A stretch of DNA of 64,000 nt, taken from positions 868,001 through 932,000 of the forward strand of contig NZ_CP145732.1 in the NCBI RefSeq assembly GCF_036884845.1, in the 5' to 3' direction. The position numbers were made by a program, and so were the translations under genes. This document shows, one piece after another, positions 1 to 64,000 of the stretch (its first letter is position 1; the number at the start of each line of letters is the position of its first letter). This stretch comes from Pseudomonas sp. MAG733B (GTDB lineage: Bacteria > Pseudomonadota > Gammaproteobacteria > Pseudomonadales > Pseudomonadaceae). The notes below the pieces were generated by a model, which searched no databases, was not told the DNA's origin, and worked only from the letters and a program-made list of their open reading frames with translations.

Positions 1-1624
1 CGGCTACCACATCAACATCGTGGATACCCCGGGCCACGCCGACTTCGGCGGCGAAGTTGAACGCGTAATGTCGATGGTCGACTCCGTTCTGCTGCTGGTT
101 GACGCCCAAGACGGCCCTATGCCGCAAACCCGTTTCGTGACCAAGAAGGCATTCGAAGCCGGCCTGCGTCCAATCGTGGTCATCAACAAGGTTGACCGTC
201 CAGGCGCGCGTCCGGACTGGGTTCTGGATCAGATCTTCGACCTGTTCGACAACCTGGGTGCTACCGAAGAACAGCTGGACTTCAAAGTGGTTTACGCCTC
301 TGCCCTGAACGGTATTGCTGGTCTTGACCACACCGCCATGGCTGAAGACATGACCCCGCTGTACCAGTCGATCATCGACGACGTACCAGCACCGAAAGTT
401 GACCGTGACGGCCCGTTCCAGATGCAAATCTCGGCACTGGACTACAACAGCTTCCTGGGTGTCATCGGCGTTGGCCGTATTGCTCGTGGTCGCATCAAGC
501 CAAACACTCCGGTTGTCGCTATCGACGCCGATGGCAAGAAGCGTACCGGCCGTATCCTGAAGCTGATGGGTCACCACGGTCTGCACCGCATCGACGTTGA
601 AGAAGCAGCTGCGGGCGACATCGTCTGCATCAGCGGCTTCGACCAGCTGTTCATCTCCGACACTCTGTGCGATCCACTGAACGTCGAAGCGATGAAGCCG
701 CTGACCGTTGACGAACCTACCGTATCGATGACCTTCCAGGTTAACGACTCGCCGTTCTGCGGCCGTGAAGGCAAGTTCGTCACCAGCCGTAACATCAAGG
801 AACGTCTGGACAAAGAGCTGCTGTACAACGTTGCTCTGCGCGTTGAAGAAGGCGACTCGGCTGACAAGTTCAAAGTGTCCGGCCGTGGTGAGCTGCACCT
901 CTCCGTACTGATCGAAACCATGCGTCGCGAAGGCTTCGAAATGGGTGTTGGTCGTCCTGAAGTGATCATCCGCATGGTTGATGGCGTCAAGCACGAACCG
1001 TACGAAAACGTGACCATCGACCTGCCGGAAGAATCCCAGGGCGCGATCATGGAACAAATGGGCCTGCGTAAAGGCGATCTGACCAACATGGTTCCGGATG
1101 GCAAGGGCCGTGTGCGCCTTGAGTACAACATCCCGGCCCGTGGCCTGATCGGTTTCCGTAACGAGTTCCTGACCCTGACCTCCGGTGGCGGCATCCTGAC
1201 TTCGATCTTCGATCGTTACGACGCGATGAAGTCCGGTGACATGTCCGGCCGTCAGAACGGTGTTCTGGTTTCGGTTGCTACCGGTAAGGCTCTGACCTAC
1301 TCGCTGGAAACCCTGCAGGCTCGTGGCAAGCTGTTCGTTGAACACGGCCAGGATATCTACGAAGGTCAAATCGTTGGCTTGAACAGCCGCGACAACGACC
1401 TGGGTGTAAACCCAACCAAAGGCAAGAAGCTCGACAACATGCGTGCTTCGGGTAAAGACGAAACCATCGCTCTGGTTCCGCCTGTCAAGTTCACTCTGGA
1501 GCAAGCTCTGGAGTTCGTACAGGAAGACGAGCTGTGTGAAGTCACTCCTAAGTCCATCCGTCTTCGCAAGAAGATCCTGGGTGAAAGCGAGCGTACCCGC
1601 GCTGCGAAGAAGTCCGGTAACTAA
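1..1624 (+). CDS. typA: Ribosome-associated GTPase TypA/BipA, 5'-truncated by window edge
   Basis: Translational GTPase of the EF-G/LepA class that binds the ribosome and supports growth under stress and low temperature. The reading frame is open from base 2, and about 540 residues are visible of a protein usually near 605, so the P-loop and switch I lie outside the window. The first visible residues contain the G3 motif DTPGHAD, followed by the G4 motif NKVDRP. The EF-G-like domains follow, and the basic C-terminal domain contains [20 protein letters not shown], a stretch characteristic of TypA. The stop codon is followed closely by a strong hairpin terminator. Identification is secure. The start cannot be assigned here. 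Confidence 0.97.
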
Positions 1625-1642
1625 GTCATTTAGTTAGCTGGC

Positions 1643-1684
1643 AAAAAAACGCCCCCGACCGCAAGGCCGGGGGCGTTTTTGTTT
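1643..1684 (+). terminator. Rho-independent terminator of typA
   Basis: A GC-rich stem starts about 25 bases after the typA stop. GCCCCCG pairs with CGGGGGC across a short loop, flanked by an A-tract on the left and a T-tract on the right, so it could also work from the opposite direction. Confidence 0.9.
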
Positions 1685-1706
1685 GTCTGGGGTTTGTGCG
1701 GGACCT

Positions 1707-1800
1707 TGTGGCGAGGGAGCTTGCTCCCGCTCGGCTGCGCAGCAGTCGTAAAATCTTGGGGTCGCTTCGCAACCCAGCGGGAGCAAGCTCCCTCGCCACA
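1707..1800. repeat. REPIN-type inverted repeat (GTGGCGAGGGAGC family)
   Basis: Two arms of about 25 bases, TGTGGCGAGGGAGCTTGCTC and its reverse complement, enclose a spacer of about 45 bases. The layout matches the paired REP elements (REPINs) known from Pseudomonas fluorescens genomes. It sits between the convergent typA and YkgJ-like genes. Confidence 0.85.
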
Positions 1801-1816
1801 GTTAATGCAATGCGGA

Positions 1817-2254
1817 TCAGAACCGCTCGATCGATCGAGAATTCCGCTCGCGCTCCACTTCCTTCGGCTTGTACGCGCAATACCCCGGCCGTGGGCCGAT
1901 TTTCGGGTGGTTGCGGCAAGTATCCGGGCGCTTTTCATAAATAGTGCACAGACGGCTCTTACGATCCAGGTAGTAGCAATCATTGTTGCTCATGCGCTGG
2001 AGTGTGAAGATTCCTGACTTCTGGTTGAAACGCTCGACCAAACCTTCCTTTTGCAGGCGCTTGGCGATGTTCTTTGGCGGGTCACCCAGCTCGAATTCAT
2101 CGACGACGCCGATACGGACCAGATCCTTGATCTTGACCTCGACCGGCAGGGTGCAGCAACTGGACATGCACGAGCCGCACATCGGGGCGGAGTACTTGGC
2201 CCAGGTATCGAGTCGGTCGATCTCCGCGGCGGCGATCAGGTTCGGCTTCATCAT
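1817..2254 (-). CDS. YkgJ-family cysteine-cluster protein
   Basis: Small soluble protein (145 aa) of the YkgJ/zinc- or iron-chelating cysteine-cluster family, whose biochemical role is not established. An N-terminal cluster Cys26, Cys29, Cys33 and Cys34 (PMCGSCMSSCC) is followed by CYYLDRKSRLCTIYEKRPDTC and a final Cys in the C-terminal third, the usual spaced pattern of this family. The start could be either of two adjacent Met codons (MMKP). It is convergent with typA and divergent from glgP, so it is probably transcribed alone. The metal-binding role is inferred from family knowledge, not shown. Confidence 0.8.
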   Translation of the reverse strand: MMKPNLIAAAEIDRLDTWAKYSAPMCGSCMSSCCTLPVEVKIKDLVRIGVVDEFELGDPPKNIAKRLQKEGLVERFNQKSGIFTLQRMSNNDCYYLDRKSRLCTIYEKRPDTCRNHPKIGPRPGYCAYKPKEVERERNSRSIERF

Positions 2255-2511
2255 CGGTTGTTACCAGCGTGTGCATCAGGGCGCGCGATCATACCGGGAC
2301 TGGTGGATTTTTGAACAACCTTTCGCCAGATTTTTTTCTTTGCTGCCTCACAACACCGTTAATCCGGCACGGCCCCTGCATTGATTCAGGCACATGACAA
2401 TGTATTGCCGACCCGATTCGCACTAACAGGAAAAACTGCCGAACCAGAGCCTCTACCGCCTGTCAGACCGTCTAGGCTCAGACAACTCCAAGCTCGCTCG
2501 AGGTCCTATCG

Positions 2512-4962
<2,451 letters not shown>

Positions 4963-4995
4963 GTCTTCGGTCGGATCGATATACTGGCGCGCCGC

Positions 4996-5077
4996 AAAAG
5001 ATCGCAGCCTTCGGCAGCTCCTACAGGATCGCGTATTAAAGCGCTTTTGTAGGAGCTGCCGAAGGCTGCGATCTTTT
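4996..5077. repeat. Long inverted repeat (AAAGATCGCAGCC family)
   Basis: Perfect 30-base arms at 4996-5025 and 5048-5077 begin with AAAAGATCGCAGCCTTCGGC and are separated by about 22 bases. The same family, with CTCGTTTCACTCGACAG in the middle of the arm, recurs at 47443-47530. It lies between glgP and the DUF2339 gene and may form a strong RNA hairpin at the end of the glgP transcript. Confidence 0.85.
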
Positions 5078-5125
5078 GTCTGTGGCTACGCTAATCTTTC
5101 TGGATTGCGCTCAAGGATATCGACC

Positions 5126-8100
5126 ATGCAATGGATGTTGATGCTGATTGGCCTGGTGCTGGGCTGGATACTCGATGAGTCTTTCGGCGATGCGCTGCTG
5201 GGCGCTTTGCTCGGGTTGGCGATCGGTCAGGCCTTTCGTATCGGCAAATTGGCTTCGCAGGCCGACGAGCAACGCCGCTTGTTGGAGAGGGCGCAGGTTG
5301 CGTTGCATGGCGTGGAGCAGCGTTTGGCCGTATTGGAACTACCCGGTTTCACTGCCCCTGAAACCCTTGAACCTGATATCAGTGAATCCGTTCCGGCACC
5401 TGAGATCATCGTCGCGCAATCCCCTATCGAAACGCCTGAACTGATCTGGGAACTGCCTCCCGACCCCGTCGATGCCTGGAAACCCGAACCGGTCACCCGC
5501 GAGCAGCAACAACCGGCCATCCCGAGCGGCCCCAACTTCATCGAGCGCGCCATCAACGGCGCTCGCGCCTGGCTGTTCGGCGGCAACACGGTGTTGCGGG
5601 TCGGCGTGGTGTTGTTGTTCCTCGGTTTGGCCTTTTTGTTGCGCTATGCCACCGAAGGTGTGGTGGTGCCGATCGAGTTGCGTTACGCCGGTGTCGCGGC
5701 GGCGGCGCTGGGCCTGCTTGGTCTCGGTTGGTGGCTGCGATCGCGAAACAATAATTACGCGTTGATGCTGCAGGGCGCCGGGGTCGCGGTGTTGTACCTG
5801 ACGGTGTTTGCGGCGATGCGCTTGCATCCGCTTATCGATCCTTCGGCGGCGTTTGGGCTGCTGGTCGCGGTGACGGTGTTTTCGGCAATTCTCGCCATCA
5901 CCCAAGACTCCTTGGGACTGGCCTCAGTGGCAGCATTGGGCGGCTTCGCCGCGCCCATCCTGGCCTCCACCGGCAGCGGAAGCCACGTGGCGTTGTTCAG
6001 CTATTTCGCCTTGCTCAACGCCGGCATCCTTGGCATCGCCTGGTTCAAGGCCTGGCGCCTGCTGAACGTGATCGGCTTCGTCGGCACGTTCGGCATCGGT
6101 TTCGCCTGGGGTGCACGGTCCTATACGCCGGAGCTGTTGTGGAGCACCGAGCCGTTCCTGATCCTGTTCTTCCTGATGTATCTGGCCATCGGTCTGTTGT
6201 TCGCCCGACGCAAGCTGCTGGAAATGGGCGATGCACCTGAGGATGGCAGCCGCGAGGCGCTGCTGCACTGGTCGGCGCGCAAGGGTGACTACGTCGACGG
6301 CACGCTACTGTTCGGTCCGCCCTTGGTGGGCTTCGGTTTGCAGTTCGCGCTGGTGCAGCATCTGGAGTTCGGCGCAGCGTTCAGTGCCTTGGCGCTGGGC
6401 ATCATTTACATGGGCCTGGCCCGTTTGCTGTTCGCCGGTCGTACGTTGCTGCTGGCGGAAACCTGCCTGGCCCTGGGCGTGATCTTCACCAGCCTGGCGA
6501 TTCCCCTGGGGCTCGATGCGCGCTGGACCACCGCCGCATGGGCAGTGGAGGGCGCGGGGATCTTGTGGCTGGGCCTGCGTCAGCAACGAGCGTTGGCCCG
6601 AGCCTTTGCCTTGCTGCTGCAACTGGGCTCGGCGCTGGCGTTTCTCAGCGAGTTGCGCGATGGGCAGAGCAGCCTGCTCGAAGGCGCACCGTTGGGTGCG
6701 CTGATGTTGGGTATCGCGCTGCTGTTCAGTTTCTATCAGTTGCATAAAGCGCAGCCCGAGCAGACGTCGGCATGGGAGCGCAAAGGCCTGCCGGTGTTGG
6801 CGTGTCTCGGCCTGTCGTTCCTCTACCTGCTGGCGCCGCTGTTTTTCTTCGCCCATGGCACGGCGATCAGTTGGGCATTGGCCGGGTTAGTCACGTTGCT
6901 GGTCGGTTTGCGCCTGCGTTCGCGGACATTTGTCTTCACTGCTTTCGCTGTGCAGTGGCTGGGTGGTGCGTTGTTCCTGGTCGCCGAACCCATGCTCGAT
7001 GAAGGCTTGCGTCCATTGGCCCATGGCGAATTCTGGACGCCGTTGGTGCTCGGTGTGGCGGGGTTGGTCGGGGCCTGGCGCTTGCAGCTCGCCAGCCTTG
7101 CCGGGCTGAGTGCGCAACGCTTGTCCCAGGCATTGCTGGTGTGGGGCGCAGGCTGGTGGGCGCTGGCGTGGGTCAGTGAAGTGCTGCGCTTTGCCCCGTT
7201 GTCCTTGCAGGCGACGCTGCTGCTGGCTGTCGCGACCTTGAGTGTTGCGTTGTGGACCGTGCTGGCGCTGCGCCTGAAATGGCCATCGCTGGGGCTGCTT
7301 TGCACCGTGCTGATCCCGGCGGCCGGGCTGGTGTTGCTCGCAGCCTGGCATTCGCGCTATCACCCGGCGGCCAGCTTCGGCTGGTTGGCGTGGATAGCGG
7401 TGTTCGTCGTGCATTTCATCTCGCTGCGACGCTTGGCGCCGATGCTCCCTGCGTGGGTGCTCAGTACCGCCCATGTGCTCGGTTGCTGGCTGCTGATCGG
7501 CGTGCTGGCCCTGGAGTTGCGATACGGCTTGCTGCTGTTGTCCGAGCAATACAATGCCTGGCGCTGGCTGGGTTGGGCGATTTTGCCGAGCCTGTATCTG
7601 GTGTTGATGGCCGCGCCGCGTGCCTGGCCATGGCCGATATCGGAGTATTCCCGCGAATACCGCGTGTATGCCGCCGCGCCCTTGGCGTTGTTGATGCTGG
7701 GCTGGTTCTGGCTGGCCAACATCTTCAGTGACGGCTTGGCCGAGCCGCTGCCCTACGTGCCGCTGATCAACCCGCTGGAGCTGGGTTTGCTGTTTGCACT
7801 GTTCGGCGTTTACGTCTGGTTTCGCAGCGCCGTGTCGCAAGTCGAGCTGCGCCAGGATTTCGCCTCCTCCGCCACACAACTGATCGCTGGCGTCTCGCTG
7901 TTCGTGTTCTTTACTGCACTGGTGATGCGCACGGCTCATCACTGGAGCGGCGTGCCGTACGAACTCGATGCGCTGCTTGAATCGATGCGGGTGCAGGCCG
8001 GTCTGTCGATCGTCTGGACCTTGATGGCCTTGAGCTTGATGATCGGCGGCCATTTGCGTCATCGCCGCGAAGTCTGGCTGATCGGCGCGGCGCTGATCGG

Positions 8101-8290
8101 TGTGGTGGTGGCCAAATTGTTCTTTGTCGAATTGAGTAACCGCGGCGGACTGGCGCGGATCGTGTCGTTTATCGGCGTCGGCGTGTTGCTGCTGGTAGTG
8201 GGCTACTTCGCCCCGTTGCCGCCCAAGCGCGTCGAGGCTGTGCCGGAAGCTGAAAGACCGGCCCCGGAAACCGAAGGAGTGTCGTCTTGA
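5126..8290 (+). CDS. DUF2339 polytopic membrane protein
   Basis: Large integral membrane protein (1054 aa) of the DUF2339 family, function unknown. After an N-terminal hydrophobic segment (MQWMLMLIGLVLGW) and a short coiled-coil-like stretch (residues about 40-75) there is a Pro/Glu-rich linker to about residue 150. Then come more than twenty closely packed hydrophobic helices, many rich in Leu, Gly and Trp, to the C-terminus. The frame is open further upstream, but that part runs through the inverted repeat. ATG 5126 has AAGGAT 7 bases before it and is the credible start. Its stop overlaps the TTG start of the DUF3999 gene, so the two are translationally coupled and probably form one complex. 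Confidence 0.85.
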   Translation: MQWMLMLIGLVLGWILDESFGDALLGALLGLAIGQAFRIGKLASQADEQRRLLERAQVALHGVEQRLAVLELPGFTAPETLEPDISESVPAPEIIVAQSPIETPELIWELPPDPVDAWKPEPVTREQQQPAIPSGPNFIERAINGARAWLFGGNTVLRVGVVLLFLGLAFLLRYATEGVVVPIELRYAGVAAAALGLLGLGWWLRSRNNNYALMLQGAGVAVLYLTVFAAMRLHPLIDPSAAFGLLVAVTVFSAILAITQDSLGLASVAALGGFAAPILASTGSGSHVALFSYFALLNAGILGIAWFKAWRLLNVIGFVGTFGIGFAWGARSYTPELLWSTEPFLILFFLMYLAIGLLFARRKLLEMGDAPEDGSREALLHWSARKGDYVDGTLLFGPPLVGFGLQFALVQHLEFGAAFSALALGIIYMGLARLLFAGRTLLLAETCLALGVIFTSLAIPLGLDARWTTAAWAVEGAGILWLGLRQQRALARAFALLLQLGSALAFLSELRDGQSSLLEGAPLGALMLGIALLFSFYQLHKAQPEQTSAWERKGLPVLACLGLSFLYLLAPLFFFAHGTAISWALAGLVTLLVGLRLRSRTFVFTAFAVQWLGGALFLVAEPMLDEGLRPLAHGEFWTPLVLGVAGLVGAWRLQLASLAGLSAQRLSQALLVWGAGWWALAWVSEVLRFAPLSLQATLLLAVATLSVALWTVLALRLKWPSLGLLCTVLIPAAGLVLLAAWHSRYHPAASFGWLAWIAVFVVHFISLRRLAPMLPAWVLSTAHVLGCWLLIGVLALELRYGLLLLSEQYNAWRWLGWAILPSLYLVLMAAPRAWPWPISEYSREYRVYAAAPLALLMLGWFWLANIFSDGLAEPLPYVPLINPLELGLLFALFGVYVWFRSAVSQVELRQDFASSATQLIAGVSLFVFFTALVMRTAHHWSGVPYELDALLESMRVQAGLSIVWTLMALSLMIGGHLRHRREVWLIGAALIGVVVAKLFFVELSNRGGLARIVSFIGVGVLLLVVGYFAPLPPKRVEAVPEAERPAPETEGVSS

Positions 8291-9651
8291 GTCAGAAGCT
8301 GAACCTATGCTGGTTGGGCGCTGTTGCGATGGGCATGGCGCTGACAGCCGTTGCTCAGGAAAAACCGGCGGACTTCGCCACGCAGGTAGCGTTGTCGGTG
8401 AGTGGTGAAGGCCCTTGGTATCGCCTCGAATTGCCGCTGGCCGTGCAACTGAATGCACGGCAAAGCGACCTCAGTGATGTGCGCGTCTTCAATGCTGCCG
8501 GCGACCAGCAGGCTTACGCCCTGGCCCGCGAAACTGCGCAGACCGACGCCAACCGCACACTGACCGACGTCAAATGGTTCCCGCTGTACAACTCGGCAGA
8601 CGCCACCGAGCGCGCGCCGAGCGTGCGGGTGCAATCGAGTGCCAACGGCACGCTGGTCGAAGTGCAGCCCTCCAGTCAGCTGGAGGCAGGCGAAGAAGAG
8701 TTGCGTGGCTGGCTGCTCGACGCCAGCGGAATCAAAGCACCGTTGCAGCAGTTGATCCTCGACTGGACCAGCGAGCGCGACGGTTTCCAGCGATTTACCA
8801 TCGAGGCCAGCGACGATTTACAGCATTGGCAGTCGTGGGGCGAAGGGCAGGTCGCGCGGCTGACCTTTGCCGATGAACGGGTCGAGCAGCACGAAGTCGG
8901 CCTGCCGGGGCAGTCGGCGCGTTACTTGCGTTTGTTATGGGAAACGCCGCAAACGGCGCCGACCCTGACGTCGGCGCAACTGCAAAACAACCGCAGCCTG
9001 CCGTTGCCGTTGGTCTGGTCGCAAGCGTTGGCCGGCAGCAGCGTGAAGGCCGGTGAGTACATCTGGCAACTGCCGATGGGCCTGAACGTCGAGCGTGTGC
9101 GGGTCGAGTTGGAACAGCCCAACAGCCTGGCGCCTGTAACCTTGTCGGGTCGCCGCGACAGCAGTCTGCCGTGGCAGGCGTTGAGCAGTGGTTTGCTCTA
9201 TCGCCTGACCCAGAATGGCCAGGACGTGGTGCAGAACGAATTGCAGTTGTCGGGGCAAATCGTGCAACAACTGAAGCTGACCGTGGACGAACGCGGCGGC
9301 GGTCTTGGAGCGCAAGCGCCAACGCTGAAGTTCGCCGTGCGCGCCACGCAATTGGTCTTTCTGGCCCGAGGCCCAGGGCCTTATACGCTGGCGCTGGGCA
9401 ATTCGACGGTCAAGGCGGCGAACCTGCCGTTGTCGACACTGATTCCGGATTACAACGCTGCGAAGCTGACGACGCTTGGCAGGGCTTCAGTCGATGGCGC
9501 GGTGGTGACGGCCTCGACTGCGGCGACAGTACCGGTTGCCGTGGGCACCGACTGGAAGAAATTCGGCCTGTGGGCGGTGTTGCTGCTTAGCGTGTTGTTC
9601 CTGGCGGCGATGGCGTTCAGTCTGCTGCGCAAGCCGCCGGTCAAACCCTGA
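8287..9651 (+). CDS. DUF3999 single-pass envelope protein, partner of DUF2339
   Basis: Predicted exported, membrane-anchored protein (454 aa). It begins with a TTG codon overlapping the upstream stop (TTGA). A signal peptide ends near AVAQ (about residue 24). A long beta-rich extracytoplasmic region follows, and one C-terminal helix (FGLWAVLLLSVLFLAAMAFS) is followed by a basic tail. Residues about 160-220 contain FTIEASDDLQHW and, further on, SARYLRLLWE, a pattern like that of F5/8-type C (discoidin) jelly-roll domains, so glycan or cell-surface binding is possible. That is my inference; the family itself has no assigned function. Coupling to the DUF2339 gene argues for joint action in the inner membrane and periplasm. 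Confidence 0.82.
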   Translation: MSQKLNLCWLGAVAMGMALTAVAQEKPADFATQVALSVSGEGPWYRLELPLAVQLNARQSDLSDVRVFNAAGDQQAYALARETAQTDANRTLTDVKWFPLYNSADATERAPSVRVQSSANGTLVEVQPSSQLEAGEEELRGWLLDASGIKAPLQQLILDWTSERDGFQRFTIEASDDLQHWQSWGEGQVARLTFADERVEQHEVGLPGQSARYLRLLWETPQTAPTLTSAQLQNNRSLPLPLVWSQALAGSSVKAGEYIWQLPMGLNVERVRVELEQPNSLAPVTLSGRRDSSLPWQALSSGLLYRLTQNGQDVVQNELQLSGQIVQQLKLTVDERGGGLGAQAPTLKFAVRATQLVFLARGPGPYTLALGNSTVKAANLPLSTLIPDYNAAKLTTLGRASVDGAVVTASTAATVPVAVGTDWKKFGLWAVLLLSVLFLAAMAFSLLRKPPVKP

Positions 9652-9663
9652 GAAATGCGTACT

Positions 9664-9695
9664 CCTTGTGGGAGCGAGCCTGCTCGCGATGGCGG
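9664..9695. repeat. Single REP half-site
   Basis: One arm of the common repeat (TGTGGGAGCGAGCCTGCTCG followed by CGATGGCGG) without the inverted partner nearby, in the DUF3999-fbp gap. Confidence 0.7.
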
Positions 9696-9844
9696 TTTAT
9701 CTGGCGGTAAAAATGTCCATTTCCTACTACGCTGAACCCCGCGCATGAACTCTCTTCAGCCGATCACGTCTGATAGGAGGAAATGCGCCCCGACTCGCGT
9801 TAAACTGCGCGGGTTTTTAGCCCCCCATTCCACCGGAGCCTTCC

Positions 9845-10855
9845 ATGTCCCGCGTTACCTTGAGTCGCTATTTGATTGAGCAGACCCGCAGCAACAACAC
9901 TCCTGCCGATCTGCGCTTCCTGATCGAAGTGGTGGCGCGTGCTTGCAAGGAGATCAACCACGCCGTGTCCAAAGGCGCCCTCGGCGGCGTTCTGGGCAGC
10001 ATGGGCACTGAAAACGTTCAGGGCGAAGTGCAGAAGAAACTCGACGTGATCTCCAACGAGATCCTGCTCGAAGCCAACGAATGGGGCGGTCACCTGGCCG
10101 GTATGGCGTCCGAAGAAATGGACAACGCCTACCAGATCCCGGGCAAATACCCGAAAGGCGCGTACCTGCTGGTATTCGACCCGTTGGACGGTTCGTCGAA
10201 CATCGACATCAACGCCCCGGTCGGCACGATCTTCTCGGTACTGCGTTGCCCGAACGAGTACCTGAGCCAGAACGAACCTTTGAATGAAAAGGCCTTCCTG
10301 CAGCCAGGCACCCAACAAGTCGCCGCCGGTTATGCGATCTATGGCCCACAGACCATGCTGATCCTGACCCTGGGCGACGGCGTGAAAGGCTTCACCCTGG
10401 ACCGTGAAATGGGCAGCTTCGTACTGACCCACGAAAACATCACCATTCCTGAAGCTACCCAGGAATTCGCCATCAACGCCTCCAACCAGCGTCACTGGGA
10501 AGCCCCGGTACAGCGCTACGTCGGCGAATTGCTGGCAGGCGATGAAGGCCCGCTGAAAAAGAACTACAACATGCGTTGGGTTGCCGCGATGGTTGCGGAC
10601 GTGCACCGCATCCTGACCCGTGGCGGTCTGTTCATGTACCCACGTGACAGCCGTGAGCCATCCAAGCCGGGCAAACTTCGCCTGATGTACGAAGCCAACC
10701 CGATGTCGTTCCTGGTGGAACAAGCGGGCGGCGCGTCCACCGACGGCCACCAGCGCATCCTCGACATCCAGCCAGAAGGCCTGCACCAGCGCGTAGCGGT
10801 GTTCCTCGGTTCGAAAGAAGAAGTTGCACGCGTCACGGCTTACCACAAGGAATAA
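9845..10855 (+). CDS. fbp: Fructose-1,6-bisphosphatase, class I
   Basis: Gluconeogenic phosphatase converting fructose 1,6-bisphosphate to fructose 6-phosphate, essential for growth on organic and amino acids. The 336-residue length is typical. The metal-binding signature [10 protein letters not shown] lies at about residues 112-121, and the substrate region [11 protein letters not shown] at about 259-269. The ATG start is preceded by CCGGAGCC. The next gene starts 3 bases after the stop, so DUF924 is probably cotranscribed. The enzyme fits a Pseudomonas that feeds carbon from amino acids, such as through the hut genes in this window, up to hexoses. Confidence 0.97.
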
Positions 10856-10858
10856 ATC

Positions 10859-11461
10859 ATGAACGCGCCCTGGCAGCCGTTGCTCGATTGGTGGTTCGGT
10901 ACAGCCGAAACCTCCAGGGCAATCGCGGCTGACAAGGGCAAGTTGTGGTTCGGCAAGCGCGACAGCCAGGACCTCGAAGCGCGGACGCGTTTCGGGGACC
11001 AGGTCGAGCAGGCACTGGCCGGCGGATTGACCGAATGGGCGCAACGCCCCGAAGGTTGGCTGGCACTGGTGCTGTTGCTCGATCAACTCCCGCGAATGAT
11101 CTTTCGCGACTCCCCCAAATCCTTTTCCGGCGATCTCAGGGCGCAAGCGCTGGTGGCGCAAGGCATAGCCGCGGATTTCGATCGGCAGTTAAGGCCGATC
11201 CAGCGAGTGTTCATCTACCTGGTGTTCGAACACAGCGAGAACCTCGCGGTGCAGAACGAATGCATCTCGCGCTACATCGAGCTGGTGGCGCAACAGCCTG
11301 AAGTTGACCGGACTCTGTTTGCCGATTACCTGGATTACGCCGAGAAGCATCAGAAAGTGATTGCGCAGTTTGGACGGTTTCCGCATCGCAATGCGGTGTT
11401 GGGGCGGGAGTCTACGGCTGAGGAGTTGGTGTTTCTGTCGAAGCCGGGTTCACGGTTTTAG
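10859..11461 (+). CDS. DUF924 family protein
   Basis: Cytoplasmic, probably all-helical protein (200 aa) of the DUF924 family, unrelated to known enzymes by motif. Family-typical stretches are the N-terminal WWFGT, LWFGKRDSQD, LVLLLDQLPRMIFR and the C-terminal RFPHRNAVLGRESTAEE. It starts 3 bases after fbp and is likely in the same transcript. No function can be assigned from sequence. Confidence 0.85.
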   Translation: MNAPWQPLLDWWFGTAETSRAIAADKGKLWFGKRDSQDLEARTRFGDQVEQALAGGLTEWAQRPEGWLALVLLLDQLPRMIFRDSPKSFSGDLRAQALVAQGIAADFDRQLRPIQRVFIYLVFEHSENLAVQNECISRYIELVAQQPEVDRTLFADYLDYAEKHQKVIAQFGRFPHRNAVLGRESTAEELVFLSKPGSRF

Positions 11462-11474
11462 CGATTGTCCAAGC

Positions 11475-11807
11475 TCACGTGTTCCCTTGAAGCAGTCGCT
11501 TCATGAGCAGCGCGGGTAGACTTTTTCGCGAATCAGCAATGATGTGGATGTAAACGGTTTGCTCCCGAACTTCATATATGACTCGGTTCATACCTGAGAG
11601 GACTTGCCGGTATTGACTGAGATTGAGCTTCTCGATTTCTTCTGGGATCGATCCTGAATAAGGCTGCAATCCCAAATGACGGATAGCAGTCTTGAGGCTG
11701 GCATAGGTGGTTTGCCAGGTTTGGGTAGAGAACTGTTTGACTAGATAAGCGCGAAGTTCTTTCAAGTCGGTTTCGGCGGACTGAAGAATGACGACCTTCA
11801 AACTCAT
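11475..11807 (-). CDS. ParE/RelE-superfamily toxin
   Basis: Small basic protein (110 aa) with the RelE/ParE fold pattern: N-terminal strand KVVILQSAETDLKELRAYL, central YSGSIPEEIEKLNLSQYRQ, and C-terminal strands NRVIYEVREQTVYIHIIADSRKS. Family members either inhibit gyrase (ParE) or cut mRNA (RelE); the ParE-like subgroup fits better but is not proven. It overlaps the upstream antitoxin gene by 4 bases, the usual antitoxin-first arrangement. The coding sequence is visibly richer in A+T than its neighbours and it faces DUF924 tail to tail, consistent with acquisition as a module. Confidence 0.85.
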   Translation of the reverse strand: MSLKVVILQSAETDLKELRAYLVKQFSTQTWQTTYASLKTAIRHLGLQPYSGSIPEEIEKLNLSQYRQVLSGMNRVIYEVREQTVYIHIIADSRKSLPALLMKRLLQGNT

Positions 11808-12076
11808 TGATGGTCAGCCCCGTCCAATTCAGCGAAGACATCTTCGACGTCGCGAAACTTACCTTCTTCAATTTCGCGATTACCCATCGCCAGAAGCTTT
11901 AGCAAGGCCATTGTGTCTTCTTGCTCTTCGAAGCTTTTCACGTCCATGACTACCAGCTTCGCTTCTCCGTTTTGGGTGATCACCAACGGCTCTCGGCTCT
12001 CTGTGAGTTGTTTGACGATTTCGGCGGTATGACTTTTCAGGTAGCTGATCGGTTTGATTTGAGATGAAAGCTTCAT
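11804..12076 (-). CDS. Phd/YefM-family antitoxin
   Basis: Antitoxin (90 aa) whose N-terminal half, KPISYLKSHTAEIVKQL then PLVITQNGEAKLVVMD, is the classic Phd/YefM DNA-binding dimer pattern. The acidic C-terminal half (EEGKFRDVEDVFAELD) should wrap the toxin. It is first in a two-gene operon with the ParE-like toxin. Antitoxins of this family repress their own promoter, and a dyad upstream (12100-12128) is a plausible operator. Confidence 0.86.
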   Translation of the reverse strand: MKLSSQIKPISYLKSHTAEIVKQLTESREPLVITQNGEAKLVVMDVKSFEEQEDTMALLKLLAMGNREIEEGKFRDVEDVFAELDGADHQ

Positions 12077-12099
12077 GGGATAAGCCGCTTCAAGTTGAG

Positions 12100-12128
12100 T
12101 AGGACTGAGTTTAGTCTTAATTCAGTCC
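12100..12128 (-). promoter_or_regulatory. Putative autoregulatory operator of the toxin-antitoxin operon
   Basis: AGGACTGA (12100-12107) and its exact reverse complement TCAGTCCT (12121-12128) flank 13 bases that contain a further AGTC match. The dyad ends about 24 bases before the antitoxin ATG, where Phd-type operators usually lie. The binding protein is inferred. Confidence 0.5.
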
Positions 12129-12279
12129 TGAGTCAGGTCGAGCCGACCAGCGATTTCTGCGGAGGGAGTGATACCGCAATCGCGAGCAGGCCCACAGTGG
12201 ATTTGTGAACACCACAGATCAAATGTGGGAGTGAGCCTGCTCCGGGCGGCGTTCCGGCGATGAGGCGGGGGAGTGCAGC

Positions 12280-14172
12280 TTAAATTCTGAAACTACCCAC
12301 CAACTGCTTCAGCCGCGCCGCCTGCTGCTCAAGATCCGCACACGCACGCAAGGTCGACTGCAGGTTCTCCACGCCTTCCTGGTTCAGCGTGTTGATCTCG
12401 GTGATGTCGACGTTGATCGATTCCACCACGGCCGTTTGCTCTTCGGTGGCTGTGGCGACCGACTGGTTCATGCCGTCGATCTCACCGATGCGCTGGGTCA
12501 CGCTGCCAAGACGCTCGCCGGCCTGGTTGGCGATGCCGACACTGCTTTCGCTCTGGCGCTGACTGTCGGTCATGGTGCTCACCGCTTCGCGGGCGCCGAC
12601 TTGCAGTTCTTCGATCATCTTCTGCACTTGCTGCGCCGAATCCTGGGTGCGGTGGGCGAGGTTGCGCACTTCATCGGCAACCACCGCAAAACCACGTCCG
12701 GCTTCACCGGCGCGGGCGGCTTCGATGGCGGCGTTGAGCGCCAGTAGGTTGGTCTGCTGGGAGATGCTGGTGATCACTTCCAGAATCTGCCCGATATTGA
12801 CCGTGTTGCTGTTGAGCGTTTCGATATTGCCGCACGAGTCGCTGATCTTCGCCGAGAGCTGTTGCATCGCCGCGATGGTTTTATCCACCACCTGCTGACC
12901 GTCTTCAGCGAGGCTGCGCGCGTCGCTGGAGTGTTGCGAGGCGAGGGCGGCGTTCTGCGCGATTTCCTGGGCGGCGGCGCCGAGCTGGTTGATTGCGGCG
13001 GCGACGCTGCTGGTGCGCGAGGCTTGCTGGTCGGAGTTGAACATCGACGAGTTGGAGGCAGCCACCACGCGCAGCGCCACTTCGTTGACCTGGCCGGTGG
13101 CCGAGGACACTTCGATGATGGAGGTGTGAATACGCTCGACGAAACGGTTGAACGACAAGCCCAAAGCGCCGAATTCATCGTGGCCGTGGATGGTCAGGCG
13201 TTTGGTCAGGTCGCCTTCACCTTCGGCGATGTCGTGCATGGCGCGGCCCATGGTCAGCAGCGGCTGCATCAGCAAGTTGATCAGCATGCCCAGCAACGCA
13301 ATGATGATCACCACCGCAATCACCATGGCAATGATCGCCGAGGTGCGGAATTCGCTGAGCATCGAGAACGCGGTGTCCTGGTCGAGCACCAGTGCCACAT
13401 ACCAATCCGCCGACGGCACGCCGTTGACGTGGGTGAAGGAGATGAACTGGCGCTTGCCGTCGATCTCGACCTCTTTCATGCCCGGGCTGACTTTCGGCGC
13501 ACCGTTGGAGTAGGCCTCGGTCAGGTTCTTGAGCACCAGTTTGCTGTCCGGATGGATAAGGATCTTGCCATCGGCGCTGACAATGAACGCATGGCCGTGA
13601 CCGCCGAAGTTCAGCGAGTTGATGATCGCGCTGACGCTGGTCAGGTCGATGTCAGCACCGGCAACGCCGATCATCTGGCCCTGACGCTGTACCGGGGTCG
13701 CTACGGTGATCACCAGTTTGCCGGACGAAGCGGCGATGTACGGTTCGGTAACGATGGTCTGTTGCGCGCTGTTGGCCGCTTTGTACCAGCCACGTGCGCG
13801 TGGGTCGTAGTCCGGCGCGCGGTTGCCCGCCGGGATCGAGAACATCACGCCGTCCGCACCACCGAAGTAGCTCAGCTGGAAATTGCCGGTGTAGGCGGGC
13901 AGGTCGATGATCCGCTTCAGGCTGGCAGGGGCATTGCCGTCGGCGCTGACTTGCTGGGCCATCGACTGCAGCAACTGCATGCGGCTTTCCAGCCAGGTCT
14001 GGATGTTGCTGGTGGTCAGGCTGCCGAGTTCCTGCATCGAGGCCTCGGTGCTGCTGCGCAGGGTCTGGCGCTGGCGATAGTCGTTGAACAGGATGAAACA
14101 AGCGAATGCGACGGCCACCACGAGGGCGGCAGCCAGCAAGATCTTGTGGCTGAATTTCATGTTTCTGGTCAT
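12280..14172 (-). CDS. Amino-acid chemoreceptor, PctA/PctB-like (dCache MCP)
   Basis: Methyl-accepting chemotaxis protein of 630 aa, close to the length of P. aeruginosa PctA. Transmembrane helix 1 is at about residues 11-29. A periplasmic double-Cache domain runs to about 275, then helix 2, a HAMP domain, and a cytoplasmic helical hairpin with the conserved tip around [16 protein letters not shown]. The membrane-distal module carries [10 protein letters not shown], then TEPYI and VAGADID. This set of Tyr, Arg, Trp-Tyr and Asp positions matches the amino-acid-binding Cache motif, so free amino acids are the likely ligands. The frame is open to 14277, but Met codons at 14172 and 14160 directly precede the helix and are better starts. 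Confidence 0.88.
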
Positions 14173-14451
14173 TGGATGAGCTACCGCAGGGATCTGGTCA
14201 ACGAAGAGGGGCAAACGCCACGGGCGTGGCTTTGCGTTGCGTTTTATGTCGACTGAGCGGCGCCAAAGATTAGACACTTTTGACTAAAACCGACGAAATG
14301 CCCGATAGCCGCACAAAGTGGCTGATTCTTGGAGAAATGGCAGACGAGCGGCCCAATAAATAGCGGGTCGGCGAGGGAACCAGATGGGGGTTTTCTCTTC
14401 TAAGGTTCTGCTTGGCAGCCATGCCAATCCCTTCGCCCCTGGAGTTACACC

Positions 14452-14706
14452 ATGTCGCTGCGATCCATCGCCCTGCTTTCGTTCTGCGTGTTGTTGGCTG
14501 CATGCAGCAAGGTCAATCAGGAAAACTACTCGAAGCTCTCGGCCGGCATGGCCAAGGCCGACGTGGAAACCTTATTGGGCAAACCCGCCGATTGTTCAGG
14601 CGCGCTCGGCATGTCCAGTTGCACCTGGGGCGACAAGAACAGCTTTATCAGCGTGCAGTACGCCGGTGACAAAGTGCTGATGTTTTCCGGCCAAGGCCTG
14701 AAGTAA
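14452..14706 (+). CDS. Small lipoprotein, BamE/DUF3862-like
   Basis: Short lipoprotein (84 aa) with a lipobox LLAAC and lipidated Cys18. The mature part, KLSAGMAKADVETLLGKPADC, resembles the first helix-turn of the SmpA/OmlA (BamE-like) fold found in many small outer-membrane lipoproteins. Two Cys in the mature part (ADCSGALGMSSC) could form a disulfide. It precedes the lipocalin gene by about 30 bases, suggesting cotranscription. Role unknown; BamE itself is normally encoded beside fur, so this is a paralogue. Confidence 0.72.
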   Translation: MSLRSIALLSFCVLLAACSKVNQENYSKLSAGMAKADVETLLGKPADCSGALGMSSCTWGDKNSFISVQYAGDKVLMFSGQGLK

Positions 14707-14737
14707 ACCGGGGCTACGCGCCCACGGGAGAAAAACA

Positions 14738-15307
14738 ATGAAGCGGTTATTGATGATTCTTTTTGCCGGCCTGGTACTGGCCGGCTGTGCCAGTTCTGGC
14801 CAGGATCCGTTGGCGCCGAAAACGGCCAACAGCGTCAACCTCAAGCGCTACCAGGGCACCTGGTACGAATTGGCGCGCTTGCCGATGTATTTCCAGCGCG
14901 ACTGCGCGCAATCCGAAGCTCATTACAGCCTGTTGCCCGACGGTAACGTCGCGGTGTTGAACCGCTGCCTGACAGCGCAGTGGCAATGGGAAGAGGTCAA
15001 GGGCACGGCTTATCCACAGGTGCCGGGCAAGACCGACAAGTTGTGGGTCGAGTTCGATACCTGGTTTTCCCGGCTGATTCCGGGCATTGCGAAGGGTGAG
15101 TACTGGGTGTTGTACGTCAGCGATGACTACAAGACGGCCATCGTCGGCGACCCGAGCCGCAAGTACCTTTGGTTGCTGTCGCGCACGCCGACCGTCAACG
15201 GTGTGGTGCGTGAAGAGTTGCTGAGCAAGGCGCGTCAACAGGGCTACGACACCACGCGGCTGATCTGGCGGGCGTCGGATACGCAGATGGCGAAAACCTC
15301 GAACTAG
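14738..15307 (+). CDS. blc: Bacterial lipocalin (Blc-like outer-membrane lipoprotein)
   Basis: Lipoprotein of 189 aa with lipobox LAGC (Cys17) and the lipocalin signature RYQGTWYELARLP. The later strands include GTAYPQVPGKTDKLWVEF, YWVLYVSDDYKTAIVG and YLWLLSRTP, as in E. coli Blc, which binds lysophospholipids and fatty acids at the outer membrane. RBS GGGAG lies about 8 bases before the ATG. It probably shares a transcript with the preceding small lipoprotein. A REPIN follows directly and separates it from the convergent hutF. Confidence 0.93.
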   Translation: MKRLLMILFAGLVLAGCASSGQDPLAPKTANSVNLKRYQGTWYELARLPMYFQRDCAQSEAHYSLLPDGNVAVLNRCLTAQWQWEEVKGTAYPQVPGKTDKLWVEFDTWFSRLIPGIAKGEYWVLYVSDDYKTAIVGDPSRKYLWLLSRTPTVNGVVREELLSKARQQGYDTTRLIWRASDTQMAKTSN

Positions 15308-15322
15308 CAGGCAGCCTCTAAC

Positions 15323-15418
15323 AAATGTGGGAGCGGGCTTGCTCGCGAAGGCGGACTGTCATTCAACATCTCTGTTGAATGTGACGTCCTCTTCGCGAAC
15401 AAGCCCGCTCCCACATTT
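15323..15418. repeat. REPIN (GTGGGAGCGGGCTTGCTCG family)
   Basis: Arms at about 15323-15350 and 15391-15418 start AAATGTGGGAGCGGGCTTGC, with one or two mismatches. The spacer contains a smaller ATTCAACA/TGTTGAAT dyad. It sits between convergent blc and hutF and could act as a shared 3' hairpin. Confidence 0.88.
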
Positions 15419-15427
15419 TGTTTTGCG

Positions 15428-16792
15428 TTAGCCCAGGAGATCGCGCAGGACCTGGGTGAACGCGCGGTTGCTCTCTTCTTCATCAGCATGCCGGCCATCA
15501 CGCACGACCCACTGCCCATTCACCAGCACATCGCGCACCTGTCGATCACCACCGGCAAACAACCAGCGATTCAAAATCCCGTCGCCACTGGCCGTTGCCA
15601 GATACGGATCGTTGCCGTCCAGCACCAGCCAATCCGCACGTTTGCCAACCTCCAACGCACCAATCGGCTGCCGCAACGCCTGCGCGCCGCCATCGAGCGC
15701 GGCATCAAACAGCGTGCGCCCGACTATCGGCTGATCCGCGCCATACAAGCGGTTGCGCCGCTGGTCACGCAGACGCTGGCCGTATTCCAGCCATCGCAAT
15801 TCTTCCACCACGCTCAACGACACATGGCTATCGGACCCGATGCCCATGCGCCCGCCCTGAGCGAGAAAATCCACTGCCGGGAATATCCCGTCGCCAAGGT
15901 TGGCTTCGGTGGTCAGGCATAGGCCGGCGATGGCGCGACTCTTGGCCATCAGCGTGACTTCTTCCGGGTTGGCGTGGGTCGCGTGGACCAGGCACCAGCG
16001 CTGATCGACGTCGACATTTTCGTACAGCCATTGCAGCGGACGGCGACCGCTCCAGGTCAGGCAGTCGTCGACTTCTTTTTGCTGTTCGGCGATGTGGATG
16101 TGCACCGGGCACTGCTTGTCGCTGGCCGCCAGCACTTCGCTGATCTGTTGCGGCGTGACCGCGCGTAGCGAGTGGAAGCAAAGCCCCAGAGCCTGCGCCG
16201 GTTGCTGCGCGAGGATTGGTTGCAGCCGCGATTGCAGCTTGAGGTAGTTTTCGGTGCTGTTGATGAAGCGGCGCTGGCCTTCGTTCGGTGTCTGGCCACC
16301 GAAACCGGAATGGCTGTAGAGCACCGGCAACAAGGTCAAACCGATACCGGCGGAACTGGCGGCCTGGCTGATGCGCAGCGCCAGTTCGGCCGGATCGGCG
16401 TAAGGCTGACCATTGAGGTCGTGGTGCACGTAGTGAAATTCCGCGACCGAGGTGTAACCGGCCTTGAGCATTTCGATGTACAGCTGACGGGCGATGACGC
16501 CGAGTTGTTCCGGGCTGATTTTTCCGACGAGGCGATACATCAAGTCGCGCCAGGTCCAGAAGCTGTCGTTCGGATTGCCCGCCACTTCCGCCAGCCCGGC
16601 CATGGCCCGCTGGAAGGCGTGGGAGTGCAGATTCGGCATGCCCGGCAGCAGCGGACCGCTCAACCGTTCGGCGTCATCTGCATGGGAATCGGCCCGGATA
16701 TGGGTCAATACGCCGTCGGCGCTGACCTCAAGACGTACATTGTTGGCCCATCCACTAGGCAGCAGCGCGCGTTCGGCAAAGAAGGCGGACAT
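15428..16792 (-). CDS. hutF: Formimidoylglutamate deiminase
   Basis: Amidohydrolase (454 aa) converting N-formimino-L-glutamate to N-formyl-L-glutamate plus ammonia, the first step of the two-step branch completed by HutG. The metal motif PNLHSHAFQRAM gives His56 and His58. CFHSLRAV, HIHIAEQQKEV, LVHATHANPEEV and IGSDSHVS supply the later metal and catalytic His/Asp residues, with the HutF-typical SLRAV in place of other amidohydrolase patterns. It is divergent from hutC over 107 bases carrying a HutC-type palindrome. On its strand TTTACC and TATATG with 17 bases between are a possible promoter that overlaps that palindrome. Confidence 0.96.
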   Translation of the reverse strand: MSAFFAERALLPSGWANNVRLEVSADGVLTHIRADSHADDAERLSGPLLPGMPNLHSHAFQRAMAGLAEVAGNPNDSFWTWRDLMYRLVGKISPEQLGVIARQLYIEMLKAGYTSVAEFHYVHHDLNGQPYADPAELALRISQAASSAGIGLTLLPVLYSHSGFGGQTPNEGQRRFINSTENYLKLQSRLQPILAQQPAQALGLCFHSLRAVTPQQISEVLAASDKQCPVHIHIAEQQKEVDDCLTWSGRRPLQWLYENVDVDQRWCLVHATHANPEEVTLMAKSRAIAGLCLTTEANLGDGIFPAVDFLAQGGRMGIGSDSHVSLSVVEELRWLEYGQRLRDQRRNRLYGADQPIVGRTLFDAALDGGAQALRQPIGALEVGKRADWLVLDGNDPYLATASGDGILNRWLFAGGDRQVRDVLVNGQWVVRDGRHADEEESNRAFTQVLRDLLG

Positions 16793-16818
16793 GGTTCAGC
16801 ACCCCATCGTGTGTTATT

Positions 16819-16828
16819 TGTATATACA
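16819..16828. promoter_or_regulatory. Putative HutC operator between hutF and hutC
   Basis: TGTATATACA is a perfect palindrome of the form TGTA-N2-TACA, the core of Pseudomonas HutC sites, and is followed by a further TATACA match. It lies about 27 bases before the hutF start and about 70 before hutC, so one bound dimer could repress both divergent units. Confidence 0.65.
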
Positions 16829-16899
16829 TATACAGACGTTTGCCTGCCCGGTAAACTCCGGCAAGCTAGCAACCCTATCCAAACGAACAAGGATTAACC

Positions 16900-17649
16900 G
16901 TGCCGACTCCGCCTCCAGTCTCTCCGTTGGCCGCGAACATGGGCGACAGTCCGGCGCCCTTGTACGCCCGCGTCAAACAAATGATCACCCAGCAAATCGA
17001 CAGTGGAAACTGGCCGCCGCACTACCGCGTTCCGTCGGAAAGCGAGCTGGTCAGCCAACTGGGCTTCAGTCGCATGACCATCAACCGCGCCCTGCGCGAG
17101 ATGACCGCCGATGGCCTGCTTGTGCGCATGCAAGGCGTCGGCACGTTCGTCGCTGAACCGAAAAGCCAGTCCGCCCTGTTCGAAGTGCACAACATCGCCG
17201 ACGAAATCGCCTCTCGCGGCCATCGCCACACCTGCAAGGTCATCACTCTTGAGGAAGAGGCCGCGGGCTCCGAGCGCGCCCTGGCCCTGGACATGCGCGA
17301 AGGGCAGAAGGTATTCCACTCGCTGATCGTGCATTTCGAAAATGACATTCCGGTGCAAATCGAAGACCGTTTCGTCAACGCGCTGGTGGCACCGGATTAC
17401 CTCAAGCAGGATTTCACCCTGCAAACGCCATACGCCTACCTGAACCAGGTCGCGCCGCTGACCGAGGGCGAGCATGTGGTCGAGGCGATCCTCGCCGAGT
17501 CGTCCGAATGCAAATTGCTGCAGATTGAAAAGGGCGAGCCGTGCCTGCTGATCCGTCGCCGCACCTGGTCCGGGCGTCAGCCGGTGACAGCCGCTCGCTT
17601 GATCCACCCCGGTTCCCGTCATCGCCTGGAAGGTCGCTTTCATAAATGA
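16900..17649 (+). CDS. hutC: Histidine utilisation repressor HutC (GntR family)
   Basis: GntR/HutC-subfamily repressor (249 aa) that responds to urocanate. The N-terminal winged helix (residues about 15-85) includes YRVPSESELVSQLGFSRMTINRALREM and the wing GVGTFVAEP. A UTRA ligand domain (about 95-235) ends in ARLIHPGSRHRLEGRF, a HutC-typical tail. The start is GTG with AAGGA 6 bases upstream. It overlaps hutD by 4 bases. Operators that fit its known consensus are seen before hutF/hutC and before hutU, indicating autoregulation and control of the whole pathway. Confidence 0.95.
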   Translation: MPTPPPVSPLAANMGDSPAPLYARVKQMITQQIDSGNWPPHYRVPSESELVSQLGFSRMTINRALREMTADGLLVRMQGVGTFVAEPKSQSALFEVHNIADEIASRGHRHTCKVITLEEEAAGSERALALDMREGQKVFHSLIVHFENDIPVQIEDRFVNALVAPDYLKQDFTLQTPYAYLNQVAPLTEGEHVVEAILAESSECKLLQIEKGEPCLLIRRRTWSGRQPVTAARLIHPGSRHRLEGRFHK

Positions 17650-18215
17650 GCAGTCTGAAAGTTTTACGCGCCAAAGATTACCCACGCATGCCGTGGAAAA
17701 ACGGCGGCGGCAGCACCGAAGAAATCACCCGCGACGCCGGCACCGGTCTGGATGGGTTTGGCTGGCGCCTGTCGATTGCCGACATTGGTGAGTCGGGCGG
17801 GTTTTCCACCTTCGCCGGTTATGAGCGAATCATCACCGTGTTGCAGGGTGATGGCATGAGCCTGTCGGTTGACGGTCAGAACACACGGTCACTGCTGCCG
17901 CTGGACCCGTTTGCCTTCAGTGGTGAGAGCAAGGTTTCCTGCACGTTGCTTGGCGGTCCGATTCGCGACTTCAATCTGATTTATGCGCCGCAGCGTTATG
18001 ACGCGCGGTTGCAGTGGTTGAGTGGCGAGCAGCGGTTCTTCAGCTCGGCGGGGACAGTGTTGGTGTTTAGTGTCAGCGAAACGCTGGAAGTGAAAGTCGG
18101 TAACAGTGCTTCGCAGCTTGGTCGGCATGATTGTTTGCAACTGGGCGGTAACACCGATCTGCTGGACGTATCCATCAATGGCGCATGCTGCGTGATTGAA
18201 CTGGCTGCACGCTGA
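17646..18215 (+). CDS. hutD: HutD family protein
   Basis: Cupin-like protein (189 aa) of the HutD family, with the characteristic N-terminal PRMPWKNGGGSTEEI and SIADIGESGGFSTF stretches. In P. fluorescens HutD is reported to act as a governor that limits hut expression, possibly by binding an intermediate; no enzyme activity is established. ATG overlaps the hutC TGA (ATGA), so the two are translationally coupled. A REPIN follows the stop. Confidence 0.93.
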   Translation: MSSLKVLRAKDYPRMPWKNGGGSTEEITRDAGTGLDGFGWRLSIADIGESGGFSTFAGYERIITVLQGDGMSLSVDGQNTRSLLPLDPFAFSGESKVSCTLLGGPIRDFNLIYAPQRYDARLQWLSGEQRFFSSAGTVLVFSVSETLEVKVGNSASQLGRHDCLQLGGNTDLLDVSINGACCVIELAAR

Positions 18216-18229
18216 TCCAAAATCCTTCC

Positions 18230-18331
18230 CTGTAGGAGCGAGCTTGCTCGCGAAAAACCAGAGGGCGCCGCTGGGCATCTGGTTTTACGCGTCATCGTTC
18301 ACGACCATCGCGAGCAAGCTCGCTCCTACAG
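18230..18331. repeat. REPIN (CTGTAGGAGCGAGCTTGCTCG family)
   Basis: Outer arms CTGTAGGAGCGAGCTTGCTC and its reverse complement enclose about 50 bases, immediately after hutD. It separates the hutCD transcript from the hutU control region. Confidence 0.88.
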
Positions 18332-18359
18332 AAAGATCGTTCCCCAAAGCGCACCACTT

Positions 18360-18405
18360 TGTTACCGAACGCCCCAGCGTGGCGCAAAACCCCGCTCAAG
18401 TAACA
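18360..18405 (+). promoter_or_regulatory. Possible enhancer-binding site upstream of hutU
   Basis: TTGTTAC (18359-18365) and GTAACAA (18400-18406) form a 7-base inverted repeat with 34 bases between the TGTTAC and GTAACA hexamers. Its right end is about 114 bases upstream of the -24 element before hutU, a normal upstream activator distance. The half-sites resemble the TGTTAC/GTAACA pattern described for CbrB, but the spacing here is longer than the N14 I recall for that protein. The region 18406-18517 shows no gene. Confidence 0.4.
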
Positions 18406-18517
18406 ACGCACACGTCCTCCACAAAATCCCTCCGAAAAATTTCATCTACGCCAGAACCCTTGTTTCAGGCGCTCTCCAGCCGTTTAAGAATTTTTCTTGA
18501 ATGCCCATCCAACAAGT

Positions 18518-18533
18518 TGGCCGCTTGATTGCA
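18518..18533 (+). promoter_or_regulatory. Sigma-54 (-24/-12) promoter of hutU
   Basis: TGGCCGCTTGATTGCA matches the sigma-54 pattern TGGCAC-N5-TTGCA. It keeps the exact GG-N10-GC spacing (GG 18519-18520, GC 18531-18532) and an intact TTGCA. Predicted transcription start is near 18544, inside the HutC palindrome. Sigma-54 control of hut genes through CbrB or NtrC is known in P. fluorescens. Confidence 0.72.
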
Positions 18534-18537
18534 TATG

Positions 18538-18551
18538 CTTGTATGTACAAG
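18538..18551 (+). promoter_or_regulatory. HutC operator of the hutU operon
   Basis: CTTGTATGTACAAG is a near-perfect palindrome (TGTA-N2-TACA with CT/AG flanks) and matches the Pseudomonas HutC consensus. It starts 6 bases after the -12 element and covers the predicted start site, so bound repressor would block initiation. Confidence 0.75.
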
Positions 18552-18682
18552 TAAAGACGTATGCGTATGAGTCACGAAGACTCAACCGTCGTCCACTGAT
18601 TCGCCGGTGTGCACTGATGCCCATCGGCTTGCTCGCCCACTGCCTGGGTTGGTTTTGGATTGATTGCTGAGGAGTTCTTTTC

Positions 18683-20350
18683 GTGACTAAATTTCGTGAC
18701 GTTGAAATCCGCGCTGCCCGCGGTAACAAGCTGACCGCCAAGAGCTGGCTGACCGAAGCGCCGCTGCGCATGCTGATGAACAACCTCGACCCGGAAGTCG
18801 CCGAGAACCCTAAAGAACTGGTGGTTTACGGTGGCATCGGTCGTGCGGCACGTAACTGGGAATGCTACGACAAGATCGTTGAAAGCCTGACCAACCTGAA
18901 CGACGACGAGACCCTGCTGGTGCAATCCGGCAAGCCGGTCGGCGTGTTCAAGACTCACACCAATGCACCACGCGTGCTTATCGCCAACTCCAACCTGGTT
19001 CCACACTGGGCGAGCTGGGAACACTTCAACGAACTCGACGCCAAAGGCCTGGCCATGTACGGCCAGATGACCGCCGGCAGCTGGATCTACATCGGCAGCC
19101 AGGGCATCGTCCAAGGCACCTACGAAACCTTCGTCGAAGCCGGTCGCCAACACTACAACGATGACCTGAAAGGCAAGTGGGTACTGACCGCTGGCCTGGG
19201 TGGCATGGGTGGCGCTCAGCCTCTGGCTGCAACCTTGGCCGGCGCTTGCTCGCTGAACATCGAATGCCAGCAGATCAGCATCGATTTCCGCCTGAAAAGC
19301 CGCTATGTCGACGAGCAGGCCACCGACCTCGACGACGCGCTGGCCCGCATCGACAAATACACCAAAGAAGGCAAAGCGATTTCCATCGCACTGCTGGGCA
19401 ACGCGGCTGAAATCCTCCCGGAACTGGTCAAGCGTGGCGTACGCCCGGACATGGTCACCGACCAGACCAGCGCCCACGACCCGCTCAACGGCTACCTGCC
19501 GGCCGGCTGGACCTGGGATCAGTACCGCGAACGCGCCAAGACTGAACCGGCCGCTGTAATCAAGGCCGCCAAGCAATCGATGGCCGTGCACGTTAAAGCC
19601 ATGTTGGACTTCCAGAAAATGGGCGTGCCGACCTTCGACTACGGCAACAACATCCGTCAGATGGCCCAGGAAGAAGGCGTGGAAAACGCATTCGACTTCC
19701 CAGGCTTCGTGCCGGCTTACATCCGTCCGCTGTTCTGCCGTGGCATCGGCCCGTTCCGTTGGGCTGCACTGTCGGGCAACGCTGAAGACATCTACAAGAC
19801 CGACGCCAAAGTCAAAGAGCTGATCCCGGACGACGCTCACCTGCACAACTGGCTGGACATGGCTCGCGAGCGCATCAGCTTCCAGGGTCTGCCGGCGCGT
19901 ATCTGCTGGGTTGGCCTGGGTCTGCGCGCCAAGCTCGGCCTGGCGTTCAACGAAATGGTTCGCAGCGGCGAGTTGTCGGCGCCAATCGTGATCGGCCGCG
20001 ACCACCTGGACTCCGGTTCGGTCGCCAGCCCGAACCGTGAAACCGAATCGATGCAGGACGGTTCCGACGCCGTGTCCGACTGGCCACTGCTCAACGCTTT
20101 GCTGAACACCGCAAGCGGCGCTACCTGGGTTTCCCTGCACCACGGCGGCGGCGTCGGCATGGGCTTCTCCCAGCACTCGGGCATGGTGATCGTCTGCGAC
20201 GGTACTGACGAAGCGGCCGAGCGTATCGCTCGCGTTCTGCACAACGACCCGGCGACCGGCGTTATGCGTCACGCCGATGCCGGTTACCAGATCGCGATCG
20301 ACTGCGCCAAGGAACAAGGGCTGAACCTGCCGATGATTACCGGCAAGTAA
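18683..20350 (+). CDS. hutU: Urocanate hydratase
   Basis: NAD-dependent lyase (555 aa) converting urocanate to 4-imidazolone-5-propanoate. The N-terminal [14 protein letters not shown], the nucleotide-binding [12 protein letters not shown] and the active-site stretch [11 protein letters not shown] (Cys about 408) are those of the family, and the length is normal. The start is GTG with GAGGAG about 8 bases upstream. Its leader is about 140 bases long from the predicted sigma-54 start, and HutC repression is predicted from the operator. First gene of the long catabolic operon or operon series running to hutG. Confidence 0.97.
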
Positions 20351-20356
20351 TGCTTG

Positions 20357-20456
20357 CCCCTGTAGGAGCAAAGCTTGCTCGCGATAGCGATGTGTCAGCC
20401 AACGCAAATGTTGAATTTGCCGGCCTCATCGCGAGCAAGCTCAGCTCCTACAGGGG
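20357..20456. repeat. REPIN between hutU and the permease gene
   Basis: Outer arms CCCCTGTAGGAGC and GCTCCTACAGGGG, with inner GCTTGCTCGCGAT/ATCGCGAGCAAGC and a single-base A insertion on each side (AAGC, CAGC). It lies inside the presumed hut operon. Confidence 0.85.
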
Positions 20457-20472
20457 AATCACACCAACCCAG

Positions 20473-20480
20473 AATAACAA
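20473..20480 (+). promoter_or_regulatory. Possible Hfq/Crc (CA-motif) site before the permease
   Basis: AATAACAA fits the A-rich AANAANAA motif bound by Hfq/Crc for catabolite repression of translation. It lies 17 bases before the permease ATG at 20498, just upstream of the GAGG ribosome site. Motifs this short occur by chance, so confidence is limited. Confidence 0.35.
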
Positions 20481-20497
20481 TCCACAGAGGTTGAACC

Positions 20498-21970
20498 ATG
20501 GCTGTTAACAGCGAACGTGCAGGCAACAAACCGTTGATCGAGAAGCGCTCGATTGACTACATCCCGGAAGCGGAAAGACACGGTCGTCTGTTCAGCCAGT
20601 TCACCCTGTGGATGGGTGCCAACCTGCAAATCACCGCGATTGTCACTGGGGCCCTGGCCGTGGTGCTGGGCGGTGATGTGTTCTGGTCGTTGATCGGTTT
20701 GCTGATCGGGCAACTGCTCGGCGGTGGCGTGATGGCGCTTCATGCCGCGCAAGGTCCCAAGCTTGGCCTGCCACAGATGATCTCCAGCCGCGTGCAGTTT
20801 GGCGTTTATGGCGCGGCCATCCCGATCGTGCTGGTGTGCCTGATGTACCTCGGTTTCACCGCAACGGGCACGGTACTTTCCGGCCAGGCGCTGGGCCAGT
20901 TGTTTGGCGTTAGCGACAGCGTCGGCATCCTCATTTTCGCCAGTGTCATCGTGCTGGTCACGGTGCTGGGTTATCGGGTGATCCATTGGATCGGCCGTAT
21001 CGCCAGTGTCATTGGTGTGATTGCCTTCGTTTACCTGTTCGCTCGCCTGATGAGCCAGACAGACGTCGGCGCGCTCCTGCAAATCCGCCACTTCAGCTGG
21101 AGCAGCTTCCTGCTCGCGGTGTCGCTCGCGGCATCCTGGCAGATCGCCTTCGGCCCTTACGTGGCTGACTATTCGCGTTATTTGCCGAGCAAGGTTTCCT
21201 CGGTGAAAACCTTTTTCGCCGCTGGCGCAGGTTCGGTGATTGGCGCACAAGTGGCGATGGTCCTCGGCGTGTTTGCTGCAGCTTCTGCCAATGGGCAGTT
21301 CGCCGGGCACGAAGTGGCTTACATCGTTGGTTTGGGCGGTACTGGTGCCACCGCCGCGCTGCTGTATTTCAGCATTGCGTTCGGCAAGGTCACCATCTCC
21401 ACGCTGAACTCCTACGGCAGCTTCATGTGCATTGCGACCATCATCAGCGGTTTCCGTGGTGACCTGAAGGTAACGCGCTTACAGCGTCTGGTCTTCGTGC
21501 TGGTCATCGTCGGTGCCGCGACCCTGATGGCGTTGCTCGGTCAGCACTCGTTCCTCGGTGCGTTCAAGTCCTTCATCCTGTTCTTGCTGGCGTTCTTCAC
21601 GCCATGGAGCGCGATCAACCTGGTGGACTACTACTGCATCACCCGCGAGCGCTATGACGTACCGGCACTGGCCGATCCGAACGGTCGCTACGGTCGTTGG
21701 AACCTTCTCGGCATCAGCGTCTATGTTTTCGGTGTGCTGGTGCAGTTGCCGTTCATCTCCACCAAGTTCTATACCGGTTCAATGGTGGCGGCCCTGGGTG
21801 ATGTGGATATTTCCTGGATCATCGGCTTGGTACTGCCTGCCGTCGTGTATTACGTGTGCGCAAAAAAATGGCACGGCAGCGTGCCCGATCAATTGATTCT
21901 GCCGGTCGAGCAGGACAGCGTTGAACAACCAAAAACAAGCGGGGCCGGTCGCGCTGCGGCGCAGGCCTGA
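20498..21970 (+). CDS. NCS1 (CodB-like) permease, likely urocanate transporter
   Basis: Twelve-helix permease (490 aa) of the purine-cytosine/NCS1 family. RSIDYIPEAERHG at the N-terminus and GLPQMISSRVQFGVYGAAIP near residues 88-107 are family-typical, and PWSAINLVDYY is in a late loop. Homology alone suggests nucleobase or hydantoin uptake. The position between hutU and hutXWV makes urocanate or a related imidazole a better guess, and a dedicated urocanate permease is known in the SBW25 hut locus. The RBS is GAGG about 9 bases before ATG. The substrate is inference. Confidence 0.8.
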   Translation: MAVNSERAGNKPLIEKRSIDYIPEAERHGRLFSQFTLWMGANLQITAIVTGALAVVLGGDVFWSLIGLLIGQLLGGGVMALHAAQGPKLGLPQMISSRVQFGVYGAAIPIVLVCLMYLGFTATGTVLSGQALGQLFGVSDSVGILIFASVIVLVTVLGYRVIHWIGRIASVIGVIAFVYLFARLMSQTDVGALLQIRHFSWSSFLLAVSLAASWQIAFGPYVADYSRYLPSKVSSVKTFFAAGAGSVIGAQVAMVLGVFAAASANGQFAGHEVAYIVGLGGTGATAALLYFSIAFGKVTISTLNSYGSFMCIATIISGFRGDLKVTRLQRLVFVLVIVGAATLMALLGQHSFLGAFKSFILFLLAFFTPWSAINLVDYYCITRERYDVPALADPNGRYGRWNLLGISVYVFGVLVQLPFISTKFYTGSMVAALGDVDISWIIGLVLPAVVYYVCAKKWHGSVPDQLILPVEQDSVEQPKTSGAGRAAAQA

Positions 21971-22039
21971 CTGGACGTGGACAGGGCTGGATGCCTCTTG
22001 ACTGCCGTAAGCCCATTCATGATTAGGAGCGTCAATACA

Positions 22040-23008
22040 ATGAAATCGAACAAGACCCTGCTGACCACTTTGCTTTCCATGGGCCTGCTGGCCAGCGCCG
22101 GCGCCACTCAGGCGGCGGGTTGGTGCGAGTCGGGCAAACCGGTGAAATTCGCCGGCCTGAACTGGGAAAGCGCCATGCTCCTGACTGACGTGATGCAAGT
22201 CGTGCTGGAGAAAGGCTACGACTGCAAGACTGACAGCCTGCCGGGCAACTCCATCACCATGGAAAACGCCCTGGGCAGCAACGATATTCAAGTGTTTGCC
22301 GAAGAATGGGTCGGCCGTAGCGAAGTCTGGAACAAGGCCGAGAAGGCCGGCAAAGTCGTCGGCGTTGGCGCACCTGTAGTGGGCGCAATCGAAGGCTGGT
22401 ACGTGCCGCGCTACGTGATCGAAGGCGACGCCAAGCGCAAGCTGGAACCTAAAGCGCCGGACCTGAAAAACATTGCCGATCTGGGCAAATACTCCGCCGT
22501 GTTCAAGGACGCCGAAGAGCCATCCAAGGGCCGCTTCTACAACTGCCCGGCCGGCTGGACCTGTGAGCTGGACAACAGCGAAATGCTCAAAAGCTACGGC
22601 CTGGAAAGCACCTACACCAACTTCCGCCCGGGCACTGGCCCGGCGCTGGATGCCGCCGTGCTGTCGAGCTACAAGCGTGGCGAGCCGATCCTGTTCTACT
22701 ACTGGTCGCCAACGCCGCTGATGGGCCAGGTCGATGTGGTGAAACTCGAAGAGAAGCCAGGCGTGAACAAGACCGTGACCATCAAGGTCGGTCTGTCCAA
22801 GACGTTCCACGACGAAGCGCCAGAACTGGTCGCCGTGCTGGAAAAGGTCAATGTGCCAATCGACATCCTGAACCAGAACCTTGGCCGCATGACCAAAGAG
22901 CGGATCGAGTCGCCAAAACTGGCCAAGATCTTCTTGAAGGAACATCCTGAAGTCTGGCACGCATGGGTGAGCGAAGACGCAGCCAAGAAAATCGACGCGG
23001 CCTTGTAG
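22040..23008 (+). CDS. hutX: Histidine ABC transporter periplasmic binding protein
   Basis: ProX/glycine-betaine-type binding protein (322 aa). A signal peptide ends near GATQAAG, and the mature protein begins WCESGKPVKFAGLNWESA. The middle has FAEEWVGRSEVW and NFRPGTGPALD, and the late part YYWSPTPLMGQ provides aromatic ligand-cage residues. Among ProX-like proteins, those followed by HutW and HutV inside hut loci carry histidine. The frame is open upstream to 21977, but ATG 22040 has TAGGAGC correctly placed and directly starts the signal peptide. Confidence 0.9.
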   Translation: MKSNKTLLTTLLSMGLLASAGATQAAGWCESGKPVKFAGLNWESAMLLTDVMQVVLEKGYDCKTDSLPGNSITMENALGSNDIQVFAEEWVGRSEVWNKAEKAGKVVGVGAPVVGAIEGWYVPRYVIEGDAKRKLEPKAPDLKNIADLGKYSAVFKDAEEPSKGRFYNCPAGWTCELDNSEMLKSYGLESTYTNFRPGTGPALDAAVLSSYKRGEPILFYYWSPTPLMGQVDVVKLEEKPGVNKTVTIKVGLSKTFHDEAPELVAVLEKVNVPIDILNQNLGRMTKERIESPKLAKIFLKEHPEVWHAWVSEDAAKKIDAAL

Positions 23009-23078
23009 GTTGAGCTTCTCCGGCTGTCGGCAACGGCAGTCGGATGCTTGATCGCAACCCCTTGATTGAGAGTCTCTT

Positions 23079-23930
23079 ATGTTTCCCGAAAGCTTTACCT
23101 TTTCCATCGCCGACTGGGTCAACGGTTGGGTCGATTCGCTGGTCACCAACTACGGCGACGTGTTCCGTCACATCTCCGACACCCTGTTGTGGGCCATCGT
23201 CAATCTCGAAAGCCTGCTGCGTGCGGCACCGTGGTGGTTGATGTTGGCCATCGTCGCCGGCGTGGCCTGGCACGCGACCCGCAAGGTCGTGACCACCGCC
23301 GTGATCGTCGGCTTGTTGTTCCTGGTGGGCGCGGTCGGCCTCTGGGACAAGCTGATGCAGACACTCGCGCTGATGATGGTGGCGACGGTCATTTCGGTAC
23401 TCATCGGCATTCCGCTGGGCATCCTTTCGGCGCGCAGCAATCGCCTGCGTTCGGTGCTGATGCCGCTGCTGGACATCATGCAGACCATGCCGAGCTTCGT
23501 GTACCTGATCCCGGTGCTGATGCTGTTCGGTCTGGGTAAGGTCCCGGCGATTTTCGCCACCGTGATCTACGCCGCACCGCCGCTGATCCGCCTGACCGAT
23601 CTGGGCATCCGCCAGGTCGACGGTGAAGTGATGGAAGCGATCAACGCCTTTGGTGCCAATCGCTGGCAGCAACTGTTCGGTGTGCAGCTGCCGTTGGCCC
23701 TGCCGAGCATCATGGCCGGGATCAACCAGACCACCATGATGGCCCTGTCGATGGTAGTAATTGCCTCGATGATCGGTGCCCGTGGCCTGGGTGAAGACGT
23801 GCTGGTGGGGATTCAGACCCTCAACGTCGGACGTGGCCTCGAAGCCGGTCTGGCGATCGTGATTCTGGCTGTGGTGATCGACCGCATTACTCAGGCGTAT
23901 GGTCGGCCACGGCATGAGGTGAGCAAATGA
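23079..23930 (+). CDS. hutW: Histidine ABC transporter permease
   Basis: Inner-membrane permease (283 aa) of the ProW type, with about six helices and the EAA loop around residues 185-205 (MEAINAFGANRWQQLFGVQL). It partners HutX and HutV. It is 70 bases downstream of hutX, and its TGA overlaps the hutV ATG by 4 bases, giving coupled translation. Confidence 0.93.
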   Translation: MFPESFTFSIADWVNGWVDSLVTNYGDVFRHISDTLLWAIVNLESLLRAAPWWLMLAIVAGVAWHATRKVVTTAVIVGLLFLVGAVGLWDKLMQTLALMMVATVISVLIGIPLGILSARSNRLRSVLMPLLDIMQTMPSFVYLIPVLMLFGLGKVPAIFATVIYAAPPLIRLTDLGIRQVDGEVMEAINAFGANRWQQLFGVQLPLALPSIMAGINQTTMMALSMVVIASMIGARGLGEDVLVGIQTLNVGRGLEAGLAIVILAVVIDRITQAYGRPRHEVSK

Positions 23931-24757
23931 ACAACGCAACCGTGAGCAAGATCGAAGTCAAAAACGTCTTCAAGATTTTCGGCAACCGTTCCAAGGAAGC
24001 GCTGGCCATGGTTGGCCAGGGCAAAACCAAAGAGCAGGTGCTGAACGATACTGGCTGCGTGGTCGGTGTGAACGACTTGTCCCTGAGCATCGGCAGTGGC
24101 GAGATCTTCGTGATCATGGGCCTGTCGGGTTCCGGCAAATCGACACTGGTACGGCACTTCAATCGCCTGATCGACCCGACCAGCGGCGCGATCCTGGTGG
24201 ACGGCGTGGACATCCTGCAATACGACATGGAAGCCCTGCGCGAATTTCGTCGACGCAAGATCAGCATGGTGTTCCAGAGCTTCGGCCTGCTGCCGCACAA
24301 GAGCGTGCTGGACAACGTTGCCTACGGTTTGAAAGTCCGTGGCGAAAGCAAAGCCATGTGCAGCGAACGTGCGCTGCACTGGATCAACACCGTGGGCCTC
24401 AAGGGCTACGAAAACAAATACCCGCATCAGCTCTCGGGTGGCATGCGTCAGCGTGTGGGCCTGGCCCGCGCCTTGGCGGCGGACACCGACATCATCCTGA
24501 TGGACGAAGCCTTCAGCGCCCTCGACCCGCTGATCCGCGCCGAGATGCAGGACCAGTTGCTGGAGCTGCAAAAGACCCTGCACAAGACCATCGTCTTCAT
24601 CACCCACGACCTCGACGAGGCCGTGCGCATCGGCAACCGCATTGCGATTCTCAAGGACGGCCGCCTGATCCAGGTCGGCACGCCACGGGAGATCCTGCAT
24701 TCGCCGGCGGATGAGTATGTCGACCGGTTCGTGCAGCGTCGGGCGGCGGTGGTTTAA
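23927..24757 (+). CDS. hutV: Histidine ABC transporter ATPase
   Basis: ProV-type ATP-binding subunit (276 aa). Walker A is GLSGSGKST, the Q-loop is FQSFGLLPHK, the signature is LSGGMRQRVGLARAL, and Walker B is IILMDEAFSALDP followed by the switch His in FITHDLDEA. The N-terminal stretch IFGNRSKEALAMVGQGKTK is typical of the ProV branch. No C-terminal CBS pair is present, unlike osmotically gated ProV/OpuA. Last gene of hutXWV; a REPIN follows. Confidence 0.94.
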   Translation: MNNATVSKIEVKNVFKIFGNRSKEALAMVGQGKTKEQVLNDTGCVVGVNDLSLSIGSGEIFVIMGLSGSGKSTLVRHFNRLIDPTSGAILVDGVDILQYDMEALREFRRRKISMVFQSFGLLPHKSVLDNVAYGLKVRGESKAMCSERALHWINTVGLKGYENKYPHQLSGGMRQRVGLARALAADTDIILMDEAFSALDPLIRAEMQDQLLELQKTLHKTIVFITHDLDEAVRIGNRIAILKDGRLIQVGTPREILHSPADEYVDRFVQRRAAVV

Positions 24758-24782
24758 GAGATTTGCGGTGCTTGTTCTGGCC

Positions 24783-24853
24783 TCTTCGCGAGCAAGCCCG
24801 CTCCCACATTTGGAGTGCGATTTTCTGTGGGAGCGGGCTTGCTCGCGAAGGCG
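24783..24853. repeat. Compact REPIN between hutV and hutH1
   Basis: Arms TTCGCGAGCAAGCCCGCTCC (24785 on) and its reverse complement (to 24849) enclose only about 17 bases. It is inverted relative to most copies in the window and lies within the hut gene series. Confidence 0.87.
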
Positions 24854-24890
24854 TCAGTAAAGCTGCATCAATATTTGGATGAGGTCAAAG

Positions 24891-26414
24891 ATGTCCCAGG
24901 CTGAAAAAATCGTTATCACCCAAGCGCAGGTCACCTGGCAGGACGTGGTCGCCGTGGCCCGCGATGGCGCGCAACTTGAGCTGTCGACCTCGATCTGGGC
25001 GCGCATCGAAAACGCCCAGGCCATCGTCCAGCGCATCGTCTCCAGCGGCGAACGCGCCTACGGCATCAACACCGGCCTGGGTGCCTTGTGCAACGTCTCG
25101 CTGCAGGACGAACAACTCAGCCAGTTGTCGCGTAATACCTTGCTCAGCCACGCCTGTGGCGTCGGCGCGCCGCTGACTAACGAGCAGACCCGCGCGATCA
25201 TGTGCGCCGCCGTCGTCAACTACAGCCACGGCAAATCCGGCCTGCATCGTCAGGTGGTTGAAGCGCTGCTGGCGCTGCTCAACCGCGGCATCACTCCGCA
25301 AGTGCCGTCCCAGGGTTCGGTGGGTTACCTCACCCACATGGCGCACATCGGCATCGCGCTGCTGGGTGTGGGCAATGTCAGCTATCGCGGGCAAATCGTT
25401 TCGGCTCAGCAAGCGCTGGCTGAAGAAGGCCTGCATCCGGTAAAGCTCGGCGCCAAAGACGGTTTGTGCCTGGTCAACGGCACGCCGTGCATGAGCGGCC
25501 TGAGCTGCCTGGCCATCGCCGACGCCACGCGCCTGCTGCACTGGGCCGACGTGATCGGCGCCATGAGCTTCGAAGCCCAGCGCGGGCAGATTGACGCGTT
25601 TGATGCCGAGATCATCGCACTCAAGCCGCACCCGGGCATGCAACAGGTCGGGATCAACCTGCGCGCCATGCTCGACGGCAGTGAAGTGATTGCAAAGAGC
25701 AAAGGTATTCGCACCCAGGATGCGCTGAGCATTCGCTCGATCCCGCAGGTGCACGGCGCCGCGCGTGATCAACTGGTGCACGCGATCAAGCAGATCGAAA
25801 CCGAGCTCAATGGCGCTACCGACAACCCGCTGGTGCTGGGCACTGCGGACAATTACCGCGTGGTTTCCCAGGCCAACCCGCACGGTCAATCCGTGGCGTT
25901 GGCGGCGGACCTGCTGGCCATCGCCATGGCGGAAATCGGCTCCATCGCCGAGCGTCGTCTGGACCGTTTGATCAATCCGCACGTCAGCGGTCTGCCGGCA
26001 TTTTTGGTGGCCAATCCGGGGGTGAACTCCGGGATGATGATCGTGCAGTACGTCGCCGCTTCGCTGTGCGCGGAAAACCGCCAGTTGGCGCAACCAGCAG
26101 TGCTCGATAACTACGTCACTTCGGGCCTGCAGGAAGATCACCTGAGCATGGGCACCAATGCCGCGCTCAAGCTGCATCGCGCCTTGGAAAACTGCACGCA
26201 GATCCTCGCCATCGAGTATCTGTTGGCGGCCCAGGCGTTTGAATTTTTGAAAGAGCAGCGCTTCGGCGCCGGCACCGATACTGCTTGGCGTCTGCTGCGT
26301 GAGCGGGTTCCGGCTTACGATCAGGATCGTTGGCTGGCGCCGGACATTGCCGCCGCTGCCGGCGTGTTGAAAGAAGCGAATTTGCTACACAAAGCTTTAC
26401 CGAACCTGAACTGA
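24891..26414 (+). CDS. hutH1: HutH paralogue lacking the MIO triad
   Basis: Full-length (507 aa) member of the histidine/phenylalanine ammonia-lyase fold. It keeps AYGINTG, SHACGVG, NGTPCMSGL, NPHGQSVA and SGLQEDHLSMG in the right order. The segment that should read [14 protein letters not shown] instead reads GSVGYLTHMAH (residues 142-152), three residues shorter and without the Ala-Ser-Gly that cyclises to the MIO electrophile. The canonical QDPYSLR is QDALSIR here, with Leu279 at the usual catalytic Tyr. Classical ammonia elimination is therefore unlikely. The frame is clean and the flanks conserved, so it is not a frameshift. ATG 24891 is chosen over 24879 as it follows GAGG by 6 bases. 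Regulator, isomerase-like or degenerate enzyme are all possible. Confidence 0.85.
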   Translation: MSQAEKIVITQAQVTWQDVVAVARDGAQLELSTSIWARIENAQAIVQRIVSSGERAYGINTGLGALCNVSLQDEQLSQLSRNTLLSHACGVGAPLTNEQTRAIMCAAVVNYSHGKSGLHRQVVEALLALLNRGITPQVPSQGSVGYLTHMAHIGIALLGVGNVSYRGQIVSAQQALAEEGLHPVKLGAKDGLCLVNGTPCMSGLSCLAIADATRLLHWADVIGAMSFEAQRGQIDAFDAEIIALKPHPGMQQVGINLRAMLDGSEVIAKSKGIRTQDALSIRSIPQVHGAARDQLVHAIKQIETELNGATDNPLVLGTADNYRVVSQANPHGQSVALAADLLAIAMAEIGSIAERRLDRLINPHVSGLPAFLVANPGVNSGMMIVQYVAASLCAENRQLAQPAVLDNYVTSGLQEDHLSMGTNAALKLHRALENCTQILAIEYLLAAQAFEFLKEQRFGAGTDTAWRLLRERVPAYDQDRWLAPDIAAAAGVLKEANLLHKALPNLN

Positions 26415-26531
26415 TTTCTACATAAGCCAGCGTGCCAAGGCGCCAGCCCCCCAAAAGGTGGGAAGCGACGGACAACGGACATCTCCGGAGCGTCTGGTTA
26501 GTTAATAAAAACTCTCAAAAGGAGAATGAAC

Positions 26532-28064
26532 GTGACTGCGCTTAATTTGATCCCTGGCCAACTGACCCTCGCCCAACTGCGTGAGGTGTATCAGCAACCG
26601 GTGAAACTGACCCTCGACAACAGCGCCTCGGCGCAGATCGAAGCCAGTGTTGCCTGCGTGGAACAAATCCTCGCCGAGAACCGCACCGCTTACGGCATCA
26701 ACACCGGTTTTGGTCTGTTGGCCTCGACCCGCATCGCCAGCGAAGACCTGGAAAACCTGCAGCGCTCGCTGGTGCTGTCCCACGCCGCCGGCGTCGGCCA
26801 GCCGATCAGCGACGAGCTGGTGCGCCTGGTCATGGTGCTCAAGGTCAACAGCCTGAGCCGTGGATTCTCCGGCATCCGCCGCGTGGTGATCGACGCGCTG
26901 ATCGCCCTGATCAACGCCGAGGTATACCCGCACATCCCGCTGAAAGGTTCGGTCGGTGCATCGGGTGACTTGGCGCCTCTGGCCCACATGTCGCTGGTAC
27001 TGCTGGGCGAAGGCAAGGCGCGCTACAAAGGCGAGTGGATGGAAGCCACCGAAGCGCTGAAAGTCGCCGGTCTGGCGCCGCTGACCCTGGCCGCGAAAGA
27101 AGGCCTGGCGCTGCTCAACGGCACTCAAGTATCCACCGCGTTTGCCCTGCGTGGCCTGTTCGAAGGCGAAGACCTGTTCGCCGGCGCCCTGGCGCTGGGT
27201 GGCCTGACCGTTGAAGCGGTATTGGGCTCGCGCTCGCCATTCGACGCACGCATCCACGCTGCCCGTGGCCAGAAAGGCCAGATCGACGCCGCTGCCGCTT
27301 ACCGCGATCTGCTGGGCGAGCGCAGCGAAGTGTCCGACTCCCACGAGAACTGTGAAAAAGTCCAGGACCCGTACTCGCTGCGCTGCCAGCCGCAAGTCAT
27401 GGGCGCCTGCCTGACTCAGTTCCGTCAGGCCGCCGAAGTGCTGGCCGTCGAAGCCAACGCGGTCTCCGATAACCCGTTGGTTTTCGCTGCCGAAGGCGAC
27501 GTGATTTCCGGCGGTAACTTCCACGCTGAGCCGGTGGCCATGGCCGCTGACAACATGGCTTTGGCCATCGCCGAAATCGGCTCCCTGAGCGAGCGTCGCA
27601 TCTCGCTGATGATGGACAAGCACATGTCGCAACTGCCGCCATTCCTGGTGGCCAACGGCGGCGTGAACTCCGGCTTCATGATCGCTCAGGTGACGGCTGC
27701 CGCACTGGCCAGCGAGAACAAGGCACTGTCCCATCCGCATTCGGTGGACAGTCTGCCGACCTCCGCCAACCAGGAAGACCACGTATCGATGGCTCCGGCA
27801 GCGGGCAAGCGTCTGTGGGAAATGGCGGAAAACACTCGCGGGATTCTCGCGGTGGAATGGCTGGCGGCGGTGCAGGGTCTGGACCTGCGCAACGGTCTGA
27901 AGACGTCGACGAAGCTGGAAAAGGCTCGCGCCATCCTGCGTAAAGAAGTGCCGTTTTATGAGAAGGACCGGTTCTTTGCGCCGGACATCAATGCGGCGAC
28001 TGAACTGTTGGCTTCGCGTTGCCTGACTGAATTGGTTCCGGCCAAGTTGCTTCCAAGCCTTTAA
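26532..28064 (+). CDS. hutH: Histidine ammonia-lyase (canonical)
   Basis: Histidase (510 aa) that deaminates L-histidine to trans-urocanate. The MIO signature [14 protein letters not shown] is complete, with Ala143-Ser144-Gly145. Other catalytic parts are [25 protein letters not shown] (Tyr281), [13 protein letters not shown] and NQEDHVSM. An ATG at 26526 touches the ribosome site AGGAGA, so GTG 26532 (7 bases after AGGAG) is the better start. It follows the MIO-less paralogue by 117 bases and is often named hutH2 in fluorescent pseudomonads. Confidence 0.96.
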
Positions 28065-28073
28065 CCTGTAACC

Positions 28074-28175
28074 GATCGTTCCCACGCTCTGCGTGGGAAT
28101 GCCTCTAGGGACGCTCCGCGTCCAGTGACGCAGAGCGTCACGGGCTGCATTCCCACGCAGAGCGTGGGAACGATC
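28074..28175. repeat. Intergenic inverted repeat (GATCGTTCCCACGCTCTGCG family)
   Basis: Arms GATCGTTCCCACGCTCTGCG and the reverse complement sit at the two ends. Inner GGGACGCTCCGCGTC and GACGCAGAGCGTC can fold into a multi-stem structure. This family is different in sequence from the REPINs elsewhere in the window. It lies between hutH and hutI. Confidence 0.87.
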
Positions 28176-28192
28176 ATTGTGGAGACTAAGGG

Positions 28193-29398
28193 ATGAAAAC
28201 CCTCTGGCAACACTGCCACGTCGCAACCATGGCGCAAGGCGTCTACTCGAACATCGAGGATGCGGCCATCGTGACGTCCGGTGCGCTCATAGAGTGGATC
28301 GGCCCGCGCGCTGAACTGCCGGCGGGCGAGTACCCGGCGGTCAATGATTTGAACGGGGCCTGGGTCACGCCGGGCCTGATCGACTGTCACACCCACACGG
28401 TGTTCGGCGGTAACCGCAGCGGTGAATTCGAACAGCGTCTGCAAGGCGTCAGCTACGCGGAAATTGCCGCTGCCGGCGGCGGCATCGCCAGCACCGTACG
28501 CGCCACCCGCGCCGCCAGCGAAGACGAGTTGTTCGCCAGCGCCGCCAGGCGCCTGAAAAGCCTGATGCGCGATGGCGTCACCAGCATCGAGATCAAATCC
28601 GGCTACGGTCTGGACCTGGCCAACGAACGCAAGATGCTGCGCGTGGCCCGCCGCCTCGGCACCGAACTGCCGGTCAGCGTGCGCAGCACCTGTCTGGCGG
28701 CTCACGCCTTGCCGCCGGAGTACAAGGATCGCGCCGACGACTACATCGATCACATCTGCACCGACATGCTCCCGGCCCTGGCCGCCGAAGGGTTGGTCGA
28801 CGCGGTGGATGCGTTCTGTGAATACCTGGCGTTCTCGCCTGCTCAGGTCGAGCGCGTCTTCATCACCGCTCAGGAACTGGGCTTGCCGGTGAAACTGCAC
28901 GCCGAGCAATTGTCGTCGCTGCACGGTTCGAGTCTGGCAGCGCGTTACCACGCATTGTCCGCCGATCACCTGGAATTCATGACCGAAGACGACGCCATTG
29001 CCATGGCTGAATCCGGCACTGTCGCCGTGCTGTTGCCCGGCGCTTTCTACTTCCTGCGCGAAACCCAATTGCCGCCGATGGACGCTCTGCGCAAACACGG
29101 CGTGAAAATCGCCATCGCCAGCGACCTCAACCCCGGCACCTCGCCAGCACTGTCGTTGCGCCTGATGCTGAACATGGCGTGCACCTGTTTCCGCATGACC
29201 CCGGAAGAAAGCCTGGCGGGCGCAACGATTCATGCCGCTACTGCTTTGGGCATGGCCGACACCCACGGTTCGCTTGAACCGGGCAAGTTTGCGGACTTCG
29301 TCGCCTGGCAAATCGATCGTCCGGCCGACCTGTGTTACTGGCTGGGCGGCGACCTGGAAAAACGCGTCGTGCGCCACGGCGTCGAAACGAGTCTGTAG
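28193..29398 (+). CDS. hutI: Imidazolonepropionase
   Basis: Metal-dependent amidohydrolase (401 aa) that opens the imidazolone ring of 4-imidazolone-5-propanoate to give N-formimino-L-glutamate. [12 protein letters not shown] supplies the HxH metal pair, EIKSGYGLD and [13 protein letters not shown] the substrate region, KLHAEQLSS the third His, and [10 protein letters not shown] the metal Asp. The start is preceded by GGAGAC. The TAG stop overlaps the hutG ribosome site, indicating coexpression. Confidence 0.97.
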
Positions 29399-29408
29399 GA
29401 GATCTGTT

Positions 29409-30212
29409 GTGGATAAGGTTCTGAACTTCAAACAAGGCCGCGTGCCGCTGCTGATCAGCATGCCGCACGCCGGTGTGCGCCTGACGCCTGCGGTCGAAGC
29501 CGGGCTGATCCCCGACGCGAAAAGCCTGCCGGACACCGACTGGCACATCCCGCAGCTTTACGACTTCGCCGCCGAACTGGGCGCCAGCACCCTGGCCGCC
29601 GAGTACTCGCGATTTGTCATCGACCTGAATCGTCCGTCTGACGACAAACCGCTGTACGTTGGCGCCACCACCGGCCTGTATCCGGCGACATTGTTTGACG
29701 GAATTCCGTTGTTCCGAGAAGGGCTGGAGCCTTCGAAAGAAGAACGCGCGACGTATCTGGAAAAGGTCTGGACGCCGTACCACAGCACCCTGCAAAACGA
29801 ACTGGCGCGCCTCAAGGCCGAGTTCGGCTATGCGCTGCTGTTCGATGCGCACTCGATCCGCTCGATCATTCCGCATCTGTTCGACGGCAAGCTGCCGGAC
29901 TTCAACCTCGGCACCTTCAACGGCGCCAGTTGCGATCCACAGCTTGCCACTCAACTGGAAGCGATCTGCGCCGGACATCCGGATTACAGCCATGTGCTGA
30001 ACGGGCGCTTCAAGGGCGGCCACATCACCCGGAACTACGGCAATCCGGCCGAGAACATCCATGCCGTGCAACTGGAGTTGGGGCAGTGCACGTATATGGA
30101 AGAGTTCGAGCCGTTTCGCTATCGGCCGGATCTGGCGGAGCCGACGCGGGTGGTGTTGAAGGAGTTGTTGCAAGGGTTGTTGGCTTGGGGCGAAAAACAC
30201 TACCAGCGCTAA
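29409..30212 (+). CDS. hutG: N-formylglutamate deformylase
   Basis: Amidohydrolase of the formylglutamate family (267 aa) that yields glutamate and formate, completing the HutF/HutG route. PLLISMPHAGVRLTP at the N-terminus, LPDTDWHIPQLYDF, SRFVIDLNRP and LLFDAHSIRS carry the conserved His and Asp residues. The start is GTG at 29409, 7 bases after GGAG that overlaps the hutI stop. The frame extends upstream inside hutI and is ignored. Last gene of the hut series. Confidence 0.96.
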   Translation: MDKVLNFKQGRVPLLISMPHAGVRLTPAVEAGLIPDAKSLPDTDWHIPQLYDFAAELGASTLAAEYSRFVIDLNRPSDDKPLYVGATTGLYPATLFDGIPLFREGLEPSKEERATYLEKVWTPYHSTLQNELARLKAEFGYALLFDAHSIRSIIPHLFDGKLPDFNLGTFNGASCDPQLATQLEAICAGHPDYSHVLNGRFKGGHITRNYGNPAENIHAVQLELGQCTYMEEFEPFRYRPDLAEPTRVVLKELLQGLLAWGEKHYQR

Positions 30213-30228
30213 TGTCTGGCGCATAACC

Positions 30229-30319
30229 CTGTGGGAGCGAGCCTGCTCGCGATAGCGGTCTGCCTGTCACATCTATGTCGACTGATCCACCACCATCGCG
30301 AGCAGGCTCGCTCCCACAG
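30229..30319. repeat. REPIN after hutG
   Basis: Arms CTGTGGGAGCGAGCCTGCTC and the reverse complement, separated by about 41 bases that include GTCGACTGA. Located just downstream of hutG, a position suited to a 3' stabilising hairpin. The rest of 30213-30471 shows no gene. Confidence 0.88.
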
Positions 30320-30471
30320 TTAAACCTCATCGCCACATTGAACAGTCGCCACTGTGCAAATCACGGTCGCCACAGTTCGCTTTTACCGCTCGTCTGCTGC
30401 GTAATGTTCTGGCCACGGTGCACAAAGACACCGGCCTCACAATAATCCGCTGCCGCACGAGACTCATCCCG

Positions 30472-31419
30472 ATGAAAAGACTGTTCACCCGCTGTCTCTC
30501 AATCTTCTGCGGCACCGCTCTGTTGAGCGCGGGAGTCATGGCCGCTGACGATGCCTCCTGTAAAGCCGTGCGCATGGGTGTGGTCAACTGGACCGACGTG
30601 ATTGCCACCAGCGGCATGGCCGATGTGCTGCTCAATGGCCTCGGCTATGAAAGCAAACAGACCAGCGCCGTGCAGCAAATCATCTTCGCCGGCATTCGCG
30701 ACAAGCGTCTGGACATCTTCCTCGGTTACTGGAAACCGGCGATGGACAAGAACATCGCGCCGTTCCTGGCCGCCAATCAGGTGAAGGTCCTGGACAAGCC
30801 AAGCCTGGCCGACGCCCAGGCCACTCTCGCGGTTCCTGACTACGTGGCGGCTGCGGGTTTGAAAACCTTCGCCGACATCGCCAAATTCAAAAACCAGCTC
30901 GGCGGCAAGATCTACGGCATCGAGCCGGGCAGCGGCGCCAACACCACGATCAAGACCATGATCGAAACCAATCACTTCGGCCTGAAGGACTTCAAACTGA
31001 TCGAGTCTGGCGAGGCCGGCATGCTCGCTGCCGTTCAGCGCGCGGTGAACCGCAAGGAGTTCGTGGTGTTCGTCGGCTGGACTCCGCACCCGATGAACAT
31101 CAACATGAAGATCGCCTATCTGACCGGCAGCGAAGACGTCTACGGGCCGAACGAAGGGGCGGCGACCGTCTCCACCGTGACCGCGCCGGATTACGCCCAG
31201 CGGTGCCCGAACGTCAATCGCCTGCTGGAGAACCTGACCTTCACCGCCGCCCAGGAAAGTCAGCTGATGGTGCCAATCATGGAGCGCCAGACGCCCCAGG
31301 ACGTCGCCAAAAAATGGCTGCGTGACCATCCGGAGGATTTGCAGCGCTGGCTGGCCGGTGTCAGCAGTTTTGATGGCAAGGACGGCGTGGCCACCGTTCA
31401 GGCCAGCCTGAAAAACTGA
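30472..31419 (+). CDS. Choline/quaternary-ammonium ABC binding protein, orphan
   Basis: Periplasmic ligand-binding protein (315 aa) of the ChoX/ProX-related OpuAC family, with a signal peptide ending near GVMAAD. Aromatic-box candidates sit where ChoX has them: NWTDV, GYWKP, PDYVAA and VGWTPHPMN. IEPGSGANTTIK is a family hallmark. No permease or ATPase gene is adjacent, as for the orphan CaiX and BetX proteins of pseudomonads that share the Cbc core transporter. Choline, betaine or carnitine is the likely ligand, though position after hut genes leaves an imidazole ligand possible. The start at 30472 leads straight into the signal peptide. Confidence 0.85.
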   Translation: MKRLFTRCLSIFCGTALLSAGVMAADDASCKAVRMGVVNWTDVIATSGMADVLLNGLGYESKQTSAVQQIIFAGIRDKRLDIFLGYWKPAMDKNIAPFLAANQVKVLDKPSLADAQATLAVPDYVAAAGLKTFADIAKFKNQLGGKIYGIEPGSGANTTIKTMIETNHFGLKDFKLIESGEAGMLAAVQRAVNRKEFVVFVGWTPHPMNINMKIAYLTGSEDVYGPNEGAATVSTVTAPDYAQRCPNVNRLLENLTFTAAQESQLMVPIMERQTPQDVAKKWLRDHPEDLQRWLAGVSSFDGKDGVATVQASLKN

Positions 31420-31433
31420 CAGCACCGGCTTCT

Positions 31434-31503
31434 TTGTAGGAGCAAGGCTTGCCCGCGATGGCGGCCTCAAGATCGCCATCGCGGGCAAGCCTTGCTCCTA
31501 CAA
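31434..31503. repeat. REPIN (TTGTAGGAGCAAGGCTTGCCC family)
   Basis: Near-perfect arms TTGTAGGAGCAAGGCTTGCC and reverse complement with a short centre. The same arm family occurs at 57075-57141 and 59752-59819. Confidence 0.88.
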
Positions 31504-31562
31504 GATTGTCGTAGGTGCATGCAATTGGGCTAATGAAATGTCGGCTTATAGGTTTCAAGCTA

Positions 31563-32480
31563 ATGGCTCACTATCCGCTTTCTGAACAGATGACCGCGTT
31601 CGTCGACAAAACCCTGAGTTTCAACACCACCGAAAGCAGCCTGAGCGGCTTGCGCCAGGCCTACAGCGAGATGTGCCGGGCATTCACCCCGCCACGTCCC
31701 GCCGGGCTGTATGTCGTCGATTTCGAGTTGGCCGGTGTGGCGGTGCGGTCTTACCAGCCGCCGGCTTCATCGTCGACCGAGGCTGTTCCGTGCATCGTTT
31801 ATCTGCATGGCGGCGGGTGGGTGGTTGGCGACTTGGATTCCCATGACTTCATTTGCGCCGAGCTGGCCTCGACACTGGGCGTGTTGGTGATCGCTGTCGA
31901 TTATCGTCTGGCGCCGGAGCATCCGTTTCCGGCGGCGTTCGATGACTGTCTCAGTGTCTGGCGTGCTCTGCGCACCGGTCCGTTTCGAATCGATCCCGAA
32001 CGCACACTGGTGGCAGGTGACAGTGCAGGCGGCAATCTTGCTGCGGCGCTATGTCTGGCGTTGCGCGACGCGGGTGAGCCGTTGCCGGCTGCGCAGGTGC
32101 TGATCTATCCGGGGTTGGGGGGCGATCAACGGTTAGCGTCGCGCAGTGAATGCGTTGATGCGCCATTGCTCAGCAGCAGTGATGTGGATTGCTATCACGC
32201 GTTGTATTTGCGCGGCACGGCAAAACCGGGCGCCTATGCGATGCCGTTGCTCGCAGCGGATTTCAGCGGACTGCCACCGGCATGGATTGCCGTTGCGCAA
32301 TTCGACCCGCTGCGTGATGACGGCGTGCTATACGCCGAACGGTTGAACGCCGCCGGTGTGACCGCGTCGCTGTATTACGGCAACGGACTGATTCATGGTT
32401 GTTTACGGGCGCGGGGGCAGGCTGACGAGGTGGATGCGTTGTACGAAACGCTGCTCAGGTATCTCGCGGAAAAACTCTGA
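31563..32480 (+). CDS. HSL-family alpha/beta-hydrolase (esterase)
   Basis: Carboxylesterase of the hormone-sensitive-lipase family (305 aa). The oxyanion motif is YLHGGGW, the nucleophile elbow is GDSAGGN, the acid lies in QFDPLRDDG, and the base is in GLIHGCL, so all catalytic parts are present. Active on short acyl esters in related enzymes; the natural substrate is unknown. The frame starts upstream at 31515, but Met at 31563 fits the family N-terminus (MAHYPLSEQM). No clear operon partner; pip starts about 100 bases downstream. Confidence 0.88.
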   Translation: MAHYPLSEQMTAFVDKTLSFNTTESSLSGLRQAYSEMCRAFTPPRPAGLYVVDFELAGVAVRSYQPPASSSTEAVPCIVYLHGGGWVVGDLDSHDFICAELASTLGVLVIAVDYRLAPEHPFPAAFDDCLSVWRALRTGPFRIDPERTLVAGDSAGGNLAAALCLALRDAGEPLPAAQVLIYPGLGGDQRLASRSECVDAPLLSSSDVDCYHALYLRGTAKPGAYAMPLLAADFSGLPPAWIAVAQFDPLRDDGVLYAERLNAAGVTASLYYGNGLIHGCLRARGQADEVDALYETLLRYLAEKL

Positions 32481-32584
32481 CCCTGCAAGGGCATGCTCAT
32501 TGACGTAAATCGGGTTTATGATGCCCAACGGCAGAATAATAGAAGTCCCCCCAGGGATGACCTCGACCCCTTACGGAGCGCGCA

Positions 32585-33556
32585 ATGCAGACTTTGTACC
32601 CGCAGATCAAACCCCACGCCCGGCACGATCTGGCCGTCGACGAAACTCACACGCTGTATGTCGACGAAAGCGGTTCACCGGAAGGTTTGCCGGTGGTGTT
32701 CATCCACGGCGGCCCCGGTGCCGGTTGTGATGCCCAGAGTCGTTGCTACTTCGATCCCAACTTGTACCGGATTGTCACTTTCGACCAGCGCGGTTGCGGT
32801 CGCTCCACGCCTCACGCCAGCCTGGAAAACAACACCACCTGGGATCTGGTCGCCGACCTCGAGAAGATTCGCCAGCACCTGGGTATCGACAAGTGGGTGC
32901 TGTTCGGCGGCTCGTGGGGTTCGACCCTGGCGCTGGCCTACGCGCAAACCCACCCGGAGCGTGTGCACGGCCTGATCGTGCGCGGGATCTTTCTCTGCCG
33001 TCCGCAGGAAATCGAATGGTTCTATCAGGCGGGTGCCAGCCGTCTGTTCCCGGATTACTGGCAGGACTACATCGCACCGATTCCGCTGGAAGAGCGCGAC
33101 GACCTGCTGACAGCATTCCATAAACGCCTGGTGGGCAACGATCAGATCGCCCAGATGCACGCGGCCAAGGCCTGGTCCTTGTGGGAAGGTCGCACCGCGA
33201 CCCTGCGCCCGAATCCGTTGGTGGTTGATCGCTTCTCCGAGCCTCAGCGCGCGTTGTCCATCGCCCGCATCGAATGCCACTATTTCAGCAACAACGCATT
33301 CCTTGAACCGAACCAGTTGATTCGCGACATGGGCAAGATCGCTCACTTGCCGGGCGTGATCGTCCATGGTCGCTACGACGTGATCTGCCCGCTGGACAAC
33401 GCTTGGGAACTGCACCAGGCCTGGCCGAACAGCGAGCTGCAAGTCATTCGCGACGCCGGCCATGCCGCTTCCGAACCGGGCATCACCGATGCACTGGTGC
33501 GTGCCGCTGATCAGATGGCACGACGTCTGCTCGATCTGGCTCCCGACGAAGCATGA
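32585..33556 (+). CDS. pip: Proline iminopeptidase
   Basis: Alpha/beta-hydrolase aminopeptidase (323 aa) that removes N-terminal proline. The HGGPGAG oxyanion loop, FDQRGCGRS and the nucleophile elbow FGGSWGS (Ser about 110) are those of the S33 family. GRYDVICP and [10 protein letters not shown] supply the Asp and His. RBS GGAG lies about 6 bases upstream. Its stop overlaps the dtd start by 4 bases, the usual pip-dtd pairing in Pseudomonas. Confidence 0.96.
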
Positions 33557-33990
33557 AGGGCCTGCTGCAACGCGTGCGAGGCGCGCGAGTGGAGGTAGCG
33601 GGAGAGGTGGTCGGCGCCATCGATCAGGGATTGCTGGTGCTGGTGGCCGTTGAGCCCGACGACACGCGGGCCAGCGCCGACAAACTTCTCAATAAGCTGC
33701 TTAACTATCGAGTGTTCAGTGACGCCGAGGGCAAGATGAATCTGTCCCTGGCGGATGTAGGCGGCGGGTTGCTGCTGGTCTCGCAGTTCACCCTGGCCGC
33801 CGACACCAAAAGCGGGTTGCGCCCGAGTTTTTCGACCGCGGCGCCTCCGGCCTTGGGTGAGGAGCTGTTCGACTATCTATTAGGCAAAGCGAAACAGGTG
33901 CATGGCACTGTGGCATCAGGTAGATTCGGCGCGGATATGCAGGTGCACCTGGTCAATGATGGCCCGGTAACCTTCCTGTTACAGACCTGA
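33553..33990 (+). CDS. dtd: D-aminoacyl-tRNA deacylase
   Basis: Homodimeric proofreading enzyme (145 aa) that frees D-amino acids and glycine from mischarged tRNAs. [12 protein letters not shown] starts the fold, SQFTLAAD carries the family SQFTL motif, and NDGPVTFLL is the conserved C-terminal NxGPVT cross-subunit motif. Translationally coupled to pip. A hairpin follows the stop at once. Confidence 0.97.
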
Positions 33991-34023
33991 AAGCGCTTGA
34001 AACATCTTTTTAAGCGCTTTTCG
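33990..34023 (+). terminator. Probable terminator after dtd
   Basis: AAGCGCTT at 33991-33998 pairs with AAGCGCTT at 34012-34019 (each is self-complementary), extended by A/T, followed by a short TTTT. The stem is modest, so termination may be partial. Confidence 0.55.
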
Positions 34024-34311
34024 ACTGAAAACAGGCGTTTTTACCGATAAATACTTTGTTACCCCTGATGCGTTGTAACGCGGCCTACTAGATAATCGCG
34101 CGCTACGGGGATCAGCGTTCGTTGGTCCATTTTGACTTAGGTAGAGACTTGTACGGATCCGATTGGGGAATCATTTCGCCCCAGCGGAGTCGGAACAATG
34201 CTCGCCAACTTGGCAAGAGTGGTCTGCAAGGTCGGCTTTTTCATGCCGCGCACCGTGCAGACCCTTTAACTGGCCGTTGGTTTTTTGATCTGTTTTCGGC
34301 GAGGGTTGCTC
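34024..34311 (+). other. opgG upstream region, no gene seen
   Basis: This stretch holds the likely opgG promoter and leader. Visible items are TGTTAC (34057) and GTAACG (34075) as an imperfect dyad with 12 bases between, a GATAAT box at 34091 that could be a -10 element, and a GGGG/CCCC stem around 34165-34183. None is decisive. Confidence 0.35.
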
Positions 34312-36126
34312 GTGATTGTTAGTCCCTGTAACGCACCAAAATTGTCTGCCAAACGGTTTCGTAGCGCTCTGGTAGCAGGTTCGGCATTGCTCTGCCTGCT
34401 CAGCGCCGGCCAGCTTTGGGCATTCAATCTGGATGATGTGTCGGTCAAGGCAAAAGAGCTGGCCGGTCAGAAGTACGAAGCGCCGCGCAGTAACTTGCCG
34501 ACCGAATTCCGCGAGATGAAATTCGCGGACTATCAGAAAATTCGTTTTCTGACGGAAAAAGCCGAGTGGGCTGATCAGAAAACCCCGTTCAAGCTGTCGT
34601 TCTATCACCAGGGCATGCACTTCGATACGCCGGTTAAAATCAACGAAATCACAGCGAACACCGTCGAAGAGATCAAATACGACCCGAGTCGTTTCGATTT
34701 CGGCGACCTCAAGTTCGATCCTAAAGCCACCGAACAACTGGGTTACGCCGGTTTCCGTGTGCTGTATCCGGTCAACAAGGCTGACAAGCAAGACGAAATC
34801 ATGACCATGCTCGGCGCGAGTTATTTCCGCGTTGTCGGCAAGGGCCACGTCTACGGTTTGTCTGCTCGCGGCATGGCGATCGATACCGCATTGCCGTCCG
34901 GCGAAGAGTTTCCGCGTTTTCGCGAGTTCTGGATTCAGCAGCCAAAAACGGGCGACAAGCACCTGGTGATCTTTGCGCTGCTGGATTCGCCACGTGCGAC
35001 CGGCGCCTATCGCCTGACCCTGCGTCCGGGCAGCGACACCATAGTCGACGTCAAGGCGCAGATGTTCCTGCGTGACAAGGTCGGCAAACTGGGTATCGCA
35101 CCACTGACCAGCATGTTCCTGTTCGGCGCCAACCAGCCGTCGAAAGTCCTGAACTACCGTCGCGAGCTGCACGACTCCAGCGGCCTGGCGATCCATGCCG
35201 GTAACGGCGAGTGGATCTGGCGCCCGCTGAACAACCCGAAACACCTCGCCGTGAGCAACTTCTCGGTCGAGAACCCGCGTGGTTTCGGCTTGCTGCAACG
35301 TGGCCGTGACTTCAGCCACTACGAAGACCTCGATGACCGTTACGACAAGCGCCCAAGCGCCTGGATCGAACCGAAAGGCGACTGGGGCAAGGGCTCCGTC
35401 GATCTGGTAGAGATTCCGACCGCCGACGAAACCAACGACAATATCGTGGCTTTCTGGAGCCCGGAAACGATGCCTGAGCCAGGCCAGCCGCTGGACTTCG
35501 CTTATCGCATGCACTGGACCATGGACGAAGCCGCGTTGCACGCACCGGACAGCGCCTGGGTCAGCCAGACACTGAAGTCCACCGGTGACGTCAAACAGTC
35601 CAACCTGATTCGTCAGCCGGACGGCAGCGTTGCCTACCTGGTGGACTTCGAAGGTCCGTCCCTGGCGGCATTGCCACCGGACACCGATGTGCGCAGCCAG
35701 GTCAGCGTCGGCGACAACGCCGAACTGGTCGAGAACAGCGTGCGCTACAACCCTGAAACCAAGGGCTGGCGCCTGACCCTGCGCATGAAGATCAAGGACG
35801 CCGGCAAGTCCACCGAGATGCGTGCGGCCCTGGTGCAGAACATCATGCCTGCCGACCTGAAGACTTCGATTCCAGCGTCCACCTCTTCCGTTGCCAAGGC
35901 CGACAAAGTCGCTGCCAAGCAAGCCGAGAAAGTGGAGAAGGACGCGAAGGCCGCCGAGGCCAACAAGGCCGAAGCCAAGCCGGTTGCAGATGCCAAGGAC
36001 AAGGCGAACAACAATGACGCCAAGCAGCCTGCTGCTGCCGACGCGGCCCCAGCCACACCGGAATCGGCGCCGACTGAAGAAGTCCTGACCGAGACCTGGA
36101 GCTACCAGTTGCCTGCCGATGAGTAA
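34312..36126 (+). CDS. opgG: Periplasmic glucan biosynthesis protein OpgG
   Basis: Periplasmic protein (604 aa) needed, with OpgH, for making osmoregulated periplasmic glucans. The signal peptide ends at GQLWA, and the mature protein begins [16 protein letters not shown]. The MdoG beta-sandwich includes [15 protein letters not shown] and [20 protein letters not shown]. About 75 Lys/Ala/Glu-rich residues (about 525-595) separate the core from a final TETWSYQLP, making it longer than E. coli OpgG (about 511). The start is GTG 34312 with GAGG 7 bases before it. The last 8 bases overlap opgH. Confidence 0.95.
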
Positions 36127-38689
36127 TTCTCAAGTACAGCCAGAGACTCTTTCCGAGTATCTGGCGCATCTGCCGATGACCGACCAGCAGCGCGCGGAAC
36201 TCGCGGGCTGCCAGTCCTTCAGCGAACTGCACGAACGCCTGTCGTCTTCGACGTTCGACGCCCCGACCGAGGCCGCCCAGGCTTCTGTCGGCAAGCGCCT
36301 GACCCTGAGCACCGCCGAAGAATTGCAGGACGCCGAAATGCTGGCGCTGGACGCCAGCGGTCGGGTCTGCCTCAAGGCCACGCCTCCGATTCGTCGGACC
36401 AAAGTCGTGCCGGAGCCATGGCGCACCAACATTCTGGTGCGCGGCTGGCGTCGCCTGACCGGTCGCACCAATCCGCCCCAGCCGCCGAAGGATGAAAATG
36501 TCCTGCCGGCTGCGCGCTGGCGCACCGTCGGTTCGATCCGTCGCTACATATTGCTGGTGTTGATGCTCGGTCAGACCATCGTTGCCGGCTGGTACATGAA
36601 AGGCATCATGCCGTACCAGGGCTGGTCGTTCGTCGACCTCGAAGAAGTCCTGCACCAGCCGTTGCTGCAAACCGCCACGCAAGTACTGCCGTATGCGTTG
36701 CAAACCAGCATCCTGATCCTGTTCGGGATTCTGTTTTGCTGGGTCTCGGCGGGTTTCTGGACCGCGCTGATGGGTTTCCTTGAGTTGCTCACCGGTCACG
36801 ACAAATACCGTATCTCCGGTAAAAGCGCCGGTAATGAGCCGATTCCGAAAGACGCGCGCACCGCACTGGTGATGCCGATCTGCAACGAAGACGTGCCGCG
36901 TGTATTCGCCGGTCTGCGCGCAACGTTCGAATCGGTCGCGGCCACGGGTGACCTGGATCGCTTCGACTTCTTCGTCCTCAGCGACAGTAACGACGCCGAC
37001 ATCTGCGTTGCCGAGCAACAGGCCTGGCTGGACGTCTGCCGCGAAGCCGGTGGCTTCGGCAAGATCTTCTATCGCCGCCGTCGTCGTCGCGTAAAACGTA
37101 AAAGCGGCAACCTCGACGACTTCTGCCGTCGCTGGGGCGGTGACTACAAGTACATGGTCGTACTCGACGCCGACTCCGTAATGAGCGGCGAGTGCCTGAC
37201 CAGTCTGGTGCGCTTGATGGAAGCCACGCCGGACGCCGGGATCATCCAGACCGCGCCGCGTGCGTCGGGCATGGACACCCTGTATGCGCGCATGCAGCAG
37301 TTCGCCACCCGTGTGTACGGTCCGCTGTTCACCGCCGGTCTGCACTTCTGGCAGTTGGGCGAATCGCACTACTGGGGCCACAACGCGATCATCCGCATGA
37401 AGCCGTTCATCGAGCACTGCGCCCTGGCGCCGTTGCCCGGTAAAGGCGCGTTCGCGGGTGCGATCCTGTCCCACGACTTCGTTGAAGCTGCGCTGATGCG
37501 TCGTGCCGGTTGGGGCGTGTGGATTGCCTACGACTTGCCGGGCAGCTACGAAGAACTGCCGCCGAACCTGCTGGACGAACTCAAGCGTGACCGTCGCTGG
37601 TGCCACGGCAACCTGATGAACTTCCGCCTGTTCCTGGTCAAGGGCATGCACCCGGTACACCGCGCGGTGTTCCTGACCGGCGTGATGTCTTACCTGTCGG
37701 CGCCGCTGTGGTTCTTCTTCCTCGTGCTGTCGACGGCGCTGCTGGCGGTCAACACGCTGATGGAGCCGCAGTACTTCCTCGAACCGCGCCAGCTCTATCC
37801 GTTGTGGCCACAATGGCACCCGGACAAGGCGATCGCGCTGTTCTCGACGACGATCGTGCTGCTGTTCCTGCCGAAACTGTTGAGCATCATCCTGATCTGG
37901 GCCAAGGGCGCGAAGGAGTTCGGTGGCAAGTTCAAGGTGACGCTGTCGATGCTGCTGGAGATGTTGTTCTCCATGCTGCTGGCGCCGGTGCGGATGATCT
38001 TCCACACCCGTTTCGTCCTCGCCGCGTTCCTTGGCTGGGCCGCGACCTGGAACTCGCCGCAACGTGATGACGACTCCACGCCGTGGAGCGAAGCGGTCAA
38101 GCGCCACGGTCCGCAGACCTTGCTGGGCTTCTTCTGGGCCTTGCTGGTGATCTGGCTGAACCCGAGCTTCCTGTGGTGGCTGGTGCCGATCGTCGGTTCG
38201 TTGATGCTGTCGATCCCGGTATCGGTGATCTCCAGCCGTGTGGGTCTGGGCCTGAAGTCCCGTGACGAGAGCCTGTTCCTCATTCCTGAGGAATACAATC
38301 CGCCACAGGCATTGCTGGCCACTGACCAGTACACCCACGAAAACCGTTACCACGCATTGAACGACGGCTTCGTCCGTTCGGTGGTCGATCCACAGCAGAA
38401 CGCCCTGGCGTGCTCGCTGGCGACCTCCCGTCACAATCAGGCCGAGCCGATTGAATGGCTGCGGGTGGAGCGGGTGCGGCACGCCATGAAGGTCGGCCCT
38501 GAAGGCCTGACCAACAACGAGCGTGTGCAACTGCTGAGCGATCCGGTGGCACTGGCCCGCTTGCATGAGCAGGTCTGGAGCGAAGGGCATGCTGAGTGGC
38601 TGGGCGCATGGCGCAGGTCGGTCAATGCCGACCCCCATGCACCGCTGTTGCCGCTCAAGCCGTTGAGTGTGCAGCCTCAGATGGCGTAA
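36119..38689 (+). CDS. opgH: Glucan glucosyltransferase OpgH
   Basis: Inner-membrane GT2 enzyme (856 aa) that polymerises beta-1,2-glucose from UDP-glucose and passes glucans to the periplasm. A cytoplasmic N-terminal region of about 140 residues precedes paired helices. The catalytic domain has [23 protein letters not shown], the metal site [10 protein letters not shown] and [12 protein letters not shown]. Several C-terminal helices follow, then a cytoplasmic tail. It is translated from an ATG inside the end of opgG, so the two are strictly coupled. In E. coli OpgH also links UDP-glucose level to cell size; that role is untested here. Confidence 0.96.
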
Positions 38690-38691
38690 TG

Positions 38692-38719
38692 AAAAAAACC
38701 CGCGAAAGCGGGTTTTTTT
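38692..38719 (+). terminator. Rho-independent terminator of opgGH
   Basis: AAAAAACCCGC, loop GAAA, GCGGGTTTTTT directly after the opgH stop. The A and T tracts make it potentially bidirectional. Confidence 0.93.
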
Positions 38720-38764
38720 ATGCATTGGATTAATCCTTGGATGGATACTGCCGACAGTGCTGAT

Positions 38765-38793
38765 CCTGTAGGAGCGAGCCTGCTCGCGATAGC
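38765..38793. repeat. Single REP half-site
   Basis: CCTGTAGGAGCGAGCCTGCT followed by CGCGATAGC, without an inverted partner, between opgH and the convergent chemoreceptor gene. Confidence 0.7.
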
Positions 38794-38833
38794 ATCGCCT
38801 CGGTCCCAAGCGAACGGAGGCCCTCGCATCACC

Positions 38834-40750
38834 TCAAACCCTGAACTTGCCCACCAACATCTGCAAATGCGTCCCCAACCGCGCCAGCTCAACGCTGGAT
38901 GCCGCTGTTTCTTCACTCGCTGCCGACGTCTGGTCCGACACATCCCGCACATTCAGCACGCTACGGTTGATCTCTTCAGCCACGGCGCTTTGTTGTTCGG
39001 CTGCGGCGGCGATCTGCTGGTTCATCGCCTGGATCGCCGAGACGGTACGGGTGATGCTTGCCAGTGAGTCACCGGCGCGGCGGGTCAGTTCGACGCTGCT
39101 GTCGGTCAGGCTGCGGCTGTTGTCCATGATGGTCGCGACCTGCTGGGTGCCGTTTTGCAGGCCGACGATCAGCTCTTCGATCTCTTCCGTGGACTTCTGC
39201 GTGCGCTGCGCCAGGCTGCGAACTTCATCGGCGACCACGGCAAAACCGCGCCCGGCTTCACCGGCACGGGCCGCTTCGATCGCGGCATTGAGCGCCAACA
39301 GGTTGGTTTGCTGGGCCACGGACTTGATCACGTCGAGGACGCTGCCGATCTTGTCGCTTTCGCGCTTGAGTTCGCCCATGGCTTCGGTGGAGTTGCCGAC
39401 TTCCTTGGCCAGACGCTCGATCTGGGCGATGGCTTCGCCGACCACTTTGTCGCCCTCGCGGGCCTGCTGATCGGCGGCGACTGCGGCTTCGGAGGCCTCT
39501 TCCGCGTTGCGCGCGACTTCCTGCACGGTCGCGGTCATTTCGTTCATGGCGGTGGCCACCTGGTCGGTCTCGACCTTCTGGCTGTTGACCCCGGCGCTGG
39601 TCTGTTCGGTGACGGCCGACAGCTCTTCGGCGGCGCTGGCGATTTGCGTGACGCCATCGCTGATGCCGCCAATCAGTTCGCGCAGGCCCTGGGTCATGCT
39701 CTGAATGGCACGTTGCAGCTGACCCAATTCGTCCTGGCGTATGGAGGTCAGGTTGTGGGTCAGGTCGCCGGCGGCAATGCGCTCGGCCACTTTAAGAGTC
39801 TGGTTCAACGGGATCACGATCTGCCGGGTGATGGCCCATGCGGCGAATAGACCGAAGATCAGCGCAAGGCCAGTGGCGAGCAACAGCATGTTCTTGGCGT
39901 GCGCCACGTCGGTATCGCGCACGAGGGTTTGCGAGACGGTGAGCTTGTTGCTGACGTCGAGCAGGATTTCACCTTGGGCGGCCATGCGTTTGAGGGCTTC
40001 GGCACTGGCGACCTGGGAATCGCGGTACTGGCTGACCGCAGCGCGGTAGGCTTTGAGCGAGTCGGACGCCTGTTGCAGGTTGGCAATGTGTTCTTCAGGC
40101 AGTTTGGCCGGCAGGCTTTCGAGGTTTTTCAGGGCGTTGTCGATCGCGTCGAGGGCCGGTTGTTCGGCCTCGCTTTTGCCGCTGTAAGTGTAGCCACGCA
40201 CCTGGAAGCGCGCTTGCTGAAGCAGTTTGCTCAGGTCGATCACGCTGTTGAACGCGGTCACGCTGTCGCCTTGCAGCATGGATTTTTCGACTTCAGCGAC
40301 CTTGGCCACGGCATTGTCGGCGGTGGCGCCCAGTTTGCTGCGCGCATCTTCACGGTTGGCACCGGCCTGGATCATGGCGGCGAACGCTTGCCTGTACTGG
40401 CTTACGGCGGCCAGTTGCTGGTCGATCTTGGCCACGTCGGCGGGCTGCTCGAGCATCTGGCGAGCGGCTTGCAAACCAGTGTCGAGCTTGCCCAACAGGT
40501 CGTTGACCGCACCGGGGCCTTGTTCGCCGCGACGCATTTCGTAGTCCAGGCGGGCGATGCGCAGGTCTTTGGTCAGCCCGTTGATCTCGGAAATGAATCC
40601 CAGTTTATCGCCGCGGCTGGTTACATCGCTCAGGCCGGTCCAGCCTGTGACGGTGATCAGCAATGTCAGCAGCAACACCAGACCGAAACCGACGCCCAGT
40701 TTGCGGTTTACACCTACGTTTCCCAGCTTATCGGCCAGCCATTGGTACAT
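38834..40750 (-). CDS. Chemoreceptor with helical bimodular (HBM)-type sensor, McpS-like
   Basis: Methyl-accepting chemotaxis protein of 638 aa. Transmembrane helix 1 is at about residues 24-46 and helix 2 at about 285-305. They enclose a roughly 240-residue all-helical periplasmic region, the size and pattern of the HBM sensor of P. putida McpS, which recognises tricarboxylic-acid intermediates. HAMP follows, then a signalling domain with the [16 protein letters not shown] tip and a McpS-type ending [13 protein letters not shown] 40750 is preceded by GAGGGAG and is preferred over an in-frame codon at 40771. Ligand is inferred only from architecture. Confidence 0.85.
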
Positions 40751-40848
40751 GCTGAAACTCCCTCGGACCACACATTGGTTTTATGGGAGTTGTATCGGCT
40801 GTGGGCAGGCAATCTATAGGTGCGGTCTGACAAGCGGATAGGAACGGT

Positions 40849-41556
40849 TTAGAAGAGTCGAGCCAACAGCGCGGTAACGGCGGTTTCGACGCGCAGGATG
40901 CGCTCGCCAAGCTGCACCGGTTGCAGGCCGGATTTGCCGAGCAAATCGATTTCGTAAGGAATCCAGCCACCCTCGGGGCCGATCGCCAGGGTCACCGGTT
41001 CGCTCAGCGCGCGGGGGCAGGGCGCGTAATTGCCCGGATGGCCAACGAGACCGAGGGTGCCCTCAGTGATGGCAGGCAGGCGATCTTCGACGAAGGGCTT
41101 GAAGCGCTTCTCGATCACCACTTCCGGCAGCACGCTGTCCCGGGCCTGTTCGAGACCGAGGATCAGTTGCTCGCGAATGGCTTCCGGCTCAAGGAACGGG
41201 GTTTGCCAGAAGCTCTTCTCGACGCGATAGCTGTTCACCAGCACGACGCGCGGCACACCCATGGCCGCCACGGTCTGGAACACCCTGCGGAGCATTTTGG
41301 GCCGTGGCAGGGCTAGCACCAGGGTCAGTGGCAGCTTGGCTGGCGGTGGTTGATCGAGGGTGACGCGCAACTCGGCTTCAGCGGCGTCCAGGCGCAGCAC
41401 CTCGGCCGCGCCCATCAACCCGCCAATCCGGCCGACGCGCATGCTGTCGCCGACTTCACAGCGGTGGACTTCCTGCATGTGCGTCAACCGGCGATCACGC
41501 AGGATTACCCGGTCGGCCGCAATGAAATCGGCCTCTTCGAGGAGCAGCAGGTTCAC
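40849..41556 (-). CDS. rsmE: 16S rRNA (uracil1498-N3)-methyltransferase
   Basis: SPOUT methyltransferase (235 aa) methylating U1498 of 16S rRNA. After an N-terminal PUA-like part ([19 protein letters not shown]), the knotted domain carries [28 protein letters not shown] and [17 protein letters not shown], the usual cofactor-binding set. Its start overlaps the tatC stop by 4 bases, so it is the tail of the tat operon. Confidence 0.95.
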
Positions 41557-42347
41557 GCTTGGGTCGCTGGCGGCTGGTCGTTGTGATCGTCAGCCGGTTG
41601 GTCGTCCGGGTGCTCGCCACGTTTGCTGATCAGGCTGCCGAACAGGATGCCGATTTCGAACAGTAACCACATCGGCACGGCCAGCAGGGTCTGCGAGAAG
41701 ATGTCCGGCGGGGTCAGGATCATGCCGACCACGAAGCAGCCGATGATCACGTACGGGCGGATTTTCTTCAGGTATTTGACGTCGACCACGCCGATCCACA
41801 CTAGCAGTACCACGGCCACCGGAATCTCGAACGCTACGCCGAAGGCGAAAAACAGCGTCATGACGAAATCGAGGTAGCTGGTGATGTCGGTCATCATTTC
41901 CACACCGGCCGGGGTGGCGGCGGCGAAGAACTTGAAGATCAGCGGGAACACCAGGAAATAGGCGAACGCCATGCCCGCGTAAAACAGCACGATGCTAGAG
42001 CACAGCAAAGGCACTGCGATGCGCTTTTCATGCTTGTACAGGCCAGGCGCGATGAAACCCCAGATCTGATGCAGGATCACCGGGATCGCCAGGAACAGCG
42101 AGACCATCATCGTCAGCTTCAACGGCGTCAGGAACGGCGACGAAACGTCGGTGGCGATCATCGTCGCCCCGGCCGGCAGGTACGCGCGCAACGGCGTCGA
42201 GACGAAGGTGTAGATCTGCTGGGTGAAAGCGAACAACCCGGCAAAAATGATGAAGATCGCCGCTACGCAGCGCAGCAGTCGGGTACGCAACTCGGTGAGG
42301 TGCGAAACCAGCGGCATGTGCTGGTCGTTTTCAGGGAGATCGCTCAT
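41553..42347 (-). CDS. tatC: Sec-independent translocase subunit TatC
   Basis: Six-helix inner-membrane receptor (264 aa) for twin-arginine signal peptides. [11 protein letters not shown] at the N-terminus is the signal-recognition stretch. [12 protein letters not shown] and FGVAFEIPV with its conserved Glu are further TatC marks. The C-terminal tail is extended and polar. Overlaps tatB by 4 bases. Confidence 0.97.
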
Positions 42348-42796
42348 GGGGCTCGCGCCGGCAAAGTGGTGTCATTGGGCGCTGGCGTGGTCGGCGCGGC
42401 GGCTGGAGCAACGGGTTCAACCGGAGTTGCTGCCACAACGGGCGCTGGCTCCGTAGCCGCTACGGCAGGTGCAGGTGTTGTTGCGACAGTAGCGGCAGGT
42501 GCATTAATCGTCTGCGCTCCCACATGCTCAACCGGCGTCGGCTCCTGCTGGATCGGCGTGAAGATCTTCCGCGCCTCCTGCTCAAGCGACAGGATGTGTT
42601 CGTTGTGCAGTTGCCGACGAATTTCGTCGGCACCGATTTCACGTTCAACTTCCTGTTTGATCGCGTTGAAGCTGCGCTTCAAACGCCCGACCCACAGGCC
42701 GGCGGTGCGCGCAGCGCCCGGCAAGCGCTCGGGGCCCAGCACCAGCAGGGCGACGAGGCCGACGAGCAGCAGTTCAGAGAAGCTGATACCAAACAT
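42344..42796 (-). CDS. tatB: Sec-independent translocase subunit TatB
   Basis: Membrane-anchored protein (150 aa) with the N-terminal [20 protein letters not shown] helix, the GPERLP hinge and an amphipathic helix ([14 protein letters not shown]). The last 70 residues are a low-complexity Pro/Ala/Val/Thr tail. With TatC it forms the substrate-binding complex. ATG is 10 bases after tatA stop. Confidence 0.95.
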
Positions 42797-42806
42797 TAGT
42801 CAGTGC

Positions 42807-43079
42807 TCACACGTCTTTGCGGATCGGCTCTTCAACTTTCTGCGCCTGCACGTCGATGGTGTGCGGCTGGTTTACAGAGGCCTGCGGCTGGACCGGTGGC
42901 ACCGGTTGGGCCGGGGTCGCAGTCGGGTCGGCCGGTTTTTCGTCGTCGTTCATGGCTTTCTTGAAGCCCTTGATCGATTCGCCGACGTCGGTGCCAAGGT
43001 TTTTCAGTTTCTTGGTGCCGAATACCAGCACGACAACAACCAGGATGACGATCCAGTGTTTCCAGTCAAAAATGCCCAT
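42807..43079 (-). CDS. tatA: Sec-independent translocase subunit TatA
   Basis: Pore-forming Tat component (90 aa). [20 protein letters not shown] is the single helix, followed by [24 protein letters not shown], the TatA hinge and amphipathic helix, and a charged tail. It lies 25 bases after hisE, as in other pseudomonads. Confidence 0.96.
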
Positions 43080-43104
43080 GTTGCTGCTCCTCTCTAATCG
43101 TTAT

Positions 43105-43437
43105 TCAGGCGGACGGGCGCGAGGCTTTCTCGGCGTGTCCGGACAGACCGAAACGACGGTCAAGTTCATCGAGTACAGCCTGTGGATGCTGCCCCAATTG
43201 GGCGAGCATGACCATGCTGTGGAACCACAAATCGGCGGTTTCGTAGATCACATCGCTGCAGTCACCGCTGACGGCGGCATCCTTGGCGGCAATGATGGTT
43301 TCGACCGACTCTTCGCCGACTTTTTCCAGAATCTTGTTCAAGCCCTTGTGGTAAAGGCTGGCGACATACGAGCTGTCGGCAGCGGCGCCTTTGCGCTCTT
43401 CCAGCACTGCGGCCAGGCGGGTCAGAGTGTCACTCAT
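43105..43437 (-). CDS. hisE: Phosphoribosyl-ATP pyrophosphatase
   Basis: Second enzyme of histidine synthesis (110 aa), hydrolysing phosphoribosyl-ATP to phosphoribosyl-AMP. The MazG-like helix core [20 protein letters not shown] has the metal-binding EExxE-type acidic residues. Encoded separately from hisI rather than fused as in enterics, and overlaps it by 8 bases. Confidence 0.96.
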
Positions 43438-43831
43438 GTTTGTGTCCTGCGGAATAGATGGCGTGCGGATCTTTCAGAACCGGGTCGACGGTTGCCCAGT
43501 CGCCGTTCTCATAGACGCGGTAGAAGCAGCTCTGGCGGCCGGTATGGCAGGCGATGTCGCCGATCTGCTCGACCATCAGGATGATCACGTCGGCATCGCA
43601 GTCCAGGCGCATCTCATGCAGGGTTTGCACGTGGCCGGACTCTTCGCCCTTGCGCCACAGCTTGCCACGGGAGCGGGACCAGTAGATCGCGCGATTCTCG
43701 GCAGCGGTCAGTTCCAGCGCTTCACGGTTCATCCAGGCCATCATCAGGACGCGCCCGGTCTTGTGATCCTGGGCAATCGCCGGCACCAGGCCGTCGGCAT
43801 CCCACTTGATCTCGTCCAGCCAGTTTTTCAT
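43430..43831 (-). CDS. hisI: Phosphoribosyl-AMP cyclohydrolase
   Basis: Zinc enzyme (133 aa) opening the purine ring of phosphoribosyl-AMP in histidine synthesis. [37 protein letters not shown] and [11 protein letters not shown] carry the metal Asp and Cys ligands. Met 43831 ([11 protein letters not shown]) is the family start rather than the open codon at 43855. A repeat-rich stretch separates it from the ubi genes. Confidence 0.96.
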
Positions 43832-43856
43832 CTTCAGTTCCTGAAGCAGCCCCAAG

Positions 43857-43989
43857 CATAAGCTTCAAGCCGCAAGTGAAAGCCAGTGCGCTTCGATCCT
43901 TCGTATTGTGCAACGCATATCTACAGGCGTGAATTAAACATGAGTGCTATGAACATCGCTTGAAGCTTGAAGCTTATAACTTGCAGCTG
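43857..43989. repeat. AAGCTTCAAG-type inverted repeat upstream of hisI
   Basis: ATAAGCTTCAAG (43858-43869) is matched by CTTGAAGCTTAT (43967-43978), the latter preceded by an extra GCTTGAAG copy and followed by AACTTGCAGCTG, which resembles the inverse of AAGCCGCAAGT. About 97 bases lie between. It differs from the REPIN families and occupies the gap between ubiB and hisI, where the hisI promoter must also lie. Confidence 0.7.
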
Positions 43990-43996
43990 ATTGATG

Positions 43997-45601
43997 CTAT
44001 CGACGAACGACCAGATACAAACCGACGGCCATCATGATGCCCGCTGGCCAATAGGCCAACTGATTCAGCGGCCCACCCGCGGCGAGGATCGCGCCACCGG
44101 CCAGATGTGCCGTTCCGAGCAGGCGCAGGAACCAGTCGTCACGGCGTCGGTGCCACGGTGGCGGCGGGTCGTAGGCGTGGGGCTGGGACATGCGTTCGAG
44201 CAGGTCGCGGGCCATGTTGGCCAGGTGCGGGAGCTGTTCGAACTGGCTCTGCACGTTGCCGATCAAGGCTTTCGGGCTGACGCGATCGCGCATCCAGCGC
44301 TCAAGGAACGGCTGAGCGGTGTTCCACAAGTCGAGGTCCGGGTACAGCTGACGGCCCAGGCCTTCGATGTTCAGCAGGGTTTTCTGCAACAGAACCAGCT
44401 GCGGCTGTACTTCCATGTTGAAGCGGCGCGCGGTCTGGAACAGGCGCATCAACACCTGGCCAAATGAAATGTCTTTTAACGGTTTTTCGAAGATCGGCTC
44501 GCATACGGTACGAATCGCCGCTTCGAATTCGTTGAGCTTGGTTTCCGCCGGCACCCAGCCCGAATCGATATGCAGTTGCGCCACACGACGGTAATCACGC
44601 TTGAAGAACGCGAAGAGGTTACGCGCCAGGTAATCCTGGTCTTCCGGGGTCAGGCTGCCGACAATGCCGCAGTCGATCGCAATATACTGCGGGCTCCACG
44701 GATTCACGGTGCTGACGAAGATATTGCCGGGGTGCATGTCGGCGTGGAAAAAGCTGTCGCGGAACACCTGGGTGAAGAAAATCTCCACGCCGCGTTCGGC
44801 GAGCATTTTCATGTCGGTGCGCTGGTCGGCCAGGGTCGCGAGATCGGTGACCTGGATGCCGTAGATGCGCTCCATCACCAGCACTTTCGGCCGGCACCAA
44901 TCCCAATAGACTTGCGGCACATACAGCAGCGGCGAGCCTTCGAAATTGCGCTTCAACTGGCTGGCGTTGGCCGCCTCGCGCAGCAGGTCGAGTTCGTCGT
45001 AGATGGTCTTTTCGTAGTCGCTGACCACGTCCACCGGGTGCAGCAGACGTGCATCGGCCGAGAGTTTTTCGGCGGCGCGGGCGAGGATGAACAGCCACGC
45101 CAGGTCCTGGGCGATGATCGGCTTGAGACCCGGACGAATCACTTTGACGACGACTTCTTCACCGGTTTTCAACTGCGCGGCGTGCACTTGCGCCACCGAG
45201 GCCGAGGCCAGCGGTTCGACGTCGAAACGGCTGAACACTTCGCTGATTTTCTTGCCGAGCTGTTCTTCGATCAGCTTGACCGACACTTGCGAATCGAACG
45301 GCGGCACGCGGTCCTGCAACCTCATCAGCTCATCGGCGATGTCTTCCGGCAGCAAATCGCGGCGAGTGGACAGGATCTGCCCGAACTTGATGAAAATCGG
45401 CCCGAGGTCCTGCAACGCCAGGCGCAATCGTGCGCCACGGCTCAGATCGAGGGTCTTGCGCGGAAACCAGCGCCACGGCAAGGCATAGCGCAGCGCCCGC
45501 AAGAACCAGGGCAGCGGCAGGGCGAACAGCAGGTCATCGAGGCGGTAGCGGATCACGACGCGCTGGATGCGCAACAGACGGCGGACGGCAAGCAGCTTCA
45601 T
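43997..45601 (-). CDS. ubiB: Ubiquinone biosynthesis accessory kinase-like protein UbiB
   Basis: ABC1/ADCK-type atypical kinase/ATPase (534 aa) required for ubiquinone synthesis, thought to help extract lipid intermediates from the membrane. [16 protein letters not shown] carries the KxGQ motif, ASVAQVHAA the Ala-rich nucleotide loop, [10 protein letters not shown] the catalytic loop, and AIDCGIVG the metal Asp. Two C-terminal hydrophobic helices anchor it. Overlaps ubiJ by 4 bases. Confidence 0.97.
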
Positions 45602-46221
45602 GCGTTATCGCTTGGGTCGAGGGATCGGGAAAGGCGCTCGAAACGCGCCTCGAGACGTTCCAGATCGAGTTTGATCTGGTCCAGTTCACTGAATCGGGCT
45701 TCGGCTTCGCGTTGACCGACGAGGGTGCGCGATTCTTCGGCCAGGTATTCGCCCAGGTTCTGGCCCAGGCTGGCAAATCCTTGCTGATACCAGCGGGCGC
45801 GGCTGCGCAGGTGACCGCCGACCAATTGCGTGGCAACGGGGCCGAGCCAGCGCGAGAGCTCGTACTCCCAGTCCAGTTCGAGGTCCTGAAGGATCGCCGC
45901 CAGTTCCAGCAGCACGCCGCTGTCGCCATCGAGTTCGACTTCAGGGCCATGCAGAACGGAAGTCTTGTCCTTGCTCATCGCCAGTTTCAACAGGCTCGAG
46001 GCCGGTGCACGCAAGGTGCAATCGGCGCCGGTTTCCCACTGGGAGGCGAGCATCAGGCCTTCATCGCTGGGCAGGATGAACAGTTGCAGCGCCGGGCTGC
46101 GGCAGTCGACGGCGATCACTCTGCCGCTCAAATGCGCGAGCCGGGGCAGCGCCGTGCTGTCGAGGCGCAGCACCCGGTTCAGGCCGAGTTCAACGCTGGC
46201 GAGCAGGCCGGCGAGCAGCAT
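45598..46221 (-). CDS. ubiJ: Ubiquinone biosynthesis accessory factor UbiJ
   Basis: SCP2-domain lipid-binding protein (207 aa) that organises the soluble Ubi complex. The first 120 residues have the SCP2-like pattern ([28 protein letters not shown]), followed by a helical C-terminal part with coiled-coil character ([18 protein letters not shown]). Placement between ubiE and ubiB settles the call. Its ATG overlaps the ubiE stop by one base (TGATG). Confidence 0.93.
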
Positions 46222-46991
46222 CAGGGCTTGATGCCGCGGTGCAGGGCAACGATGCCTGCGGTCATGTTGTGATAGGTCACGCGGTCAAAACCGGCCTCGA
46301 CCATCATCGACTTCAGGGTTTCCTGATTCGGGTGCATGCGGATCGATTCGGCCAGGTAGCGATAGCTTTCCGAGTCGTTGGTGATCAGCTTGCCCATCAG
46401 CGGCATGAAGGCGAACGAGTAGGCGTCGTAGGCCTTGGACATCAGCGCGTTGGTCGGCTTGGAGAATTCCAGCACCAGCAGACGGCCACCGGGCTTGAGC
46501 ACGCGCAGCATGGAACGCAGGGCGTCTTCCTTGTGCGTCACGTTGCGCAGGCCGAACGCGATGGTCACGCAGTCGAAATGGTTGTCCGGGAACGGCAGCT
46601 TTTCCGCATCCGCCTGGACGAATTCGACGTTGCCGGCGACACCCAGGTCCAGCAGGCGGTCACGACCGACCTTGAGCATGGATTCGTTGATGTCGGCCAG
46701 CACGACCTGGCCGGTCGGGCCAACGAGGTGCGAGAATTTTTTGGTCAGGTCGCCGGTGCCGCCTGCGATGTCGAGCACGCGGTTGCCAGTGCGTACACCC
46801 GACAGTTCGATCGCGAAACGCTTCCACAGACGGTGCATGCCGCCCGACAGGAGGTCGTTCATCAAGTCGTACTTGGCGGCTACCGAGTGGAAAACCTCGG
46901 CGACTTTTTCCGCTTTCTGGCTTTCCGGAACGTTTTTGAAGCCGAAGTGAGTGGTGGGTTCGGCATCGCTGCCTTTGCGCTGATCAGTCAT
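46221..46991 (-). CDS. ubiE: Demethylmenaquinone/2-methoxy-6-polyprenyl-benzoquinol methyltransferase
   Basis: SAM-dependent C-methyltransferase (256 aa) of ubiquinone synthesis. [19 protein letters not shown], the SAM loop [26 protein letters not shown] and LEFSKP are UbiE hallmarks. An open frame continues to 47054, but Met 46991 ([11 protein letters not shown]) matches the family and leaves room for a promoter shared with the divergent PHA-associated gene. First gene of ubiE-ubiJ-ubiB. Confidence 0.97.
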
Positions 46992-47158
46992 ATCGCTGTC
47001 ACCAAAAGAGAATGCGCGACATTCTAATCCCCAAGGGATGCTTTGTCTTGGCAAGGCTGAAGGTAAGATGGATCACCCTCGGGACGTTTTGCCGCAGTGG
47101 CGGTCAAGATTCACCGAACAAGCATTCATGGCTGTATTCAAAAAGCAGGAGTCAATCG

Positions 47159-47434
47159 ATGGCCCATATCAGTGTTGAGCGTGCCCACGGCCTGGGTAAG
47201 GAAGCGGCGCGGGAGAAGGCCGACAAGCTGGCGCAGAAACTTTCCGAGCAATATGGCCTGGAGCCGCAGTGGTCCGGCGACACCTTGAACCTCAAGCGTT
47301 CGGGTGTGAAAGGCGCCGTGCATGTCAGTGACGATTCGATCAAGGTCGACGTGGAGCTGGGCCTGATGATGTCGGCCATGAGCGGCATGATCAAAGCTGA
47401 AATCGAGAAGGCGCTGGATAAAGCGTTGGTGTGA
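47159..47434 (+). CDS. Polyhydroxyalkanoic-acid-system family small protein
   Basis: Small protein (91 aa) of the family named for its presence near pha genes. The fold is a compact alpha/beta unit: HISVERAHGLGKEAAREKAD, then GLEPQWSGDTLNLKRSGVKG and VDVELGLMMSAMSGMIKAEI. Function is not established; it lies between ubiE and phaI here. Met 47159 has AGGAG about 8 bases upstream and is preferred over earlier in-frame codons. Confidence 0.82.
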   Translation: MAHISVERAHGLGKEAAREKADKLAQKLSEQYGLEPQWSGDTLNLKRSGVKGAVHVSDDSIKVDVELGLMMSAMSGMIKAEIEKALDKALV

Positions 47435-47442
47435 TCCCGAAA

Positions 47443-47530
47443 AGATCGCAGCCTCGTTTCACTCGACAGCTCCTACAGGTGTACGCCGTCGTCCCTGTAG
47501 GAGCTGTCGAGTGGAACGAGGCTGCGATCT
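47443..47530. repeat. Long inverted repeat (AGATCGCAGCC family)
   Basis: Arms of 37 bases (47443-47479 and 47494-47530) with one mismatch begin AGATCGCAGCCTCGTTTCAC. Same family as 4996-5077 in outer sequence, but with a different middle. It ends about 125 bases upstream of phaI. Confidence 0.87.
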
Positions 47531-47654
47531 CTTCCAGGCACCACCGGTTTATGTCATTTGTTAGGGTGCCGTTTCTAATTTTTCTCCCTACTTTGTGCCA
47601 GTGCCCGACACTTTCGCGGGCAGTTCCTCAAACCTTCTGCGCGTGAGGTGGACC

Positions 47655-48077
47655 ATGGCCAAAGTGATTCTGAAGAAAAAAATCGACGCATCGACCAGTG
47701 CTCTGGGCGACGTCAAATCCTATGCCCGCAAAGTCTGGCTGGCAGGCCTGGGCGCCTACGCCAAGGTCGGGCAAGAGGGCAGCGAGTACTTTCAAGAGTT
47801 GGTAAAAGCTGGTCAAACTGTTGAAAAGAAAGGCAAAAAAGTAGTCGCTGAAAAACTCGAAGCGGCGAATGCCGAGATCGACGAAGCCAAGAACGAAGTG
47901 AGCACTTTCAAGGGCAAGGTCGAGCTTCAACTCGACAAGGTCGAGAAGGCGTTCGACACGCGTGTCGCAAGTGCCTTGAATCGTATCGGCATTCCGTCTA
48001 AACATGACGTTGAGACACTCTCTGCTAAGCTCGATGAGCTGACGGCATTGCTCGAACGTGTCGCGCGTAAATCTTAA
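47655..48077 (+). CDS. phaI: Phasin PhaI
   Basis: Granule-associated phasin (140 aa). The N-terminal amphipathic region ALGDVKSYARKVWLAGLGAY is the granule-binding stretch, followed by heptad-like helices (EKLEAANAEIDEAKNEV and LSAKLDELTALLERV). It coats polyhydroxyalkanoate granules and aids their stability. ATG 47655 is preceded by GAGG (GCGTGAGGTGGACC). It is 10 bases upstream of phaF, same operon, and PhaD is the expected regulator. Confidence 0.95.
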   Translation: MAKVILKKKIDASTSALGDVKSYARKVWLAGLGAYAKVGQEGSEYFQELVKAGQTVEKKGKKVVAEKLEAANAEIDEAKNEVSTFKGKVELQLDKVEKAFDTRVASALNRIGIPSKHDVETLSAKLDELTALLERVARKS

Positions 48078-48087
48078 GGAGAACGGG

Positions 48088-48972
48088 ATGGCTGTTAAAA
48101 AGAACACCGAGAAAGAAGGCAGCTCGTGGATCGGGAAGGTCGAAGACTACTCCCGGAAAATCTGGCTGGCTGGTTTAGGCGTGTACTCGAAGATCGACAC
48201 TGACGGCAGCAAACTCTTCGATGCATTGGTTAAGGACGGCGAGAAAGCCGAGAAGCTCACCAAGAGCGCCGTTGGCAAGAAAGTCGACGCCGCCAAGGAC
48301 TCCGCTTCTTCGGCCAAGTCGCGCATCAGCGGCGTGAAAGATCGCGCAATGGGCAAGTGGGATGAGCTCGAAGGCGCTTTCGACAAGCGTCTGAACAGCG
48401 CCATTTCGCGCCTGGGCGTACCGAGCCGCAATGAAGTAAAAGCATTGCACAGCAAGGTCGATACCCTGACCAAGCAAATCGAAAAACTGACCGGTGCCAA
48501 GGTTGCGCCTGTTGCGGCGAAAACCGCGGCGGCTAAACCTGCTGCCAAACCGGCCGCAAAAACTGCGGCTAAACCACTGGTAAAAGCGGCAGCCAAACCT
48601 GCTGCTAAACCAGCCGCCAAAACTGCCGCAGCGAAACCTGCTGCAGCCAAGGCAGCAGCTAAACCGGTTGCAGCTAAAGCCGCCGCCAAACCGGCAGCGA
48701 AGTCTGCTGCTAAGCCAGCCGCTAAACCTGCTACAAAAACCGCCGCAGCAAAACCTGCCGCCAAGCCAGCAGCAAAACCTGCTGCTGCGAAGAAGCCAGC
48801 GGTGAAAAAACCGGCCGCTCCAAAAGCCGCCGCGAAGCCAGCAGTGGCAGCTGCAAAGCCGGCAGCCCCGGCAGCAGCACCGGTGAGCGCATCGAACTCC
48901 GCGACCGCGCCGACCCCTGCTGTCACCCCGACTGTCGCGCCGGCTCCATCGACGCCAACCAGTCAGTCCTGA
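48088..48972 (+). CDS. phaF: Phasin/nucleoid-associated protein PhaF
   Basis: Two-domain protein (294 aa). Residues 1-140 are a phasin resembling PhaI (IWLAGLGVYSKIDTDGSKLFD and a coiled coil). Residues about 145-270 are histone H1-like repeats of AAKPAA/KPAAK type that bind DNA nonspecifically and tether granules to the nucleoid, aiding segregation. The tail is Ala/Pro/Thr-rich. RBS AAGGAG precedes the ATG. The repetitive region makes the length prone to variation between strains. Confidence 0.96.
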   Translation: MAVKKNTEKEGSSWIGKVEDYSRKIWLAGLGVYSKIDTDGSKLFDALVKDGEKAEKLTKSAVGKKVDAAKDSASSAKSRISGVKDRAMGKWDELEGAFDKRLNSAISRLGVPSRNEVKALHSKVDTLTKQIEKLTGAKVAPVAAKTAAAKPAAKPAAKTAAKPLVKAAAKPAAKPAAKTAAAKPAAAKAAAKPVAAKAAAKPAAKSAAKPAAKPATKTAAAKPAAKPAAKPAAAKKPAVKKPAAPKAAAKPAVAAAKPAAPAAAPVSASNSATAPTPAVTPTVAPAPSTPTSQS

Positions 48973-48988
48973 TTTTTCAGGGCTCAAG

Positions 48989-49025
48989 AAAACGCCCGGC
49001 CTGCCAAGGTCGGGCGTTTTTGTTT
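48989..49025 (+). terminator. Rho-independent terminator of phaIF
   Basis: AACGCCCGGCCT and AAGGTCGGGCGTT form a stem with a short GCC loop and a following T-rich tract, 18 bases after the phaF stop. Confidence 0.92.
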
Positions 49026-49044
49026 GTGCACGGTTTAATGCGTT

Positions 49045-49080
49045 CCCTGTAGGAGCCGAGCAAGCTCGGCTCCTACAGGG
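49045..49080. repeat. Perfect hairpin between phaF and phaD
   Basis: CCCTGTAGGAGCCGAG and its exact reverse complement flank a 4-base CAAG loop. It ends one base before the phaD stop, is a compact relative of the REP family, and may form the 3' end of the phaD transcript. Confidence 0.85.
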
Positions 49081-49081
49081 G

Positions 49082-49702
49082 TTACTCGTGATCTTCCAGA
49101 TACTGCATCGCCATCTGCTCGGTCGCAGCCTTGATCGGCGGCAACAGGTGCGGCGCCACCAGCATCATGATCTGGTACACCACCAGGCGCACCTCACCCT
49201 CACGGTCGAGAATCCGCTGATAGTCCAGCGAGAACAGCAGCGTCATGGTGATCTGCTCCACCAGTTGCCCCAGCGCTTGCGTATCGCTGACCAATAACCC
49301 CTGCGCCTGCAATCTCGCCAACAACGAGGCCAGTGTGCGCTTGAGGGCATTGAGCAGGTTGCGGATGCCCTTGGCCAGTTTCGGCAGGCGCCCTGCCAGG
49401 TTCGACAGGTCCTGGAACAGAAAGCGGTAGTGGGCCAGGCGTTCGACGATCAGGTGCAGGAACAGCCAGTAATCTTCAGGAGCCAGTTCGACGTCGGCGG
49501 GTGGATCGAGCAACGGGGCCAGCTCGGCCTGAAAGCGTTCGAACAACCCGAGTATCAGCGGTTCCTTGCCGTGGAAGTGGTAGTAGAGGTTGCCCGGGCT
49601 GATCCCCATTTCGTTGGCAACTTCCATGGTGGAGACGTTCGGTTCGCCCTTCTGATTGAACAACTGCAGGGCACATTCGAGGATGCGGTCGCGGGTTTTC
49701 AT
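49082..49702 (-). CDS. phaD: TetR-family regulator PhaD
   Basis: TetR-like protein (206 aa) known in P. putida as a carbon-source-responsive activator of pha genes. The helix-turn-helix is in the first 50 residues (RILECALQLFNQKGEPNVST then EMGISPGNLYYHFHGKEPLI). The rest is an all-helical ligand domain. It lies 60 bases after phaC2 in the usual phaC1ZC2D order. Confidence 0.94.
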   Translation of the reverse strand: MKTRDRILECALQLFNQKGEPNVSTMEVANEMGISPGNLYYHFHGKEPLILGLFERFQAELAPLLDPPADVELAPEDYWLFLHLIVERLAHYRFLFQDLSNLAGRLPKLAKGIRNLLNALKRTLASLLARLQAQGLLVSDTQALGQLVEQITMTLLFSLDYQRILDREGEVRLVVYQIMMLVAPHLLPPIKAATEQMAMQYLEDHE

Positions 49703-49762
49703 CCAGTCTTCTTAGTGATCGAGTCATGCCACGGCCGGCAGCGGCCGTGGGTCGTTTGAGCG

Positions 49763-51445
49763 TCAGCGCACACGCACGTAAGTACCGGGCGCCGCCTCCA
49801 TCGGTGGATAGTTCTGGTTGCCGAGGGTCATCAGGGTTTCCTTCTGCGCGCCCGAGCGTTCCTGAATCCAGCTCAGCCATTGCGTCCACCAACTGCCGTC
49901 GACCTGCTTGGCGTCGTAATACCAGGCGCGTGGGTCGCTACTCAGTTTTGCACCCTCCACGTAGTTGGCTTTCGGGTTGCTCGGCGGATTGAGAATGCTC
50001 TGCACGTGCCCGCTGTTGGACAGCACGAAGCGCCGCTCGCCACCCAGCAGCAGCGTCGAGCGATACACTGCATCCCATGGCGTGATGTGATCGTTGATGC
50101 CGGCGACGCTGAAGCTGTCGACGGTGACCTTCTGCAGGTCGATGGGTGTGCCGCACACTTCGAGGCCGCCCGGATGGCTCAGTGGGTTGTGCTTGAAGAA
50201 GTCCAGCAGGTCGCCATGCAGGGCGGCCGGCAGGCGCGTGTTGTCGTTGTTCCAGTACAGGATGTCGAACGCGGGTGGCTCCTTGCCCAGCAGGTAGTTG
50301 TTGACGAAGTAGCTCCAGATCAAATCGTTGGGGCGCATCCAGGCGAAGACCTTGGCCATGTCGCGGCCATCCAGCACGCCCTTTTGATAGGAGCGACGCT
50401 TGGCGGCTTCCAGGGTCTGTTCGTCGGCGAAGAGGGTGGCCGGCGAATCCAGTTGGCTGTCGAGCAGACTCACCAGATAGGTCGCGCTGGAGATGCGGCG
50501 CAGTTGTCGCTTGGCTTGCAGGTGACCCTGCAGCGCGGCGATGGTCAGGCCGCCGGCGCAGGCGCCCATCAGGTTGACCTCGCGCGCGCCGGTGATCGCC
50601 CGGCAGACGTTCATGGCTTCTTCCACCGCTTCGACGTAGGTCGACAGGCCCCATTCGCGGTGGCGCACGTCCGGGTTGCGCCAGCTGATCATGAAGGTTT
50701 GCAAGCCGTTCTTGAGCGCGAACTGAACGAAGCTGTTATGCGGACTCAGGTCGAAAATGTAGTACTTGTTGATCTGTGGCGGCACCACCAGCAGCGGTTT
50801 TGAATACTGCTTCTCGCTCATCGGCTTGTACTGGATCAGCTCCAGCAGTTCGTTGCGAAACACCACCGCACCGGTGGTGGTGGCGACGGTCTTGCCGACC
50901 TCGAATGCCTGTTTGGTGACTTGCCGGGGCAGGCCATCGTTGTGCAGCAGGTCGTCCACCAGATGGCTGATCCCGCGCACCAGGCTGTTGCCGCCGGAGT
51001 TGAAGATTTCCTTGATCGCCAGCGGATTGAGCAAACTGTTGGACGGCGACACGGCATCGTTGAGCAAGGCGAACGCAAAGTGCGCGCGGGCGCGATCGTC
51101 CGGGCTCATGTTGCTGTCGTCGATCCAGCTTTTGATCTGCTTCTGCCAGCTCAGGTAGGCCTGCAGGCTGCGACGATAAAACGGGTTGAGGGCCCACGCC
51201 GGGTCGGCGAAACGACTGTCCTGCGGGTTGGTCGGGTGCAGGGTGTCGCCCATTATCACGCGACCCAATTGGCCGCCCAGTTTCAAGGCATGTTTGGCGG
51301 TGTGCACGGGGTTGCGCAAGCCATGGGCGGCAACGCTGCGCAAAGTCGAAATCAGATCCCGGCCGCGCAGGCCGGTAATCGCACTTTGTGCGTTGATGAA
51401 CGCGGCGGGAGTGGGTAGTGACTCCCTCGCTGGTTTATCGCGCAT
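49763..51445 (-). CDS. phaC2: Class II medium-chain-length PHA synthase 2
   Basis: Polymerises (R)-3-hydroxyacyl-CoA (C6-C14) at the granule surface. The 560-residue length is typical of class II. The lipase-like box GACAGG contains the nucleophile Cys, WRNPD and DGRDMAKVFAWMRPND are synthase signatures, and GINDHITPWDAV and SNSGHVQSILNPP give the catalytic Asp and His. RBS GGAG is 9 bases before the ATG. About 130 bases separate it from phaZ, enough for its own promoter. Confidence 0.96.
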   Translation of the reverse strand: MRDKPARESLPTPAAFINAQSAITGLRGRDLISTLRSVAAHGLRNPVHTAKHALKLGGQLGRVIMGDTLHPTNPQDSRFADPAWALNPFYRRSLQAYLSWQKQIKSWIDDSNMSPDDRARAHFAFALLNDAVSPSNSLLNPLAIKEIFNSGGNSLVRGISHLVDDLLHNDGLPRQVTKQAFEVGKTVATTTGAVVFRNELLELIQYKPMSEKQYSKPLLVVPPQINKYYIFDLSPHNSFVQFALKNGLQTFMISWRNPDVRHREWGLSTYVEAVEEAMNVCRAITGAREVNLMGACAGGLTIAALQGHLQAKRQLRRISSATYLVSLLDSQLDSPATLFADEQTLEAAKRRSYQKGVLDGRDMAKVFAWMRPNDLIWSYFVNNYLLGKEPPAFDILYWNNDNTRLPAALHGDLLDFFKHNPLSHPGGLEVCGTPIDLQKVTVDSFSVAGINDHITPWDAVYRSTLLLGGERRFVLSNSGHVQSILNPPSNPKANYVEGAKLSSDPRAWYYDAKQVDGSWWTQWLSWIQERSGAQKETLMTLGNQNYPPMEAAPGTYVRVR

Positions 51446-51575
51446 GACTCAACACTCCTTCGTCTTCAGGCCAAAAACAAACACACCGAACCAGAACACC
51501 ATAGACGCTGTAACGGGTTGTTGCGCGGCGCGGCATCCTGCCCACCCCTTTTTACCTATACAAAAACCGGGCCGG

Positions 51576-52436
51576 TCAGCCGCCCTGTGGTGCCGGATGC
51601 GGATGCATCACGGCACGCTGCCGTTCTTCCTCGAGGAACTTCATGATGATCGGCGCCACCGCTTCGGCCCGGGTGATCAGGAACAGGTGCCCGTCATCGA
51701 TGATGTGCAACTGGGCGTTGGGAATCCGCCAGGCCAGCAGGCGCATGTTGACCAGCGGGATCAGCGGATCGTCATCGCCAGCCAGCACTAGCGTCGGCTG
51801 ATTGATCTTGTGCAGCCAGTGAATGCTGGTCCAGCCGAGGCCGGCGAACAGTTGCCAGTAGTAACCGAGCTTGCCCGCCGAACGCACCTTCGCCGCGTGG
51901 CTGGCGGCCAGCGTCGGGTCGCGACGGAACGAACCGCCATAGATCATCGGCGCAATGCGGATCACGTGTGACGGCTGGATGTAGCGTCTGGGACTGGCCA
52001 TCATCCACAGCACTTTCGGCTTGCCCGGAACCATCACCGCACCCGCCGCCGTGGCTGCCAGGACAAGCTTCTTGCAGCGTTCCGGATAGTCATAAGCGAA
52101 CTGCTGGGCAAGCGCGCCGCCCCAGGACACACCGATCACATTGACCTGCCCGTAATCGAGGTAGTCGAGCATGCGTGCCGTGAGTTTCGCCAGGCCTGGA
52201 AAACGATACGGACGATTCGGCGTCGACGAACCGCCGACACCGGGCACGTCGAAGGCGATGACTTCCAGGTCCGGGTCCAGCGCCGCGACAAACGGAAAAA
52301 CCAACTCAAGGTTGGCGCCGATGCCGTTGAAAATCAGCAAGGGCGTCAAGTGAGGCTTGCCGGGGCGCACCGCCGTGCGGAGGGTCTGGCCATCCAGGTC
52401 GACGGTGCGGAATATGAACGGTTGCGGCATGCTCAA
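51576..52436 (-). CDS. phaZ: Intracellular PHA depolymerase
   Basis: Alpha/beta-hydrolase (286 aa) that mobilises granule polymer to 3-hydroxyacids. The elbow GVSWGGALAQ carries the Ser (about residue 104), GDDDPLIPLV the Asp, and DDGHLFLITRAE the His. It sits between the two synthase genes, the standard mcl-PHA arrangement that permits a synthesis-degradation cycle. A REPIN precedes it. Confidence 0.96.
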   Translation of the reverse strand: MSMPQPFIFRTVDLDGQTLRTAVRPGKPHLTPLLIFNGIGANLELVFPFVAALDPDLEVIAFDVPGVGGSSTPNRPYRFPGLAKLTARMLDYLDYGQVNVIGVSWGGALAQQFAYDYPERCKKLVLAATAAGAVMVPGKPKVLWMMASPRRYIQPSHVIRIAPMIYGGSFRRDPTLAASHAAKVRSAGKLGYYWQLFAGLGWTSIHWLHKINQPTLVLAGDDDPLIPLVNMRLLAWRIPNAQLHIIDDGHLFLITRAEAVAPIIMKFLEEERQRAVMHPHPAPQGG

Positions 52437-52462
52437 GCCCTGTTTATGAATTCATCCCCGAT

Positions 52463-52560
52463 CCTTGTAGGAGCCGAGCTTGCTCGCGATGGCGGTGGTA
52501 CAGCCAACATTGATGTCGACTGACCTGCCGCCATCGCGAGCAAGTTCGGCTCCTACAAGG
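52463..52560. repeat. REPIN between phaC1 and phaZ
   Basis: Arms CCTTGTAGGAGCCGAGCTTG and CAAGTTCGGCTCCTACAAGG (one mismatch) enclose about 58 bases containing GGCGGT/CCGCC. Placed inside the pha operon. Confidence 0.87.
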
Positions 52561-52576
52561 GCGCGGGGTGTGTCAG

Positions 52577-54259
52577 TTACCGCTCATGTACATACGTGCC
52601 CGGCGCTGCTTCGCCCGCCGGATATGCCTTGTTGCCCAGTTTCGCCGGGGCCTTCTTCAGCTCGCCGGAACGCTGGGCCTGCCAGGCCTGCCAGTGCAGC
52701 CACCAGGAATCGGTGTGCTTGGTGGAGTTCTCTTGCCACTCCTCGGCACTGGTCGCCATTTTTTCAGTGCTGGTCATGTAACGGGATTTCGGGTTGCCCG
52801 GCGGGTTCAGGATGCTCTGGATATGCCCGCTGCTGGACAGCACGAATTCAACGTTGCCACCGAACAGTTGCGCCGACTTGTAGCAGGACTTCCACGGGGT
52901 GATGTGGTCGTTGGTGCCGGCCAGGGAAAAGATGTCGGCAGTCACCTGCTTGAGGTCAATCGGCGTGCCGCACACTTCCAGTGCATTCGAGCGGATCAGT
53001 GGATTGTTTTTGAACATCTCGATCAGATCGCCGTGGAACGCTGCCGGCAGTCGTGTGGTGTCGTTGTTCCAGAACAGGATGTCGAACACCGGCGGCTCGT
53101 TGCCCAGCAGGTAGTTGTTGACCCAGTAGTTCCAGATCAGGTCGTTGGGGCGCATCCAGGCGAAGACTTTCGCCATGTCGCGGCCTTCCAGCACGCCGGC
53201 CTGGTACGAATGACGCTTGGCGGTCTCAAGGGTCTGCTCGTCGACGAACAGGGCTACGTCGCTGTCCAGGGTGGTGTCCAGCACGCTGACCAGCAGGGTG
53301 AGGGCATTGACCTTGTTCTCGCCGATCGCGGCGTAGTGGCCCAGCAGCGCGGTGCAGGTGATGCCGCCGGAGCAGGCGCCGAGCATGTTCACGTCTTTGC
53401 TGCCGGTGATGGCTAAGACCACGTCGACCGCTTCCTTGAGCGCCTCGATGTAAGTCGACAGGCCCCACTCGCGCTGTTCCTTGGTCGGGTTGCGCCAGCT
53501 GACGATGAAAGTCTGCACATTGTTGCGCAGGCAGAACCGCGCCAGGCTCTTGTCCGGGCTCAGGTCGAAGACGTAGAACTTGTTGATCTGCGGCGGCACC
53601 ACCAGCAGCGGACGCTCGTGGACCTGCTCGGTGATCGGTTTGTACTGGATCAGTTCCAGCACATCGTTGCGGAACACCACCGCGCCTTCGGTCACGCCCA
53701 GGCTCTTGCCGACCTCGAACGCGCCCATGTTGACCTGGCTCGGCATGCCGCCGTTGTGCACCATGTCCTTGGCGAGATGCGAGAGACCGTCGAGCAGGCT
53801 TTTGCCGCCGGTTTCGAAAAAGCGTTTGACTGCCGCCGGGTTGGCCGCCGTGTTGGTCGGGGCGAAGGCTTCGGTCATCAGGTTGATCACGAAGTGCCCG
53901 CGGGCGACATCCTTTGGCCCAAGGTTACTGTCGTCGATCCATTCGTGGAGTTCCTTGCGCCACGCCAGATAGGTTTGCAGATAACGTTTGTAGAGCGGGT
54001 TCTGGCTCCAGGCCGGATCCGCGAAGCGACGGTCATCGCTGGTCGGTTGCAGCTCGGATTTGCCGAACAGCACGTTCTTGAGTTCAAGGCCGAAATGCGC
54101 AACATGCTTCGCGCTGTGCACCGGTTGCCTGATGGCCTGCCTGAGTACCATGCGAGCAGAAGCCAGTAGATCCTTTCCACGCAGCCCAACGACAGGATTC
54201 AGACCCAGGGTGTTTTCCGAGGCCTGATACTTCAAGTCATCGTTATTCTGTTTACTCAT
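52577..54259 (-). CDS. phaC1: Class II medium-chain-length PHA synthase 1
   Basis: Main mcl-PHA synthase (560 aa). Cys296 lies in GACSGG. WRNPTKEQREWG, EGRDMAKVFAWMRPND, GTNDHITPWKSC and SSSGHIQSILNPPGNP are the other catalytic and family motifs. PhaC1 and PhaC2 are of equal length and clearly paralogous. RBS TGGAGCG lies about 7 bases before the ATG. Upstream are a palindrome (54298-54317) and a -24/-12 promoter candidate (54382-54398). First gene of phaC1-phaZ-phaC2-phaD. Confidence 0.97.
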   Translation of the reverse strand: MSKQNNDDLKYQASENTLGLNPVVGLRGKDLLASARMVLRQAIRQPVHSAKHVAHFGLELKNVLFGKSELQPTSDDRRFADPAWSQNPLYKRYLQTYLAWRKELHEWIDDSNLGPKDVARGHFVINLMTEAFAPTNTAANPAAVKRFFETGGKSLLDGLSHLAKDMVHNGGMPSQVNMGAFEVGKSLGVTEGAVVFRNDVLELIQYKPITEQVHERPLLVVPPQINKFYVFDLSPDKSLARFCLRNNVQTFIVSWRNPTKEQREWGLSTYIEALKEAVDVVLAITGSKDVNMLGACSGGITCTALLGHYAAIGENKVNALTLLVSVLDTTLDSDVALFVDEQTLETAKRHSYQAGVLEGRDMAKVFAWMRPNDLIWNYWVNNYLLGNEPPVFDILFWNNDTTRLPAAFHGDLIEMFKNNPLIRSNALEVCGTPIDLKQVTADIFSLAGTNDHITPWKSCYKSAQLFGGNVEFVLSSSGHIQSILNPPGNPKSRYMTSTEKMATSAEEWQENSTKHTDSWWLHWQAWQAQRSGELKKAPAKLGNKAYPAGEAAPGTYVHER

Positions 54260-54297
54260 CTACGACGCTCCATTGTCCTGAGACGAGTACCCGGTCC

Positions 54298-54317
54298 TGC
54301 TGTGTAGTCACACAGCA
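54298..54317 (-). promoter_or_regulatory. Perfect palindrome in the phaC1 leader
   Basis: TGCTGTGT and ACACAGCA, exact reverse complements, flank AGTC, 39 bases before the phaC1 start and downstream of the predicted sigma-54 start site. It could be an operator (PhaD is the obvious candidate) or an RNA hairpin over the leader. Binding partner not known from sequence. Confidence 0.5.
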
Positions 54318-54381
54318 AATGCCAGGTACTACTGCTCGGGTGACCGTTAATTCTGCATCGATGCTTTTTGTTCAGAGAGCA

Positions 54382-54398
54382 CTGCAGGGAACTTGCCA
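54382..54398 (-). promoter_or_regulatory. Sigma-54-type promoter candidate of phaC1
   Basis: On the minus strand TGGCAAGTTCCCTGCAG has TGGCA and TGCA with the exact GG-N10-GC spacing. It would start transcription near 54372, about 113 bases before the phaC1 ATG. Sigma-54 promoters upstream of phaC1 have been proposed in other pseudomonads. The -12 half is imperfect (CTGC instead of TTGC). Confidence 0.5.
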
Positions 54399-54515
54399 GC
54401 TCCATTGGTTACCCGACTTTAATTTTTTTCGCAAGCAGGCCAATCGCCGACCCAGAAGCCGAGCATTCAAACAGATGGAATTAGAAAATGCCCTCTAAAG
54501 AGCAAGAAGCTCAGG

Positions 54516-54887
54516 CTAGAGCATCAGCTTGACGACGGATTCGTTCGGGTCGCGAGTCTTTCCGGCAGCTTTGAGCTCGGCAAGATAATCCTCCCAGAGT
54601 GCGTCATGACGTCGCCCCAGTTCGTAGAGGTATTCCCAAGTGAACAGGCCGCTGTCGTGGCCGTCGTCGAAGGTCAGTTTCAGTGCGTAGTGACCGGCCG
54701 GTTCCAGCTTGCTCAGGCCTACGTTGATCTTGCCAAATTGCAGGATGGGTTTGCCGTGGCCCTGGACTTCGGCGGAAGGAGAGTGCACGCGCAGGAATTC
54801 GGCGGGCAGGGTGTATTCCTCGCCGGACGCGTATTTGAGCGTCAGGGTTTTCGAGGCTTTGTGCAGCTTGATGTCGGTGGGGATCAT
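54516..54887 (-). CDS. DUF971 (gamma-butyrobetaine hydroxylase-like N-terminal) protein
   Basis: Small protein (123 aa) made of a DUF971 domain: LTLKYASGEEYTLPAEFLR, then LKLTFDDGHDSGLFTWEYL and a C-terminal helix. In eukaryotes this domain heads carnitine-synthesis oxygenases; stand-alone bacterial versions have no proven role. In pseudomonads it stands next to hslVU and phaC1, as here. Met 54887 (MIPTDIKLHKAS) fits the family; the frame upstream runs into a REPIN. The 256 bases between it and phaC1 hold the phaC1 control region and no gene. Confidence 0.85.
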   Translation of the reverse strand: MIPTDIKLHKASKTLTLKYASGEEYTLPAEFLRVHSPSAEVQGHGKPILQFGKINVGLSKLEPAGHYALKLTFDDGHDSGLFTWEYLYELGRRHDALWEDYLAELKAAGKTRDPNESVVKLML

Positions 54888-54921
54888 GACCGGATGTCCG
54901 TCTGTAGGCGTGTGGTCAGCC

Positions 54922-54994
54922 CCCTGTAGGAGCACGGCTTGCCGGCGATGGCGATTTCAAGTACGCCATCGCCAGCAAGCTGTGCTCCTACAGG
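54922..54994. repeat. REPIN (CCTGTAGGAGCACGGCTTGC family)
   Basis: Arms CCCTGTAGGAGCACGGCTTG and reverse complement with a few mismatches (CAGCTTGC versus CGGCTTGC). It separates hslU from the DUF971 gene and overlaps the extended DUF971 frame, arguing against an earlier start. Confidence 0.84.
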
Positions 54995-55006
54995 AGGTCA
55001 CATGAC

Positions 55007-56344
55007 CTACAGGATATAACGGGACAGGTCTTCGTTCTCCGCCAATTCACCGAGGTGGCTGTTGACGTAGTCGGCGTCGATCTGGATGACCTTGCCGTCA
55101 TGGGTGCTGGCCAGGTCGCCGGCGCTGAACGACACCTCTTCGAGCAGACGCTCGAGCAGGGTGTGCAAGCGACGGGCACCGATGTTCTCGGTTTTCTCGT
55201 TGACCTGCCAAGCGATCTCGGCGATGCGCTTGATGCCGCTTGGCTGGAACTCGATACCCAGGCCTTCGGTTTTCAGCAGCGCGCAATATTGCTCGGTGAG
55301 CGAAGCATGCGGCTCGCTGAGAATGCGTTCGAAGTCCTGCGGTGACAGCGCCTTGAGCTCGACGCGAATCGGCAGACGACCTTGCAGTTCCGGCACCAGA
55401 TCGCTCGGCTTGCTCAGGTGGAAAGCACCGGAGGCGATGAACAGGATGTGGTCGGTCTTGACCATGCCCAGCTTGGTGTTGACGGTGCAGCCTTCGATCA
55501 GCGGCAGCAGGTCGCGTTGTACGCCTTCGCGGGACACATCGGCGCCGCCGACATTGCCGCGCTTGGCGACCTTGTCGATTTCGTCGATGAACACGATGCC
55601 GTGCTGCTCTACCGCTTCCAGGGCCTTGGCCTTCAACTCTTCATCGTTGACCAGGCGGCCGGCCTCTTCGTCGCGCACCAGTTTCAGCGCTTCCTTGACC
55701 TTGAGCTTGCGGCTCTTGCGTTTGCCCTTGCCCATGTTGGCGAACAGGCTCTGCAACTGATTGGTCATTTCTTCCATGCCCGGCGGCGCGGAGATATCGA
55801 CGCCGGCCATTTCGGCCACTTCGATCTCGATTTCCTTGTCATCCAGCTGACCTTCACGCAGGCGTTTGCGGAACAGCTGACGGGTGTTGGAATCGGAGCT
55901 CGGGGCGTCGTCGTTGCTGAAGCCCATACGGGCCGGAGGCAGCAGTGCATCGAGGATGCGCTCTTCGGCAGCGTCTTCGGCGCGGTGGCGAACCTTGGTG
56001 ATTTCCTGCTCGCGCAGCAACTTGATCGCCGCATCGGCCAGGTCACGAATGATCGATTCGACGTCGCGGCCAACGTAGCCGACTTCGGTGAACTTGGTCG
56101 CTTCGACCTTGATGAACGGCGCGTTGGCCAGTTTGGCCAGGCGACGGGCGATCTCGGTTTTACCGACACCGGTCGGGCCGATCATCAGGATGTTCTTTGG
56201 GGTTACTTCAACGCGCAGCTCTTCAGGCAGCTGCATCCGGCGCCAGCGATTGCGCAGGGCAATGGCGACGGCGCGCTTGGCATCGTCCTGGCCGATGATA
56301 TGGCGATTGAGTTCGTGGACGATTTCACGGGGAGTCATGGACAT
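55007..56344 (-). CDS. hslU: ATP-dependent protease ATPase subunit HslU
   Basis: AAA+ unfoldase (445 aa) of the HslVU protease. [17 protein letters not shown] begins the protein. Walker A is [15 protein letters not shown], Walker B is [13 protein letters not shown], the pore loop is in [16 protein letters not shown], and an inserted I-domain spans about residues 110-235. The C-terminal tail ends SRYIL, which docks into HslV. It is 52 bases downstream of hslV. Confidence 0.97.
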
Positions 56345-56396
56345 AATATTTGACGGACCTTAATCAAGTGAGTCGTGGCGTGCGGCCGAAACAGAC

Positions 56397-56936
56397 TTAC
56401 TCGTCGCCTTTGGCGCAGTCCTGCTCCTCAATGGTCTGGGTGTGGTTGGTGAATACGCAGATGTCGCCGGCGATGCCGAGAGCGGTCTCGACGATTTCCC
56501 GGGCCGACAGGTCGGTTTTTTTCAGCAGCGCGCTGGCGGCAGCCTGGGCGTAGGCGCCACCGGAGCCCATGGCGATCAGGCCGTTTTCTGGCTCTACCAC
56601 GTCGCCGTTGCCGGTGATGATCAGCGAGGCGTCTTTGTTGGCCACCGCCAGCATGGCTTCGAGGCGGCTCAGGGAGCGGTCGGTGCGCCATTCTTTGGCG
56701 AGTTCGACGGCGGCGCGAACCAGATGGCCCTGGTGTTTTTCCAGCTGGCCTTCGAAACGTTCGAAAAGGGTAAAGGCGTCAGCCGTGGCACCGGCAAAAC
56801 CGGCGAGGACTTCGCCGTGGTACAGGCGACGGACTTTCTTGGCGTTGCCTTTCATCACGGTATTGCCGAGAGAAACCTGGCCGTCGCCGCCCATGACGAC
56901 TTTGCCGTGGCGACGAACTGAAACGATGGTGGTCAA
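56397..56936 (-). CDS. hslV: ATP-dependent protease peptidase subunit HslV
   Basis: Proteasome-like threonine peptidase (179 aa). After removal of the start residue, the mature chain begins [20 protein letters not shown], the Thr being the nucleophile. [14 protein letters not shown] and [13 protein letters not shown] are conserved. The correct start is a TTG at 56936, with GGAG 9 bases upstream. An ATG at 56984 in the same frame would add 16 residues ahead of the catalytic Thr and is therefore unlikely. Operon hslV-hslU. Confidence 0.95.
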
Positions 56937-57074
56937 GGGAAGAGTCTCCACGCAGCGGGGCGAAAGTGCCTTATGCCCATTCATATGGGGGTGGTGGAGT
57001 GGATTTCAACTGTTGGGCGGGAGAGGGGACGAGTGGTGCGAGTCAGGTGGGAGATGTGGTGTCTGTCAGTACGC

Positions 57075-57141
57075 CATCGCGGGCAAGCCTTGCTCCTACA
57101 GGTTTTGTGCAAATCCTGTAGGAGCAAGGCTTGCCCGCGAT
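57075..57141. repeat. REPIN (AAGGCTTGCCCGCGAT family)
   Basis: Almost perfect 27-base arms starting ATCGCGGGCAAGCCTTGCTC with a short TTTTGTGCAAAT centre. Between the SPOR-domain gene and hslV. Confidence 0.88.
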
Positions 57142-57169
57142 GAACGATGACGCGGTGTTTCTGAAGGGA

Positions 57170-57880
57170 TCAGCGGCTCTGGCGTTGTTGTAACAGCAGG
57201 TTGCTGAAACCGGCGCCGGCCAGTTGTTTCTGTGCGGTGGTCAGTTGCTCGCGGTTGCTGAACGGCCCGACCAGAACCCGATACCACGTCTCATCCTTCA
57301 CCGTGCCCGATTCCACCGCCACAGCCTGGCCGAGCAGAATGATCTGCGCCCGAACCTTGTCGGCGTCAGTCTCCTTGCGGAACGAACCGGCTTGCAGGAA
57401 GAACTTGGTCACCGGCGCCGCTTTGGTGACCGGCGGCGGTGGTGGCGGTGTAATCCCGGCCAGTGCGGCCTGGGCGCGGGCGGTGTCGATCTTCGCCGCT
57501 TCGGCCGGCGTCACCGGCGTGGTCGGGATGGCCGGCACTTGCGGTGTCGGCAGGGTTTTTTCCGGCACGGCATCCGGCGGCACGATGACTTCCGATTCTG
57601 GCAACAGGGTGTAGAAGTCGTACTTCGGCTTCACCGGTTGCGTCGGGCTCGGCGGGGTCTTGTTGGCCTCGGCGATCTTGGTGGCTTTCTGTTGCTGTTC
57701 GACCTTCTCGCGTTTGACCGTGTCGCTGCCCTTCCCAGGTTCCAGTTTCATCAGGAACACGATGAATGCGCCGACCGTCAGGCCGATGGCCATCCACAGC
57801 CAACCCGGGATCGGTTGCTTCGCTGGAGCTTGGTAACGGCTGGCGCCACGCTTGGGTGCAGGTTTTTTCTTGGCAGCCAA
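57170..57880 (-). CDS. SPOR-domain cell-division protein, FtsN-like
   Basis: Bitopic inner-membrane protein (236 aa). A basic cytoplasmic segment (KKKPAPKRGASRYQ) is followed by one helix (GWLWMAIGLTVGAFIVFLM), a Pro/Lys/Thr-rich periplasmic linker, and a C-terminal SPOR domain (FFLQAGSFRKETDADKVRAQ and WYRVLVGPFSNREQ) that binds denuded septal glycan. The layout and the position one base after argS match FtsN annotated in Pseudomonas. The divisome role is by homology. Confidence 0.88.
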   Translation of the reverse strand: MAAKKKPAPKRGASRYQAPAKQPIPGWLWMAIGLTVGAFIVFLMKLEPGKGSDTVKREKVEQQQKATKIAEANKTPPSPTQPVKPKYDFYTLLPESEVIVPPDAVPEKTLPTPQVPAIPTTPVTPAEAAKIDTARAQAALAGITPPPPPPVTKAAPVTKFFLQAGSFRKETDADKVRAQIILLGQAVAVESGTVKDETWYRVLVGPFSNREQLTTAQKQLAGAGFSNLLLQQRQSR

Positions 57881-57881
57881 C

Positions 57882-59618
57882 TTACATACGCTCCAGAGTT
57901 TCCAGACCCAAGAGTTCCAGGCCTTGCTTGAGAGTTCGTCCGGTCAGCGCGGCGAGGCGCAGGCGGCTCTGCATTTGTTCCGGGGTGTCGGCAGCGAGGA
58001 TCGGGCAGTTCTCGTAGAAGCTGGAGAACAGGCCTGCGACGTCGTACAGGTAAGTGCAGAGGATGTGCGGCGTGCCTTTCTCGGACACGTTGTTCAGCAC
58101 TTCGCCGAACTGCGCGAGTTTCGCAGCCAGCTCGTGTTCATGCGGTGCTTCGAGCACGATCTGGCCTTCGACTTCGCTGAAGTCCTTGCCGAGCTTGCGG
58201 AACACCCCGGCCACGCGGGTGTAGGCGTAGAGCAGGTACGGCGCGGTGTTGCCTTCGAAGTTCAGCATCAGGTCGAAGTTGAAGCTGTAGTCGCTCGTAC
58301 GGTGCTTGGACAGGTCGGCGTATTTCACCGCGCCAATGCCCACGACCTTGGCGATGTTGCGCAGGTCGGCTTCAGCCAGTTCCGGGTTCTTGTCCTTCAC
58401 CAGGGTGTAGGCGCGTTCCTGGGCTTCGGTCAGCAGGTCGATCAGCTTTACGGTTCCGCCATCGCGCGTCTTGAACGGACGGCCGTCGGCGCCGTTCATG
58501 GTGCCGAAGCCCATGTGTTCCATTTCCATCGGGTGCGTCACGAAGCCGGCCTTGCGTGCCACGGCGAACACTTGCTGGAAGTGCAGCGCCTGACGCTGGT
58601 CGACGAAGTACAGCGCGCGATCAGCCTTGAGCGTGCCGCTGCGGTAGCGCACGGCCGCGAGGTCGGTGGTGGCATAGAGGTAACCGCCGTCAGCCTTGAC
58701 GATGATCACCGGCAGCGGATCGCCATCGGCATTCTTGAACTCGTCGAGGAACACGCACTGGGCGCCGTTGCTCTCGACCAGCATGCCCGCGGCCTTCAAG
58801 TCGTTGACCACGTTGATCAGGTCGTCGTTGTAGGCGCTTTCGCCCATCACGTCGGCCATGGTCAGTTTGACGTTGAGCAGTTCGTAGATTTTCTGGCAGT
58901 GCGACAGCGAGATGTCCTTGAACTTGGTCCACAGCGCCAGGCAATCGGCATCGCCGGCCTGCAACTTGACCACCAGGCCACGGGCGCGGTCGGCGAACTC
59001 TTCGGATTCGTCGAAGCGTTGCTTGGCGGCGCGGTAGAAGTTTTCCAGGTCCGACAGCTCGTCGCTGGTGACCGGGTTTTCCTGGAGGTACGCCATCAGC
59101 ATGCCGAACTGGGTGCCCCAGTCGCCGACGTGGTTCTGACGGATCACGGTGTCGCCGAGGAATTCCAGAACGCGGGCCACGCCGTCGCCAATGATGGTCG
59201 AACGCAAGTGGCCGACGTGCATTTCCTTGGCCAGGTTCGGGGCCGACAGGTCGACCACGGTGCGCTGCACGGGACCGGCCTTGCGCACGCCGATGTTGGC
59301 ATCGGCCAGCGCGGCGTCCAGGCGCGAAGCCAGGGCATCGGTGTTCTGGAAGAAATTGAGGAAGCCAGGACCTGCGATCTCGGCCTTGGAGATGTTTTCG
59401 TCAGCCGGCAGCGCGGCGATGATTTTTTCCGCCAGATCACGCGGCTTCATGCCGGCCGGTTTGGCCAGCATCATGGCGATGTTGCTGGCGAAGTCGCCGT
59501 TCTTCTTGTCGCGAGAATTTTCCACCTGGATCGCCGGCGACAGGCCTTCAGGCAACACACCTTCGTTGACGAGTTGGGTGATGGCTTGTTGGATCAGCTG
59601 GCGAATGGTGTCTTTCAT
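57882..59618 (-). CDS. argS: Arginyl-tRNA synthetase
   Basis: Class I synthetase (578 aa). The N-terminal Add-1 tRNA D-loop domain spans about residues 1-110. The HIGH-type signature is [16 protein letters not shown]. In place of KMSKS it has [11 protein letters not shown], normal for many ArgRS that use an upstream lysine. The anticodon-binding domain forms the C-terminal 140 residues with [19 protein letters not shown] near the end ([14 protein letters not shown]). Cotranscribed with the SPOR gene. Confidence 0.97.
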
Positions 59619-59751
59619 GGTCTTCTCTTTCGACCGCTGGCGCGGCGGCGCATCATGCGCTGGTGGAAAAACTGGGCATTATCCGTTGCCGAGGCGGGCT
59701 TGCCAACCTTAGCAGGCAGGTTGTGGATGTGTGGTGACAAATGCCTTCATT

Positions 59752-59819
59752 TGCAGGAGCAAGGCTTGCCCGCGATGGCGCCCTTGAGATCGCTATCGCG
59801 GGCAAGCCTTGCTCCTACA
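59752..59819. repeat. REPIN between argS and priA
   Basis: Arms AGGAGCAAGGCTTGCCCGCG and reverse complement, with a centre that contains GGCGCCCTTGAGATCGCTA. It lies in the 222-base gap after priA, which otherwise shows no gene and must carry the argS promoter. Confidence 0.87.
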
Positions 59820-59840
59820 CATTCAACGGCGATCTCTCGG

Positions 59841-62060
59841 TCAATACAAATCGACCGGATCAACATCCAGAGACCAACGCACCGCCCGCCCACTCGGCAT
59901 CTGCTCCAGCACCAGCAACCAGCTCGCCAGCAAGCGATGCAAAGGCGCCCGCGCCGTAGCCTGCAACAATAGTTGCGCGCGATAACGCCCGGCCCGTCGT
60001 TCCATCGGCGCCGGCACCGGGCCCAGCAGTTCAATCCCGCTCAGATTCTGCTCGGCCAGCAAGCGCTCAGCCTCGCTGCACGCCTCATCGAGAAAGCCTT
60101 CGGCCTGTCCCGGCTTATGCGCTTCAGCGCGCAGCAACGCCAGATGCGCAAACGGCGGCAGGCCCGCCGCACGCCGCTCGCTCAAGGCCTGTTCGGCGAA
60201 GGCGAAGTAGCCTTGCTCGGTCAATTGCACCAGCAGCGGATGGTCGGCCAGGTGCGTCTGGATGATCACTTTGCCCGGCTCTTCGGCCCGGCCAGCGCGG
60301 CCGGCGACCTGGACGATCAATTGCGCCATGCGCTCGCTGGCGCGGAAGTCGCCGGAGAACAGCCCGCCGTCGGCGTCGAGAATCGACACCAGCGTCACTC
60401 GCGGAAAGTGGTGCCCTTTGGCAAGCATCTGGGTGCCGATCAAAATGCACGGCTGACCCTTTTGAATGGTCGCGAACAACTGGTTCATCGCGTCTTTACG
60501 CGAGGTGCTATCGCGGTCGACGCGCAGCACCGGATAGTCCGGGAACAGGATTTTCAGGCGCTCTTCGGCCCGTTCGGTGCCGGCGCCCACCGGACGCAAA
60601 TCGACCTTGTTGCACTTCGGGCACTGGCGCGGGACGCGTTCGACATAACCGCAATGGTGGCAGCGCAATTCGCCATGGCGCTGGTGCACGGTCATGCGCG
60701 CATCGCAGCGCTGGCATTCGGACATCCAGCCGCAGTCGTGGCAAAGCAGCGTCGGCGCGAAGCCTCTGCGATTAAGGAATACCAGCACTTGCTGGCCGGC
60801 GGCGAGTGTCTGGCCGATGGCCTGTTGCATCGGCCCGGAAATGCCGCTGTCCAGCGGGCGACTTTTCACGTCCAGACGCAGGAAGCGTGGTTGCTTGGCA
60901 CCACCAGCGCGCTCATTCAGGCGGAGGAGCCCATAACGACCGGTGTAGGCGTTGTGCAGGCTTTCCAGTGAAGGTGTGGCGGAGCCGAGCACAATCGGAA
61001 TGTTTTCCTGCCGTGCCCGCACCAATGCAAGGTCGCGAGCGTGGTAACGCAAACCTTCCTGCTGTTTATAGGAGCCGTCGTGTTCCTCGTCGATGATGAT
61101 CAGCCCCGGGTTTTTCATCGGCGTGAACAGCGCCGAACGGGTGCCGATAATGATGTCGGCCTCGCCGTCTCGAGCAGCGAGCCACGCTTCGAGGCGTTCG
61201 CGATCGTTGACCGCCGAGTGGATCAGCGCGATGCGCGCATTGAAGCGCTGCTCGAAGCGCGCCAGGGTTTGCGGGCCGAGGTTGATTTCCGGGATCAGCA
61301 CCAGCGCTTGCTTGCCGGCCTGCAGGGTTTCGCGGATCAACTGCAAATACACTTCGGTCTTGCCGCTGCCGGTGACGCCGGCCAGCAGGAACGCGTGATA
61401 ACTGTCGAACCCGGCGCGGATCGCTTCATAAGCTGCTCGCTGTTCCGGGTTGAGCGGCAGCTCCGGCTGCGCCAGCCAGTGTTCGTGCCGGGCGCCGGGG
61501 GCGTGCTTGCGGACCTCGACTTGCACCAGATCCTTGGCCAGCAGCAAATCGAGGCTGTCCTTGCTCAGCATCAATTTGCTCAGCAGCTGATGGGCCACGC
61601 CGTGGGGATGCTGCGCCAGTGTCGCCAGGGCTTCACGCTGGCGCGGGGCGCGGGCGATACGCGGGTCATCAAGGCTCGCGCCTGGCGCGGCAGACCAGAA
61701 GCGCTCCTGGCGTGGTTCAGCCAGCTCACCCTGACGCAGCAGCACCGGAAGCGCCCAACTCAAGGTGTCGCCGAGGCTGTGCTGGTAGTACTGGGAAGTC
61801 CACAGACACAGCTTGAACAGCGCAGGCGGCAACGGTGGTGTGGCGTCGAGCAGGGCCAGCGCCGGCTTGAGTTTTTCGGCGGGGACTTCGCTGGTGTCGG
61901 TGACTTCCACCAGAATCCCGATCATTTCCCGACGTCCGAACGGCACCCGCAGGCGCATGCCGGGATGCAATTGCGCGCGCAGGACACCGGCCGGCGCGCG
62001 GTAATCGAACAGGCGGCGCAGAGGCGATGGCAGGGCGAGGCGCAGAATGGCGTCGGGCAC
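59841..62060 (-). CDS. priA: Primosomal replication restart helicase PriA
   Basis: Superfamily 2 3'-5' DNA helicase (739 aa) that reloads the replisome at stalled forks. An N-terminal DNA-binding domain (about 1-200) is followed by Walker A GVTGSGKTEVYL, Walker B IIIDEEHDGSYKQQ, and a zinc module with four CxxC-type pairs from LCHDCGW to QCPKCNK. LNRRGFAP and VAGRAGRAEEPG complete the helicase. The start is GTG 62060 (VPDAILRLALPS), which gives the family length; the frame extends upstream without support. Confidence 0.97.
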   Translation of the reverse strand: MPDAILRLALPSPLRRLFDYRAPAGVLRAQLHPGMRLRVPFGRREMIGILVEVTDTSEVPAEKLKPALALLDATPPLPPALFKLCLWTSQYYQHSLGDTLSWALPVLLRQGELAEPRQERFWSAAPGASLDDPRIARAPRQREALATLAQHPHGVAHQLLSKLMLSKDSLDLLLAKDLVQVEVRKHAPGARHEHWLAQPELPLNPEQRAAYEAIRAGFDSYHAFLLAGVTGSGKTEVYLQLIRETLQAGKQALVLIPEINLGPQTLARFEQRFNARIALIHSAVNDRERLEAWLAARDGEADIIIGTRSALFTPMKNPGLIIIDEEHDGSYKQQEGLRYHARDLALVRARQENIPIVLGSATPSLESLHNAYTGRYGLLRLNERAGGAKQPRFLRLDVKSRPLDSGISGPMQQAIGQTLAAGQQVLVFLNRRGFAPTLLCHDCGWMSECQRCDARMTVHQRHGELRCHHCGYVERVPRQCPKCNKVDLRPVGAGTERAEERLKILFPDYPVLRVDRDSTSRKDAMNQLFATIQKGQPCILIGTQMLAKGHHFPRVTLVSILDADGGLFSGDFRASERMAQLIVQVAGRAGRAEEPGKVIIQTHLADHPLLVQLTEQGYFAFAEQALSERRAAGLPPFAHLALLRAEAHKPGQAEGFLDEACSEAERLLAEQNLSGIELLGPVPAPMERRAGRYRAQLLLQATARAPLHRLLASWLLVLEQMPSGRAVRWSLDVDPVDLY

Positions 62061-62128
62061 GCGTTTTCTCAATGAAGGGGTGAAGTGGCAGGCCGCGAGC
62101 CTAGCAGACGACCGGTTTGAGGGACAGC

Positions 62129-62156
62129 TTGCGTGATTGGCATTGTCTGGTAGAAT
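62129..62156 (+). promoter_or_regulatory. Sigma-70 promoter of rpmE
   Basis: TTGCGT (62129-62134) and TAGAAT (62151-62156) are separated by 16 bases. This is the only good -35/-10 pair in the priA-rpmE gap and sets a start near 62163. Confidence 0.6.
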
Positions 62157-62162
62157 CCGCGG

Positions 62163-62226
62163 CCTAATCACGTGCGGTATTCAACAATAGTGTTGGGTGG
62201 CGGCACGCTAGCCTGAGGAAGACACC
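62163..62226 (+). ncRNA. Structured leader of rpmE (possible L31 autoregulatory element)
   Basis: CGTGC (62171-62175) can pair with GCACG (62203-62207), and inside them CAACA (62183-62187) with TGTTG (62191-62195), giving a two-level hairpin before the GAGGA ribosome site at 62215. A structured leader upstream of rpmE (L31-Gammaproteobacteria type) is known in this group. Assignment rests on position and these stems only. Confidence 0.45.
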
Positions 62227-62460
62227 ATGAAAGCTGATATCCATCCAGAATACCCAGCAGTTGCTGTTACCTGCAGCTGCGGCAACAAGTTCGAAACCCG
62301 TTCGACCTTCGGCAAAGCCCTGGCGATCGACGTTTGCAACGAATGCCACCCGTTCTACACCGGTAAGCAAAAGACTCTGGACACTGGCGGCCGCGTTCAG
62401 CGCTTCGCCGACCGTTTCGGTGCTTTCGGCAAAACCAAAGCTCCTGCTGCTGCAGAGTAA
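62227..62460 (+). CDS. rpmE: 50S ribosomal protein L31, zinc-binding form
   Basis: Ribosomal protein bL31 (77 aa) bridging the two subunits. Cys16, Cys18, Cys37 and Cys40 (TCSCGNK and [10 protein letters not shown]) make the zinc site of the C+ form, which is normally replaced by a zinc-free paralogue under zinc limitation. RBS GAGGA precedes the ATG. Divergent from priA. Its terminator is inside the start of the next gene. Confidence 0.97.
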
Positions 62461-62486
62461 GGTTGAAGGGCCCGGTGGGCTTTTCC

Positions 62487-63275
62487 ATGCTGATGAAAAA
62501 GGCGTCCCTTGTGGGCGCCTTTTTTGTGTCTGCGATTTGGCTCTCCGCGGCCCAGGCTTTCTGCCCGGCGCCGGGTGGCCTGACACCGGTTGCGGTGCAG
62601 CGGGTAGTCGATGGCGACACGCTACGCCTCAACGACGGTCGCAGCGTGCGCATGATCGGCTTGAACACGCCGGAGCTGGGCAAGAAAGGCCGCTCCGACG
62701 AGCCGTTCGCCGTGGCCGCGCGCAAACGCCTTGAAGCGTTGGTGGCGGCGAGCGATGGGCGGGTCGGTTTGCTGCCCGGAAAAGAAAGCAAAGACCATTA
62801 CGGCCGAACCCTGGCCCATGTCTACAGCGCCGACGGTGCCAATCTCGAAGCGCAAATGATCGCCGAAGGTCTCGGTTTTCTGGTGGCGGTTCCTCCTAAT
62901 GTCGATCTGGTCGACTGTCAGCAAGCGGCGGAACGCAGTGCCCGCCAGGCCGGGCTCGGCGTATGGCGACAGTCACCTGTACTGAAAGCGGATCAGATCA
63001 GCGCGTCCGGTTTTGCCGTGCTCAGCGGTCGTGTTAGCAAGGTTCAGCGTAATCGTGGCGGGGTTTGGATCGAATTGCAGGATTCGGTTGTATTGCGCGT
63101 TGCACCCAATTTGCTGGCCCGTTTCGATGCGGCCGCGCTTGAAAAGCTCAAAGGCAGGCAAATCGAGGCGCGTGGCTGGGTGCTGGATCGTTCACGCCGC
63201 GGCGGGCTCAAGGATGGTCAGGCGCGCTGGATGTTGCCGCTGACGGATCCGGCGATGCTGCAAGTGATGCAGTGA
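62487..63275 (+). CDS. Secreted SNase-like (thermonuclease) family protein
   Basis: Exported staphylococcal-nuclease-fold protein (262 aa from ATG 62487; ATG 62493 is equally possible and TTG 62463 less so). A signal peptide ends at SAAQA, followed by FCPAPGG. The OB-fold core has VQRVVDGDTLRL, RMIGLNTPELG and KDHYGRTLAHVYSADG with the Arg and Glu/Asp expected for nuclease activity. A second domain of about 100 residues (SGRVSKVQRNRGGVWIEL) looks like another OB-type fold. The rpmE terminator overlaps the signal peptide codons, so expression probably needs readthrough or an internal promoter. Confidence 0.85.
   Translation: MLMKKASLVGAFFVSAIWLSAAQAFCPAPGGLTPVAVQRVVDGDTLRLNDGRSVRMIGLNTPELGKKGRSDEPFAVAARKRLEALVAASDGRVGLLPGKESKDHYGRTLAHVYSADGANLEAQMIAEGLGFLVAVPPNVDLVDCQQAAERSARQAGLGVWRQSPVLKADQISASGFAVLSGRVSKVQRNRGGVWIELQDSVVLRVAPNLLARFDAAALEKLKGRQIEARGWVLDRSRRGGLKDGQARWMLPLTDPAMLQVMQ
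62496..62526 (+). terminator. rpmE terminator embedded in the nuclease gene
   Basis: AAAAAGGCG-T-CCC, loop TTGT, GGGCGCC then TTTTTT form a strong intrinsic terminator, with one bulged T, 36 bases after the rpmE stop. It lies over codons 4-14 of the following gene. Confidence 0.85.
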
Positions 63276-63365
63276 TAGAGAATTGTAGACATTTTTTCTG
63301 GCGATTGTGAACAGTCCATCCCTTGTGTTCCGCGGCTCTTGGCCCAAAGTCGTAAGGCCGGGCGC

Positions 63366-63385
63366 TTGACAGGGGTGACCGGTCA
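63366..63385 (+). promoter_or_regulatory. Possible maeB promoter with spacer palindrome
   Basis: A perfect -35 hexamer TTGACA (63366-63371) is followed after 4 bases by the 10-base palindrome TGACCGGTCA (63376-63385), where a repressor could block polymerase. No convincing -10 hexamer is seen 16-18 bases downstream, so this remains tentative. No gene is seen in 63276-63457. Confidence 0.35.
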
Positions 63386-63457
63386 GTCTTGTGGGGATTT
63401 TGCGAGGCGCGTATCCTCGCTGACCAGTCTGTCCAACAGTAAAAGCGGAATGCCAAA

Positions 63458-64000
63458 ATGTCTGATCTGAAAACTGCCGCTCTCGAATATCACGCCAATC
63501 CTCGTCCAGGGAAGCTGAGTGTCGAGCTCACCAAGGCCACCGCTACCGCCCGCGACCTGTCGCTGGCCTACAGCCCCGGCGTAGCCGAACCAGTACGCGA
63601 AATCGCCCGCGATCCTGAACTGGCCTACAAATACACCGGCAAGGGCAACCTGGTTGCAGTCATTTCCGATGGCACCGCGATTCTCGGCCTGGGTAACCTC
63701 GGCCCATTGGCCTCCAAGCCAGTGATGGAAGGTAAAGGCGTGCTGTTCAAGCGCTTCGCCGGCATCGACGTTTTCGACATCGAAGTCGACTCCGAAAGCC
63801 CGCAAGCCTTCATCGACACCGTCAAGCGCATCTCCATCACTTTCGGTGGCATCAACCTGGAAGACATCAAGGCGCCTGAGTGCTTTGAGATCGAACGCGC
63901 TCTGATCGAGCAGTGCGATATTCCGGTATTCCACGATGACCAGCACGGCACCGCTATCGTGACCGCGGCCGGCATGATCAACGCCCTGGAAATCGCCGGC
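63458..64000 (+). CDS. maeB: NAD(P)-dependent malic enzyme, 3'-truncated by window edge
   Basis: Oxidative decarboxylase of malate to pyruvate. The first 181 residues are present: [31 protein letters not shown] and [20 protein letters not shown] (near residues 72-91), then [15 protein letters not shown] and [12 protein letters not shown], the metal and substrate motifs of the MaeB branch. The NADP domain and the C-terminus lie outside, so whether a phosphotransacetylase domain follows cannot be seen. Confidence 0.94.

Follow-up and report, generated by a model that had tools for sequence, protein, structure and literature searches.

A MIO-free HutH paralogue in Pseudomonas hut operons is a candidate lyase for a second substrate, possibly hercynine

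Introduction

Histidine ammonia-lyase (HAL, EC 4.3.1.3; P. putida structure, PDB 1b8f) carries an Ala-Ser-Gly triad that forms its self-made MIO cofactor, and binds its substrate through a set of residues that we take to be Tyr53, His83, Asn195, Gln277, Arg283 and Glu414. A sequence-only reading of the locus described here had assumed that MIO is needed by all characterised members of this superfamily. That assumption is too strong: among the characterised members, the ergothionase of T. denticola (PDB 6s7j) has no MIO, and it frees trimethylamine from ergothioneine, a thiolated histidine betaine (PMC13405746).

A second HutH-type protein, HutH1, is encoded in the hut locus of P. fluorescens SBW25, where hutTu and hutXWV lie between hutU and hutH, and the gene studied here occupies the same position. 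The accessible portion of the SBW25 account says that hutH1 is not required for growth on histidine, reports that HutXWV takes part in histidine uptake, and makes no mention of a missing MIO or of another substrate (PMC8871633).

Results

An intact hutH1 lies between the importer genes and canonical hutH

We analysed a 64,000-nucleotide stretch of DNA from Pseudomonas sp. MAG733B (the window), in which all features given below lie on the forward strand. The hut locus contains hutU (18683..20350), encoding a urocanase that would take the predicted product of HutH1; an NCS1-type permease gene (PF02133; 20498..21970) at the hutTu position; hutX (21977..23008; ATG 22037 was used as the start for searches), encoding a substrate-binding protein of the glycine-betaine type (PF04069, OpuAC); the importer permease gene hutW (23079..23930), named by position after the SBW25 layout; and the importer ATPase gene hutV (23927..24757), directly upstream of hutH1. 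Directly downstream of hutH1 is hutH2 (26526..28064), a canonical histidine ammonia-lyase gene with the ASG triad, followed by hutI (imidazolonepropionase; 28193..29398) and a frame containing hutG (formylglutamate amidohydrolase; 29232..30212), whose true start lies further in. On sequence comparison, HutX retains two ProX tryptophans, which presumably contribute to ligand binding. Downstream of hutG, a second frame resembling a glycine-betaine-type binding protein was recognised by eye at 30418-31419.

The hutH1 frame (24891..26414) is clean and encodes 507 amino acids, and GGATGAGG at 24877 favours ATG 24891 as its start over the in-frame ATG 24879. The protein has the aromatic amino acid lyase fold, matches Pfam PF00221 with 555 bits and is 39% identical to the adjoining HutH2. 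It carries the loop GSVGYLTHMAH and the segment QDALSIR; its neighbour has Ala-Ser-Gly and QDPYSLR. The frame, the profile matches and the sorting of homologues described below identify it as a MIO-free HutH-type protein, and we predict that it is a lyase for a histidine betaine (hercynine). HutH1 scores just above the cut-off of the NCBIfam hutH equivalog TIGR01225 (542.2 against 539.15 bits) and is for that reason annotated automatically as a histidase. Named homologues among those listed are likewise labelled histidine ammonia-lyase or HAL/PAL/TAL family ammonia-lyase.

The 6.65-Mb host genome encodes three PF00221 proteins. The third gene (L003; G000:C1:976635-978038) retains ASG and is surrounded by acyltransferase, thioesterase and glycosyltransferase frames, as judged by eye; we take it to resemble the ammonia-lyase of aryl-polyene clusters, and it was set aside on these grounds. 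Between hutV and hutH1, at 24785-24849, two 24-bp REP-like sequences form a perfect inverted pair, which we assume to be REPIN-like; the arm or its core has one more copy elsewhere in the window.

The MIO triad and adjacent pocket residues have been lost together

Alignment with P. putida HAL places Tyr146 of HutH1 (codon 25326..25328) at the position of Ala142, followed by deletion of Ser143-Gly144-Asp145. His149 (25335..25337) occupies the position of HAL Pro148. The loop reads GSVGYLTHMAH in the query and in each of the 120 homologues examined with it (121/121). We also assigned every frame longer than 400 amino acids in the fetched loci to a type by its similarity to HutH1 and HutH2 references whose loop had been masked, which gives a count of the Tyr and His free of motif circularity. 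The Tyr and the deletion occur in 167/167 distinct HutH1-type frames and the Ala-Ser-Gly triad in none of them, so the reported absence of the triad from an intact frame holds well beyond this one gene; ASGD is found in 172/172 HutH2-type frames. Three positions beyond the Tyr, 166 of the 167 HutH1-type frames have His, the exception being Salinicoccus (GSPGYLIYQSH). MIO loss is a fixed character of the clade and not a matter of chance.

Other pocket positions were counted in 47 dereplicated MIO-free proteins. Before dereplication the set held 188 HutH1 and 120 HutH2 proteins, of which only 34 and 12, respectively, were gathered by similarity or annotation; the remainder were gathered by loop motif, and counts of Tyr146 and His149 in this set are partly circular for that reason. 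The six residues that correspond to the HAL substrate-binding set are each invariant (47/47): Tyr57 (HAL Tyr53; 25059..25061), His87 (His83; 25149..25151), Asn196 (Asn195; 25476..25478), Gln276 and Arg282 (Gln277 and Arg283; both within QDALSIR, 25716..25736) and Glu415 (Glu414; 26133..26135). In contrast to this conserved set, HAL Tyr280 is replaced by Leu279 within QDALSIR (Leu in 46 proteins, Met in one), a count that is partly selected because loci L121-L200 were found with patterns including QD[AP]LS. A further loss, beyond those noticed in the sequence-only reading, is that of HAL Phe329, which is Pro330 in HutH1 (25878..25880) and Pro, Ala or Cys in 34, 9 and 4 of the MIO-free proteins. 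At the position of HAL Val386, which is Lys in ergothionase, HutH1 has Tyr387 (26049..26051), and Tyr is found there in 47/47 MIO-free proteins. MIO, Asp145, Tyr280 and Phe329 have thus all been lost together (n=47), and Tyr146, His149 and Tyr387 are among the residues newly fixed.

HutH1 proteins form one clade under purifying selection

In a maximum-likelihood tree of 53 proteins, which kept the MIO-loop columns and did not contain 6s7j itself, the 34 MIO-free members, drawn from Pseudomonadota and Bacillota, form a single clade with support of 98/95 that includes neither canonical HutH nor the two ergothionase-like proteins (L116 and L117). The gene is under purifying selection. The median dN/dS is 0.092 for HutH1 and 0.061 for HutH2 (629/630 pairs usable; the HutH2 genes are partial, covering about 470 of 512 amino acids in most cases), and HutH1 evolves somewhat faster than HutH2 in 541 of the 629 pairs. 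Internal stops are absent among the best matches listed from Pseudomonas genomes; a further HutH1 set contains two irregular members, the match from G080 with a TAG in it and the short frame from G094 (481 amino acids). Relaxed selection and frequent truncation had been named beforehand as signs of a decaying copy: the first is not seen and the second is rare among the matches listed. A dN/dS of about 0.09, together with the open frames among those matches, rules out decay and confirms selective maintenance of a gene that the sequence-only reading had described as kept in the operon.

The MIO-free gene is present in about 280 of the 398 Pseudomonas genomes sampled, in which each species is represented once. 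This number is 387 genomes with a match minus 107 with weaker matches only (listed by eye); it rests on a gap in the best E-values, none of which falls between 1e-137 and 1e-102, and motifs were read in the fetched loci only. Relatives also occur in Rhizobium, Sinorhizobium, Aminobacter, Erwinia, Dickeya, Polaromonas, Pokkaliibacter, Priestia, Peribacillus, Melghirimyces and Salinicoccus.

MIO-free genes adjoin transporters of several kinds

We compared the surroundings of the MIO-free gene at 106 loci, mostly from Pseudomonas, scoring neighbours against reference transporters only. A transporter gene lies at most 400 bp from the MIO-free gene in 102 of them: hutV in 72, an amino-acid ABC ATPase in 20, a BCCT carrier in six, an MFS carrier in three and an NCS1 permease in one. 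The four loci with no reference transporter within this distance are L092, L096, L101 and L115, and at L101 the gene adjoins an efflux system. At 33 control loci of canonical HutH, scored by a different rule (1.5-kb flanks and no distance limit), we found hutU at 30, hutV at one, an amino-acid ABC gene on the other strand at one, nothing at two and BCCT at none. The controls leave out L201-L204, whose genomes proved to have a HutH1, and include L228 and L229, whose genomes have a HutH1 elsewhere.

BCCT is the betaine/carnitine/choline carrier family. Its members adjoin the MIO-free gene in two phyla, at four loci in Gammaproteobacteria (L104, L105, L107 and L108) and two in Bacillota (L123 and L124, from the genera Melghirimyces and Salinicoccus). 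All match PF02028 with E-values of 4e-115 or lower. They share 32-35% identity between phyla, and 25-29% with the one non-adjacent BCCT compared. The sites of the BetP aromatic cation box, which we take to be W189, W194, Y197 and W374, read W, Y, Y, W in five copies; the sixth, L124, covers the first part only. Where BetP has Tyr370, the four gammaproteobacterial copies have Asp and that of Melghirimyces has Glu. An OpuAC-type binding protein is encoded at the window locus and at L185.

Two genomes are especially informative. In G526, a genome rated 100% complete, the order is hutU-BCCT-MIOfree-hutI, and no canonical HutH was found at an E-value of 1e-60; the two other relatives found there at that threshold are an aryl-polyene-type lyase and a protein of the GSLGAA type, making the MIO-free protein the only lyase found in the hut operon. 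The sole urocanase found in Melghirimyces sits in a hutU-hutI-x-BCCT-MIOfree cluster, with canonical HutH on another contig. A Priestia plasmid has the order hutU-hutI-agmatinase family-two MFS carriers-MIOfree. Urocanase is present in all 29 HutH1 genomes tested. In Rhizobium and Sinorhizobium (L112 and L118) the MIO-free gene overlaps an ABC ATPase gene by four bases. Rhizobia and some other relatives have genes for demethylating oxidases close by: the N-methyl amino acid oxidase gene solA directly follows the MIO-free gene in L097 and L118, and a sarcosine-dehydrogenase-like gene lies nearby in L094, L098 and L112. Among the part of the neighbours looked at, no dedicated genes for trimethylamine oxidation were recognised.

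Discussion

HutH1 as a candidate hercynine lyase

The retention of the histidine pocket, the loss of MIO, the variety of importers and the presence of urocanase downstream in the pathway suggest a lyase for a derivative of histidine whose leaving group is better than that of histidine. Judged from sequence, HutH1 is probably a MIO-independent lyase that makes urocanate from some such derivative. Hercynine (Nα,Nα,Nα-trimethylhistidine, or histidine betaine) is the precursor of ergothioneine in fungi and actinobacteria. We propose it as the substrate since the hut operon takes urocanate and hercynine is the unthiolated analogue of ergothioneine; for hercynine specifically, our confidence is evenly balanced. 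We hold a similarly balanced view of the combined reading, that HutH1 may be a MIO-independent elimination enzyme by which a second substrate, likely hercynine, enters the hut pathway. It is also favoured by the ergothionase precedent, by the demethylating oxidases near the gene at some loci and by the reported dispensability of hutH1 for growth of SBW25 on histidine. The broadest form of the proposal is more tentative, falling just short of an even chance: that a hercynine trimethylamine-lyase goes unrecognised under the name of histidase in about 280 of the 398 Pseudomonas genomes and in relatives ranging from Rhizobium to Salinicoccus, as a second and MIO-free entry to histidine catabolism with a Tyr at the place of the self-made cofactor. 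The best reading may be of an enzyme that works like ergothionase yet belongs to a separate family.

We infer a substrate, a base, a cation cage and a reaction as follows. Hercynine or a close N-methylated histidine would be imported, and its imidazole and carboxylate would be held as those of histidine are in HAL, by Tyr57, His87, Asn196, Gln276, Arg282 and Glu415. A base, probably Tyr57, would take the beta proton, and trimethylamine would depart. MIO may be dispensable in such a reaction, since a leaving group that is quaternary from the outset is unable to form the usual amine adduct. Tyr146, Tyr387 and His149 would fill the space left by MIO, Tyr280 and Phe329 and make up a putative cage for the cationic NMe3 group. 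The pocket loops are poorly modelled, with a mean pLDDT of 71 for residues 141-150, 51 for 371-380 and 65 and 61 for 401-420. The resulting urocanate would pass to HutU and HutI and on to glutamate.

A substrate with a quaternary ammonium group is indicated by the BCCT neighbours in two phyla and by the binding protein of the OpuAC type. An OpuAC-type importer is no proof of a betaine, because HutXWV of SBW25 is reported to act in histidine uptake. It also counts against hercynine that the commonest importers other than HutXWV are amino-acid ABC systems (20 loci) and that MFS carriers are found at three Bacillota loci, neither kind being betaine-specific; most of the importers seen overall lack such specificity. 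Further points against it are the four loci with no reference transporter close by, the lack of recognised trimethylamine-oxidation genes among the neighbours looked at and the somewhat faster evolution of HutH1 than of HutH2.

The genetics of P. aeruginosa bear on the proposal as well. One study calls PA5093 'hutG' and describes a ΔhutG strain that, like the five other mutants made, grows poorly on histidine and on urocanate and can be complemented (PMC12772324). When the numbering used in that study is set against the gene order of P. aeruginosa PA7 (L131), PA5093 is the likely HutH1 homologue, so that either the 'hutG' label is a slip or the deletion has a phenotype that our hypothesis does not predict. 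If the gene really was deleted, the phenotype would speak against a side role for HutH1 that is confined to one substrate.

Alternative explanations

The alternative that survives best is a MIO-free lyase for Nα-methyl- or Nα,Nα-dimethylhistidine, imidazole-lactate or an N-substituted histidine, with urocanate still the product. Any imidazole derivative that is imported and ends up as urocanate would suit the genomic context, and the importers are varied (two ABC types, BCCT and MFS). SolA belongs to the N-methyl amino acid oxidase family and adjoins at two loci; together with the sarcosine-dehydrogenase-like neighbours, it means that a mono- or dimethylated histidine would fit too. We nevertheless think such a substrate unlikely, as carriers of the BCCT and OpuAC types indicate a quaternary ammonium group, and amines and alcohols are poor leaving groups when MIO is lacking.

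The sequence-only reading had offered a choice between a pseudoenzyme and a new MIO-independent activity, and the second fits better with an invariant pocket and varied importers. A pseudoenzyme binding histidine or urocanate, as a sensor, a chaperone or a subunit of the importer or of HutH2, would account for the absence of MIO, the tight linkage to importer genes and the four-base overlaps with an ABC ATPase gene. Yet the ligand site shows no erosion or drift, with its six binding residues invariant and the new Tyr146 and Tyr387 fixed, and the carriers differ so much, down to single-gene BCCT and MFS types, that no single conserved partner emerges. Purifying selection and the retention of the histidine-binding residues mean that HutH1 is not decaying and is probably not a pseudoenzyme, and we rate this role as unlikely, slightly more so than the preceding alternative. 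The hetero-oligomer with HutH2 that had been suggested is disfavoured as an obligate state by G526, where no canonical HutH partner was found.

A histidase that obtains MIO by another route, or eliminates ammonia without it, would explain the retained fold and histidine-binding residues. It is very hard to reconcile with the missing Ala-Ser-Gly triad, with a loss of activity of more than a thousandfold on mutation of the MIO Ser, as stated in PMC3903478, and with the poor growth on histidine reported for a P. aeruginosa hutH (PA5098) mutant (PMC12772324). Ergothionase proper, converting ergothioneine to thiourocanate, shares the fold, the absence of the MIO triad and a precedent for trimethylamine elimination, but is ruled out to a similar degree by its loop (SSIGE-GDITTLSH in 6s7j, with a one-residue deletion against three in HutH1), by its WNKDK segment and its Lys at the Val386 site (HutH1 has no WNKDK, and Tyr in place of Lys), by the greater similarity of HutH1 to HAL 1b8f (329 bits) than to 6s7j (217 bits), by the separation of its clade from the two ergothionase-like proteins and by hut neighbours that process urocanate and not thiourocanate.

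Implications

If HutH1 is a hercynine lyase, a gene listed as a dispensable histidase would be explained and hercynine would gain a bacterial catabolism. A systematic misannotation, passing the NCBI hutH equivalog cut-off, would also be exposed, along with a possible microbial source of trimethylamine. The enzyme would further provide a natural contrast for study of how the ammonia-lyase fold operates without its MIO cofactor. Our search of an open-access library yielded no publication on a hercynine lyase or hercynine catabolism and no MIO-free lyase beyond ergothionase.

Other relatives in the fetched loci

Two further kinds of relative were observed in the fetched loci. One, a MIO-free type found at L116:9992-11497 and L105:5010-6545, has the loops GSIGAA-DLAPLA and GSLGAA-DLAQLA, respectively. 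It has Lys at the ergothionase Lys site and lacks both the WNKDK segment and the counterpart of HAL His83; in Rhizobium, the gene adjoins hutC and a gene for a glycine-betaine binding protein. An ergothionase-like protein encoded on S. meliloti pSymA (L117:8001-9500) has 6s7j as its best PDB match, at 298 bits, with the loop GSVGQA-DMTLLS and Ala at the ergothionase Lys site.
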